Assembly (NCBI GenBank): GCA_016210055.1
Contig: JACQUZ010000033.1
Coordinates: 1 to 48,705, forward strand
Reading direction: 5' to 3'
DNA length: 48,705 nucleotides
Origin: Deltaproteobacteria bacterium
Lineage (GTDB): Bacteria > Myxococcota_A > Polyangia > Haliangiales > SHYZ01
A model generated the notes under the pieces. It saw only the letters and a list, made by a program, of their open reading frames with translations. It ran no database searches and was not told where the DNA came from. Within the stretch, counting starts at the first letter, position 1; every line of letters starts with the position of its first letter. The translations under genes and the position numbers were made by a program. Shown here piece by piece: positions 1 through 48,705 of this stretch.

Positions 1-33
1 GTCGACCTTGTCGTCGACGATCCTTGCGACTAA
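1..33 (+). CDS. possible 3' end of an upstream gene (partial)
   Basis: Frame 1 is open from the left edge to a TAA at 31-33 and encodes ten residues ending VDDPCD. It lies 26 bases before the next start on the same strand, so it could be the tail of a co-transcribed gene. Ten codons cannot show that it is coding. Confidence 0.3.
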   Translation, partial: VDLVVDDPCD

Positions 34-59
34 ACTTCCAACCGAAAAGAGGAGGGTCA

Positions 60-944
60 ATGCGCTCTGGTCGGCTATTGGCGATTTTTCTTTCGCTCGT
101 GGGGTCCCTGGTCTTCCTTTCGAGCGATGCCTTGGCGAAGAAGAAGAAGGGGGCGAGCGCCAAGCGATCGGCAGGCAAGGTAGAGCGCAAGGCTGCCCCC
201 CAGGCCGATACCAAGGCCGTGTCCGAGCTCATGGGTCCTTTCAAATGGGGAATGACCCATGACGAGGTACTCGTGGTCCTGGGAAAGAGCATAGATGACA
301 AAAACTCGGAGCTCGTCAAGGCGACGACCGACGTGTACGAGCAGGATCGGATCCGCAAGCGGGCCGCCGACGAGAAGAAGCGCATCAAGGATAGCCTGGT
401 GCGATTCGAGGGGAAGAAGACCGGCCTCGACGTGTCCATCGTGGGCAAGGAGCTCGGCCACAACAACGACGAGTCCATGATGGAGCTTTGGGAAAAGGAC
501 CCTCAGAGCAACAAGGATCAGCGCCGATACTTCTTCTTCTACGAGGGGAAGCTCTGGAAGATGTTCATCACCTTCAACTCGGAGATCTTCCAAGGAAAGA
601 CGTTCGCCGATTTTGCGTCGATCATGGAGGCGAGGTACGGTCAGGGGGCGCCCGAGGTCACCGACGGGGTTCGGTTTCTTTACTGGCGCTCAGCCGGCTA
701 CTACCTGAGAGCCGTCGATCTCACGCAGTTCTATGGGAACTTCTGCATCGCGATCAGCGACGAGAGCGTCGAGCAGGTCATCCACGCAAGACGTGAGGAA
801 CGGAACCCTCAGGCCAAGAAGGGGAGTGGGATCATCGAGTCGGTCACCGAAGCGGAAGGCCCCAAGGATGGGGCCGCCAAGTCGTCCCTGACCGAGCAGA
901 ACTCCGACGTCATCGATCGCATCGTTGGCGGCGGCAAGAAGTAG
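60..944 (+). CDS. secreted protein of unknown function, basic and Lys-rich N-terminus
   Basis: This encodes 294 residues. The ATG at 60 is chosen because AGGAGGG lies just upstream (50-56) and because it puts a signal peptide at the N-terminus: MRSGR, a hydrophobic core to about residue 22, then ALA before a run of lysines. A TTG 36 bases upstream is open but spoils this arrangement. The mature protein begins with a Lys/Ala-rich stretch, followed by a charged region of mixed composition (roughly 50-260) and a disordered-looking tail. I see no catalytic motif and do not recognise the family. Export to the periplasm is the only supported inference. The gene ends 3 bases before the convergent NifU-like gene. 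Confidence 0.8.
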   Translation: MRSGRLLAIFLSLVGSLVFLSSDALAKKKKGASAKRSAGKVERKAAPQADTKAVSELMGPFKWGMTHDEVLVVLGKSIDDKNSELVKATTDVYEQDRIRKRAADEKKRIKDSLVRFEGKKTGLDVSIVGKELGHNNDESMMELWEKDPQSNKDQRRYFFFYEGKLWKMFITFNSEIFQGKTFADFASIMEARYGQGAPEVTDGVRFLYWRSAGYYLRAVDLTQFYGNFCIAISDESVEQVIHARREERNPQAKKGSGIIESVTEAEGPKDGAAKSSLTEQNSDVIDRIVGGGKK

Positions 945-947
945 CGC

Positions 948-1178
948 TCACGGCGTTCTTACGATTTCGACTTTGGTCACGCCCGGAACGGCATCTCGGA
1001 GCACTGCGTCAATGCCCACCGTGAGGGTCATGTGCGACATCGGACAGAGCGCCGTCTTGCCAGCCAGCGCGATTCGCACGACGCCGTCGTCGGTGACGTC
1101 CATGAGCACGACGTCGCACCCATCGGCCAAAAGGTGCGGTCGGATTCTTTGAAGCACCGCCTCGACACCGTCGCGCAT
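948..1178 (-). CDS. NifU C-terminal-like domain protein with an incomplete Cys pair
   Basis: This encodes 76 residues that match the NifU/Nfu C-terminal fold. The pattern is VLxxIRPHLxxDGxDV, a short beta region, then LCPMSHMTLxxGIDAVL and a VPGVTKVEIV end. Nfu domains normally carry and transfer Fe-S clusters through a CxxC motif. Here the first Cys position is Thr42 and only Cys45 remains (T-A-L-C), with a non-canonical Cys21 in place of a usual Gly in the DGGDV motif. Cluster binding by the classical mode is therefore doubtful, though Cys21 and Cys45 might act together or in a dimer. The ATG at 1178 is chosen because the fold begins there; an in-frame ATG at 1274 would add 32 residues without homology. 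It is convergent with the gene at 60-944. Confidence 0.72.
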   Translation of the reverse strand: MRDGVEAVLQRIRPHLLADGCDVVLMDVTDDGVVRIALAGKTALCPMSHMTLTVGIDAVLRDAVPGVTKVEIVRTP

Positions 1179-1327
1179 GGGTGACGTCCCTTGGTCGAAT
1201 GAAGCCAATAGGCCAGTATCTGAAGATTCGCGCTGGTTCGATGCCTCGTGGTACACGAGGGTTTCAGCCCTCATCGAATCAACCCGCTAGCTTGACGCTT
1301 GCTCTCCGTGAAACGTACGATGCCGGG

Positions 1328-2578
1328 GTGCGTCACCTGTCCTCCATCCTGGCCTTTTTTCTCGTCGGGATATCAGGCCTCGTGGCCGCGGCAAGTCCCT
1401 TGCGAAAACCCTGCGGACGAGTCGTGGCCCATGCGAGCGGCGGGGACGGTGCAAAGGCCTCCTTGGTCGACCAAGTCCAGTCGAGCATCGTGGCGAGGCT
1501 CCGCGCCGAGGGCTGCCGCCCAGTTGACGTCGCAGCCCTTCAGGCCGAGCACGAGGATGTCGCGTCCGTGCTCGCCCACGCCGACCAGCGCCTCAGGCAG
1601 GCGGAGGCCCTTCTGCGGCTCCTGCATGTCTCGGCAGCCAACAAGGCGCTCTTGGAAGCGACCGAGGGTTACGAGCAACACCTGCTCGCCTTGGCCGAGC
1701 GAGACGGTGGCCTGGAAAGACTCCAGGCTGCGTGCCGCTTCGGAGCTATTGCCCGCTATCTCGAGAATGACGAGGAAGGGGCACGCGCCACGCTCTCTCG
1801 CTGCTTCGTGCTCGCCCCCGATCTCGACTTTGATCCGGCCAAGTTCCCCCCAGCCATGCGCGCCGCGGTCACCGAGTCGCGATTGCTGTTTGACGAGCTG
1901 GGGACTGGGAGCCTGGAGATCAGCGCGGCAGAGGAACCGGTAACCGTCTTGATCAACAGCCGAGAAGTGGGCCGGGCGCCGGTGCGCGTGGACGAGGTTG
2001 GGCCAGGACCAAACTACGTCACCTTTCTTTCCGACGGACGACCGCCAGTCACGGTCTCCGTTTTGGTCCGGGGCGCCGGGCACGTGGAGCAGGTCACCCC
2101 GCGGCTCGACGTATTTCGCCATGGCCCCCTTGGCCTGCTCGTTCAGGCGAGCGCATTGGCCGGCACGAGGGCGATGGGAGAGCCGGTGAGGGAAGTGTTC
2201 CAAGCTACCGGGGAGCCTCAGTTTCTCCTCTTGGTGCAGGTACATGACGGAATGGCGGGAGAAGCACCCGTACGGGGATTCCTCTACGACAGAACCGGGC
2301 GTCTTGTGGCCGAGAAAGAGGGCGCAGTCCCAATCTCGGCACTGTCCCGTGAGGTAGGCTTGCTCGTCGGGTCGCTCGTCGCACCGGCGCTTTCCCTCGG
2401 CGCGACGCTCGAGAGCGAGACCGGATGGCGGGCCCACATGAGCAAAATAGCGCGGCATCGCTTGTTTTGGCCCACGGTTGGCGCTGCCGCGCTCGTGACC
2501 ACTGGGGTTCTCCTCGGGGTGACTGGGCGTGGTCTCAGTGACGGCCAGCGGGTGGTGGTCTTGGGCATGGTCTTTTAG
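1328..2578 (+). CDS. PEGA-domain membrane or secreted protein
   Basis: About 416 residues from a GTG at 1328. That start gives MRHLSSILAFF and a hydrophobic core ending in VAAASP, a good signal peptide; earlier in-frame starts give no sensible leader. A helical, Leu/Ala-rich region (about 60-190) resembles TPR-like packing. It is followed near residue 195-250 by a PEGA-type beta domain (GSLEISAAEEPVTVLI, then GRAPVRVDEV and a Val-rich strand). A predicted membrane helix lies near the C-terminus (FWPTVGAAALVTTGVLLGV). PEGA domains are common in myxobacterial envelope proteins and are thought to bind or organise surface structures. The stop codon overlaps the ribosome binding site of the next gene, so the two are probably co-transcribed. 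Confidence 0.68.
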   Translation: MRHLSSILAFFLVGISGLVAAASPLRKPCGRVVAHASGGDGAKASLVDQVQSSIVARLRAEGCRPVDVAALQAEHEDVASVLAHADQRLRQAEALLRLLHVSAANKALLEATEGYEQHLLALAERDGGLERLQAACRFGAIARYLENDEEGARATLSRCFVLAPDLDFDPAKFPPAMRAAVTESRLLFDELGTGSLEISAAEEPVTVLINSREVGRAPVRVDEVGPGPNYVTFLSDGRPPVTVSVLVRGAGHVEQVTPRLDVFRHGPLGLLVQASALAGTRAMGEPVREVFQATGEPQFLLLVQVHDGMAGEAPVRGFLYDRTGRLVAEKEGAVPISALSREVGLLVGSLVAPALSLGATLESETGWRAHMSKIARHRLFWPTVGAAALVTTGVLLGVTGRGLSDGQRVVVLGMVF

Positions 2579-2589
2579 GAGGCGTCTCA

Positions 2590-4080
2590 ATGAAGAAGGT
2601 ACCGACCGGTTGGCCAAAAGCCTTGCTGTTCCTCACCATGGCTTGCGGCGGCGAGGATGTGAGCGTTTCCAATACCAGCCCGACCGGCTCGGTCGGTGGC
2701 GTCGTGGTGCACGCGGCGACGCGCGCCCCCATGACAGGTGTCGAGGTTTCCCTGCTGGCGGGCGGCAAGGTATTTCCTGCGGTGAAGACCCTGGCCACAG
2801 GCACGTTTTCATTTCGCGGCGTCCCGTACGGCAACGCTCTCGTAACCGTGGCGGGGCCATCGGGTTTTCTCGGAGCAGTCCTTGGTGCCAAGATGTCTGG
2901 GCAGGCGGGGGACTTCCCAACCTCGAACGAGGCGGTCACGCTGGGACCGATCGGACTCGTGCCTGCCTCCCGGATGTTCACGTTGCGAATCCTGGACGAC
3001 AGGGGCGTTCCGGTAGGCGGGTACACCATCACGGCGCAGACCACGGTGGGCTGGGTTGACTTCAGCAGCGGCGCTCCGAAAGCTGTCGGGGAGGCCCTCT
3101 TCAGCGCCACGACGGGTGCGGACGGCCGCGTCACTCTCGTCGGCATTCCCGACTACCACGCGCTCGGCACTACCATTAATGATGCCCTGGTCGTGACGCT
3201 CCCCCCGTGGGACGCGAACGAAGACGGGGTGCTCGAATTCCCCGGGGGAACGGCGACTTTCAACATGCGATCCCTCGCTGTCCCGGTCCCAGAAGTCCTT
3301 CTCAAGCCGAACTATGAGCCAGCCCTCAGCGTGGTGGCGAGCAACGTGGCGGCCTTGGAGCGCTCGCCTTCTGCCAATTCCTTGCCAGGTACAATCGCCG
3401 TAGGGGAGCCCCTCTACATCAAGTTCAACCTCCCCATTCAATCCACCGCCGCAGTATCCGTGACCGATGAGCAAGGTGCGCCGCTCCCCGAACCACCGTC
3501 TTCATCGGTCCAGGGAGACCTGCTCAAGATCGTCTTGGCGACCTCGCCCGGGAACGAATACAACTTGAGCATTCATGCGGTCGCCGCCGTCGGAGACCGC
3601 ATCGTTTGGGGCGATTTCGCCGCCGCGTTCTTCACTCGGGGGCCCGAAAAAATCACGGCCAAGGCGACCAAGGATTCCGCCACCGGCATGGTGCGTCTGA
3701 CGTTTAGCGAGCCGATCGGGACTGGGAGCCACGACTCGAACAACCTCGCAGGGGAAAACTGCGTGATGTTCTTCAATGCCGACCTTGACAAGTCCGGTAT
3801 CCCGATCGGCAACGCGCCCGGCGAGCTCGGCCATGCGAGCTGCGAGAGCGGGAGATCCCTACGCTCGGTCGAACCGGATCCCCCGGGCCCTGTGGGACGG
3901 TCGGGATACTCGAGCATCTGGGAGTTCCTCCCGCCTACTCCCGGGAATGCGGCGCTTCCATCTGCTACGCCTGTGCACCTCTTGTTCAGCCGCATCGCAA
4001 GCCCATCTTTTGCCCCAAGGCGCACCGATGGCCGTCCGGTTCCGGATTTCACCGGCCTGGACGCGATTCTTCTTCCCTAG
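2590..4080 (+). CDS. probable lipoprotein with Ig-like/carboxypeptidase-regulatory-like domains
   Basis: This encodes 496 residues with a strong AGGAGGCG ribosome binding site at 2577-2584. The N-terminus is MKKVPTGW, a short hydrophobic stretch, then LTMACGGE, so Cys19 is a likely lipidation site, although the lipobox is imperfect (Met at -2). Residues about 33-90 look like a carboxypeptidase-regulatory/transthyretin-like beta sandwich: GGVVVHAATRAPMTGVEV, then GTFSFRGVPYG. Further beta-rich segments follow (RGVPVGGYTITAQ near 140; a bacterial Ig-like region near 250-380). No catalytic residues were seen. It is probably an outer-membrane-anchored or surface protein, co-transcribed with the preceding PEGA gene. 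Confidence 0.72.
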   Translation: MKKVPTGWPKALLFLTMACGGEDVSVSNTSPTGSVGGVVVHAATRAPMTGVEVSLLAGGKVFPAVKTLATGTFSFRGVPYGNALVTVAGPSGFLGAVLGAKMSGQAGDFPTSNEAVTLGPIGLVPASRMFTLRILDDRGVPVGGYTITAQTTVGWVDFSSGAPKAVGEALFSATTGADGRVTLVGIPDYHALGTTINDALVVTLPPWDANEDGVLEFPGGTATFNMRSLAVPVPEVLLKPNYEPALSVVASNVAALERSPSANSLPGTIAVGEPLYIKFNLPIQSTAAVSVTDEQGAPLPEPPSSSVQGDLLKIVLATSPGNEYNLSIHAVAAVGDRIVWGDFAAAFFTRGPEKITAKATKDSATGMVRLTFSEPIGTGSHDSNNLAGENCVMFFNADLDKSGIPIGNAPGELGHASCESGRSLRSVEPDPPGPVGRSGYSSIWEFLPPTPGNAALPSATPVHLLFSRIASPSFAPRRTDGRPVPDFTGLDAILLP

Positions 4081-4137
4081 AATCAGTCGGCGTTATCTAT
4101 ATCAGGGGGGGACTTGCCCCAGCTACCCGCTGGATCG

Positions 4138-4156
4138 CCTCGCGCTTCGCGCTAGG
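4138..4156. repeat. hairpin-forming inverted repeat between convergent genes
   Basis: CCT-C-GCGC, loop TTC, GCGC-T-AGG gives seven pairs with one internal mismatch. It sits in the 142-base gap (4081-4222) between two convergent genes and could help terminate transcription from either side, but no T-run follows on either strand. The rest of the gap holds a run of seven G at about 4104-4110 and an AGACG/CGTCT dyad at 4158-4169; I see nothing else in it. Confidence 0.25.
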
Positions 4157-4222
4157 AAGACGTCCGTCTCCCCCTGTCGCGCGCTACCCGCGCGGTTTGA
4201 GTACCTATCGATGGGACATCGT

Positions 4223-5518
4223 CTAGAACAACGAGAAGTGCTTGCTTTCCTGCGCCTTGGCGTTCATTCGGTTTTCCAGCGACTTCCGGGCGTCAATCAC
4301 GCGCTCTGTCTCAGCATTGAGCTTTTGGATGCGCCGCATGTAGCTTGCCTCTGCGACGGAGGGCTTGGTGCCACGCAGGAGCGAGTCGAGGACCGACGAT
4401 TGCCCAAGGAACACGATGTTCTCGGCCGCAATCGTGTCTTTTGACCACGCCTTGGATCCCCAGTTCGGCGAGTTGATGTCCGGCCGATACTGGTAGCCGA
4501 TTGGAGTCGCCCCACTAGGACACCCGTCTGGGTGCGGTTGGTTGTCTGCGCACATCGGCGAGCCGACTTGGACTATTTCCACGAGTGGCAGTCCACTGTT
4601 CGTATCACGCGGCATGCGGAAAATCGCTCCCAAGCGTGCCTGGGGACCGAGCTTGCGGACGATCTCGCTGGTCTCGGCGATCTGCTTTTCGTCCGCCTGC
4701 GAATACTTGACGTGGTCCTTGACAAGCTTGAGAAGGTCCGAGAGGTCCCCATAGAACCGAAGGGTATCCTCCACGAGCTGGGGCTCCATGTTGAACAGGT
4801 TCGCTCGGAAGAAAAGCTTCGAATCCGGATCTTTGAGCTTTCCAGTTTTCAGAAGCTCATCCAATGCCTTGGTCAATTCGGCATCGCCGGGCAGGAATGA
4901 CTGCTTGTCGTCTCCTCGGTCCTTTGCAACGAGGAGCGCCTCGTTTAGGGCCTGTAATCCCGCGCTCGACTCGCGGATGTGCTCCAAGATATTGGCCGCA
5001 TCGTCAATGGTGGCGTTGTAGATCTTGCTGCGCGCCGAGATACCCCCCATGACCGAACCGACGATTAGAAGGCCGAGCGCCACTCCAATCCACTTCATCC
5101 GGGCGGCGAGCGATTTCTTTTGGACCGATTCAACGGGCTTCCCGTCGTCGACGATGACGTACGTGGGGGCCGCGTGGGCCGCCGTCTGGGCGGCCATGGC
5201 ATTCATGGCGCCAAAGGGGTCGAGACGGGCATCGGGAACGATCGGCTGCTGGATGGCTTGCGCGGACGCGGTCGTATCTGTCCCTGGAGGTCGGGCAATT
5301 CCAGGCGGGGGAGGTACATGTCCTGTGCCGAGCTTAGCCGCAGTGGGCGCAGGAACAGCGGGCGGTTCGCCTTGCCCGTTCGTCACGTTCGCGGCGGCGC
5401 CGTTGAATGGGGAAGGGCGGGCTGCCGTGCCGCTATCGGGGCCCTTTTTCAAGCCCAATCGGGCCTTTAGATCGCTGATATCGCGGGCACCGGGTTTCTT
5501 GATGTCCTTCTCGCTCAA
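4223..5518 (-). CDS. single-pass membrane protein of unknown function
   Basis: This encodes 431 residues from a TTG start at 5518, preceded by GGAGG eight bases upstream. Residues 1-125 are a low-complexity Pro/Ala/Gly region, apparently cytoplasmic. Residues about 140-162 (MKWIGVALGLLIVGSVMGGI) form one transmembrane helix. The rest is a helical extracytoplasmic region with a short Cys pair (MCADN and GCPSG), ending in a charged helix near residues 400-425. I do not recognise the family. A TTGACA-like/TAGAGT-like promoter lies at 5548-5576. The gene is monocistronic and convergent with the lipoprotein gene at 2590. Confidence 0.78.
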   Translation of the reverse strand: MSEKDIKKPGARDISDLKARLGLKKGPDSGTAARPSPFNGAAANVTNGQGEPPAVPAPTAAKLGTGHVPPPPGIARPPGTDTTASAQAIQQPIVPDARLDPFGAMNAMAAQTAAHAAPTYVIVDDGKPVESVQKKSLAARMKWIGVALGLLIVGSVMGGISARSKIYNATIDDAANILEHIRESSAGLQALNEALLVAKDRGDDKQSFLPGDAELTKALDELLKTGKLKDPDSKLFFRANLFNMEPQLVEDTLRFYGDLSDLLKLVKDHVKYSQADEKQIAETSEIVRKLGPQARLGAIFRMPRDTNSGLPLVEIVQVGSPMCADNQPHPDGCPSGATPIGYQYRPDINSPNWGSKAWSKDTIAAENIVFLGQSSVLDSLLRGTKPSVAEASYMRRIQKLNAETERVIDARKSLENRMNAKAQESKHFSLF

Positions 5519-5547
5519 AACAGGTACCTCCAGCTAAAAGCGGGTCC

Positions 5548-5576
5548 ACTCTAGCGACCGTCAATTTCTCTGTCAA
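5548..5576 (-). promoter_or_regulatory. candidate sigma70-type promoter for the gene at 4223-5518
   Basis: On the minus strand TTGACA (5571-5576) is followed after 17 bases by TAGAGT (5548-5553, four of six matches to TATAAT). Transcription would start near 5541, leaving a leader of about 22 bases that contains GGAGG before the TTG start. Confidence 0.45.
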
Positions 5577-5670
5577 GGAAGCGCCACGCAAGGAAAATTC
5601 GAGATTCTTGCGCAACGGTCAAGGGGGTGCATTCTCCCGTGCCCCACGCTCCGCTGACGCCCGCACAGAG

Positions 5671-5679
5671 TTATCCACA
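5671..5679 (+). promoter_or_regulatory. DnaA-box sequence
   Basis: TTATCCACA is the exact consensus bacterial DnaA box. It lies in non-coding DNA, about 195 bp from two further box-like sites. Function is not shown. Confidence 0.45.
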
Positions 5680-5716
5680 ATTTCATCAACAGATCCAAAA
5701 GGGGGATTCCGCGGCG

Positions 5717-5745
5717 TTCTCGACGCAGTCATTCCTCGTCGAGAA
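5717..5745. repeat. perfect 9-bp inverted repeat, 11-base spacer
   Basis: TTCTCGACG (5717-5725) and its exact reverse complement CGTCGAGAA (5737-5745) are separated by 11 bases. It could be an operator half-site pair or an RNA stem-loop. No T-run follows, so it is not a typical terminator. Confidence 0.6.
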
Positions 5746-5826
5746 ATGGTCGCGGTTTGATCCCGTGGATCGCTGTAACTCGTAGAAATTGCTCCGTTGT
5801 TTTCTCACGCGTAGGTGACCTGGTGC

Positions 5827-5855
5827 GTGCACGTAGAGGCTCACCCTACGTGCGC
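5827..5855. repeat. 10-bp dyad, 9-base spacer
   Basis: 5827-5836 pairs with 5846-5855 (core GCACGTAG / CTACGTGC, extended outward by one G-U and one G-C pair). It is a candidate operator or RNA stem. Confidence 0.55.
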
Positions 5856-5873
5856 ATGACGAGCGAAATGCCC

Positions 5874-5895
5874 TGTGGACAAATTGTGTGGGCAA
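5874..5895 (-). promoter_or_regulatory. two tandem DnaA-box-like sites
   Basis: TGTGGACAA (5874-5882; reverse complement TTGTCCACA, the form favoured in G+C-rich bacteria) is followed after four bases by TGTGGGCAA (5887-5895, two mismatches to consensus) in the same orientation, a 13-base repeat period. Confidence 0.4.
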
Positions 5896-5927
5896 CGCAC
5901 GGCGGGCCGCTCTGGATTACTCCCGTC

Positions 5928-5941
5928 CCCCTTTCGAGGGG
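5928..5941 (+). repeat. short hairpin with UUCG tetraloop
   Basis: CCCCT-TTCG-AGGGG forms a perfect 5-bp stem capped by UUCG when transcribed on the plus strand. It would be stable as RNA and suggests that part of this gap may be transcribed. No T-run follows. Confidence 0.4.
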
Positions 5942-5970
5942 CCGCCCACTCACGTACGAACCACGAACAA

Positions 5971-5994
5971 AGGCAGACAAGCGCGCGTCTGTCT
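5971..5994. repeat. 8-bp dyad just upstream of the promoter
   Basis: AGGCAGAC (5971-5978) pairs with GTCTGTCT (5987-5994), with one G-U pair and an 8-base spacer. It ends six bases before the -35 box at 6001, a usual position for an activator or repressor site. Confidence 0.45.
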
Positions 5995-6000
5995 AATTCG

Positions 6001-6029
6001 TTGACAGGCGGAGGGATGCTTCCGATAAT
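6001..6029 (+). promoter_or_regulatory. strong sigma70-type promoter for the sensor gene
   Basis: TTGACA (6001-6006), a 17-base spacer, then GATAAT (6024-6029): six of six and five of six matches at ideal spacing. A leader of about 28 bases follows, with GAGGAGGCG before the ATG at 6064. It is the best promoter seen in the window. Confidence 0.75.
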
Positions 6030-6063
6030 GGCGCGGGCTACTTAGCTGAGGAGGCGTGGACGG

Positions 6064-7536
6064 ATGTCCCGAGTGAAGATTGGGGTGGTGGTAGCAGCCG
6101 TAGTAACGGCTTTGACCGCGACAGCGCATGTCCTCACCACATCCAGCCTCGAGTCGCGCATCGTGAAAGATGTAGAGGCTCGCGTCGAAAAGGCCGAGCA
6201 ACTACTCATTCAGACGGCTTCGTTCGAGGGTTTGGGCTTGATGAAGAGGGCAGAAACCCTGGCCCGCGATCCTCGTCTTTCCAAAGCGCTTGACGAGCAG
6301 CAGGACGTCACGCGATCGGGGGTGGCCAACGAAGCCTTCAAATCCTTCATGGGCGAATTGAAGCAAGGCGAGCCGAAGCCGGATTTCCTTGCGCTCGTCA
6401 ACGACAAGGGAGACGTGGCGGCCATGCTCGACGTGCCGAGGCCCGACCCCGAGCCTTGGAAAAGCAAGTTTGCGGCGGTCGCAGCGGCATTGGAAAAGCG
6501 TCAGGTCTCCAAGGACATCTGGGAGTACCGGACTGGCGTCATGAAAGTTGGCGTCGCCCCCGTGTATGACGCCACGAGCGGCAGCGTGAAGGGCGCCCTC
6601 GTGCTTGCCTACGCGCTGAATTCCAAGGAGGCGCATACCCAGGCGGGACTCCTCGGCATGGATGTCGCTTATTTCTTTGGAAACCGTGTCCGGGCGACGA
6701 GCTTCCGTCGTGGCGGTGCCGAAGAAGACATGACGCGCCAGCAGGAGCTGGCAAAGCCCCTCTTTGACTCGGGGCTGGCAAGGGATGCCCTCGAGAAAGG
6801 GCAGATCAAGTTGATGCGCTTCAAGATGGCGGGCGAGGAGTACATCGGCACGGCTGCGCGCTTGGAGCTCAACTTTGCGGACAAGACCTCAGGCGCGATG
6901 GTCATGAAGTCCCTCACGCAAGCGCTCGAGCCTATTGGGGCGGTAAAGACGACGATTATTCTCCTGGGATTCGGCGCACTCCTCACGGCGATCTTGGCGA
7001 TGCTGGTCACTGCGCGCCTGATTCTCAATCCGGCTGAAGAAGTCGAGCTCGGCGTGACCGAAATCATCAATGGCAATATCGATTATGTATTCAAGCCGGT
7101 GGGGGCCGATCTCGATGGCTTGGCCAATGCCCTCAACGTGATGCTGGCGCGCTTGCTCGGACGCCCAGAGCCAGGTGAGGAGCAGTTCGACGAAAACGGC
7201 AATATCGCGACGAACACGAGCAAGGTGCTCCTTGACGATGAGGCGGGTTCCGCGGGCGCTGCGGCTGCACTGGGAGGCTCGGCTATCAATGACCCGGATA
7301 CCCTCGCCCTGGCCCAAGAGCCGGAGGTCGACTATTACCGCCGCATCTATGGCGAATACGTGGATGCGAGGAAAGTCCTGGGCGAGAAGTCCGATGGTGT
7401 GACGTTCGACGGCTTTATCGTGAAGCTTCGGCTGAACGAGGGCACGTTGAAAAAGAAGTACAACTGCAAGGCCGTTCGATTCCGGGTTCAGACCAAGAAC
7501 GGCCAAGTGACGCTCAAGCCAATTCCGATCGTGTAG
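6064..7536 (+). CDS. membrane sensor-like protein with Cache-like periplasmic region
   Basis: This encodes 490 residues. An N-terminal transmembrane helix (about 5-25) is followed by a long helix, then a periplasmic alpha/beta region (about 30-295) that looks like a Cache/PAS sensor (DFLALVNDKGDVAAM; VGVAPVYDATSGSVKGALVLAY). A second helix lies at about 301-323 (TIILLGFGALLTAILAML), then a HAMP-like segment (about 325-370), an acidic linker, and a small C-terminal domain (about 420-490; VDYYRRIYGEYVDARKVLGE). There is no kinase, GGDEF or methyl-accepting module, so the output is unknown. The overall design recalls a myxobacterial family exemplified by MXAN_5187, but that link is from memory. 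Strong promoter and ribosome binding site. Confidence 0.72.
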   Translation: MSRVKIGVVVAAVVTALTATAHVLTTSSLESRIVKDVEARVEKAEQLLIQTASFEGLGLMKRAETLARDPRLSKALDEQQDVTRSGVANEAFKSFMGELKQGEPKPDFLALVNDKGDVAAMLDVPRPDPEPWKSKFAAVAAALEKRQVSKDIWEYRTGVMKVGVAPVYDATSGSVKGALVLAYALNSKEAHTQAGLLGMDVAYFFGNRVRATSFRRGGAEEDMTRQQELAKPLFDSGLARDALEKGQIKLMRFKMAGEEYIGTAARLELNFADKTSGAMVMKSLTQALEPIGAVKTTIILLGFGALLTAILAMLVTARLILNPAEEVELGVTEIINGNIDYVFKPVGADLDGLANALNVMLARLLGRPEPGEEQFDENGNIATNTSKVLLDDEAGSAGAAAALGGSAINDPDTLALAQEPEVDYYRRIYGEYVDARKVLGEKSDGVTFDGFIVKLRLNEGTLKKKYNCKAVRFRVQTKNGQVTLKPIPIV

Positions 7537-7543
7537 TTGCGCC

Positions 7544-7593
7544 AGAACGGTCGCAAAACCGTCGCGAACAGAAGTAGGTTTTGAGACGGTTCT
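7544..7593. terminator. long inverted repeat between convergent genes, likely bidirectional terminator
   Basis: The arms 7544-7560 and 7577-7593 are complementary at 15 of 17 positions, with a 16-base loop. The inner ends are A-rich on one side and T-rich on the other (AAAACC/GGTTTT). It fills the gap between two convergent genes, and the right arm overlaps the stop codon of the minus-strand gene. Confidence 0.5.
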
Positions 7594-8713
7594 AAATCGA
7601 ACGTGGCCGCAGCCAGGTAGCCATGCGATCCCAAACGGCCTGCGGGGCGGTGCTGCCGGCGATCACTCCGATGTGCCCTCCTGGCACTTCCACGTACTCG
7701 AAGTCCTTGGACGCACACAGGTTCTGAATCACGCGCGCCGACGCCGGAGTCGCGATGCCGTCGTCGATTCCGGCAAAGCTGAGCAGGGAGCAGGTGATTT
7801 TTCGGAGGTTCGCGACGCGATCGCCCATGTGGATTTCCTGAATGAGCTTGTTGTCTTTCATGAACTCCTTCATGACTTGCTTGAACGCGTCCCGTGGGAA
7901 TGGGATGAAGTCGTTGGCCCACGTGCTCATGCTCTCAAAGCCGCGCACGTACTCCTCATTCCAGAGGTTCACGAAGAGGTCGCCGTATCGTGTGAAGCGC
8001 TTGATCGGCGCCAGCAACTTGAGGGCCTGTGAATTGATGAACCCGGGGATATTGCCGATGCGATCGGCAAGAAAGCGTACTTCCCTGTTGGCCACCCGGG
8101 CGAGGAACGTGATTAGCCCCATTCTCGAGAAATCGATCGGAGATGCAATCGTCACGATGTTGCGAACGCGCTGGTCATCCCACGCGGACGTGTAGAGCAG
8201 GCAGAAAATCCCGCCCATGCAATAGCCGGCGAGCGAGAGGTCCTCGCGGCCAGTCTCTCGCCGCACCGCGGCCACTGCTTTCGCCATGTAGTCGAGCACG
8301 TAGTCGTCGAGGCGAACGACGGCGTCTTCCCGGTCGGGAACGCCAAAATCGACGAGGAACACGTCGTAGCCGGCCCGGCGGAGGGCCCGCACCAGGCTGT
8401 GCTCGGCACGCAGGTCGTACACGTACGGCCGCACCATCAGGGGGGGTACCAAGAGCACAGGGACGGGGAGCGAGCGGGGTTCGATAAGGAAGGTCTCGGT
8501 GCCGATCTCTACCTCTTCGGGCTCCCTGACGCGGTACCGGAACACCTTGAGCTTGCGGTCTTGGAACACGACGTCCTTGGGCGTATCACCGACCTCCGTG
8601 AGCCCGCCCATGAGGAGCTGCATGCCGTTGACGAACCTCAGGAGGGCGCGGTCTGCGGCACGCCGCGCTAGCTTTCGTCCGAATCGACGCCGTCTTTCGT
8701 CGAGAAACACCAT
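7592..8713 (-). CDS. PHA synthase (PhaC)-like alpha/beta hydrolase
   Basis: This encodes 373 residues from the ATG at 8713, close to the usual length of class III PhaC subunits. It has the PHA-synthase lipase-like box G-Y-C-M-G-G with nucleophile Cys165, an Asp in GIDDGIATP and a His in VPGGHIGVIAG near the C-terminus, a complete Cys-Asp-His triad. PhaC polymerises hydroxyacyl-CoA into polyhydroxyalkanoate granules, and class III enzymes need a PhaE partner, which is absent here. No phaA, phaB or phasin gene is nearby, so it could also be a related acyltransferase. There is no Shine-Dalgarno sequence; TATACT (8720-8725) ends six bases before the ATG, suggesting a leaderless mRNA. Upstream in-frame ATGs (8746, 8800) would extend into a repeat tract. 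Confidence 0.75.
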   Translation of the reverse strand: MVFLDERRRRFGRKLARRAADRALLRFVNGMQLLMGGLTEVGDTPKDVVFQDRKLKVFRYRVREPEEVEIGTETFLIEPRSLPVPVLLVPPLMVRPYVYDLRAEHSLVRALRRAGYDVFLVDFGVPDREDAVVRLDDYVLDYMAKAVAAVRRETGREDLSLAGYCMGGIFCLLYTSAWDDQRVRNIVTIASPIDFSRMGLITFLARVANREVRFLADRIGNIPGFINSQALKLLAPIKRFTRYGDLFVNLWNEEYVRGFESMSTWANDFIPFPRDAFKQVMKEFMKDNKLIQEIHMGDRVANLRKITCSLLSFAGIDDGIATPASARVIQNLCASKDFEYVEVPGGHIGVIAGSTAPQAVWDRMATWLRPRSI

Positions 8714-8773
8714 GCGAGAAGTATACACGTCGCGGCCGATGTTCATCGGCGGGCAGCAGAAGCTCGGAAAGCT

Positions 8774-8807
8774 CCGCCGACCCCGCCGACCCGCCGACAC
8801 CGCCGAC
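8774..8807. repeat. four copies of CCGCCGAC
   Basis: CCGCCGAC occurs at 8774-8781, 8783-8790, 8791-8798 and 8800-8807, with 0-1 base between copies. It lies between the divergent starts at 8713 and 8855 and may be a repeated operator or a simple slippage-prone tract. Confidence 0.6.
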
Positions 8808-8854
8808 CGGGGCCGATCGCCTCGTAGAAAAAAACGTGGTAGCTTGCGCGGACC

Positions 8855-10036
8855 GTGGTGCGTACTGGCCTTCAGCGAGTTCTGGCAGAAGAGGGGCGGG
8901 TGCTTCGGGGCAAGCGCATTGGCTTGCTGGTGAACCCAACCTCAGTGGACGAAAAGCTTGGCCACGTGGTGGACCTTCTCCACGCTCGTTCCGATGTCGA
9001 CCTGCGATGTCTCTTTGGCCCCGAGCACGGGGTTAGGGGCGATGCGCAGGACATGGTGGGGGTCATGGAGGCGCGCGATTCGGTGACCGGCCTCCCCATG
9101 TACTCGCTGTACGGACGCACGGAGGAGTCTCTCCATCCTCTCCCCCAGATGCTCGTTGGGCTCGACGCCGTCGTGTTCGACATGCAGGATATCGGCTCCC
9201 GGTACTACACCTATGTGTGGACCTTGCTCCACATGATGCAGGCGTGTGCCAAGCTGGGGATCGAGGTCATCGTCCTCGACCGACCGAACCCGATTGGTGG
9301 TGTCGAGGTCGAAGGGGGGACGATGGGCGACGAGTATCGCTCGTTCGTTGGGCGCGCGAAGATTCCCAATCGGCACGGGATGACCGCGGGCGAGATTGCT
9401 CTCATGGTCAACGAAACCGAGGCGATTGGCTGTCCCCTAGAGATCGTTCCCATGTCCGGATGGAAGCGGGAGATGCACTTCGATCAGACCGGCCTGCCAT
9501 GGGTCCTCCCGTCCCCCAACATGCCCACTCTCGACACTGCGCTCGTGTACCCAGGCATGTGCCTTGTTGAAGGGACGGAGCTGTCGGAGGCACGAGGTAC
9601 GACGAGGCCGTTCGAGCTCGTCGGCGCGCCGTTCGTGTCCTTCGCGGAAGCTCGAGCGCTCGCCGAGATGCTCCATGGCGAGGATCTCCCCGGCGTGCGG
9701 TTCCGGCCCGCGGTCTTTACGCCCACGTTCCACAAGTTCGCGCACAAGCGCTGTGGCGGTGTGCAACTCCACGTGCAGGATCGTCGCGTGTTTCGTCCGT
9801 ATCGTACGGGAGTGGCCGTCATCCGGGCGTTCCGCCAGATGTGGCCCAAGCAGTTCCACTGGAGGAAGAGGGAGTACGAGTTCGTCAAGGTCAAGCCAGC
9901 GATCGACCTTTTGACGGGCGGCCCCGAGGTTCGCGAGGGAATCGACGCCGGCAATTCCCTCGACGCGATTGCCAGCACATGGCGTGCTGCCGAGACGGAC
10001 CTCGCACGGCAGCGCACCCGCTGGCTTCTTTACTGA
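8855..10036 (+). CDS. namZ: exo-beta-N-acetylmuramidase NamZ-like (DUF1343)
   Basis: This encodes 393 residues from a GTG (a second GTG follows at 8858). It matches the DUF1343/GH171 family throughout: GKRIGLLVNPTS near 19-30, the conserved GPEHG at 55-59 with Glu57 aligning with the catalytic acid, DMQDIGSRYYTYVWTL, LDRPNPIGG, and ESRGT-like ELSEARGTTRPFELVGAP. In Bacillus the enzyme releases terminal MurNAc from peptidoglycan fragments for recycling. No signal peptide is visible, so this copy probably acts in the cytoplasm on imported fragments, unless it leaves by another route. Its stop overlaps the nadD start (TGATG), indicating translational coupling. A TAGCTT at 8840-8845 could be a -10 element. 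Confidence 0.85.
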   Translation: MVRTGLQRVLAEEGRVLRGKRIGLLVNPTSVDEKLGHVVDLLHARSDVDLRCLFGPEHGVRGDAQDMVGVMEARDSVTGLPMYSLYGRTEESLHPLPQMLVGLDAVVFDMQDIGSRYYTYVWTLLHMMQACAKLGIEVIVLDRPNPIGGVEVEGGTMGDEYRSFVGRAKIPNRHGMTAGEIALMVNETEAIGCPLEIVPMSGWKREMHFDQTGLPWVLPSPNMPTLDTALVYPGMCLVEGTELSEARGTTRPFELVGAPFVSFAEARALAEMLHGEDLPGVRFRPAVFTPTFHKFAHKRCGGVQLHVQDRRVFRPYRTGVAVIRAFRQMWPKQFHWRKREYEFVKVKPAIDLLTGGPEVREGIDAGNSLDAIASTWRAAETDLARQRTRWLLY

Positions 10037-10617
10037 TGGTGGGTTCCGTGGGCTCCAGGCGGCCATGCGTTGCGGTATTCGGCGGATCCTTCAATCCGCC
10101 CCACGTTGCTCACCAGATGGCATGCCTTTATGCCCTTGAAACTCATCCGTTGGACCAGCTGCTCGTGGTCCCTTGCTTCAGGCATCCGTTCGAGAAGCAG
10201 CTGGCTCCGTACCCGGACCGCCTGGCCATGTGCCGCCTCGCCATGCGTCCGCTCGGCGAGCGGGTCATGGTGTCGGAAATCGAGCGTGAGATTGGCGGAG
10301 ACGTCTCTAGGACTGTGATCACGCTCGAGGCCCTGGCTGCCAAGTATCCGGGCGTGGACTTCCGCCTGGTCGTCGGCTCGGACCTGATCGCCGAAAAAGA
10401 CAAGTGGTGGCGCTGGCCGGATATCGAGAGGCTGGCACCGCTCCTCGTGATCGGTCGGAAAGGATACCCGGAAAAGACGTGGCCAGGACCACAGGTGGAG
10501 CTGCCCGAAATCTCATCGACCGAGATTCGCAGTCGGGTCGCGGCCGGCCAGCCGATCTCGTCCCTCGTCCCTCGCTCGGTCGAGGTATTCATCGCGGAGA
10601 AGAAGCTTTACCGATGA
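10036..10617 (+). CDS. nadD: nicotinate-nucleotide adenylyltransferase NadD
   Basis: This encodes 193 residues. It has the nucleotidyltransferase signature VFGGSFNPPHVAH near residues 14-26 and the C-terminal ISSTEIRSR motif (about 157-165), with VVGSDLIAEKDKWWRW in between, all typical of NadD. It converts nicotinate mononucleotide plus ATP to deamido-NAD in NAD synthesis. The ATG at 10036 overlaps the namZ stop, and its own stop overlaps the next ATG (ATGA), so three genes appear translationally coupled. About ten extra residues precede the first strand. Confidence 0.9.
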   Translation: MVGSVGSRRPCVAVFGGSFNPPHVAHQMACLYALETHPLDQLLVVPCFRHPFEKQLAPYPDRLAMCRLAMRPLGERVMVSEIEREIGGDVSRTVITLEALAAKYPGVDFRLVVGSDLIAEKDKWWRWPDIERLAPLLVIGRKGYPEKTWPGPQVELPEISSTEIRSRVAAGQPISSLVPRSVEVFIAEKKLYR

Positions 10618-11558
10618 CCACCGTGAGAACACCCAACGTGTTCCTTGTCGGCGCTGGCTCTGTCGCCAGCGCGCTGGCGGGAGCGCTCCGTCTTGCGGGT
10701 GTCCCCGTGCTCGGGCTCTGGGCGCGGCGCCCGGAAGCCGCGCGGCAGGCGGCGTCAATCGCCGGCGTGGCGGCGTTTTCTTCGGCCCTGCCCGACCTCC
10801 TTCTCGAAGCAGACGTGGTGATCGTGGCCGTTCGGGACGATGCCATCGGCGAGGTGGCCGAGATGCTCGTCGGGACCGGACTCGTCACGAGGAGGCATGT
10901 CCTCCTCCAGTGCTCGGGAGCTCGTCCTGCAGCAGAGTCCTTTCAGGCCGTCACGGGCCGCGTCGCGGGGCTGGGGACGCTGCACCCGCTCCGTTCCATT
11001 GCGCTCCCCAGCGAGGCTTCGCGCACGCTGGCAGGCACCCTCTTTGGAGTCGAGGGGGACGCGGTCGGGCGAACGGCCGCGATGGAGCTCGTTCACCACC
11101 TTCGCGGCAAGCCGCTCGATCTGGACAGTGGCCAAATGGCTCTCTACCACGCGGCGGCGGCCACGGCTTCCAATTGCGTCGTCGCGCTCCTCTCGGCAGC
11201 CGCCGAGATCCTTTCCAAGGCGGGCATCACCAAGGAGCAGGCCATGCCCGCGCTCATGCCGCTCGTCAAGGCAACGGTAGACAACGTGGAGCGAGTTGGG
11301 GTGCCACGAGCGCTCACGGGACCCATCGCGCGGGGAGATGCCTCCACGGTGAGGCGGCACCTCCAAGCCATTTCAGAACATGCGGCTGCGCACCTTCCGC
11401 TGTACGTCGCCGCTTCTACCCAGGCCGTCAAGCTAGCCCGTGCCAAGGGAGACGCATCCGACGGTGACTTGCGCAAGATCGAGCAGGCTCTTGCCGAGGC
11501 CAGAGAGCGCTCGTTTTCTGATCCACCCGCTGGCGAGAAGCCGTTCGTCACAGAATGA
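10614..11558 (+). CDS. Rossmann-like/DUF2520 domain protein
   Basis: This encodes 314 residues. An N-terminal Rossmann fold has the GAGSVASALAGAL dinucleotide motif (about 11-23), a beta-alpha strand ending LLEADVVIVAVRDDAI, and the GTLHPLRSI motif. The all-alpha C-terminal half (about 170-290; YHAAAATASNCVVALL) corresponds to DUF2520. The family resembles ketopantoate reductase and 6-phosphogluconate dehydrogenase, but its substrate is not established as far as I know. In many bacteria it neighbours pantothenate genes; here it is coupled to nadD, which fits a role near nicotinamide cofactors only weakly. Tail beyond about 290 is charged and probably disordered. Confidence 0.82.
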   Translation: MTTVRTPNVFLVGAGSVASALAGALRLAGVPVLGLWARRPEAARQAASIAGVAAFSSALPDLLLEADVVIVAVRDDAIGEVAEMLVGTGLVTRRHVLLQCSGARPAAESFQAVTGRVAGLGTLHPLRSIALPSEASRTLAGTLFGVEGDAVGRTAAMELVHHLRGKPLDLDSGQMALYHAAAATASNCVVALLSAAAEILSKAGITKEQAMPALMPLVKATVDNVERVGVPRALTGPIARGDASTVRRHLQAISEHAAAHLPLYVAASTQAVKLARAKGDASDGDLRKIEQALAEARERSFSDPPAGEKPFVTE

Positions 11559-11583
11559 CCCAGGTAATGACCAGGAGGTATCC

Positions 11584-12114
11584 ATGCGCTCCATGTTCAC
11601 GATCTTGCCGCTCTTGCTAGCGCTCTCATCTCAGGCGGAGGCGCGCAAGCCCGAGGACGTCTACGGTGGCAGGATCCTCCACTCCGAGAAGGCATATCCC
11701 ACGACGAGCAAGTCGCCGGCGGCATTTACCGCCGCTATCAAGAAGCAGTCCACGGACCGGTTCGTCGAGGACAAGGAGAAGAAGCAGTGGAAGGTCCACT
11801 ACGCGGCGTTTTTTCGTAAGCCGCTTAATGATCTCGAGGTGACGGTCAAGCTCTTCGACGTGACGGGCGGCGCCATGCGCATGGTCGAGTCGTTCCAGCA
11901 ATACCTGGACGCGCGTGGGCAGCGGGTGATCTTGGGCAACCTGAAGCTCAAGAAGGGCGACGGTGGCTACGAGCCCAACACGAAGATCCTCATGGTGATG
12001 GAAGCGGACGGCAAGGCCGTTGCCCAGGGAGGCTTCTATATTCTTGGCGAAGGGCGGAAGTACTCGGGGAAGGTGGAGTTCTCCGAGGAGGAGACCACGA
12101 AGAAGGAAGAGTAA
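11584..12114 (+). CDS. secreted protein of unknown function
   Basis: This encodes 176 residues. The ATG at 11584 follows a good CAGGAGG site. The signal peptide is MRSMFTILPLLLALSSQAEA with likely cleavage before RKPEDV. The mature part has a beta-strand-rich core (WKVHYAAFFRKPLNDLEVTV; GGYEPNTKILMVMEADGK) and an acidic Lys/Glu tail. It resembles small myxobacterial periplasmic proteins I cannot place in a named family. It lies 25 bases after the DUF2520 gene, so it is probably in the same transcript. Confidence 0.78.
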   Translation: MRSMFTILPLLLALSSQAEARKPEDVYGGRILHSEKAYPTTSKSPAAFTAAIKKQSTDRFVEDKEKKQWKVHYAAFFRKPLNDLEVTVKLFDVTGGAMRMVESFQQYLDARGQRVILGNLKLKKGDGGYEPNTKILMVMEADGKAVAQGGFYILGEGRKYSGKVEFSEEETTKKEE

Positions 12115-12181
12115 GCCTGCGGGCGCGCGACCGCACGCTTGCGCTGAGCCGACCTCGACCCGCCTCGACGCCCGTCACCCC

Positions 12182-12224
12182 CATGTGGTAAGACCCCGCT
12201 CCTGGGAGGATAGCCAACCACATG
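12182..12224 (+). repeat. inverted repeat enclosing the ribosome binding site and start codon of the HEAT gene
   Basis: CATGTGGT (12182-12189) is the exact reverse complement of ACCACATG (12217-12224). The right arm contains the ATG start (12222-12224), and the 27-base loop contains the GGGAGGA ribosome binding site, which could itself pair with CTCC just before it. As RNA this would hide the start region. The rest of the 107-base gap (12115-12221) shows nothing else. Confidence 0.45.
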
Positions 12225-13097
12225 AGCGGGCTACGCGAATTCGTGCAAGGGGCGGGGGCGCTCGGACTCACTTGGGCGCTTTTGACGTCTCCGTCTTGGG
12301 CGGAGGGAACCGGCGAAAAGGGCACTGCGGGAGCGAGCAAGGGAGCTGCAAGGGCGCTCGACCCAAGCGGCACGGCGATTGACGTGAAAGCGGTCAGGGC
12401 CGAGCTTTTTGGCGTGGATTCCGACGCCGCGGCCGCCGCCGCCGAGAAGCTCGGCAAGAGCCGCCAGCCGGGGGCGCTCGACGCTCTTCTCGATGCGCTG
12501 TCCTTGGGACTGCATCCCCGCGTGGCGGCTCGTGCCATCGAGGCCGTTGGGGAGCACGGTTCACCCTCGGCGCTCGACGTTCTGATTCACTATTCAAAGC
12601 ACCGAAGCGCGGACGTTCGTGCGAAAGCAGTCTTCGCCTTGGGCAAGCTTCAGGACCCGCGCGCTGTGTCGGCCACGCGCGGCGCGTTCTCTGATGCGGA
12701 TTCCCGCGTGCGGGCAGCGGCGGCGCAGGTTGCCAAGGCACGCAAGGACTTGCCGATGGCCAATACCATGATCGCCCTCTTGAAAAAGGGGGATGAGGCC
12801 ATGGCGCAGGCGCTTGCGGTCATTGCGACACCTGATCTATCCCGCCGCGTGGCGGAGCTCATCGGGGAGGTGCCAGACTCGATCCTCGCCGAGTGCTTGG
12901 GTGCGATGCTCCTCCGTCCAGACTTGGGCAAGGAGGACATCTACGTGGAGATCGTGCGGGCTCTTGGAAAAATCCCCGGGGAGGCCCCGGTGGTCGCCCT
13001 GACCGCGTTTCTGGGGGCAGTTCCCGAGAAGTCGTCACGGCAATCCAGGCGCGAGGCGCAGGCCATTTACGAGCAGCGGCTCGGAGGGGGAAACTGA
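12222..13097 (+). CDS. secreted HEAT-repeat protein
   Basis: This encodes 291 residues. A weak signal peptide (about 1-27, ending SWAEG) is followed by a Gly/Ala linker and then HEAT/PBS-lyase-type repeats from about residue 60: PGALDALLDALSLG, HPRVAARAIEAVGEHG, ADVRAKAVFALGKLQDP, SRVRAAAAQVAKA. HEAT arrays act as protein-binding scaffolds. It is the first gene of a coupled set, since its TGA overlaps the next ATG (TGATG at 13095-13099). The N-terminal leader is less certain than the repeats. Confidence 0.78.
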   Translation: MSGLREFVQGAGALGLTWALLTSPSWAEGTGEKGTAGASKGAARALDPSGTAIDVKAVRAELFGVDSDAAAAAAEKLGKSRQPGALDALLDALSLGLHPRVAARAIEAVGEHGSPSALDVLIHYSKHRSADVRAKAVFALGKLQDPRAVSATRGAFSDADSRVRAAAAQVAKARKDLPMANTMIALLKKGDEAMAQALAVIATPDLSRRVAELIGEVPDSILAECLGAMLLRPDLGKEDIYVEIVRALGKIPGEAPVVALTAFLGAVPEKSSRQSRREAQAIYEQRLGGGN

Positions 13098-14947
13098 TGC
13101 GCGCGCGCGGTTTTGGGGAACGGGTTCACCGCCCGGCCACGGGTTGGGCCTTGGCGTTCTTGTGCGTTGCAGCGGGCTGTAGCGGAGCGGGACGTCTCGC
13201 CCTAACCTCCGACGACAACAATCCAGCCGCCATTGCCCGCGCTCTCTCGTCCCAAGAGCAGCGGCTCGCCACAAGGCCAGGAAAAGGAATCGCCAACTCG
13301 AGCGGACGACCTGTCGCGTTCCTGGTCGCGCAGGGTTCTCCTCGGAACTTGATCGCTTGGGATCTGTCCGAGGGGAAGGCGCTTTGGACCGTTGCCGCCG
13401 ACGTCACGTCCCGAGTCGTGGTCGGGTCGTCGTTCGCCGCGTACCGCGAGGGAAAAGCGAACATCGTCGCGCGCGAAGTGGGGAACGGAAAGGTCCGCTG
13501 GTCGCACGCCCTCGGCGCCCGCACCACGTTCCTGGGCCTTGCCGCCGACGGGGATCACGCATTCTACGTCGTGCAAGAGGACGGTGCAAGGCGCGCGTGG
13601 CACCTCGTGGCCCTCAAGGACGGCAAGGAAGCTTGGCGACAAGATGCCCCTGGTACTCTCGGCACGCCGACGGCGAGCGGAGGGCTCGTGTTCGTGCCGT
13701 TCATGACCCAGTGGCTGACGATTTTCGACGCCGAAACGGGGGCTCAGGTCGCGCGGATTCGCCAGGACGACGAGGCCGTGACCTACGTTCGGGCGACTTC
13801 CGACGGCGTGTTCTACGGGTCACGGGGCATCTTTCTCCTCGATGAGAACTCAGCGGCTGGCAAGAAGACCGGGGCCACGTACGGGATGGCCAAGTTCCCG
13901 GAGTTCGTGCGCCCGTCGTATCACTTCGATGCGTTCAAGAGCGTTCAGGCGGAGTACTCGGCATACGACCGCAACCGTGTCCTCTGGCGTGCCGCCAAGC
14001 AGGACGGGCGCCTCGTTTTTCGCGACAACACTGCGGTTGTCTTCACCTACCGTTTCTTCTTCGGATTCGACGCGGAGACCGGGGAGCTCAAGTGGGCGCA
14101 TGACCATCCTCGGTTTGACGTGGTGTCGGCCGAGCACGTGGGCCCCTCCGTCCTGTACGTCTCACAAGAGGGGGAGATCGGTGCCCTTGATCCGGTAAAT
14201 GGGTCACGGCTCTTCGAGACGAAGGTCGGATCGCGAATCCTCGGCGCAACCTTTGATGCGGATGGATTTCGTCCGGCGGGTGCGAGCGAGCCCACGAGCA
14301 CGAGGGCGGCACTCGAATCGATCGTCTGGAACAAGGACGCACGTTTCGGCTCGCAGAAGCTGTTCGCGGTCACCATCCTCGGGGGCATGCCGGGAAACGA
14401 GGTGGCGTCTGCGCTCATTCGGATCATCGGCGACGAGAACCTCCCTGCGCCCGTGGTGCAAAAAGCTGGCGACCTCCTGGTCGCCCGCAAGGACGAAGGG
14501 GCGCTCCCCCTCTTGGTCGACGCACTAACGGTCAAGCATGACTACATCACCGGTTCTCGGCCCCGGGGCGTGGACGTGATCGCGAGAGCCATCGCGGGGA
14601 TTGGCAAGCCAGAAGCTGTACCTGTCCTGGTGGCCGTCCTTGAGGCACCGGAGACCGATCCAGTGCATCTCAAGGATGTGGTTCAAGCCCTGGCCGCCTG
14701 CAAGGGCAGCGATGCGGTATCGGCGCTGTCCAAGTTTCTTCTCATGTATCGGGCGGACCCGACGTTCGCTTCCGATCCGGCTCCCCTGTCGGGAGCGGTG
14801 GACGCGCTCCTCGCAGGTGGGCGGGAGGCCGAGCGGGAGCTCGTGGCGTATGTCGAAGGCGATCCCCGCACCCAGCCAAAGCTCGCTGAATATGCGCGAC
14901 GAGCTCTTGCCGAGAGGAAAAATAACGGGCAACCTGGAGAGAGGTGA
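13097..14947 (+). CDS. lipoprotein with PQQ-type beta-propeller and HEAT repeats
   Basis: This encodes 616 residues. The signal sequence ends VAAGCSG, so Cys28 is a likely lipidation site. Residues about 85-390 contain PQQ-like propeller blades (LIAWDLSEGKALWTVAADV; AREVGNGKVRWSHALGA; ALKDGKEAWRQDAPG; FDAETGELKWAHDH; ALDPVNGSRLFETKVG), as in BamB. Residues about 430-610 are HEAT-like (GALPLLVDAL; AVPVLVAVLEAPETD). No catalytic residues were seen, so a scaffold role at the outer or inner membrane is likely. It is coupled to the upstream HEAT gene and to the downstream ferredoxin gene (GTGA overlap at 14944). Confidence 0.8.
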   Translation: MRARGFGERVHRPATGWALAFLCVAAGCSGAGRLALTSDDNNPAAIARALSSQEQRLATRPGKGIANSSGRPVAFLVAQGSPRNLIAWDLSEGKALWTVAADVTSRVVVGSSFAAYREGKANIVAREVGNGKVRWSHALGARTTFLGLAADGDHAFYVVQEDGARRAWHLVALKDGKEAWRQDAPGTLGTPTASGGLVFVPFMTQWLTIFDAETGAQVARIRQDDEAVTYVRATSDGVFYGSRGIFLLDENSAAGKKTGATYGMAKFPEFVRPSYHFDAFKSVQAEYSAYDRNRVLWRAAKQDGRLVFRDNTAVVFTYRFFFGFDAETGELKWAHDHPRFDVVSAEHVGPSVLYVSQEGEIGALDPVNGSRLFETKVGSRILGATFDADGFRPAGASEPTSTRAALESIVWNKDARFGSQKLFAVTILGGMPGNEVASALIRIIGDENLPAPVVQKAGDLLVARKDEGALPLLVDALTVKHDYITGSRPRGVDVIARAIAGIGKPEAVPVLVAVLEAPETDPVHLKDVVQALAACKGSDAVSALSKFLLMYRADPTFASDPAPLSGAVDALLAGGREAERELVAYVEGDPRTQPKLAEYARRALAERKNNGQPGER

Positions 14948-15327
14948 CCGAGCCGAGGAAGTATCGCGTCGTAGTCTGCCAGGGTCCCGAATGTCGGGAG
15001 CGACAGGGATCTCTGGCGTTGGACCGCGCATTCCGCGAAGTGCTGCGAGAAAACAGGCTAGACGAGAGGGTGGAGTTGTTGTCGCAAAGCTGCTTTGGCC
15101 GGTGCAGCCATGGCCCGAACGTTCAGGTCATGCTCGCGCCGGCGAAGAACGTCTTTTTGTTCGCCACCATGCCCCCTTCTCGAGAACAGAATGCGGCCCT
15201 GTACCACGGCGTCAAAGTGACCGATGTGCCGAGGATCGTGGGCGAGCACATCGTCCGGGGGAATATCGTTCGTGACAAGGTGTTGGGGCCGGAGCAGGCC
15301 TGTCATCCAGGGGGTAAAGCGAAATGA
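14944..15327 (+). CDS. thioredoxin-like [2Fe-2S] ferredoxin
   Basis: This encodes 127 residues from a GTG that overlaps the previous stop. Four conserved cysteines in the NuoE/thioredoxin-like ferredoxin spacing are visible: Cys12 and Cys17 (VVCQGPECRERQG) and Cys50 and Cys54 (SCFGRCSHGPNVQV). The ending VTDVPRIVGEHIVRGNIV is also typical. Such proteins hold a [2Fe-2S] cluster and transfer electrons. No signal peptide is seen, so it is cytoplasmic, although its neighbours are exported. Its stop overlaps the ATG of the next gene (ATGA at 15324). The partner is not evident. Confidence 0.87.
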   Translation: MTEPRKYRVVVCQGPECRERQGSLALDRAFREVLRENRLDERVELLSQSCFGRCSHGPNVQVMLAPAKNVFLFATMPPSREQNAALYHGVKVTDVPRIVGEHIVRGNIVRDKVLGPEQACHPGGKAK

Positions 15328-15914
15328 AAGGGTGCTTGGGGCTCGTTTTCATTGCGGGCATGGTCGCGCTGGCGTGTGGTTCGGAACAGCGTGGCGCGCC
15401 GGATGAGGCGACGATGAACAAGCTCGTGGAATGCCAGCAAGAGCGCGACCGAGCCAAGACCGCCACCGACATGTGCACCAAGCAGCTCGACGAGGCCAAG
15501 TCGAAGAGCTCTGGCCAAGAAGGCGGAATCCTGGTCCGGATTGATGGCGATACGCTCAACATCATGGGCAAGCCGAGCAATGGAGCTGGTGGCGAAGGAA
15601 CGATCACGGACGCAGATGCCCTCAAGCTTACTGAGGAGTTCAATGCCCAGGTCCGTGGCTCGAAGAACAGCATCCAGCAGTGCTACGTCTCGGCACTCAA
15701 GAAGAACGAATCGATCCAGGCGCGCCAGATAAAGCTGGCGGTCCGCGTGACCGCCACCTCCTCGGGCAGAATCACCAGCCCCGCGTTTTCCCCCAGCATC
15801 TCGCCGGACTTCAAGGCGTGCATGGAGAAGATCGCCTCTCGCTGGAAGGTCGCCTCCTATCAAGGAAGCAGCGTCCAGCTCGAATACCCCGTGACCTTGA
15901 CCCCGGCCGAGTGA
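15324..15914 (+). CDS. lipoprotein with AgmX/PglI-type C-terminal domain
   Basis: This encodes 196 residues. The signal peptide ends VALACGS, giving Cys18 as a likely lipidated residue. A coiled-coil-like helix follows (about 35-70; LVECQQERDRAKTATDMCTK). The C-terminal domain (about 110-195) has the two-Cys pattern IQQCYVSALKKN ... FKACMEKIASRWKV ... LEYPVTL, typical of the AgmX/PglI C-terminal domain found in myxobacterial envelope and motility proteins. It is the last gene of the coupled set starting at 12222. It is probably a periplasmic or outer-membrane partner of the PQQ/HEAT lipoprotein, by position only. Confidence 0.75.
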   Translation: MKGCLGLVFIAGMVALACGSEQRGAPDEATMNKLVECQQERDRAKTATDMCTKQLDEAKSKSSGQEGGILVRIDGDTLNIMGKPSNGAGGEGTITDADALKLTEEFNAQVRGSKNSIQQCYVSALKKNESIQARQIKLAVRVTATSSGRITSPAFSPSISPDFKACMEKIASRWKVASYQGSSVQLEYPVTLTPAE

Positions 15915-15965
15915 ACCTGGCTGGCCGCCTGGGCATCTGCTACCATTTTTTAACGGGGCGGCTCC

Positions 15966-17960
15966 ATGAACGCGAAGAGGCTCGTCAAGGAGTACGAGCG
16001 GGCGCTAAAAGCGGAGCCGGACAACTTGGTTATTCGGCTCAAGCTCGCCGCCGCCCTGCGCGAAGTTGGGCGGACGAACGATGCTTTGTCCATGTATCGT
16101 TCCGTCGCGGTCGCCTACCGGGCGCAAGGTCGCCTGGCCCAGGCCGCGGCAGTCGTGAGAAGCGTCCTGGAGCTCGAGCCTGCCCACTCGGAGATGAAGA
16201 TCCTTCTTTCGGAGCTCGACGCTGCGCAAGTCGCCCGGACGACCGCCGCCCGAGGTGAAGAGGACAAGGGGCCGGCGGAGAGCCCGGGCAGGATCGGTAT
16301 TTCCTTGCCTCTCGTAGCCTCGGCACTTGAGCGGAGAGAGAGTTCCGCGCCGCGAACGCCTGGAGCCCCACCGCGCGCACCGACTTATCCGACAGGCACG
16401 CCCACCGGAATCGCACGAGAACCCACTGAAACCCGCACTCGCCTTCCGCTGCCTGCTCCGGACGACGACGAACCGTCTTGGACCGATGCCGTCCCTGCCA
16501 TTGGTTCCGGCGTGTTGTCTCCGTTCCTGTCCCCTGCGAACAGGGAAAAGGTCCTCGTTCGGGGTACTTCGAATCGGGAAGATGAGACCGAGCGGTTCGA
16601 AGACGAAACGCTCACTCTTCCGGCGTATTCCCCTCGCACCAACGAGGCCACGAGCCCGGGGATGGACTTTGACAAGGACGCGACTCCCGGGCGTGGCTCG
16701 TCGTTCGTTCGCGATTTCCTGCCCATTGATCCGTTCGCCGACACACGAGAAGGGGTGGAGCCGACCGGCCCCGGGTGGCCCGCAAGCGGGCCCATGGAAG
16801 AGGAAGAGAGTGGGACCCTCTTCGATTCCTGGCCAGGGGACAGCGCATCCGAGTCCCACGACGCAGGTGACGCGGGTGCCTTGGACATGCTCGTCCCTGC
16901 GACCGACGTTCCTCCGCAAGCCGTTGTCCTGGCGAGGGCAGCCGAGGCCACGCTGTCCACGATTTCGCCCGACGCGACTGATCGCGTCGCGCGCATTACC
17001 CTGCCTCGGGTCAAGCCATTCACCAACGACGAGACGAAGGACGGTGAGGAAGGTGGCCCATGGGACGGGCATGCTGCCACGTTTGCACCGGTCCTTGAGC
17101 GATTGGCTCCTGACGGCTCTGCGATTGAGCCGCTTCGGTCCCCGTTCGCTGCCCTTCCCAGGGAGGTGGTGCGCGAGCTCAAGGAACGGATGTGGCAAAG
17201 GGATTTCCGCTCGGGGGACCTTATCCTGCGCGAAGGGGAGATTGGCGACTCGTGCTTCCTCATCCGCTCGGGATCCGTGCGGGTGCTCAAGCTCGACCCC
17301 GCATGCTCGATCGGCAGCCCAAGCGCACAGATTGAGATTGCCCGCTTGGGACCGGGAGCCGTGCTGGGGGAGCTGGCACTTCTCGCTGACAGTCGACGCC
17401 ATGCCACCGTGGAGGCCACTGAGGATGTTCGACTCTATGAGATCCCTCGCCATCTCCTGGTGGAGATGGCCGGACGTTTCCCCGGTCTTCGATCGCCCCT
17501 CGAGCGCCTCTGCCGTGAACGCCTGATTGCCGGGCTCCTGGCCACCGCGCCACTGTTTCGTCCCTTGCCGGAGGATGAACGAGCACGGCTCATGGCACGC
17601 TTCATCCCCATGTGCATGGAGGCCGGGCAGCCGATCATTCGTCAAGACGAGCCCGCGGAAGGTCTCTACCTGATTGTCCTCGGCGCGGTGGATGTCACCC
17701 GCGTGCTCGACCAAGGGCAATCGGTGCACCTGGCCTCCCTGCGAGAGGGGAGCTACTTCGGCGAGATCTCCCTGCTTTCCGGTGGGCTCGCGAGGGCGAC
17801 CGTGGCCACGACGACCATGTCGGAGCTGGCGTTTCTTCCCCGGCACGATTTCTACGCTGTCCTGTCCGAGTATCCGGCAATTTGGCAGGAGCTCAGGGAC
17901 GAGGCCGACCGGCGGGAGAAGCTGAACGAGGAGTTCATCACGCGGCTGTTTTTCGGCTAG
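15966..17960 (+). CDS. TPR-like protein with two cyclic-nucleotide-binding domains
   Basis: This encodes 664 residues. Residues about 1-95 form TPR-like helices (YERALKAEPDNLVIRLKLAA). A disordered Pro/Glu/Asp-rich linker runs to about 380. Two cNMP-binding domains follow: the first (about 395-515) has LGELALLADSRRHATV and the second (about 520-645) has FGEISLLSGGLARATV. Both keep the Glu and the Arg-x-AT that contact the cyclic phosphate and ribose, so both could bind cAMP or cGMP. There is no DNA-binding, kinase or channel domain, so it probably acts by protein interaction. GGGGCGG precedes the ATG, and TACCAT at 15941-15946 may be a -10 element. It is convergent with the next gene. Confidence 0.82.
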   Translation: MNAKRLVKEYERALKAEPDNLVIRLKLAAALREVGRTNDALSMYRSVAVAYRAQGRLAQAAAVVRSVLELEPAHSEMKILLSELDAAQVARTTAARGEEDKGPAESPGRIGISLPLVASALERRESSAPRTPGAPPRAPTYPTGTPTGIAREPTETRTRLPLPAPDDDEPSWTDAVPAIGSGVLSPFLSPANREKVLVRGTSNREDETERFEDETLTLPAYSPRTNEATSPGMDFDKDATPGRGSSFVRDFLPIDPFADTREGVEPTGPGWPASGPMEEEESGTLFDSWPGDSASESHDAGDAGALDMLVPATDVPPQAVVLARAAEATLSTISPDATDRVARITLPRVKPFTNDETKDGEEGGPWDGHAATFAPVLERLAPDGSAIEPLRSPFAALPREVVRELKERMWQRDFRSGDLILREGEIGDSCFLIRSGSVRVLKLDPACSIGSPSAQIEIARLGPGAVLGELALLADSRRHATVEATEDVRLYEIPRHLLVEMAGRFPGLRSPLERLCRERLIAGLLATAPLFRPLPEDERARLMARFIPMCMEAGQPIIRQDEPAEGLYLIVLGAVDVTRVLDQGQSVHLASLREGSYFGEISLLSGGLARATVATTTMSELAFLPRHDFYAVLSEYPAIWQELRDEADRREKLNEEFITRLFFG

Positions 17961-17976
17961 AGGGCCCGGCGGTCAG

Positions 17977-19257
17977 TCAGAAGGTACCCTCGTTCTTCCC
18001 CGCGCGTCCCTCGGCTTCTTGTGCCTTCATCATCACCAAGATGCGCTCCAGCGCGTCTTGGGCCGCTCGGACGACTTGAGCCAAGTGGTCGTCTGGGAGT
18101 GGCTTGGTCCGGTCGTCTCCATAGAGAAGCCCAACCACCCGGTCATGCACGGCGATCGGAATCGCGAGCATGTCGTCTGGGGCCCACCCGAGGGCGTCGA
18201 TGAGGAAATCACGCGCGAGCGGATCGCTCACTGGTCCCCGATAGGGGAGCCGCGTGCGGATGATGTCACGGAACGTGGATGGGGGCTCAAGGCTGAGCCG
18301 CGCCTCCCGAAGTTCCTCTTCCTTGACGCCAACTCCCTGCCCAGCCCAACCCGCAAGTGCCCCTTTCTTCACGATGAAGAAGGCGGACCTCCGACACAAA
18401 AGCCCGAGGTAGGTGACCAGGGCTTCGGCAACGTCGTCGCGGCTCGTCGACGTGACGAGTGTCCGCGTTGCGCTCTCGAGTGCATCCTCGGTCTCAGGGG
18501 ACGAGAGAAGCCCATGGTTCGCGACTTTGGCGATTTCCCTCGCAGCCGAATCGATCCCTAGCTCCGAGGGCGTCAAGAGCGGAACGGGGCCCGTCGTTAC
18601 CGCACCGAGGGGAACTGGCCCTGGCAGGGGGGTTGGCTCGTCGGCAAACTCCTCGACGGGAGTAGGGGTGGGAGGGCGGCGTAAGGGCTTACCGTCTGGG
18701 CCAAGGCGCACCGCGACACCCCAGGTGATCTTTTCCGTGTCGTCGCCGGAGCCGTCGCCTGCCGGGAGTTGTTCCTCGGCATTTCGGGCGAGTACCACAC
18801 CTGGCTTGAGCAGCGCGGTTTCCACCCCATAGTAGTACGCCAGTGCCCAGGCCAGCTCTGACATCACGGCTACTCCTCGCACTACGGTGGTCGCCGTGAA
18901 GAAGCCGATTTCGTCCACGGCGTGGGTATCTGCGGGATCGGCCATGGCAAGGAACAGGTTCCGCTCCTCGTCCATGTCCACCGGGACGACCCGGAATTCC
19001 TTGGCCATGTCCGCTGGGACGGTCTCGATGATCCGCGGTGGAATTCGCGCCAGCTCGACCAGGTCCACCTTGGGCACGAGCAACCTATCCCGATAGAAAT
19101 GGCACAGTGCCTGCTCGTCGAGCACGGAAGTGCTAACCAGGTGTTCGAGCAGTGTTTCCCCCTGGCCGCTGGCACGAATGGCCTGGTGGGCGGCGTGTAG
19201 CTGCTTCATCGTGATGAAACCCGCCCGGACCAAGAGCGGGCCGGTGTTATCGGCCAC
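17977..19257 (-). CDS. GspE/PilB N-terminal-like plus GAF-like protein
   Basis: About 426 residues from a GTG at 19257; an in-frame extension upstream would overlap the divergent desulfurase gene. Residues 1-150 resemble the GspE/PilB (MshEN) N-terminal domain: PLLVRAGFITMKQLHAAHQ, LLEHLVSTSVLDEQALCHFY, VPADMAKEFRVVPVDMDEER, LFLAMADPADTHAVDEIGF. This domain can bind c-di-GMP in some secretion ATPases. No ATPase follows. A Pro-rich linker (about 180-255) leads to a C-terminal GAF-like domain (about 270-415; FFIVKKGALAGWAGQG; IPIAVHDRVVGLLYGDD). It may be a stand-alone adaptor for a type II or IV system, or a second-messenger reader. No such system is in the window. Confidence 0.72.
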   Translation of the reverse strand: MADNTGPLLVRAGFITMKQLHAAHQAIRASGQGETLLEHLVSTSVLDEQALCHFYRDRLLVPKVDLVELARIPPRIIETVPADMAKEFRVVPVDMDEERNLFLAMADPADTHAVDEIGFFTATTVVRGVAVMSELAWALAYYYGVETALLKPGVVLARNAEEQLPAGDGSGDDTEKITWGVAVRLGPDGKPLRRPPTPTPVEEFADEPTPLPGPVPLGAVTTGPVPLLTPSELGIDSAAREIAKVANHGLLSSPETEDALESATRTLVTSTSRDDVAEALVTYLGLLCRRSAFFIVKKGALAGWAGQGVGVKEEELREARLSLEPPSTFRDIIRTRLPYRGPVSDPLARDFLIDALGWAPDDMLAIPIAVHDRVVGLLYGDDRTKPLPDDHLAQVVRAAQDALERILVMMKAQEAEGRAGKNEGTF

Positions 19258-19334
19258 TGTGCGTTCCCAAGGGCGTCCCGCGCCGGGGAATATCTTACTC
19301 AATTTTCCGAGCGGTTTCGTGTCAGATTGTTTTC

Positions 19335-20480
19335 GTGATCGACTTTGACCACAACGCCACGACCCGACTCGACCAACGGGTAAAGGAGGCGATGCTGGCT
19401 TTCTTGTCGTCGCCACGCGGCAACCCTTCGAGCATTCACGCCTTGGGGCGCGCGGCCCGGGACGCCCTCGAGCGCGCGCGCGAAGAGGTGGGCGCCCTTA
19501 TCGGTGCATCCTCGGGAGTCGTGTTCACCTCGGGCGGGACCGAGGCGGACTTCCTCGGGGTGCTCGGCGCGGCCCGCGCGGCGCGTGCGGCCGGTCGCCC
19601 GCCCCGCGTGGTCTCGTCTCCGCTCGAGCACCCAGCCGTGCGCGGAGCCTTGGAGACGCTATCCGACGAGGGATTCGAGGTGATGCTCCTCCCGGTCGAC
19701 GAGAAGGGACGGGTAGAGCAAGGGGATCTCGCGGAGGCCCTGCGCGGCGGGGCGGCACTCGTGACCCTCGCCTTGTCGAATCATGAGCTGGGGAACGTGT
19801 ACGACATCGCGGCGTTGGCAGAGCTCGCCCATGCGCATGGGGCGCTGTTTCACAGCGACGGGGTGCAAGCTGCAGGACGGATGTCCATCGACGTGCACGC
19901 CCTCGGCGTGGACCTTCTCTCCCTATCGGGACACAAGATGCACGGACCCAAGGGGATCGGTGCCTTGTGGGTGAAGCCTGGGGTGGAGATCTTCCCCTTG
20001 TGGAAGGGGGGGCATCAGGAGAAGGGGCTGCGGCCGGGTACCGAGAACGTGGTGGGAATTGTTGGCCTGGGTGAGGCGTGCCGGCTCGCCCGTACGGAGG
20101 GGATCTCTTGCGCAGAGTCGGTGTCGGCCCTCCGAGACCGCCTGGAGCAGGGGCTCCTCGCCATTCCTGGCGCACGGGTGAACGGCGATCGCGAGCGCCG
20201 GGTGCCAGGCACGACGAACATGGCGCTTGCAAGCGCCCCGGGAGAGCTCGTCGTGATTGCCCTGGACCTAGCAGGCGTGGCTGCTTCGACCGGCGCCGCA
20301 TGCGCGTCGGGAAGCATGGAACCGTCCCCGGTGATCCTGGCCTTGGGGCAGCCGCCAGACCGGGCCGCCGAGGCGGTTCGGTTCAGCTTGGGCCGAGACA
20401 ACACCCAGGACGAGGTCGACGAGGTCATCTCGTTGCTTCCCGTGATCGTGGAGCGGATCCGCGCCGCCAGTTTCGGCTAG
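19335..20480 (+). CDS. cysteine desulfurase, NifS/IscS family
   Basis: This encodes 381 residues from a GTG. PLP-dependent class V features are complete: HNATTR near the N-terminus, SGGTEADF (66-73), PLEHPAV with His99, HSDGVQAAG with the Asp that holds the pyridine N, SLSGHKMHGPKG with Schiff-base Lys201, LRPGTEN, and the active-site loop STGAACASGS with Cys323. The enzyme moves sulfur from cysteine to a persulfide for Fe-S clusters or tRNA thiolation. No iscU, iscA or hscAB genes are near, but mnmA lies 1.4 kb downstream, so a role in tRNA 2-thiouridine is plausible. It overlaps the convergent rlmD gene by four bases. Confidence 0.9.
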   Translation: MIDFDHNATTRLDQRVKEAMLAFLSSPRGNPSSIHALGRAARDALERAREEVGALIGASSGVVFTSGGTEADFLGVLGAARAARAAGRPPRVVSSPLEHPAVRGALETLSDEGFEVMLLPVDEKGRVEQGDLAEALRGGAALVTLALSNHELGNVYDIAALAELAHAHGALFHSDGVQAAGRMSIDVHALGVDLLSLSGHKMHGPKGIGALWVKPGVEIFPLWKGGHQEKGLRPGTENVVGIVGLGEACRLARTEGISCAESVSALRDRLEQGLLAIPGARVNGDRERRVPGTTNMALASAPGELVVIALDLAGVAASTGAACASGSMEPSPVILALGQPPDRAAEAVRFSLGRDNTQDEVDEVISLLPVIVERIRAASFG

Positions 20481-21847
20481 CCGCGGCTGAGGCTCACCAC
20501 GGTCTCGACATGCGGCGTGCCGGGCATGAGATCGATGGGTTGCACGGACTCTACCCGATACCCAGCCCGCACGAGCTCGGCCAGGTCAGCGGCCAACGAT
20601 TCTGGGCCGCAGCTCACGTACACGAGGTGGGGGACGCTTGCCTGGGTGATCGGCACGCGGGCGTCTGAGAGCCCCTTGCGCGGCGGATTGACGACCAAGA
20701 GGTCGATGTTCCCAAGGACGCGCGCGGCGATCTGAAGTCCGCTTGCCGCGTCCGCCGCGACGAAGGTGGCTGTCTCGGCGAGGCCCATCCCCTGCGCCGA
20801 TCTCCGCGCGTCTTCCACCGCGCCGGCGTGGCTTTCGACCCCGACCACCCGTGCTCCGAGACGTGCCAGCGTGAGGGCGATACCTCCCACGCCAGTGTAC
20901 AGGTCGAGCACGCGAAGGCCTTTGGCTTCGCCGACGAGGCGAACCACCTCGGCGTAGAGGCGACCTGCCTGCAGGCGATTGACCTGAAGAAAGGCGCGGG
21001 CAGAGACGACCAGGCTCACGTCGCCGATCCGGTCGCTGAGCATGCCGGTGCCCAGGAGATTGATGTCGACATCTCCGAAGAGCGCTCCCGACGTCTTCGG
21101 GTTGACGTTCAGGACCACGGAAGTGACTTCTGGGTGTTCCCGGCACAGCAGTTGGGCCAATCTTGCGAGCGCGGGACGCGGGGCTTCGCTCGCGCAGGCG
21201 ATGACGACCAGAATGCCCCCTTCGCTGCTGCGGCGAATCACCAGGTACCGGAGCTCGCCGCTTCGCGTGCGCTCGTCATGCGGTGGGATTCGCTCGCTCT
21301 CGAGGAGGTTCATGACGGTTTTCGCCACGGCGTCAATCGGAACTTCGGGAACCTGGCATCCGGCCATGTCCACCACTCGGTGCGAGAGGGGGGCATAGCT
21401 TCCGTAGACCAGGCGCCCATCGTTCCCGCTCGCGAGCACGTACTTGGCCTTGTTGCGGTACTGCACCTCGAGGGGAGACGCGATCGCCTTGTCCACCTGT
21501 GCGGAAGCGAGCTCGGGATGGCGTGAAAATGCCCGCTCGACCCTGCGCCGTTTCCAGGCGAGCTGGTCAGCGTAGCGCACGTGCGAAAGCATGCACCCGC
21601 CGCACTCGCCAAGGGCGGGGCAGCACGAGGGGACACGAGCAGGAGAGGGGGAACCCTCGAGGCGGACGAGCGATGCCCACGCTCTGGGACCATGGGGGCT
21701 GACATGTTCAATGCGAACGCGGACCTGTTCTCCAGGGAGCGCTAGAGGTACATGGATTTCCTTGTTGCCCTGGCTTCCCACCCCACGCCCTTCGTGGTCA
21801 AGGGCGTCGATGGAGATGGTCAAGATGTCCCCCTTCCTCATTTCCAC
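20477..21847 (-). CDS. rlmD: 23S rRNA (uracil-5-)-methyltransferase, RlmD/RumA family
   Basis: This encodes 456 residues, GTG start (an ATG lies two codons in). It has an N-terminal TRAM-like domain (about 1-62), then a [4Fe-4S] site with Cys76-x5-Cys82-x2-Cys85 (CPALGECGGC) and a fourth Cys in DMAGCQVP. The SAM-binding motif is VLDLYTGVGGIALTLA, followed by VVNPPRKGL and the nucleophile Cys in YVSCGPESL. The family makes 5-methyluridine in 23S rRNA using SAM; RlmC or TrmA-like specificity cannot be excluded. No Shine-Dalgarno sequence is seen; TAGGTT (21854-21859) ends six bases before the GTG. Confidence 0.87.
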   Translation of the reverse strand: MEMRKGDILTISIDALDHEGRGVGSQGNKEIHVPLALPGEQVRVRIEHVSPHGPRAWASLVRLEGSPSPARVPSCCPALGECGGCMLSHVRYADQLAWKRRRVERAFSRHPELASAQVDKAIASPLEVQYRNKAKYVLASGNDGRLVYGSYAPLSHRVVDMAGCQVPEVPIDAVAKTVMNLLESERIPPHDERTRSGELRYLVIRRSSEGGILVVIACASEAPRPALARLAQLLCREHPEVTSVVLNVNPKTSGALFGDVDINLLGTGMLSDRIGDVSLVVSARAFLQVNRLQAGRLYAEVVRLVGEAKGLRVLDLYTGVGGIALTLARLGARVVGVESHAGAVEDARRSAQGMGLAETATFVAADAASGLQIAARVLGNIDLLVVNPPRKGLSDARVPITQASVPHLVYVSCGPESLAADLAELVRAGYRVESVQPIDLMPGTPHVETVVSLSRG

Positions 21848-21903
21848 GGTCCAAACCTAGCAGTTGACGCGCCGCCCTCCCCGTGAAATATGAGGGAGCC
21901 CGC

Positions 21904-23010
21904 ATGCAGGATCGAGAGATGATTGTGGTTGCGCTCTCGGGTGGCGTGGACAGCGCCACTGCTGCGGCGATGCTCGTGGAAGCTGGCTTTCGCGTGGTGG
22001 GGATCACCATGCGCCTCTACAACGCAAGGGGGACCGCGTCTGCGAGCGGTGGCCGTTGCTGCGGCCCGCGCGACATGGAGGACGCGCGCAAGGTGTGTTC
22101 CCACTTGGGGATCCCCTTTTACGTGGCCAACTATGAAGACGAGTTCAGGCGAGCGGTCATTGACGACTTCGTCTCGGAGTACGTGGCGGGGCGCACGCCC
22201 AACCCGTGCGTTCGCTGCAACGAGAAGGTCAAGTTCGCGCCCCTTTTGGCCCGCGCGCGGGCCCTAGGCGCCTCCAAGCTCGCAACCGGGCACTACGCTC
22301 GCATCGACCACGATGCGCGAGGGCCGCGTCTCCTGCGCGGGGTCGACGAGAACAAGGATCAGTCGTATTTCCTTTTCCCGCTCCTCGGGAAAACCCTCGA
22401 GAGCCTCATGTTTCCGCTGGGCGGGCTCACCAAGGAGGAGGTCCGGGAAAAGGCGAGGGCCTACGGGATTCCCAACGCCGGGAAGCCCGAGTCCCAGGAG
22501 ATCTGCTTTGTCCCCGACGGTGACCACGTGGGCTTTGTGGAGCGGATCTCTGGGGACGCGGCGCCCAGGGCAGGCGAGGTGGTAGACATCCGCGGTCGCG
22601 TCCTCGGAAGCCACGATGGGGTGCACCGATTCACGGTTGGGCAGCGTCGAGGCCTGGGCGGAGCGCTGGGGGGCGGCCAGCCCATGTACGTGGTCTCCGT
22701 GGATGCGCTGACGCGTCGGGTCACCGTGGGCAGCCGCGAGGAGACCAGGCATGTCGGCATGCGCGTCGCGGACGTGCGCTGGATGGGCGAGTGCCCGAGC
22801 GGACCACTCCGCGCGGAGGTGCAGATCCGCCATCGCCATCGCGCCGTTCCTGGGTCCGTAATTCCCGACAGGGAATGTGGAAGTAGCGCCATGGTGAGCT
22901 TTGACTCGCCCTTGTCCTCGGTAGCGCCTGGACAGGCAGCGGTCTTTTACCAAAATGATGTGGTCATGGGCGGCGGCTGGATAGAGAGCGGACAACGAGC
23001 CGACAACTGA
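21904..23010 (+). CDS. mnmA: tRNA 2-thiouridylase MnmA
   Basis: This encodes 368 residues. The ATG at 21904 is preferred over a GTG at 21883 because GAGGGA lies six bases ahead of it. The PP-loop SGGVDS is at residues 12-17. The catalytic pair is present: Cys105 in PCVRCNEKVKF and Cys201 in SQEICFVPDGD. MnmA adenylates and thiolates U34 of Glu, Gln and Lys tRNAs, taking sulfur from a desulfurase relay. The stop codon (23008-23010) is directly followed by the ribosome binding site of the small UGA-containing gene, so the two are probably one transcript. Confidence 0.93.
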   Translation: MQDREMIVVALSGGVDSATAAAMLVEAGFRVVGITMRLYNARGTASASGGRCCGPRDMEDARKVCSHLGIPFYVANYEDEFRRAVIDDFVSEYVAGRTPNPCVRCNEKVKFAPLLARARALGASKLATGHYARIDHDARGPRLLRGVDENKDQSYFLFPLLGKTLESLMFPLGGLTKEEVREKARAYGIPNAGKPESQEICFVPDGDHVGFVERISGDAAPRAGEVVDIRGRVLGSHDGVHRFTVGQRRGLGGALGGGQPMYVVSVDALTRRVTVGSREETRHVGMRVADVRWMGECPSGPLRAEVQIRHRHRAVPGSVIPDRECGSSAMVSFDSPLSSVAPGQAAVFYQNDVVMGGGWIESGQRADN

Positions 23011-23021
23011 AGGAGGATCAA

Positions 23022-23234
23022 ATGCAGACGGTGACCATCTACGGCAAGGACACGTGACCCTACACCACTCGCGCCCGTGAGGCGCATGCCAAGCGTGGGT
23101 ACCAAGTGGACTACGTGAACGTCCAGAAGGATAGCTCTCGCATCCCCGAGATGCTCGCGCACTCAGGTGGCCGCCGTGCCGTCCCGGTGCTCGTCGAGAA
23201 TGGCCAGGTCACGATCGGATTTGGCGGTACCTGA
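23022..23234 (+). CDS. glutaredoxin-like probable selenoprotein (in-frame UGA read as selenocysteine)
   Basis: This is a 70-residue frame broken only by one TGA at codon 12 (23055-23057). It starts at ATG 23022 behind an AAGGAGG site with a 5-base gap. The product reads MQTVTIYGKDT-U-PYTTRARE and continues through a thioredoxin/glutaredoxin fold with the conserved cis-Pro and glutathione-site region RRAVPVLVEN and the end TIGFGGT. The UGA falls exactly where the first active-site Cys of the CPYC motif belongs, and the second Cys is Thr (UPYT), as in the small bacterial glutaredoxin-like selenoproteins sometimes called UXX-star. A candidate SECIS hairpin follows (23071-23085). The fold is continuous on both sides with no other lesion, which argues against a pseudogene. 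It needs selA, selB, selC and selD elsewhere. Role is probably redox. Confidence 0.82.
23071..23085 (+). promoter_or_regulatory. candidate bacterial SECIS hairpin
   Basis: GCGCC (23071-23075), loop CGTGA, GGCGC (23081-23085): a perfect 5-bp stem with a G at the second loop position, as required in bacterial SECIS elements. The loop begins 18 bases after the UGA, inside the known 16-37 base range. CCAC (23065-23068) and GTGG (23095-23098) could form a lower stem across an asymmetric bulge. It overlaps coding sequence, as bacterial SECIS elements do. Confidence 0.6.
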
Positions 23235-23244
23235 GGCGTATAGC

Positions 23245-23265
23245 TACCGCCGTGTGCGGTATACT
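23245..23265 (+). promoter_or_regulatory. -10 element and dyad upstream of rnc
   Basis: TATACT (23260-23265) ends six bases before the rnc GTG, with no good -35 box. A perfect dyad, TACCGC (23245-23250) and GCGGTA (23256-23261), overlaps its left side and could be an operator or a small RNA hairpin after the UGA-containing gene. Confidence 0.4.
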
Positions 23266-23271
23266 GCGTTC

Positions 23272-24045
23272 GTGACGGGATTGGACTCAGGGCGCTACGA
23301 TCGCCTGGAAAGAAAACTCGGATTCAGCTTTCGCGAACCGTCGCTCCTGGAAGTCGCGCTCACCCACAAGTCGTTCCTCAACGAGACCCCAGGGCTCAAG
23401 CGTGGTGACAACGAGCGCCTGGAATTCCTTGGCGACGCCGTCCTTGGCCTAGTCATCGGGCATCTCCTCATGGAGCGCTTTCCCACGCTTCGCGAAGGGG
23501 AGTTGTCCGTGATGCGAGCGCGCATCGTCAACGAGCAGGGGCTCGCCGAGGTTGCGCTCGACCTCGACTTGGGCGCTTGGCTGTTCCTCGGCAAGGGCGA
23601 AGATCAGACCGGGGGCAGGAAAAAACCGTCGCTCCTGGCGGACGCGACCGAGGCGGTCGTCGGCGCAGTCTACCTGGACGGAGGCTTCTCTGCGGTCTTT
23701 GACGTGCTCCGTCACCTCTTTGCGTCACGTCTTGGTGCCGTGGAGGCGTCGGGATTCACGGATTTCAAGACCAGGCTCCAGGAGCGTGCTCAGGGGCTTC
23801 TTCGTGAAACGCCACGCTATGCCCTCGTCGGGCAGAAAGGCCCCGACCACGACAAGACGTTCGAGGTGGCGGTCCTCTTGGGTGGAAAGGAACTGGCGCG
23901 CGGCGACGGGCGATCAAAGAAAGAGGCCGAGCAGCGCGCGGCCGAGAAGGCGCTCGGCGTGCTCCCCGGAGATCCTACATCCCCATCGCAGGATGCGGGT
24001 CCTCGTGGCTTGAAGCCGACTTCTTCAGATCCGTCGACGCCTTGA
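23272..24045 (+). CDS. rnc: ribonuclease III
   Basis: This encodes 257 residues from a GTG at 23272, the usual length of bacterial RNase III. The nuclease domain has the signature NERLEFLGDAVLGL (about 47-60) and the second acidic site DATEAVVGAVYLDGG (about 124-138). A double-stranded RNA-binding domain follows (about 165-235; DFKTRLQERAQ ... GGKELARGDGRSKKEAEQRAA), then a disordered tail. It cleaves double-stranded RNA in rRNA processing and mRNA decay. No Shine-Dalgarno sequence is present, and a -10-like hexamer ends six bases upstream, suggesting a leaderless transcript. The last 71 bases overlap the convergent DUF4340 gene. Confidence 0.93.
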   Translation: MTGLDSGRYDRLERKLGFSFREPSLLEVALTHKSFLNETPGLKRGDNERLEFLGDAVLGLVIGHLLMERFPTLREGELSVMRARIVNEQGLAEVALDLDLGAWLFLGKGEDQTGGRKKPSLLADATEAVVGAVYLDGGFSAVFDVLRHLFASRLGAVEASGFTDFKTRLQERAQGLLRETPRYALVGQKGPDHDKTFEVAVLLGGKELARGDGRSKKEAEQRAAEKALGVLPGDPTSPSQDAGPRGLKPTSSDPSTP

Positions 24046-25417
24046 GAAAACGGTTCACGCTGAACTCGGAGAGCGTGAACACCTCGGGACGGGTGTTGCT
24101 CGTGATAAAGTAGTTCCCGTTTTCGATGGCGCCCACCGTGACGGTCACGGAAGCTCCGTCTTTCTTCTTGATCGTGATTTTGCCCGTCGGCTTCTTGAAC
24201 CCTGTCTTGGACGCGTCTGCCCCTTCCACGATCTGGATGGCCTTCAGGTGATTGAAGCTCGCGGCGAGGGACTGGACCTTGAACGTGTCGAGCTCGCCCA
24301 AGTCGGAAGGAACTGCCACTTTCCAGGCCTTATCCCCCGTGCGCTCGAGCTTGACCTTGTCCGTGCCCTTGACGATCTCGATGCTCGCCATGTCCTCTTC
24401 GTCGATCTTCGCAAGGGTCTTGTCCCGCCACTCCATGGGGGATTTGAGCAGTGCGTCGACAGTGGACTTGCGGACCTTCCAGATCCGGGGCGAACCGGGG
24501 CTCGAGATGTGCACTTCGTCCCCCTGCTCGCTGCCTAGCGCCAGCTGCTTCTTGGCGCCATCCTTGGAGAACACTGCGACGGTGATTCGCGGCTTGTCCA
24601 AGCCAACTTGCTCGGGCTTGGCGTCGTCTGCAAAATCGCTGGCGTCCAGGTGACCGAGAACGGAGGCCACCTGACCGGGGAGGCTCTCGTCAATGGGGCC
24701 CCCAATGGCCTCTTTTCCCTGGGCGAGGATCCACCTATCGCCGCTCGGCGGCGTTGGCGGCACCGGTTGGGGGCTCGCTTTGTTCTCGCCGTCCTTCTTT
24801 TCGTCCACCGGTGGAGGCGGGGACTCGCGCTTGAGTGCCAGCTTTGCACCGCCTTCGTGCGAAAGCTCGATGGAGTCCACTTGGCTGGCCTCAAAGCGAA
24901 GGATCTCCCGGTCGCGCCACATCTTGGGCTCGTGCGAGAAGGCATAGCGGCTAAGATCCGACACGGAGAAGACCTGGGTTCCCCCGAGCCGCACGTTGCC
25001 CGTCGTGCCGATTTGGATGGTGGCGAGCACTTTCCCGCCTTTCTTGGGCAGGATCTTGAGGACCTGATCGTCCTTCACGTTCAACTTCTCGTGCGACGCG
25101 GGCGATTCCGCTATCACGTCCTTGAACTTGGCCTTCTCGAGAGACGAAAGAGCCGATTCCACGCTCTTCTTGTCGGCGCGGTCCACGATTGGCTGAACGA
25201 GCTTCCACTCGTTCCCTTCTTTCTTGAGGGTGATGGTCGGCTTTTCCGGTTCCGTGATCGCGAGCTCGTCGATGTCCTGCGCCTTGAGCTCGGGGATTCC
25301 GGCGAGCTTCTGCTCCCCGGCGCGAACATGGGGATCCGGGCGCGTCCTCGTGTAGATGACAGCGCCTGCGACCACGACCAAGAGTCCAAGAGAAATGAGT
25401 GCGCGCTTCTCGAGCAT
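23975..25417 (-). CDS. DUF4340 protein
   Basis: This encodes 480 residues. An N-terminal signal-anchor helix (about 6-23; ALISLGLLVVVAGAVIY) leads to a repeated beta-rich extracytoplasmic region: IDELAITEPEKPTITLKKEG, VKLERTGDKAWKVAVP and similar DUF4340-type segments occur more than once, with a Pro-rich insert near residue 200-225. DUF4340 proteins are commonly encoded beside GldA/F/G-like ABC systems and probably act with them in the envelope. It is the last gene of that minus-strand operon, 11 bases after the GldG-like gene. Its 3' end overlaps rnc by 71 bases. Confidence 0.85.
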   Translation of the reverse strand: MLEKRALISLGLLVVVAGAVIYTRTRPDPHVRAGEQKLAGIPELKAQDIDELAITEPEKPTITLKKEGNEWKLVQPIVDRADKKSVESALSSLEKAKFKDVIAESPASHEKLNVKDDQVLKILPKKGGKVLATIQIGTTGNVRLGGTQVFSVSDLSRYAFSHEPKMWRDREILRFEASQVDSIELSHEGGAKLALKRESPPPPVDEKKDGENKASPQPVPPTPPSGDRWILAQGKEAIGGPIDESLPGQVASVLGHLDASDFADDAKPEQVGLDKPRITVAVFSKDGAKKQLALGSEQGDEVHISSPGSPRIWKVRKSTVDALLKSPMEWRDKTLAKIDEEDMASIEIVKGTDKVKLERTGDKAWKVAVPSDLGELDTFKVQSLAASFNHLKAIQIVEGADASKTGFKKPTGKITIKKKDGASVTVTVGAIENGNYFITSNTRPEVFTLSEFSVNRFLKASTDLKKSASSHEDPHPAMGM

Positions 25418-25428
25418 GGCAAGAGCTC

Positions 25429-27129
25429 CTAGAGCTGGATGTTTCGGCGCCTGGCCTCGCGCAGGCGCCAGTAGATCATGCCGAACGTGAACAGGGCGAG
25501 TGGGATGCCGCCGATGTTGGCAAGCTTGATGAGACGCTTCTCGGCTTTTTCCACCGGCTGGATCGGCCGCGCCACTTGCTTCGCGCGCGCGCCGACGAGA
25601 TCCATGTCTTGGGCCAGCCAGTCCACCATGGTGTGGACGGCTTGGAAGCCACCCAGGAAGACGTTCGCGAGCGGCATTGCTTGCATGACCTGGAACATCT
25701 TGTCTTCGGCGAACTCCGAGCCACCGATGACGACGAGGCGCGTCCCCACCGGGCTCTCCTTGATGGTCTCACCGGGCGGAGTATTGCTCATGTTCTCTGC
25801 CTTTTGCCCCTCGGGTTTCGGAGGCTCGGGGGCAGCCGCCACTCCTTCGGGCTTGGGCTTGTCGGCAAAGAACGACTTGAACTTGCCCAGCGCGTAGTAA
25901 CCCACCACTTTCGGAGCTTGGGCCCCGGTTGGGGCATCGAGCCTGAACTCCCTGGTGATGGCCATGACGTCGTCCTTGACAAAGGACGACGGGAGACTGC
26001 GGAGAAGTGGCTTGACCTCAACACCGTCCGCCTTCCCTTCGGCCAACGCGCCGACGAGCTTGACTGTGGAGGTGAATGGGAGGGCTAGTGCTTTTAGCCC
26101 CTCGAGGGGCTGGTACCTGTCACCTGCGAGGACTTCGGTGAGTGGGAAGAAGGCCCGAGCCATGAGGACCTCTTGCCCGATCACCAACACGCCAGGCGCT
26201 CCGTTGGGGTCCAGGACCGTGTTCTTCTCGATCTCGAACCCGTAGTGCGCGAGAAGCTCGGAAAGCCCGTGGTCGGCCGGGGTACCCAAGAGCGGCTGCG
26301 CGGCCTGCATGAACTGCGGCACCTGAGGATTCTGGGACCCTTGCCAGCTCATTCCGCGTACGAGGAAGAGGACTGGCTTGCCATTCATGAGGTGCTGATC
26401 GAGGTAGTACTTGGCCGCATCGGAGACCTTCTGGACGGGACCGTTCACGATGAGCGTGTCGACGTTTTCGATTTCCTTGGGGTTGGACTGCCAGTTGACC
26501 ATGGTCACGTCATGCAGGTCTCCAAGTCCGACCCTTGGCGACATGAGCGCCTGCGCTTGCGGTGGCTCCCCAAAGCCGGTGGTCACGCCCACCTTTTTCT
26601 TGCCAAAGGCGAGGCGCTTGATGCGGGTCGAGAACTCGAACTCGAGCCCCTCGACCTGAAATCCGTGGCGAGGATCCGGCTGCCACACTTCTTTCTTGTC
26701 GAGGTACTGGAACACGACCGCGAAGTACGCGGGGACCTGTTCCTGCTTGTCGTCGTTCAAGGTGAGGAGAAGGAGCTTCTGGATGCCTTCCTTGCGCACT
26801 TCCTCCTCGAGCTCCGGCTTGTTCCACGGGTCGACCTTCTCCCACGAGAGCTTGCCTCCCGAGGACTCGGCATACTCGGTGAGCAGGTTCTCGAGGTACT
26901 GCTGCTTGTCGGCCTGGTTGGGCGGGATGTTGCCGATATACGCCTTGACGATCACCTTCTCGGGAAGGCCCTTCACCATTTTTTTCGAGGCGTCGGTGAG
27001 CGAGTAGATCTTGTACTCGGTGAGGTCCACCTTCTGCGGCGCCTGGCAGCTAAAGACGTTCAAGAGGACCAGGATCAGCGCGGCGCTCAGCGAAACGACG
27101 AGTGAGTTGGCGGCAGTCTTGACTTTCAT
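25429..27129 (-). CDS. GldG-like ABC-transporter-associated protein
   Basis: This encodes 566 residues. The ATG at 27129 is chosen because GGAGGGA lies just upstream; an earlier in-frame start would add seven residues. There is an N-terminal anchor helix (about 9-27) and a C-terminal helix (about 535-555; IGGIPLALFTFGMIYW). The region between is extracytoplasmic, with the GldG-type pattern: YKIYSLTDASKKMVKGLPEKVIVKAY near the start, DTLIVNGPVQKVSDAAKYYLDQ in the middle, and RLVVIGGSEFAEDKM near 465. In Bacteroidetes GldG partners GldA and GldF in gliding and surface transport. The operon context here is the same, but the cargo is unknown. Confidence 0.84.
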   Translation of the reverse strand: MKVKTAANSLVVSLSAALILVLLNVFSCQAPQKVDLTEYKIYSLTDASKKMVKGLPEKVIVKAYIGNIPPNQADKQQYLENLLTEYAESSGGKLSWEKVDPWNKPELEEEVRKEGIQKLLLLTLNDDKQEQVPAYFAVVFQYLDKKEVWQPDPRHGFQVEGLEFEFSTRIKRLAFGKKKVGVTTGFGEPPQAQALMSPRVGLGDLHDVTMVNWQSNPKEIENVDTLIVNGPVQKVSDAAKYYLDQHLMNGKPVLFLVRGMSWQGSQNPQVPQFMQAAQPLLGTPADHGLSELLAHYGFEIEKNTVLDPNGAPGVLVIGQEVLMARAFFPLTEVLAGDRYQPLEGLKALALPFTSTVKLVGALAEGKADGVEVKPLLRSLPSSFVKDDVMAITREFRLDAPTGAQAPKVVGYYALGKFKSFFADKPKPEGVAAAPEPPKPEGQKAENMSNTPPGETIKESPVGTRLVVIGGSEFAEDKMFQVMQAMPLANVFLGGFQAVHTMVDWLAQDMDLVGARAKQVARPIQPVEKAEKRLIKLANIGGIPLALFTFGMIYWRLREARRRNIQL

Positions 27130-27140
27130 GGCTCCCTCCG

Positions 27141-27851
27141 CTATCGCCACTTGCGCGCTGCGAGGACCTGCACCGACAGGAGCAGGAGCACGGCAATGGT
27201 GGTCGTGTAGTAGATGACATTGCGCAGCTCGATGACGCCGCGGGCGATCTTTTCAAAGTGGTACTGGGGCGATGCGTATTCGATGATCGGGCCGATGGTG
27301 CTCCCGGCGACGCTCACGAAATTGCCGAGGAGGAACGCGGCGAGGCACGTGACCGCACCGATGATCAAAGCCACGAGCTGGTTCTTGGTAAACGCGGAGG
27401 CAAGAAGGCCAATGGCCAGGTACGTTCCGCCGAGGAGGATCGATCCCGCGTAGCCCCCAATGACCGGGCCCCAATCCAGGGGGCCAAGCTTGGCGACCGT
27501 CAAGGCAAAGGGCAACGTCAAGACGATCCCAATCGTCAAGAGCCCAAGGGCCGCAAGGTACTTGCCGACGACCACCTCCCAGTCACGAACGGGCATGGTG
27601 AGCAGCATCTCGATGGTCCCTGTGCCCCGCTCCTCGGCGAGGAGCCGCATGGCGATACCAGGCCCGAAGAACAGGAAGAGGACGGGCATCCAGCCAAAAA
27701 AAGCATCCATGGTGGCCTGGCCCCGCAGGAAGAACCCGTCGAAGAACAGGAACCCCGCGAAGACCAGAAACAAGCCCACGACGATGTACGCGATGGGCGA
27801 CTTGAAGTAGGCGCTAAACTCGCGCTTTGCGATCACCAAGGCCTGGCGCAT
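27141..27851 (-). CDS. ABC-2 type permease, GldF-like
   Basis: This encodes 236 residues with about six hydrophobic helices, as expected for ABC-2 permeases. The segment GPGIAMRLLAEERGTGTIEMLLTMPVRDWEVVVGK carries the conserved ABC-2 motif (RLLAEERxxGTxExLLT). It forms the membrane channel for the adjacent ATPase. The gene sits 11 bases before the GldG-like start and 18 bases after the ATPase stop. It has no fused ATPase or periplasmic domain. Confidence 0.86.
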   Translation of the reverse strand: MRQALVIAKREFSAYFKSPIAYIVVGLFLVFAGFLFFDGFFLRGQATMDAFFGWMPVLFLFFGPGIAMRLLAEERGTGTIEMLLTMPVRDWEVVVGKYLAALGLLTIGIVLTLPFALTVAKLGPLDWGPVIGGYAGSILLGGTYLAIGLLASAFTKNQLVALIIGAVTCLAAFLLGNFVSVAGSTIGPIIEYASPQYHFEKIARGVIELRNVIYYTTTIAVLLLLSVQVLAARKWR

Positions 27852-27869
27852 TTCATTCTCCTCGACGAG

Positions 27870-28877
27870 CTAGGCGGCTTTTTCTGTCCGGGCGAGCGGG
27901 CCTTTCGGGGCCGCGCCAGCGTCGGAACGGGTGAGCTTTCCGAAGACCTCCTCGAGGGACGCCTCGCGGCGTTCCAGCTCGAGGAGAGGCCACTTGTTGT
28001 CGACGACGCAGCGGAAGAGGTCGCGGCGCAGGTCCCGGCCACCGTCGGACACGACCGCGAATTGCGCGGTCCCGGATTCGCTCGTCTCCTGGGAGACCTC
28101 GCGAACGCCCTCCAGCGCGCGTAGCTTTGCTTGCACGGCAGCATCGGGCTCGCCCCCATCCGACTCCAAGAGAAGCCGGTACTTGTTCCCGCGCTCGCGG
28201 GCCACCAGGTCCTCCGGCCTGCCGTCGGCGACGAGCTTGCCGTCCGAAATGATGACCACCCGGTCGCAGGTGGCCGTGACCTCTGGAAGAATGTGGGTGG
28301 ATAGGATGACCGTTTTTTCGCGGCCGAGCTCCTTGATGAGGGCGCGAATCTCGACGATTTGGTTGGGGTCCAAGCCACTGGTTGGCTCGTCGAGGATGAG
28401 GATGGCGGGGTCGTGGACGATCGCCTGGGTGAGGCCCACGCGCTGCCGGAATCCCTTCGACAGCTCACCGATCTGCCGGCCCAAAACAGCAAGGACGCCC
28501 GTGACCTCGCCGATCTTCTTGATGCGCGGGCGACGATCCCTGTGGGGGACGCCGCGAAGCTCCATGGCGTACTCCAGGTATTCGAGCACCGTCATGTCCC
28601 GGTACAGGGGGGTGTCTTCGGGGAGGTAGCCGATGTTTCGGCGAACTTCCAAGGAGTGCGCCTGGGCATCGTGACCCGCCACCTCGATACGGCCGCTCGT
28701 GGGCGCGAGGAAGCAGGTGATCATCTTCATGGTGGTCGTCTTGCCTGCGCCGTTCGGTCCCAGGAACCCGAGGATTTCCCCGGATCGGACGTCAAAGCTG
28801 ATGTCGTTTACGGCCCGATTTGGCCCATACATCTTGGAGAGGCGCTCGCAGCGAATCATCACTCGGGATTCAGTCAT
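27870..28877 (-). CDS. ABC transporter ATPase, GldA-like
   Basis: This encodes 335 residues from the ATG at 28877; a GTG four codons earlier is also open. Walker A is GPNGAGKTT (40-48), the Q-loop region reads YLPEDTPLY, the signature is LSKGFRQRVGL (the LSKGxRQR form typical of GldA-type ATPases), Walker B is AILILDEPTSGLD, and the switch His is in STHILPEV. It powers the GldF-like permease. The C-terminal 90 residues form an additional domain and end in a Lys/Ala tail. It is the first gene of the ABC operon; only 51 bases separate it from the DUF6178-like gene upstream. Confidence 0.88.
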   Translation of the reverse strand: MTESRVMIRCERLSKMYGPNRAVNDISFDVRSGEILGFLGPNGAGKTTTMKMITCFLAPTSGRIEVAGHDAQAHSLEVRRNIGYLPEDTPLYRDMTVLEYLEYAMELRGVPHRDRRPRIKKIGEVTGVLAVLGRQIGELSKGFRQRVGLTQAIVHDPAILILDEPTSGLDPNQIVEIRALIKELGREKTVILSTHILPEVTATCDRVVIISDGKLVADGRPEDLVARERGNKYRLLLESDGGEPDAAVQAKLRALEGVREVSQETSESGTAQFAVVSDGGRDLRRDLFRCVVDNKWPLLELERREASLEEVFGKLTRSDAGAAPKGPLARTEKAA

Positions 28878-28940
28878 GTGAACACTCACCGTGGAAAAGG
28901 GTGGCTCCCAGGTTCGCGGATGAATATCAAAGCCTCGGAA

Positions 28941-30542
28941 TTATTCAAGTACCAACCCGCTCACGTGTCGCTTTTCCGGGGCCTTTGTCCGGTCCAGCCC
29001 ACCCAGGTCACCCAGAATTTCGTCCATGAAACCATGCGCCCGCGCGCGAAATTCCCGGGGGATGAGCATTTCGATCCGCTCGGCGACCTTGGGCGCAAAG
29101 GTCCCCCCTTGGAAGCCCGCTTGGAGGAACTCGAGGACTTGACCAGGGGATAGGGGGCTGGCCACGAGACCATGCCCGAGCGCCGCGTGGACGAGGGCAG
29201 TTCGCGCCACGTCGCCCACCGTCGCGGTGGGGGGCAGCTTTGCCGAATCGACGCCGAGGACCTCGGTCACAAAGCGAACTTGCTCGGCGACCTCGGCCAA
29301 GACGTCGGCAGCCCGACGGATGTCCTCGAGGCTCCCGAGCGGGCGCGTCCCACCCGCCGGAGGATCGTCGAGCACGCGGGAGAACAAGGGGCGTTGCCCC
29401 TTGAGCGCGCCGAGGACCTCACTTTTGGGCAGAGGCGCGCGGTCGGCCCACGGCCCAAGGGTTTGCACGAGCTTCGAGAGCTGCAGCCCCAGGGAGTGCC
29501 CTGTGCGATGGAAGCGGACGAGGGAAATCGTGCGCAGGGCCTCGAGACCCCGATCCACGTCACCGCGGGCGACGGCCTCCAGGCCCAGGGATAGGGTCGC
29601 GGCTGCACGAGCGGCCCCAAGCGCGACGGCCTCTGGCTCGCCGGGATCCACGCGGTCGGCGGCGAGCACGTGGTTGAACAGGCTCACGAGCGCTGCTTCG
29701 AGTCGGTCGGCTTCGTCGGCCCAGGTAACGCGAGCGAGTACCTTGGCGAGAAACCCCTGTTTCAAGGCCTGTTCCGCCATGACCGCTGGGAGACCGGTCG
29801 CCTCACGGCGAGGCTCGGCCGAGCCCTCACCAATGGACAGGGCAGAGACGTCGAGCGGGCGATACACCTCGAGGGCTTCGTCCAGGGCGGGGAACCCGAT
29901 GTCGCCAAGTCGCCCCGAGCGAAAGCGGAAGCTCATCTCCTCGAGGTATGCCTCGGTTTCGGTCCCTGCGGACCGAAGAAGGTGCCTTGCCAGGACGGGG
30001 TCTGCACGGTACAGCGAGTCGAGCATGCGCTCGACCATCTTCACGTCATCGGGGTGGTCGGCCGTAATCTTCACGAGGAAGAAACGATCGGGCGTGGGGA
30101 AAAACGGCGGTTCCTCCGACTCGGGAACCTCCTCCTCGTGGAGGTTGTACACCCTCGTCCAGCGATGGAGGATGAGGGCCGCGAGCTCGGGGTCGAGGCC
30201 CTGCACGACGCTTGCGAAATGCTCGGGACCAGAGTCCAAAAGTCCTGCGAGCCACGGTCGCAGTGCGAGCGGCTCGAGCCTATCTCCAGCCCATCCGACC
30301 AGGTCGAGGAATCCCTGAACTTGTTCTGGGGTCGAAAGGTGCAGGAGCTCGACCGCGTCGACGATCCCGACTTCCTTGATGAGGAAGTAGAGGTCTTGAA
30401 CTGGCATCGAGGCGACGAACCCGGCGGGATCCTGGCGTGAAAGGATCGCTTCCAGGCGTTTTTTTCCCCGCGGCCTTGAGGCGGCAGGGGAGAAGCGGGA
30501 CAACGGGATGACGCTGTCTCGGGGTGGTTCTCGGGAAGGCAT
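28941..30542 (-). CDS. helical protein of unknown function, probably DUF6178
   Basis: This encodes 533 residues that are almost entirely alpha-helical and acidic, with no signal peptide or membrane segment. It resembles DUF6178, a family I recall from deltaproteobacteria: VASMPVQDLYFLIKEVGIVDA near 45-65, LHLSTPEQVQGFLDLVGW at 68-85 and FFLVKITADHP at about 150 are features I associate with it. The function is unknown. Without a Shine-Dalgarno sequence, a TACCTT hexamer (30552-30557) ends nine bases before the ATG. It may be co-transcribed with the downstream ABC operon. Confidence 0.7.
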   Translation of the reverse strand: MPSREPPRDSVIPLSRFSPAASRPRGKKRLEAILSRQDPAGFVASMPVQDLYFLIKEVGIVDAVELLHLSTPEQVQGFLDLVGWAGDRLEPLALRPWLAGLLDSGPEHFASVVQGLDPELAALILHRWTRVYNLHEEEVPESEEPPFFPTPDRFFLVKITADHPDDVKMVERMLDSLYRADPVLARHLLRSAGTETEAYLEEMSFRFRSGRLGDIGFPALDEALEVYRPLDVSALSIGEGSAEPRREATGLPAVMAEQALKQGFLAKVLARVTWADEADRLEAALVSLFNHVLAADRVDPGEPEAVALGAARAAATLSLGLEAVARGDVDRGLEALRTISLVRFHRTGHSLGLQLSKLVQTLGPWADRAPLPKSEVLGALKGQRPLFSRVLDDPPAGGTRPLGSLEDIRRAADVLAEVAEQVRFVTEVLGVDSAKLPPTATVGDVARTALVHAALGHGLVASPLSPGQVLEFLQAGFQGGTFAPKVAERIEMLIPREFRARAHGFMDEILGDLGGLDRTKAPEKRHVSGLVLE

Positions 30543-30575
30543 GCGGCGGGCAAGGTAACACCTCGCCTGAAAGGA

Positions 30576-31817
30576 TCAAGGCGTTGGCGCGACCGCGGTG
30601 ACTGGCGGCGCGGGCGTGGACGAAGGGACATCGGTGCGGGGTGGCTCAAGCGAGGAGACGATTTCGTCCCCTTCCGCCACGGTGCGGTAGACGGGAGTGT
30701 TGGAGACGAGCACGGTGGTCCAGAGACGCCGGCCGGTGAGCCAGTGGTACTTCACGAGGGTCGCTTCTTTCGAGCCGAGGAACGCGGTCCCTGCGCAGCG
30801 CGCGGTGCGGCGAACCGGCAGGGTTACCACTTCGCATCCATGGATGACTCCATCGAGCCCACGTGGCAACCGCTGCGGTCCGATGGGTGATTGCTCCGCC
30901 ACGACCTTCTCGAACTGCGCGTCGGTCATCGATTCATCCAGGGCACCACCGGTGTCCGCGTTCATGACCAGGAGCCGAACCGATGGCGACCTGGACGTTC
31001 CCCCGCGGAAAAATTGCATCCCGTGATAGGCCAGCTCCCCATGGGCGTGCATGAAGTCGCTTTCTTTCTCCCGCCGCCATTCCCGGGGAAAGAACGCGAC
31101 GACCCCCAAGGCATCGAGGGACCTATCTCCGAGGAGGGTCTCCGAGGGGTGCTGGATTTGATCAATCCATCGGTGTCCGAGGTCGACCGCATGGACAGCA
31201 AGCAAGATCGCCGCCGCGATGCTGCCCAGCCAGAGCCCGGCACGGGCGAGTCTCGTTGCGTTCGGAGTCAGGCCCGCCTCTTGAGTGCGGGCCTCGCTGC
31301 TCGTCGGGATTCCGGTTAGGTTGAGGAGGTGCGGGGGAAGCGTGTCGCACGTCGGGCAGGATCCCTTGCTCGTCGGCGACACAAAGACCTTGCACTTTGG
31401 GCAGCGAAACTGGGCGCCCTGTGTTCTTCCTGAGCCCTCATTGTCACTCGGGACCGGCACTGCATCGCCTTGGTGAGCGAACGTGACGGGCGGGGGACCT
31501 TCCGTGGGCTGAACCTTGGACGGGCGCACTGGCGGCTTTAAGGGGCCATGCCCGGTTGCCATGGGCCTCGCGCTTCCGCGTTTCGCTTGCTCGAAACGAA
31601 GAAACGCATCTCCGACCTCCTCGATAAGGTGTTTGATGGCTTTCCCTTCCCCCGAATGAGCCGCCACCACGGCCTGGATGTGCTCTGCGGTGACGCGTTC
31701 CCCGCCAGCCTTTCCGACGATCTCCTCGCCGAACCGTCGGAATTCGCAAAGACGAGACTCGTCCAGGCCAACACCCGCCCAGTCGATGAACTCCCCCAGC
31801 CGCGTGCTCGGGTCCAT
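30576..31817 (-). CDS. zinc-ribbon membrane protein of unknown function
   Basis: This encodes 413 residues with AAGGGGG before the ATG. Residues 1-90 are helical. Residues 138-158 hold a CPKC ... CPTC pair typical of a zinc ribbon. A transmembrane helix follows near 188-208 (LWLGSIAAAILLAVHAV). The rest (about 225-400) is extracytoplasmic with beta-rich segments (LGVVAFFPREWRREKESD; TARCAGTAFLGSKEATLVKY), ending in a Pro-rich tail. I do not recognise the family; a membrane-anchored sensor or surface protein would fit. The gap 31818-32023 between this and the divergent VWA gene holds no recognisable RNA or promoter of note. Confidence 0.75.
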   Translation of the reverse strand: MDPSTRLGEFIDWAGVGLDESRLCEFRRFGEEIVGKAGGERVTAEHIQAVVAAHSGEGKAIKHLIEEVGDAFLRFEQAKRGSARPMATGHGPLKPPVRPSKVQPTEGPPPVTFAHQGDAVPVPSDNEGSGRTQGAQFRCPKCKVFVSPTSKGSCPTCDTLPPHLLNLTGIPTSSEARTQEAGLTPNATRLARAGLWLGSIAAAILLAVHAVDLGHRWIDQIQHPSETLLGDRSLDALGVVAFFPREWRREKESDFMHAHGELAYHGMQFFRGGTSRSPSVRLLVMNADTGGALDESMTDAQFEKVVAEQSPIGPQRLPRGLDGVIHGCEVVTLPVRRTARCAGTAFLGSKEATLVKYHWLTGRRLWTTVLVSNTPVYRTVAEGDEIVSSLEPPRTDVPSSTPAPPVTAVAPTP

Positions 31818-32023
31818 GACGTACCCCCTTCGTCAGAATCGTACCTCGCGCGAAAGCCTTTAGGCCTGCGCAATGGTTTCATGGCGCAGGGCTCGCTCCC
31901 GCTCGCGACGGGCCAAGACCCAGCGGGTTCCCTGGCGATGGAAACCGCGGGGTGGAGTCGATTGTGGGCTGGCAGGCTCCCTCGATGGAAGACCATGGCC
32001 CCAAGGTTGCGTCATCTGCAGAC

Positions 32024-33292
32024 ATGCGCCCACGGGTAGGACTTCCCACGATAGCCATCCTTGTCGCCGCATGTCCCGACCGCAGCATCGAAAAGGTGGA
32101 ACCGAATGAAGGTGTCACGTTCACCCAAAGCTTTGGGCGCGAGGCGCCTCGTGATGTCGACCTGGTGTTCGTGATCGACTCGTCAGGATCCATGTATGAG
32201 GAACAGGAAGGGCTATCCAGGGCATTTCCCGGATTCGTCCGGTCCCTAAAGAGAATCGGGGCAACCCGGTGGCGGATTGGGGTAACCACGACGGACCTCG
32301 GCGGGTTTGGATACTCGCTTCCGGGCTGCCGAGGTGAGGGAGATGGGGGCCGCCTGCTCCAAGGGACCCGAAACGCGACGTGCAGCGGCTACGAAGGGGA
32401 GTGGCTTTGGTTCGATAATGGTGTGACCAACGCGCTTGGCGGCGACCCTGCAGCCGCGTTTGGCTGCGTGGCCAGGGTGGGAATCGACGGCTGCACCTTT
32501 GAAATGCCCCTCGGTTCGGCGCGACGCGTGGTCGAACGCCTTGTCGCCACGTCCGCGCTTCGGCCCGATTCGCTCTTCGGTGTAATTGTAGTCACCGACG
32601 AGGACGATTGCTCTGTAGACGACCCCTCGCTCTTAGACCCGAGCGACGATTCGATGGGCCCGGTGACGAGCTTCCGCTGCTTTGCCCAGGGCGTTTCCTG
32701 CGGCGAGGGACCGTCCGACCCGTCCTTTCCAGGTCTCCGCGGGTCCTGTGGATCTTCCGGAAGCTACCTCGAGGTACCCGAGGCGCTCTCGAGCCTTCTT
32801 GGGTCGCTCAGATCCACCTCCAAGCAGCAGGTCATGCTTGCCGTGATCGCCGGCCCTCCCTCGCCCGTGGAGGTGCTTCTGGACGGGGGTACCCGACCGA
32901 TCCTCGCTCCGAGTTGCCGCTCGCCCTTAGGCTCTGCGGCGCCCGGCATCAGGCTCGCCGAGGCGGTCACGGGCATGGGGCGCGATGGACTATTGCTTTC
33001 GATTTGCGACGGCGATTTTGGACCCGCGCTGCAGGCGATTGGAAAGCGCATCCACGAGGCCCTGGCGAGCCGATGCCTGGCGCGAAGGCCCAAGGACATG
33101 TCCCCGGAGCTCCCCGGCTTGCAGGAGGACTGCGTCATCGTTGCGGATGGAAAACGGGTCCCAGCGTGCTCGTCGGGCGAACCGACCTCCGCGTGCTACC
33201 GCCTGCGCGAGGACGCTGCCTGCGCGAGTGGGGTCCTCTTGGAGCTCTCTGCCACCGAAGTGAACTTGGCCTGCACGGGTGGAGGTCCTTAG
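32024..33292 (+). CDS. VWA-domain lipoprotein
   Basis: This encodes 422 residues. The ATG at 32024 gives a signal peptide MRPRVGLPTIAILVAACPD with Cys17 as a probable lipidated residue. The MIDAS metal site is DSSGS (52-56), followed by a Rossmann-type VWA fold (GVTTTDLGGFGYS; GVIVVTDEDDCS). Many Cys pairs suggest disulfides in the periplasm. VWA lipoproteins are abundant in myxobacteria and bind proteins at the cell surface. It is 57 bases upstream of tilS and is not part of the tilS-ftsH operon in function. Confidence 0.82.
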   Translation: MRPRVGLPTIAILVAACPDRSIEKVEPNEGVTFTQSFGREAPRDVDLVFVIDSSGSMYEEQEGLSRAFPGFVRSLKRIGATRWRIGVTTTDLGGFGYSLPGCRGEGDGGRLLQGTRNATCSGYEGEWLWFDNGVTNALGGDPAAAFGCVARVGIDGCTFEMPLGSARRVVERLVATSALRPDSLFGVIVVTDEDDCSVDDPSLLDPSDDSMGPVTSFRCFAQGVSCGEGPSDPSFPGLRGSCGSSGSYLEVPEALSSLLGSLRSTSKQQVMLAVIAGPPSPVEVLLDGGTRPILAPSCRSPLGSAAPGIRLAEAVTGMGRDGLLLSICDGDFGPALQAIGKRIHEALASRCLARRPKDMSPELPGLQEDCVIVADGKRVPACSSGEPTSACYRLREDAACASGVLLELSATEVNLACTGGGP

Positions 33293-33336
33293 GAGCCGCG
33301 CGCTGGCTGTTTCCGTGCGTACGTGCAAAGTGCTGC

Positions 33337-33342
33337 TACGAT
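33337..33342 (+). promoter_or_regulatory. -10-like element of tilS (possible leaderless start)
   Basis: TACGAT ends six bases before the tilS GTG; no Shine-Dalgarno sequence and no clear -35 box are visible. Confidence 0.35.
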
Positions 33343-33348
33343 TGCTCG

Positions 33349-34701
33349 GTGTCTGTTGAACGAGACCACGTCACCATCCGGCATGTTCGCGATGCGGTAG
33401 CGACCGTGCTCGAGAGGGTCGGGCTCGGAGGAGACCAGCCGCTCCTGGTCGCTTGCTCGCACGGCCCCGACTCGCTGGTGCTTGCCGACGCCGCGTGCGC
33501 GCTTCGCCGGGAAGGAAGGCTCGGCTCGGTCACCTTGGTGTACATCAACCACGGCCTTCGTCCCTCTGCCGAAGAGGAGGCGCGCCAGGTGGTCCACTTT
33601 GGTGCCCTGATGGGTGCAAGCACGCGCGTGGTCCGCGTGCAGGTGGACTCCCAAAGGGGGGGCGGGCCCGAGGAGGCGTTTCGTGCCGCACGCTACGACG
33701 CTCTCGAGCGAACCGCAGAGGCACTCGGGATCCATTGGGTTGCGCTCGGCCACACGGCGTCGGACCAGGCCGAGACGGTTCTGTTCCGCCTCATCCGTGG
33801 TGCTGGTCCATTTGGCTTGGCAGGCATTCCCGAGGTGAGAGGACGATATGTGAGGCCTCTCCTTGGCCTCGAGCGTGGAGCAATCCTGGCCTATGTCTTG
33901 GCGAGGGGCCTCGCACCGTCGACGGACGAGTCAAATCGCGATCATGCCTACACGCGAAATCGCCTGCGGCACGAGATCCTGCCGATTCTTAGGAAAGAGA
34001 ACCCTTCTGTCGACGATGCCCTGGTCCGCGTGTCTTCCGCCATGCGCGAGATGGCCGATGCCTTGGATTGGGCGATGGGCCAGGCCAAGTCCATGGTGGG
34101 CATTCGCCGTGGCGCGGGGCAAGTGCGGCTGGACGCCGTGAGGCTTTCCGGCTTGCCTGGTGCCGTGGCCAAAAGACTTCTTGGCGAGGCCGCAGGCGGG
34201 CTGGGGGTCTCGCTTGAGGCCAAGCACCTCGACCAGGTGCTCCAACTCTCCCGTCGCCCCCGCGAAGGCACAGTTCGGCTGAACCTTCCCCGCATGGATG
34301 TCGTGCGGGAGTATGACGACCTGGTGCTCGCGGTACCTGGCATCTCGGAATCGCCCGAGCCGAGGTCGGACCTCGAAGTCCAAGGGGATGACGGCCCCTA
34401 TCTGGTTCGCACCTGGCAGCCAGGTGATCGGATGCGTCCTGCATCCCTTGGAGGGAAGTCGCGGAAGCTCCAAGATCTGTTCGTAGACAGGAAGGTTCCC
34501 GCTTTGTCTCGGAGGCATGCGCGGGTCGTTGTCCGCCTAGCCGACGGTGAGATCGCTTGGGCGGAGCACGTGGGTCCTGCCATGAGCGCGAAAGTCAGGG
34601 TTACCTTGACGAAGGTGGACCCTGCGGCTATCAATGAAGGATGCTCGGACGCAAGGACCCAAGGCGAGTCGGAGCACGGTCAAATCATTGAAAACACGTG
34701 A
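33349..34701 (+). CDS. tilS: tRNA(Ile)-lysidine synthase TilS
   Basis: This encodes 450 residues from a GTG at 33349, a length normal for TilS. The N-terminal adenylation domain has the PP-loop at ACSHGPDSLVLAD, INHGLRPSAEEEA, LGHTASDQAETVLFRLIRGAG and the NRLRHEILPIL helix. A C-terminal substrate-binding domain (about 345-445; VRTWQPGDRMRPASLGGKSRKLQDLFVDRKVPALSR) is present. TilS makes lysidine at C34 of tRNA-Ile2 and is normally essential. The PP-loop consensus SGGxDS reads SHGPDS here, a His for the second Gly, which is unusual. Nine bases separate it from ftsH. Confidence 0.9.
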   Translation: MSVERDHVTIRHVRDAVATVLERVGLGGDQPLLVACSHGPDSLVLADAACALRREGRLGSVTLVYINHGLRPSAEEEARQVVHFGALMGASTRVVRVQVDSQRGGGPEEAFRAARYDALERTAEALGIHWVALGHTASDQAETVLFRLIRGAGPFGLAGIPEVRGRYVRPLLGLERGAILAYVLARGLAPSTDESNRDHAYTRNRLRHEILPILRKENPSVDDALVRVSSAMREMADALDWAMGQAKSMVGIRRGAGQVRLDAVRLSGLPGAVAKRLLGEAAGGLGVSLEAKHLDQVLQLSRRPREGTVRLNLPRMDVVREYDDLVLAVPGISESPEPRSDLEVQGDDGPYLVRTWQPGDRMRPASLGGKSRKLQDLFVDRKVPALSRRHARVVVRLADGEIAWAEHVGPAMSAKVRVTLTKVDPAAINEGCSDARTQGESEHGQIIENT

Positions 34702-34710
34702 GGCGAGCAG

Positions 34711-36663
<1,953 letters not shown>

Positions 36664-36712
36664 TGGCAGGCCGTGCCCTGCGCCAAAAGTACGGTCTTGG
36701 AACCAGCGCAAA

Positions 36713-37588
36713 ATGGGGCGCTTTCCGGTCATCCGTCTCCGCCACGGGGCGTTTCTCTTCGAGAGGACGCTCGTGATGGGTATCGTCAACGTCACGCCGG
36801 ACAGCTTCTCCGACGGTGGCGTGTTCTTCGACGTTGACTCTGCCGTGGCGCACGGACTTGCACTCGTGGCCCAAGGGGCCGATTGCCTCGACGTCGGCGG
36901 TGAGTCGACCCGCCCCGGCGCTCGGCCGGTGTCCGAAGAAGAGGAGCTCGCGCGCGTGCTGCCTGTTGTGAGCGAGCTCGCCTCGCGGGCGGGAGTACCG
37001 ATCTCGATCGACACCACCAAGGCGCGGGTCGCCGCTCGGGCAATCGGACACGGTGCGGACGTGGTGAACGACATCAGTGGCGGTCTCTATGACCCCGACG
37101 TCATCAGGGTCGCCGATGACATGGGTGCGGCCTACGTCCTCGGCCACTTGCGTGGCCGCACGCTTGCCGAGACCCACCAGGCGATTCCCCCTACATTTGA
37201 CGAGGCACGCGAGGAGTTGGCCAATCGGTTGTCACAACTTCCCGCGGGTCTCGTGGCGCGCACCCTCATTGATCCAGGCCTTGGTTTCGGCAAGGGCACG
37301 CGGGAAAACCTGGAGCTCATCAGGCGCTGTGGGGAGCTCGGAACCGCCATTGACCGGCCGGTCGTCATTGGAGCGTCGAGAAAACGCTTCCTCGGGGAGC
37401 TCACGGGAAGACCGCTTGGCGATCGGGACGATGCCACGGTCGGGGCTTGCCTTGCGGCCAGCCTTGCTGGTGCAGACATGGTCCGCGTCCACGACGTCAA
37501 GCGCGTGCATGATGCGCTCGTGGTGTTTGAGGCGATAACCCGCGGAGCTACCCGTGATCCTGACGGGATCGCCCGGGGGATCCCGTGA
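36713..37588 (+). CDS. folP: dihydropteroate synthase FolP
   Basis: This encodes 291 residues. The two pterin/pyrophosphate motifs are MGIVNVTPDSFSDGG (about 22-36) and VGGESTRPGA (about 61-70), and VIGASRKRFLGEL is near 220. It joins p-aminobenzoate and pterin pyrophosphate in folate synthesis. The gap after ftsH holds a weak GCAGG/CCTGC hairpin (36666-36681) but no clear promoter. No Shine-Dalgarno sequence is evident. The stop overlaps the cdaA GTG, giving translational coupling. Confidence 0.94.
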   Translation: MGRFPVIRLRHGAFLFERTLVMGIVNVTPDSFSDGGVFFDVDSAVAHGLALVAQGADCLDVGGESTRPGARPVSEEEELARVLPVVSELASRAGVPISIDTTKARVAARAIGHGADVVNDISGGLYDPDVIRVADDMGAAYVLGHLRGRTLAETHQAIPPTFDEAREELANRLSQLPAGLVARTLIDPGLGFGKGTRENLELIRRCGELGTAIDRPVVIGASRKRFLGELTGRPLGDRDDATVGACLAASLAGADMVRVHDVKRVHDALVVFEAITRGATRDPDGIARGIP

Positions 37589-38568
37589 TCGAAACGCTCC
37601 TCCGCCTGATCGCAGGAACCACGTGGCTCGACGCTGTGGTGGGCCTCGTCGACATCCTCATTGTCTACTACCTCTTGTACCGCGTCCTCCTCCTGATCCG
37701 TGGCACGCGTGCGGCGCACATGCTCATTGGGCTGGTCTTGATCGGCGCTGGCTTCTTCGCCGCCAGGCAGTTCGAGCTCGCGACCGTGTCGTGGCTTCTC
37801 GACAACTTCATCAATTATTTCATCATCCTCATTATTGTTGTCTTCCAGCACGACATTCGACGAGGGCTCGTGAGGATCGGCCAGAACCTCTTCTCCTTCG
37901 GTCGCACCTATGAAGAAACCCACGTGTTCGATGAGGTGATCCGGGCGGCCTTGCACCTGTCCAGGGCTCGCATGGGTGCGCTCATCGTGTTCGAGCGAGA
38001 GGGAGATGTCACGGAGTTCGTCGAGACCGGCGAGGCGGTCGATGCCCGCGTGTCCAAGGAGCTCCTCGTCTCCCTGTTTGTCCCGTCGCGTGACAACGAG
38101 CTCCACGACGGTGCAGTAATCATTCGGCACCTCCGAATACACCAAGCGGGTGCCGTGCTGCCGCTGTCGAAGAACCCGCGGCTCGATAAGGCCTTGGGCA
38201 CGCGTCACCGTGCGGCCATTGGCATTACCGAGGAGACCGATGCCGTCGCGTTGGTGGTCTCCGAGGAGCGGGGGGAGATGAGTCTCTGCTTCCACGGAAA
38301 CGTCGCCCGCGACTTGGACACCAGCACGCTGCGCAAGGCCCTGCTCGGCCTTTTCTACCGAGAGAAGCGGAAAGGCCACAGCGTGGCAGAACAGGCGTCG
38401 GCGGCAGCTGCGGCCGCCGAGGCATTTGCAGCCATGGCGCAGGCTGCCCAAGCGGCTGGCACTGAGCCGCAAGAAGAGGGTTCCCCAGCGAGCCGGCCTG
38501 ACGCGCCAGGAGAACGGGCGGGCGCAGAGGCCGCTGTCCGGCATCCATCGGCAGAGGAAGGCGCATGA
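37585..38568 (+). CDS. cdaA: diadenylate cyclase CdaA
   Basis: This encodes 327 residues from a GTG overlapping the folP stop. Three membrane helices (about 15-90) precede the DisA-type cyclase domain with both catalytic motifs: DGA in NELHDGAVII (175-177) and RHR in LGTRHRAAIG (207-209). It makes c-di-AMP from two ATP. Residues from about 264 to the end are an Ala/Glu/Pro-rich disordered tail not seen in typical CdaA. It is coupled to ybbR (its activator or regulator in firmicutes) and followed by glmM, which binds CdaA in several species. Confidence 0.95.
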   Translation: MIETLLRLIAGTTWLDAVVGLVDILIVYYLLYRVLLLIRGTRAAHMLIGLVLIGAGFFAARQFELATVSWLLDNFINYFIILIIVVFQHDIRRGLVRIGQNLFSFGRTYEETHVFDEVIRAALHLSRARMGALIVFEREGDVTEFVETGEAVDARVSKELLVSLFVPSRDNELHDGAVIIRHLRIHQAGAVLPLSKNPRLDKALGTRHRAAIGITEETDAVALVVSEERGEMSLCFHGNVARDLDTSTLRKALLGLFYREKRKGHSVAEQASAAAAAAEAFAAMAQAAQAAGTEPQEEGSPASRPDAPGERAGAEAAVRHPSAEEGA

Positions 38569-39503
38569 GGGAGATTCTCCGCCGGGCCATCCTGGACAAC
38601 GCGGCGCTCAAGCTCGTATCGTTCATCCTCGCGGTCACTCTTTTCATCCTGGTCAGGGGCGAAAAAGACACGGTCAAGCTCGCTCACATGAGGGTCGTGT
38701 ACACCTTCCCTGAAGATCGAGTGCTCATGTCGGAACCCCTGTCCGAGATACGGGTCATGGTCAAGGGGCCATGGACCCGCGTGAAGCGCTTCGACGAAAA
38801 AGAAATGGACCCCGTGCATGTGGACCTCACCAAGGTCACGGACGGGGAGCTTTCATTTCAAGAAGACATGCTCCGTCTCCCACCTGGACTCCAGGTGATC
38901 TCGATTAACCCAAGCTCCATTCGCCTCGAGTTCCAAAAAACGACCACCAAGTCGGTACCGGTCGAGGTAACGCTCGACGGCGTGCCGCTCCATGGCTATA
39001 AGGTCGAGCGGACGGTGGCCAGGCCAGAAAAAGTCACGATTCGCGGGGCCAAGTCGGTCGTGGACGCCACGACCTCCGTGCTTACGCGCCGGATCCCGGT
39101 GGAGGGCAGAAGCAGCTCGCTCGTCGAGAGGACGCACTTGGCGCCGACCGAGGAGCACGTCCAAGTCGTGGGCGGGGGCCCCATCGAAGTCGAGCTCACC
39201 ATCGTCGAGGAACCGGCGCAGCTCACGCTCGCCGATATCCCCATTGAGGTCAGTGCACTATCGCTACAACCGTCGCTCGCTGGACGGGCGGAGGTTACCC
39301 CTACGAACGCCACGGTGGTGCTTCGGGGCGGGCTGAACGCGATCGAGGCGGTGAGCCGCCACAGGGTGACCGCGGTGGTCGAGGCTCACGCCGACGACGC
39401 AGCGCGGGGGCGCGGTCGCAAGGCGCCCGTACTGGTGCAGGGTGTCCCAATGGGGGTTGCGGTGGAGGTGCACCCGCGCGAGGTGACCCTGTCGTTTCGC
39501 TAG
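38565..39503 (+). CDS. ybbR: YbbR-domain protein (CdaR)
   Basis: This encodes 312 residues. An N-terminal helix (about 14-33; [17 protein letters not shown]) anchors an extracytoplasmic region with four YbbR-like beta repeats: [49 protein letters not shown] and similar, each ending in the typical valine-rich strand. In firmicutes YbbR/CdaR controls the cyclase activity of CdaA. It overlaps cdaA by four bases (ATGA). Confidence 0.92.
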
Positions 39504-39552
39504 CTCCATGAGCCCATGTCGGAAACCCGGAACCCGTGCAAGGAATCCACTG

Positions 39553-40926
39553 ATGGAGAGAAAGCTATTCGGTACTGATGGCGTGCGTGGCGTCGCCAAC
39601 GAAGAACCCATGACCCCTGAGACCGCGATGCGCCTTGGGATGGCCATTGCGGCGCGGTTTCGTGGCCAAGGAGGCGCCCTAGGGTCAAGGCACGGACGCA
39701 TCGTCATTGGCAAGGACACCCGCCTGTCGGGTTACCTGTTCGAGACTGCCCTGTCCTCGGGAATCGTCTCCATGGGGGCGGACGTGCTCTTGTGCGGGCC
39801 CCTTCCTACGCCCGGGATTGCGTTTATCACTTCCTCCATGCGCGCGGATGCGGGGGTCGTGATCAGCGCGAGCCACAACCCCTATCAGGACAACGGGATC
39901 AAGATCTTTGCCCGCGACGGGTTCAAGCTCCCAGACCAGGTCGAGATGGAAATCGAGGCGCTCGCCTTTGGGGACACGCTCGCCCGCATGCGGCCAGGCC
40001 CGGCCGACATCGGCAAGGCCACGCGCATTCAGGATGCGGTGGGTCGGTACGTGGTGTTTCTCAAGAACACGTTTCCCAAGGAACGGACCCTAGATGGCAT
40101 CAAGGTGGTCGTGGACTGCGCGAGCGGCGCCGCGTACAAGGTTGCTCCAGCGGTCTTGGCGGAGCTTGGAGCGCAGGTGATAAGCCTCGGGGTCACGCCT
40201 GATGGCAAGAACATCAACGACCGCTGCGGCGCGCTCCATCCTGAGAAGATGTGCGAGGCGGTGCGAAACAGCGGCGCTCACATGGGGATGGCGCTCGACG
40301 GGGATGGCGATCGAGTCATCATTTGCGACGAGAGGGGCATGGTCGTCGACGGTGACGCGGTGATGGCGCTTTGTGGCTCGCGCATGCTGGCCAAGGGAAC
40401 TCTTCGCCAGAACACGGTGGTGGCGACGGTGATGTCGAACATCGGACTCGAGCGGGCGCTGGCCGCACGCGGCGGCAAGCTGCTCCGCGCCCAGGTGGGG
40501 GATCGGTACGTCGTCGAGGAGATGCGACGTGGCGGGTACAACTTTGGGGGCGAGCAGTCGGGCCACTTGATCTTCCTCGACCACATGACCACGGGGGATG
40601 GCGTGGTGGCGGCGCTGGCGGTCTTGGCGGCGATGCTCGAGGAGAGCCGCCCAGTGAGCGAGTTGGCGAGCTGCATGGTGCGTGCGCCCCAGGTCTTGGT
40701 CAGCGTGAAGGTTGCGGAGAAGCGCCCCATAGAGAGCCTTCCGGGCGTGCTCGGGCTCATCAGCAAGGTGGAGGCCGAGCTCGGGGCCGAGGGGAGGATC
40801 CTCGTCCGGTACAGCGGCACCGAGTCAAAAGCCCGCGTGATGATTGAGGGACCAGACGAGGGGCGAATCCGCGCCTGGGCAGAGGAAGTGGGCTCGGCCC
40901 TGGTTCGAGCGACGAGCGGCGTTTGA
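39553..40926 (+). CDS. glmM: phosphoglucosamine mutase GlmM
   Basis: This encodes 457 residues. The ATG at 39553, behind AAGGAA, gives the expected N-terminus [13 protein letters not shown]. The phosphoserine loop is ISASHNP with Ser107, the metal loop is DGDGDR, the sugar-binding loop GGEQSGH, and the phosphate-binding site [15 protein letters not shown] near the end. It makes glucosamine-1-phosphate for peptidoglycan and lipopolysaccharide. It lies 49 bases after ybbR and is probably in the same transcript. Confidence 0.95.
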
Positions 40927-40950
40927 CCTCTCGCGCACGTGCTATATGAC
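40923..40950 (+). promoter_or_regulatory. candidate promoter for pdxJ
   Basis: TTGACC (40923-40928), a 16-base spacer, then TATGAC (40945-40950), ending seven bases before the pdxJ ATG. A transcript from it would have almost no leader. It overlaps the glmM stop codon region. Confidence 0.35.
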
Positions 40951-40957
40951 CTGTGCC

Positions 40958-41689
40958 ATGCGACTCCATGTGAATATCGATCACGTAGCCACCATTAGGC
41001 AGGCCCGAGGTGAGAGCTATCCCGACCCGGTATGGGCCGCCTCCCTGTGCGAGCTCTCCGGCGCTCATGGGATCACCGCTCATCTTCGTGAGGACCGGCG
41101 CCATATCAGCGATCGGGACGTGCGCATTCTCAAGCAAACCATTCGCACGGTCATGAACCTCGAGATGGCGGCGACCGACGAAATGGTGGGGATTGCGTGC
41201 GAGGTGCGCCCCGAGATCGCGACCCTGGTGCCGGAAAAGCGGGAGGAGCGGACGACCGAGGGGGGGCTCGACGTGGAAAAGGGGGGGGGCAAGCTCGCGA
41301 AGGCCGTAGAAAGGCTCATGTCTGCAGGTATCGAAGTGGCGCTCTTCATCGACCCAGAGATCAGGCAGATCGACGCCTCGGCCGCCCTCAAGGTCCCGCG
41401 CATCGAGTTGCACACCGGAGACTACGCTCATGCACGCGGGGCTTCTGTGGCCAAGGAGATCGATCGATTGACCGCGGCTTCACGGGCTGCGACCGCAAGA
41501 GGACTGCACGTCGCCGCAGGACATGGGCTCGATTACCCTAATGTCCAGCCGGTGGCGCGGATCCCGGGGGTCCGGGAGCTCAACATTGGGCACGCGATCA
41601 TCGCCCGCGCGGTGTTCGTGGGCCTCGAGCGTGCGGTGCGGGACATGCTGGACCTTTTCCGCCCGCCTGCCAAAGCATCAGCGCAATGA
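40958..41689 (+). CDS. pdxJ: pyridoxine 5'-phosphate synthase PdxJ
   Basis: This encodes 243 residues. [16 protein letters not shown] at the start, [35 protein letters not shown], and [10 protein letters not shown] with [12 protein letters not shown] near the end all match PdxJ. It condenses aminoacetone phosphate with deoxyxylulose phosphate to make vitamin B6. The gene has a run of seven G (41260-41266) and then A4G9 (41277-41289), which may be slippage-prone. Its stop overlaps the acpS ATG. Confidence 0.93.
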
Positions 41690-42063
41690 TTCTGGGGATC
41701 GGGCTGGATCTCTGTCCCATCTCGCGCATCGACGCCTTGATCGCCAAGTGGGGAGAGCGCATGGAGGGACGGCTGTTTACCGAGGCCGAGCGGTCGTACG
41801 CGCGAGCGCGAGCCAGCCGCGCCGAGCACTTCGCGGCGCGATTTGCGGCCAAGGAGGCGGCGCTCAAGGCCCTCGGCGTGCCACGCGGGCTTTCGTGGCA
41901 TGAGCTCGAGGTGGTCAAGGAGCCGGGCCAAGGACCCAAGCTGCTTCTCCACGGCGCCGCGGCCGCTTCTGCAGCCAGGTTGGGGGTCACGCGCACGCAT
42001 CTTTCGCTGAGTCACGCCGCGGACATGGCGGCGGCGGTGGTGGTTTTGGAGGGGAACGCCTAA
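41686..42063 (+). CDS. acpS: holo-[acyl-carrier-protein] synthase AcpS
   Basis: This encodes 125 residues. The metal-binding Asp8 is in GIGLDL and Glu57 in [11 protein letters not shown]; the ending [14 protein letters not shown] is typical. It transfers 4'-phosphopantetheine from CoA to acyl carrier protein. It overlaps pdxJ by four bases and lies ten bases before nnr, as in many proteobacteria. Confidence 0.92.
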
Positions 42064-42073
42064 GGAGCCGTGA

Positions 42074-43609
42074 ATGATCGTCGTGACCACTGCCGAGATG
42101 CGTGAGCTCGATCGCATCACCATCGAGGAGCTTGGGCTCCCAGGCGCGCTGCTCATGGAGCACGCGGGGCGGTCCCTCGCCGAAGAGGTGGCGCGCGGCC
42201 TTTCCGCGCCGGCCCGCGTGGCGGTGTGCTGTGGACCCGGCAACAACGGTGGCGATGGCTATTCCTGTGCACGATGGCTCAGGGAGCGTGGGCACGCGGT
42301 GCGGGTGTATCTCTGTGCCGCGCGTCCCAGGCTGGGTAGCGATGCGGCGCTCCACTTGGCAGCATTTGAGCGATTTGGGGGCCAAGTGGTCGACGTCACG
42401 ACGGCGGACGCTCTGGGACGCGCGCGCGACGAGATTTGGAACGCTGATGTCATTGTAGATGCGTTGCTCGGGACTGGCCTAAGGAGCGAGGTTCGCGGCT
42501 ACCTGGCAGAGGTCATCGCGTTCCTCAACCAGTCGAGCGCGCCGAAGATCTGCGCCGACGTTCCGAGCGGCATCAATTCGGACACCGGCCAGGTGCTCGG
42601 TATCGCGGTGGACGCCCACCGGACGGTGACGTTCGGATTCGCCAAGCTGGGCCTGGTTTCGTGGCCAGGCTGCGAGCGGGTAGGGGAGCTTCGCGTCGCG
42701 GACATCGGGATTCCGCGATCTCACGCGGAGCGCGTCGGTGCCAAGCGGTGTCTCCTCGACAAGGATCACGTGCGGCGCCTGCTCCCCAGGCGACCCCGAG
42801 GCGGTCACAAGGGCACTTTCGGCCACGTCCTCGTCGTGGCCGGCTCAAGAGGAAAGACCGGGGCAGCCCTGCTCTGCGCCGAGGGCGCGCTCCGCGGCGG
42901 GGCAGGGCTCGTCACCTGCGCGGTGCCCCCGTCGGTCCACCCGCAGCTCGAAGGGCGGGTGCGCGAGGCCATGTGCGCGGAGCTCGATCACGATCTCCCA
43001 TCCGCGGAGGGGCTCGCGGCCCTTGCGGCGCTAGCCACTGGCAAGGATGCACTGGCGTGGGGACCCGGAATTCCGGTCACCCCGCGGGCGAGGGAACTCG
43101 TGCGTCACGCGGTCTCTGCGATCGAGGTCCCCATGGTGCTCGACGCGGACGCCCTGAACCACCTTGAGGGGCATGTGCCCGTTCTGCGAGCGGCGCGGGT
43201 TCCGGTTGTCTTGACCCCGCATCCTGGGGAGGCTGCCCGGCTGCTGGGCGTCTCCGTGGCGGATGTGCAGGCGGACAGGGTTTCTGCGGCCGAGCGCCTT
43301 TCGGCGGCGTCGGGTGCGACGGTCGTCCTAAAGGGTGCACGCACGGTGGTCGCTGAACCGGGCGGGCGTGTCGCCATTAACCCCACGGGGAATCCTGGAA
43401 TGGGTACCGGTGGAACCGGCGACGTGCTCTGTGGCCTCGTCGCGGCGCTCATCGGGCAGGGATTGCCGCCGTTCGACGCCGCATGCGTGGGTGTCCATGC
43501 CCACGGGCTTGCGGGAGATGTCGCCAGGGACCAGCTGGGCGAGATGGGGCTCATGGCGGGCGACCTCTTGAGCGCGTTGCCAGGGGTTCTAAGGGGCCTG
43601 TCCGAGTGA
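42074..43609 (+). CDS. nnr: bifunctional NAD(P)H-hydrate epimerase/dehydratase Nnr
   Basis: This encodes 511 residues. The YjeF_N epimerase domain (about 1-215) has the GPGNNGGDGYSCARWL motif, and the ribokinase-like dehydratase domain (about 235-505) has LTPHPGEAARLLG and the GMGTGGTGDVLCG nucleotide/substrate loop. It repairs hydrated NADH and NADPH using ADP. The two-domain fusion is the common bacterial form. Often tsaE follows; here a sigma factor does. Confidence 0.93.
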   Translation: MIVVTTAEMRELDRITIEELGLPGALLMEHAGRSLAEEVARGLSAPARVAVCCGPGNNGGDGYSCARWLRERGHAVRVYLCAARPRLGSDAALHLAAFERFGGQVVDVTTADALGRARDEIWNADVIVDALLGTGLRSEVRGYLAEVIAFLNQSSAPKICADVPSGINSDTGQVLGIAVDAHRTVTFGFAKLGLVSWPGCERVGELRVADIGIPRSHAERVGAKRCLLDKDHVRRLLPRRPRGGHKGTFGHVLVVAGSRGKTGAALLCAEGALRGGAGLVTCAVPPSVHPQLEGRVREAMCAELDHDLPSAEGLAALAALATGKDALAWGPGIPVTPRARELVRHAVSAIEVPMVLDADALNHLEGHVPVLRAARVPVVLTPHPGEAARLLGVSVADVQADRVSAAERLSAASGATVVLKGARTVVAEPGGRVAINPTGNPGMGTGGTGDVLCGLVAALIGQGLPPFDAACVGVHAHGLAGDVARDQLGEMGLMAGDLLSALPGVLRGLSE

Positions 43610-43620
43610 CAAGCTGTCAC
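43606..43620. repeat. perfect 6-bp dyad overlapping the nnr stop
   Basis: GTGACA-AGC-TGTCAC (43606-43620). It contains GTGA-N7-TCAC, similar in spirit to CRP/FNR-family half-sites, and lies 125 bases upstream of the sigma-factor ATG at 43745. It could be an operator or a weak terminator; no T-run follows. Confidence 0.4.
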
Positions 43621-43684
43621 CTCGCGCGCGTCAACCCGTCCAATGAGTCGTGTCAGCCGATCCACGAAGGGAGTCGAGCAAGGC

Positions 43685-43701
43685 AAAAACGTAGTGTTTT
43701 T
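43685..43701. repeat. A/T-rich dyad upstream of the sigma factor
   Basis: AAAAAC (43685-43690) pairs with GTTTTT (43696-43701), loop GTAGT. It is unusually A/T-rich for this window and lies within the 135-base gap before the sigma gene. Confidence 0.4.
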
Positions 43702-43744
43702 CTTCGCTCCACTGGCTGGCACCGAGCTTGCTCAAACCGCCTTC

Positions 43745-44353
43745 ATGCCGACGCAGCAACAAAAGAGACGCGAGTTTGAGCAAGCCACGATCCCCTGCCT
43801 CAACGACCTTTATTCCCTAGCCATGCGCCTCACGCGCAACCCTCACGACGCCCAGGATCTCGTCCAGGAGACCTACTTGCGGGCGTACAGCGCGTGGGAG
43901 CGCTTCGAACCCGCTGATTGTCATCGGCAGGCAGCCAGCTCGGAAAGCCCTGGCTCGTGCGCCCGGCCGTGGCTCGTGCGGATCATGACCAACAGCTTCA
44001 TCAACCAATACAGGCGTGGGCGCAGCCACAAGCGATTTGTCCAGCGCCCGGGGGATGAGCCCATGTCGGCGTTTTTCGGCGACGAGACGCGCCAGCGCGC
44101 CCGGGATCCAGAATCCTGGTACCTCCACGATTCGATGGGAGATGAGCTCACGAGCGCTCTCGCTTCGCTCCCCGATGGGTATCGAAAGATCGTGCTCCTT
44201 GCATGCGTCGAGGAGCTCAAGTACCGAGAGATCGCCGACATGCTCGGTATTCCGGTGGGAACCGTGATGTCTCGCCTGTTTCGCGCCAGGCAGAAGCTCG
44301 AGGAGAAGCTCGCCTCGCACGTGGTGACGGAGGAACGATTGCGGGCTGCGTAA
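43745..44353 (+). CDS. ECF-type RNA polymerase sigma factor
   Basis: This encodes 202 residues from ATG 43745; an in-frame ATG at 43643 would add 34 residues without sigma homology. Region 2 reads LNDLYSLAMRLTRNPHDAQDLVQETYLRAYSAWERF, and region 4 reads ALASLPDGYRKIVLL ... YREIADMLGIPVGTVMSRLFRARQ. The linker between them has a short Cys/Ser-rich insert. ECF sigma factors redirect RNA polymerase after a stress or signal. No anti-sigma gene follows; a 12-codon frame starts in its stop codon. No promoter or Shine-Dalgarno sequence is clear. Confidence 0.88.
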   Translation: MPTQQQKRREFEQATIPCLNDLYSLAMRLTRNPHDAQDLVQETYLRAYSAWERFEPADCHRQAASSESPGSCARPWLVRIMTNSFINQYRRGRSHKRFVQRPGDEPMSAFFGDETRQRARDPESWYLHDSMGDELTSALASLPDGYRKIVLLACVEELKYREIADMLGIPVGTVMSRLFRARQKLEEKLASHVVTEERLRAA

Positions 44354-44391
44354 TGGACGACCTACTTCAGCGGCTGCGCGTTCCCTCGTGA
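44353..44391 (+). CDS. 12-codon frame overlapping the sigma stop (possible remnant)
   Basis: An ATG in TAATG (44353-44355) overlaps the sigma-factor stop codon in the arrangement usual for anti-sigma genes, but the frame ends after MDDLLQRLRVPS. It overlaps the 3' end of the minus-strand HEAT gene. It is most likely chance or a vestige. Confidence 0.15.
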   Translation: MDDLLQRLRVPS

Positions 44392-46770
44392 ATCGAGGAT
44401 CTCATAGGCCCACGGACCGTCGGGGAATTGCTCCTCGCTGGCCTCGCCGCGCATGTCCGTGGTGCCGCACTTCACGAGCCCGGTTGGATCCACGAATACG
44501 TAACGCTCGTGCTTGAGGGGCATGCCGTCTTCGCTCGTGAAATACGCGCGTGCAAAGCTGTCTCTCGGCTGCCGTCCCGACCCGTGCTCGAGCACTCGTG
44601 CCGAAGCCGCGCGAACCCAGGAATCGCTTTCCTTTTCGATCGCACGGCGGGCCGGCTCGGTGTCGCCACTGGCTCCCAGGGCGAGGACCGCGCTCGCACG
44701 GGCATAGGGACTCACGTCGCGATCTGCGATTTCTGTCAGGCGCTTGTGCGCCTCGTCGCCACCCATCCGTGCGAGGAGAAGTGAAGCGTTCGCCCGAACC
44801 AGCGGGTGGCCGTGCGAGGCCAGGAACAGGGCATCGGCGTGCGCTAGGGGCGTGGCCACCCGAGACAGGGCCGCGGTGGCGTTAATCGCCGTGCACAGAT
44901 CGCGGCTTCGTGCTGCACGGAGGAGTGGGTCCATGGGCACGCCCGAGAGCTTTCCCAACGACCAGGCCGCGGCGGCCTGGGAGACGGTGTCGTCGCCCAG
45001 CACTTTCTCGACGAGCAGTGGAACGGCCCGGGTGCCTCCGAAGTTGCCGAGCGCTTCGAGCGCCTTGGGAGCGAGGTGGCGGGACGGCTCGCGGGCGATC
45101 TCCATGAGCACGGGGAGGCTCCCCCGGTCCTGCATGGCGGACAGCACGTCAATGGCCCCAAGAGAAAGGGCTGTGCTTTCGCCCCGGGCGATGGCCGTCA
45201 TCAGGTGGCCAGCAGCCAGGTGCGGCGTGCGCCGAAGGACACCTTGCAGGGCCGTCAGGGCCTCGCTCTGAAACAAGGACTCCTTGGATTCCACCAGGGC
45301 AAGAAGGCTGGGAATGCTCGTCGGATCGCGAAGCAAGGCGAGCGCCGTCGCGGCTTCGCGTCTGACCGCGGGGTCGCGGCTCGAAATCAGCGACAGAAGG
45401 CGGCTCGTCGCCCGCCTGTCCCCAATGCTGCCAAGGGCTCGAATGGCTTCGGCGCGCACGGGCTCTGGCGACGTGGGCCCAGCGAGAGCCAGGAGGGCCG
45501 GCACTGCCGCACGGGAACGCAAGCGGCCTAGGTATCGCGCGGCCAGAGAGCGCACCAGCGGATCCTCATCGGCAAGGGCATGGATGAGCACGTCCGCGCC
45601 GCGACCGTCGACGATGGGCTCGAGCGCCCGCATGACCTTGCGTCGCACCTCCAGGCTGGGATTGCCCGCAAGAGCGAGCAACGGGAGGAAGGCACCGGGA
45701 TCTGCCAAGTGGCCCAGCGCGTCGACCAAGACCTCGAGGGGCACGCGGTTCTTGTGGAGCTCGGCCAAAAGCGCCGGTGTGGCCTGGCGATCTTTGAGCG
45801 CCGAAAGGATCGACACGGCGCTTGCTGGATCACAGTCCAAGTGACCTCCAAGGCACTCCACGAGGGGTGCGAGCGCACGCGACCCAGCCAAGAGGAGCGC
45901 CTCGCGGGCAGCAGGCCGCACCGATTCTTTTTCCAGCGCCTGCACGAGGGCCCGCACCGCCGCAGGATCGCCGATCTGACCCAGGGCCAGCGCCACCTTG
46001 GCCCGGAACTCGTCGCCAAAGCGATCGAGCAGGGGAATGAGCTCTGCCACGGCGCTCGTCGCGCGCAGGTTTCCTAGCGCTTCGACTGCGGCAATCCTCA
46101 CTTCCTCCATGGGATCGACGAGGAGCCGAAGCAGCGCCGAAGTCGCGTTCGGATCCCCGAGCCTCCCCACGGCTTCGATGGCCGCCACGCGCACCTCTCT
46201 CGACGTGTCGTCGAATCGCTCGAGGAGCGGAATGACTGAGCGCTTGTCCCCACACGCGAGTAGCTCTTGGGCCGCGGCACGGCGAACCAGGGCACTGTCG
46301 TCGTCAAGGCGTGCGGCCAAGGCGGCTGCGACGTCCTTGCCTCCGATCCTGCCGAGCGCCTCCACTGCAGCTCGGCGCACGTCCGCTTCGCTGTCCACAA
46401 GGGTCCGCGTTAGGGCCGCGACAGCCCGCGGCGACGCGATGTCACCCAGGACGCCGGCCGCCGCGACGCGGACCGTCTTGTCTGGAGAGGAAAGCCATTC
46501 TGCGACTTTCTCTACGGTCTCCTCGACCTTGGCCTTCCCGAGGACAACCGCGGCGGCCAGCCGCACCTCGGGTGAAGGGTCGTCCAACACCGGGAGCAGG
46601 TACGGCTTGGTCGCTTCGATATCTCCCCCCGCGAGGTCCTGGATGGCGTGGACCCGACGCTTGGGATCAGGCGCCTTGAGCCCCTCGGCGGCGGCGAGGA
46701 GCTTGCCAGCCCAGTCGAACGCGCCGAGAAGTAGTGGGAGGGCGAGAAGCCACGGCACCCTGAGGCGCAT
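44362..46770 (-). CDS. large secreted HEAT-repeat protein
   Basis: This encodes 802 residues. A signal peptide (MRLRVPWLLALPLLLGAFDWAG) is followed by about twenty HEAT/PBS-lyase-like repeats of roughly 31-36 residues, such as PEVRLAAAVVLGKAKVEETV, SEADVRRAAVEALGRIGG, SALVRRAAAQELLACGD and SLEVRRKVMRALEPIVDG. A short non-repeat domain ends the protein (about 755-802). Such solenoids bind proteins or surfaces. TATACT (46779-46784) lies eight bases upstream of the ATG, with no Shine-Dalgarno sequence. It is convergent with the sigma factor. Confidence 0.87.
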   Translation of the reverse strand: MRLRVPWLLALPLLLGAFDWAGKLLAAAEGLKAPDPKRRVHAIQDLAGGDIEATKPYLLPVLDDPSPEVRLAAAVVLGKAKVEETVEKVAEWLSSPDKTVRVAAAGVLGDIASPRAVAALTRTLVDSEADVRRAAVEALGRIGGKDVAAALAARLDDDSALVRRAAAQELLACGDKRSVIPLLERFDDTSREVRVAAIEAVGRLGDPNATSALLRLLVDPMEEVRIAAVEALGNLRATSAVAELIPLLDRFGDEFRAKVALALGQIGDPAAVRALVQALEKESVRPAAREALLLAGSRALAPLVECLGGHLDCDPASAVSILSALKDRQATPALLAELHKNRVPLEVLVDALGHLADPGAFLPLLALAGNPSLEVRRKVMRALEPIVDGRGADVLIHALADEDPLVRSLAARYLGRLRSRAAVPALLALAGPTSPEPVRAEAIRALGSIGDRRATSRLLSLISSRDPAVRREAATALALLRDPTSIPSLLALVESKESLFQSEALTALQGVLRRTPHLAAGHLMTAIARGESTALSLGAIDVLSAMQDRGSLPVLMEIAREPSRHLAPKALEALGNFGGTRAVPLLVEKVLGDDTVSQAAAAWSLGKLSGVPMDPLLRAARSRDLCTAINATAALSRVATPLAHADALFLASHGHPLVRANASLLLARMGGDEAHKRLTEIADRDVSPYARASAVLALGASGDTEPARRAIEKESDSWVRAASARVLEHGSGRQPRDSFARAYFTSEDGMPLKHERYVFVDPTGLVKCGTTDMRGEASEEQFPDGPWAYEILDSRGNAQPLK

Positions 46771-46778
46771 GCGCTGGA

Positions 46779-46825
46779 AGTATAGCGCCGCCTCGTTGAA
46801 ACGTGCACGAAAGCAGGCATAAGAT
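46779..46825. promoter_or_regulatory. back-to-back promoters between the HEAT gene and the 95-residue gene
   Basis: On the plus strand TTGAAA (46796-46801), an 18-base spacer and TAAGAT (46820-46825) form a fair sigma70-type promoter for the gene at 46847. On the minus strand TATACT (46779-46784) lies eight bases before the HEAT gene ATG, so that mRNA would be nearly leaderless. Confidence 0.5.
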
Positions 46826-46846
46826 TCGCCGGAAGAGAGGAACCCA

Positions 46847-47134
46847 ATGAAGCTGGAACTTTTTACCGAGATCTTGTCCCGGCACTTGGATGCACGAAAA
46901 GAAGGCTCGTGCTACCTGGTCTCCGGGGATACCGAGCTCACTCTGTTTGTGGCCCTCGAAGGGGAAACCCTCCCCATCTCGCGCGTGACGCGGGTCGAGG
47001 TGCTCGATTCGCTCCTCGTCCTCGATACGGTCAAGGGCGAGCGTTACGTGGTGTCCCGGGACGAAATCCGCGCCGTGAAGATGGATCGCGCGGACACCTC
47101 CAGGCGGGATCGCGGCGCGGGGTTCGGGAAGTAG
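46847..47134 (+). CDS. small conserved-looking protein of unknown function
   Basis: This encodes 95 residues with GAGAGG before the ATG and a promoter at 46796-46825. It has a beta-rich core (CYLVSGDTELTLFVALEGE; VTRVEVLDSLLVLDTVKGERYVVSRDEIRAVKM) that suggests a small barrel, followed by a charged tail. No signal peptide or catalytic residues were seen. It ends two bases before the convergent PgpH-type gene. Confidence 0.72.
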   Translation: MKLELFTEILSRHLDARKEGSCYLVSGDTELTLFVALEGETLPISRVTRVEVLDSLLVLDTVKGERYVVSRDEIRAVKMDRADTSRRDRGAGFGK

Positions 47135-47136
47135 GA

Positions 47137-48705
47137 CTAAGTCCGTCGACGAGGAGGCGGCATGGAGTGCGACGGGATCGCTGGGGCCACGGTGGGTGCG
47201 CTCTTTTCGGCTTCAAAAGAAAGCGATTGAGCGACCCCCGAATCGACCGGCAGCTCGGGGGCTGCACGGCCGTCCCGGCCCTCGCGCCCGTTGTCCCAGA
47301 ACGGCCTGGGCGCATCCGCCGAGTCGAGGACGTGTTCCGTTAGAAAGCGGACCGTGCTCTCCACGCGCCCCTTCGGGGGCCTTCCGGACATGGTGATCCC
47401 CTGGGATGCAGAGACGGCCATGGTGGTCGCCGGCGCCGACGCGTCGGCGCCAACGTCGCCAGTATCGGGAGCTGCCGTGGGGGCTCCGGCACCCATGGCT
47501 TGCGTCGCCCCTTGATGCACAGCTGCTTCTTCGCGCTGCCAAGGGTACTCAATCCGCACGTGGTGCGCGTGCTTGAGGATCTCCACCAAGGTGTTCGCGA
47601 TCGTCCGAAGCTCGGCCATGGTCAAGCCAGAGTCGTCGAGCTGTCCCAGGTGCAGCTTGCCGTACACGATCCTCTGAACCAGGGCCAAAATGGCCCGTGC
47701 ATTGGGCTGCTTGAGGGATCGTGACGCGGCCTCGACCGCGTCACAAATCGCGAGGATTGCGGTTTCCCGCGTTTGCGGCCGCACGCCTGGGTAGCGAAAG
47801 GTATCGATGGTCAGCTTGCGCGGGTTTCCCTGTTCTTGGCACTTGCTCCAGAAGTACTCCAGGATCCCGTCGCCGTGGTGCATGAGCATGAAATCGACGA
47901 TGGCCTCGGGGAGCCCGCGTTCCCGCGCCACGCGGATCCCCTCGGTCACATGGCGGTAGATTGCTTCTGCTGAGGCCTCTGGCGGGATTTGGTCGTGGGG
48001 GCTCTGCTGTCCGGGCTCCAGGTTCTCGATGTAGAACTGGGAATTGAGCGATTTCCCAAGATCGTGGTAGTAGGCACCCACCCGCACGAGGAGCGCGTTC
48101 GCACCGATCGCATTGGCCGTAATCTCGGCCATGTTCGCCATGGCCAAGCTGTGCTGCCACGTCCCGGGAGCGCGGGCGGCGATCTGCTTGAGGAGCGGGC
48201 TCTCGAGATCCGCATGCTCGATGAGGCGAGACCTCGGAACTTCCCCGAGGAGCCGTTCCACGGAAGGACGCAAGAAAAGCGCGACGGGACCTGCGAGGAG
48301 CCCCCCTGCCGCAGACGCCAAGAGCGCCGAGTGGATGGGGTCCTTGAGCTCGACCAAGGATAAGTCTTGGGCATAGAGAAACGTCGTGGCCACGTACGCT
48401 CCACTCGCGGCCAACGCCGACGCGAGAGCTGAGACGAAGAACGACCGCTTGTGCTTGGCCCGCGTGAAAGCCAGGAGTGCCCCTATCCCCTGGGCGGAGA
48501 GCACGATGGCAACCGGTGCGTCGAAGGGGGACAGCGAGGAGACCACCAGGGAAAACGCGATGGCGCAGCCCAATCCGGCGTTTTTATCGACCAACGCGCC
48601 TACCAAGAGCGGAAGCGCTCCAGCGGGAATCAGGAACACTGACAGCGGGGTGAGGAGGAGATTGGCCTTTGAAAGGGCCGCCACGACGAGAAGAGAAGCG
48701 AGCAC
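47137..48705 (-). CDS. pgpH: PgpH-type c-di-AMP phosphodiesterase (5' end beyond window)
   Basis: At least 522 residues are visible; the N-terminal part lies beyond the right edge. Five or so membrane helices (up to about residue 145) precede the HD domain: APGTWQHSLAMANMAEI with His185, VGAYYHDLGKS with His214-Asp215, a later HHGDGILEYF, FRYPGVRPQTRETAI and CDAVEAASRSL, with the IEYPWQ end typical of PgpH. PgpH hydrolyses c-di-AMP to pApA. A tail of about 130 residues after the HD domain is Ala/Pro/Gly-rich and probably disordered, unlike firmicute PgpH. Its extracellular 7TMR-HDED domain would be in the missing part. Confidence 0.9.
   Translation of the reverse strand: MLASLLVVAALSKANLLLTPLSVFLIPAGALPLLVGALVDKNAGLGCAIAFSLVVSSLSPFDAPVAIVLSAQGIGALLAFTRAKHKRSFFVSALASALAASGAYVATTFLYAQDLSLVELKDPIHSALLASAAGGLLAGPVALFLRPSVERLLGEVPRSRLIEHADLESPLLKQIAARAPGTWQHSLAMANMAEITANAIGANALLVRVGAYYHDLGKSLNSQFYIENLEPGQQSPHDQIPPEASAEAIYRHVTEGIRVARERGLPEAIVDFMLMHHGDGILEYFWSKCQEQGNPRKLTIDTFRYPGVRPQTRETAILAICDAVEAASRSLKQPNARAILALVQRIVYGKLHLGQLDDSGLTMAELRTIANTLVEILKHAHHVRIEYPWQREEAAVHQGATQAMGAGAPTAAPDTGDVGADASAPATTMAVSASQGITMSGRPPKGRVESTVRFLTEHVLDSADAPRPFWDNGREGRDGRAAPELPVDSGVAQSLSFEAEKSAPTVAPAIPSHSMPPPRRRT

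Follow-up and report, generated by a model that had tools for sequence, protein, structure and literature searches.

A predicted double selenoprotein of UXX-star family 1 in a deltaproteobacterial genome, with candidate SECIS hairpins inside the gene and past its stop codon

Several glutaredoxin-like selenoprotein families close to the gene reported here have been described. In the available text of a 2026 review (PMC13188914), model NF041114 is listed as Distant Grx-like protein 1 / UXX-star family 1, with the motif UxxT and a number of selenocysteines (Sec) of two. The same text lists an experimentally verified Sec-containing glutaredoxin, which is similar to the present protein in having Sec at the first active-site position and differs from it in having one Sec, a UxxC instead of a UxxT motif, placement under PF00462 and, as listed there, no UXX tail. 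Its Table 1 gives the HUGP/GUXX-star fusion as NF041212, while in NCBIfam the fusion is NF045501 and NF041212 is the model of the whole Uxx_star subfamily. Since a double-Sec family already stands in the text of this review that was available, the gene described below is a new member of a known family, presented with a corrected gene model. Bacterial SECIS elements are placed within coding regions in the review literature as far as available ("typically", in one passage), and among the matches listed no description of a SECIS past the stop codon was found in the literature for the UXX-star family. The name UXX-star, in our own interpretation, appears to stand for U-X-X-stop. Haft and Tolstoy 2025 and Haft and Gwadz 2023 are the likely sources for UXX-star; what is added here, namely the corrected gene, the co-occurrence of hairpins with UGA codons, the repeated gain or loss of the active-site Sec and a structural lead, may already stand in those works.

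The gene lies between mnmA and rnc in the window, that is, the whole stretch of 48,705 nucleotides that was analysed (Table 1). The original prediction had described it as a probable selenoprotein with a ribosome binding site, an ATG and a single TGA at the first active-site position. The AAGGAGG at 23010-23016, which overlaps the mnmA stop codon by its first base, and the ATG at 23022 are both present, and the TGA at 23055-23057 is in frame and falls on the first active-site position (TUPYT, with UPYT as residues 12-15). The interpretation as a selenoprotein is supported, but it was incomplete, for the TGA is not single: a second in-frame TGA at 23232-23234, 59 codons from the first, is followed by GGC GTA TAG and gives the U-x-x-stop tail also seen in relatives, and the gene end formerly set at 23234 is nine bases too early. 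With UGA-71 read as Sec the frame goes on through Gly and Val to the TAG at 23241-23243, which yields 73 codons before the stop and a protein with two predicted selenocysteines, U12 in the UPYT motif and U71 (MQTVTIYGKDTUPYTTRAREAHAKRGYQVDYVNVQKDSSRIPEMLAHSGGRRAVPVLVENGQVTIGFGGTUGV). UGA is still in use as a stop nearby, as mnmA, 11 bases upstream, and rnc both end in TGA.

Table 1. Features of the double-UGA gene and its immediate surroundings, in coordinates of the window.
Feature	Position	Strand	Evidence
UXX-star family 1 glutaredoxin-like gene, predicted double selenoprotein	23022..23243	+	NF041114, Pfam PF00462
Shine-Dalgarno-like AAGGAGG, 5 nt 5' of ATG	23010..23016	+	sequence
TGA codon 12, predicted Sec, UPYT motif	23055..23057	+	TGA in 5/22, Cys in 17/22 distinct family genes including the window
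TGA codon 71, predicted Sec, UGV-stop tail	23232..23234	+	TGA in 20/22, Cys in 1, Ser in 1 of the distinct family genes
TAG, predicted real stop	23241..23243	+	sequence
Predicted SECIS hairpin 1, GCGCC-CGUGA-GGCGC, within coding region	23071..23085	+	own filter, published criteria
Predicted SECIS hairpin 2, UACCGC-CGUGU-GCGGUA, wholly past stop codon	23245..23261	+	own filter, covariation, RNAalifold
mnmA, tRNA 2-thiouridine(34) synthase, ends in TGA, 11 bases 5' of the selenoprotein ATG	21883..23010	+	NF001138, 402.4 bits (cut-off 284)
rnc, ribonuclease III, ends in TGA	23272..24045	+	TIGR02191, 241.6 bits (cut-off 166.25), match from ORF residue 47

Membership in UXX-star family 1 is clear from the NCBIfam model NF041114, to which the protein scores 118.3 bits (cut-off 72) with its tail, covering all of the profile (positions 1-70 of 70), and 109.3 bits without it; Pfam Glutaredoxin PF00462 gives 42.2 bits, and NF041114 also matches each of the 39 sequences of alignment A2, with E-values of at most 1e-8. 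The C/U-x-x-T site of the family is found as UPYT within a glutaredoxin-like fold, as indicated by the Pfam match and by the structural matches of the model to glutaredoxins, and the C-terminal Sec followed by two residues and a stop is found as TGA GGC GTA TAG at 23232-23243; U71 and the two residues after it seem to be the feature from which the family takes its name. There is no essential difference from other members of family 1, with which the C/U-x-x-T site and the GFGGT-U-G-V tail are held in common; the window has the double-Sec form, whereas 17 of the 22 family genes have Cys-12, although the main scan demanded Cys. Three further models match nearly the whole or the whole protein and remain far below their cut-offs, with 49.9 of 100 bits for UXX-star family 2 (NF041211), 62.8 of 97 bits for family 3 (NF047338) and 50.4 of 325 bits for the HUGP/GUXX-star fusion (NF045501). 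The fold is shared with glutaredoxin 3, the E. coli Grx3 being the top sequence match among solved structures, and with NrdH-redoxin, but the scores fall short of the cut-offs in both cases (TIGR02181, 41.6 of 90 bits; TIGR02194, 21.5 of 85.75 bits), and in contrast to these two the UXX-star protein is shorter, ends soon past the last strand and has a predicted C-terminal Sec.

A protein search gave 361 relatives at E up to 0.001, of which the best 120 of 361 are listed. In the class search, the only scan unbiased on position 12, the family was above the cut-off in 7 of 317 genomes; UGA stands at both positions 12 and 71 in five of the seven, which belong to four families (G000, the genome of the window, with G400, G472, G475 and G476), and Cys12 is combined with UGA-71 in G001 and G471, the G471 protein being the same as that of locus L051. 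Sixteen loci, from Myxococcota, Acidobacteriota and further deltaproteobacterial bins, came from a collection scan, which is blind to double-Sec relatives since its search pattern required Cys-12. At position 71 these loci have TGA in 14 cases, TGC in L056 and TCA in L059, and in all 16 two codons and then a stop follow. The broader model NF041212 was over its cut-off in 2 of 377 genomes of a phylum-wide sample, G000 and G089, the match in the latter (L022) having Cys and, in the portion read, no UXX tail. The Cys-12/U71 form is also present in the cultivable Anaeromyxobacter oryzae (L057). The one match among plasmid records is a Pseudomonas glutaredoxin 3 with 43% identity. From 23 genes one duplicate protein was dropped (L067, identical to L051), and the 22 that are left, including the window, are the distinct family genes to which the counts refer. 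None of the three findings named beforehand as speaking against a selenoprotein applies: the Sec machinery genes are present (see below), a sequencing error is very unlikely, since TGA-12 recurs in four other genomes of the class, and the 17 of the 22 genes without Sec-12 all have Cys there, which for 16 of the 17 holds partly by construction because the scan that found them demanded Cys.

An AlphaFold model of the 73-residue protein, with Cys in place of Sec, has a mean pLDDT of 96.6, and DSSP assigns to it strands at 3-8, 28-33, 56-59 and 62-65 as well as two-residue bridges at 53-54 and 71-72, for which the output gives no partner. The bridge at 53-54 is missing from the 70-residue model, which lacks the UGV tail, and residues 61-70 have a pLDDT of 84 there instead of 96; the two Cys-for-Sec models used different alignments, A2 with 39 rows and A1 with 21 rows, which is a confounder of this comparison. 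As the bridge at 53-54 is gone without the tail, the tail probably pairs in the model with residues 53-54, just before Pro55, which is invariant in alignment A2. The position just before the Pro normally holds glutathione or the substrate backbone in glutaredoxins, which also have a final helix after the last strand. Most of the structural matches listed are glutaredoxins, NrdH-redoxins or glutathione transferases, and by VIA-align the matches, among those listed, end at model residue 69 or earlier. Pairing of the tail at 53-54 would bring U71 close to U12, so that, judging from the secondary structure of the models, U71 may serve as a built-in partner of U12.

It is proposed, with fair confidence, that this UXX-star member has two selenocysteines, predicted at 12 and 71, and that the two would probably act together within the protein as a selenium redox pair. 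SelB with Sec-tRNA is predicted to read UGA-12 through the hairpin inside the gene and UGA-71 through the hairpin located past the TAG stop, and the product is predicted to adopt a short glutaredoxin fold that ends soon past the last strand, without the final helix. The tail would run along residues 53-54, just before Pro55, at the place of glutathione or substrate; we infer from this arrangement that U12 and U71 pair and have a redox role, in which U71 could resolve the bond between U12 and an oxidised substrate. A more specific version is offered tentatively, at rather less than even confidence: a glutaredoxin whose own tail replaces glutathione, the fold being cut after the last strand, U-G-V lying in the groove beside Pro55 and U71 forming a diselenide with residue 12 (a selenenyl sulfide in the Cys-12 relatives), with UGA-71 recoded by a SECIS wholly past the stop, the active-site Sec being both gained and lost and the tail Sec mostly kept. 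If the tail does take the place of glutathione within the protein, this would suggest what the family does, a point left open in the available text of the review (PMC13188914). An argument from missing glutathione was dropped, as a GCS2-family ligase is present in the genome and the glutathione-synthetase result is ambiguous (200.3 of 299.05 bits, below the cut-off), which leaves room for a mode that uses glutathione.

Chelation would be served by the inferred closeness of residues 12 and 71 as well, and it has been suggested, in the available text of the review, that Sec in UXX-star may serve as metal ligands or meet unknown substrates (PMC13188914). A clamp in which U12 (or C12) and U71 bind a soft metal or metalloid (Hg, As, Cu), making the protein a metallochaperone and not a redox enzyme, is nevertheless considered unlikely, although it is the most serious of the alternatives: the variants with Cys or Ser might bind less well, and in the part of the ORFs scanned no metal-resistance gene is among the neighbours identified in the class (desulfurase, rlmD, mnmA and rnc) or in the other group (homologues of HhH-GPD, NDK, protoglobin, RlmN, phosphorylase and chaperonin).

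The gene neighbourhood bears in addition on whether the product, instead of being the selenium redox pair favoured here, is a selenium partner of tRNA 2-thiolation that reduces MnmA or passes sulfur to it. In the class mnmA adjoins the gene in 6 of 7 carrier genomes, 11 bp away in the window, and rnc is downstream in 5 of 7; a cysteine desulfurase homologue is near (19335-20480). The start of rnc in the window, GTG 23272, is an estimate, and the program-made ORF begins at 23167. Against such a role, which we regard as improbable, the gene lies away from mnmA in G400, mnmA is near the gene in 0 of 15 regions read from other groups, and the mnmA-rnc order is found also without the selenoprotein. 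Thirty mnmA loci were read, of 57 genomes with a match, and the gene is adjacent in 3; among the 27 loci with no selenoprotein next door rnc stands beside mnmA in 6, one of them (L097) from the genus of the carrier G476. As this order exists without the gene it may be ancestral, predating or surviving the gene, and the adjacency of mnmA was dropped as a clue to function on account of this control. A second group of 8 loci has other neighbours in common, including homologues of HhH-GPD (6 of 8), NDK, protoglobin, RlmN and phosphorylase, as named from one representative locus. Neither type of neighbourhood points to one pathway, and function is not settled by context. The desulfurase is NifS/IscS-like, scores below family cut-offs and is a possible sulfur donor for MnmA. 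On the minus strand, the ORFs at 25429-27150 and 27141-27851 resemble the gliding-motility ABC transporter proteins GldG and GldF, below curated cut-offs.

Both UGA codons are followed by a hairpin. The 5-bp stem reported 18 bases downstream of UGA-12 was confirmed as GCGCC/GGCGC with a loop CGUGA, the loop starting 18 nt past the UGA; the stem of hairpin 2 begins past the TAG, so that this hairpin lies entirely downstream of the coding region. A filter of our own (stem of at least 5 bp and a loop of 4-6 nt that begins 17-24 nt from the U of UGA), which was fixed after a first look at the data and applied to 22 genes that are kin, finds a hairpin after 25 of 25 UGA sites (5 at position 12 and 20 at 71) and at 0 of 19 non-UGA sites (17 with Cys-12, one Cys and one Ser at 71); at the position of hairpin 1 this amounts to 5 of 5 UGA-12 genes and 0 of 17 Cys-12 genes. 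Of the 22 C-terminal tails, 20 have a hairpin; 2000 mononucleotide shuffles give 5.0 on average and 13 at most. By the published bSECIS criteria (loop 3-9 nt, stem 4-16 bp, G in the first two loop bases, spacing 16-37 nt, energy of -7.5 or lower), with the energy taken for the hairpin only, 21 of 25 UGA sites qualify, made up of 19 of 20 at position 71 and 2 of 5 at position 12. Two of the 19 non-UGA sites qualify too, those of L051 and L057, both at position 12 (2 of 17 Cys-12), so the separation is not perfect. Hairpin 1 of the window is within these limits (loop 5, stem 5, CG.., 18 nt, -7.8 kcal/mol). Hairpin 2 is the sole UGA-71 site that fails them: its loop of 5, stem of 6, CG.. and spacing of 16 nt fit, its energy alone, -7.2 kcal/mol, is just short of -7.5, and its 40-nt fold has -12.7 kcal/mol.

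A hairpin alone is not rare, given that 117 of 1128 TGAs of the window, both strands counted, pass our filter when a G is also required among the first two loop bases, and 96 of 1125 pass the published criteria. A hairpin with a CGUG loop follows 2 of 1128 window TGAs, U12 and U71 of this gene, the loop motif having been picked after both had been seen. Covariation at hairpin 2 was assessed in six of the seven class members; G400 was left out because the loop of its C-terminal hairpin (locus L072) differs, being CGGUCG/GGUC and not of the CGUG type. In the alignment of the six, 97.2% of cells are paired and 4 of 6 pairs are changed on both sides, which 12 of 500 shuffles match; the covariation score was reached by 0 of 500 shuffles and by no slid control, and RNAalifold on the same alignment returns the same hairpin. 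Folding energy was no better than in dinucleotide shuffles for the two window hairpins (z -0.63 and -0.53) and was rejected as a proof of SECIS with z-scores so near zero, and Rfam over 21800-24100 gave two matches, both far below the gathering score. With one hairpin in the gene and one past the stop, and with relatives that lack a UGA lacking the hairpin too, the family forms a natural test of the rules for bacterial SECIS elements.

The 25 of 25 homologues fetched from the databases (from P0002-P0119) are annotated as ending at GGT (24) or GGH (1), the point where the UGA-71 tail starts, and this could be taken to mean that only U12 is a selenocysteine and that TGA codon 71 is the real stop. 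That reading is very improbable. Two sense codons and then a stop, which is of varying kind, follow position 71 in 22 of 22 distinct family genes; L056, with Cys at position 71, has kept the tail; every one of the 20 UGA-71 sites is followed by a hairpin, and within the class this hairpin carries compensatory changes; and the NCBIfam model NF041114 takes in the tail. As judged from the protein records alone, the database homologues are likely to be systematically truncated at UGA-71. Gene callers seem to end such genes at one or both UGAs, and the proteins then go unseen or lack the tail that names the family.

The presence of the Sec machinery in the genome, proposed earlier as a check, was confirmed. 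Assembly G000 (5.43 Mb, completeness 97.99, contamination 5.85%) has selA (561.7 bits), selB (313.1 bits), selD (395.2 bits, with an in-frame TGA of its own) and tRNA-Sec (76.8 bits; anticodon UCA by ARAGORN), all over their cut-offs, so that SelA, SelB, SelD and tRNA-Sec, which a bacterial selenoprotein requires, are found in one genome. A broken or mis-sequenced ordinary glutaredoxin gene, for which nothing was found except the in-frame stops themselves, can be set aside for practical purposes in view of these machinery genes, the double TGA in five genomes of four families, the otherwise open coding sequence and the hairpins at the UGA sites. The selD gene (L010, contig C68 of G000, minus strand) has its in-frame TGA in HGGGUACK, followed in the fold by a 6-bp stem with a loop CGGGA, and SelD looks like a selenoprotein as well; this hairpin fails the position limits of our filter, which accordingly does not cover every selenoprotein gene of the genome.

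Mapped on a tree of the proteins of all 22 genes, the distribution of U12 takes 3 changes to explain (3-4 in the 5-95% bootstrap range). At least 2 of these are forced by well-supported branches, of which there are only 4 among the 19 inner branches. It thus appears that closely related members have repeatedly acquired or lost U12. Of the distinct family genes, 20 of 22 retain U71; it is replaced by Cys in one relative and by Ser in another, so it is not indispensable. In these two, L056 (2487-2738, Cys) and L059 (5989-6228, Ser), only a weaker 4-bp hairpin is found at the corresponding place, which looks like a loss of selenocysteine at position 71.
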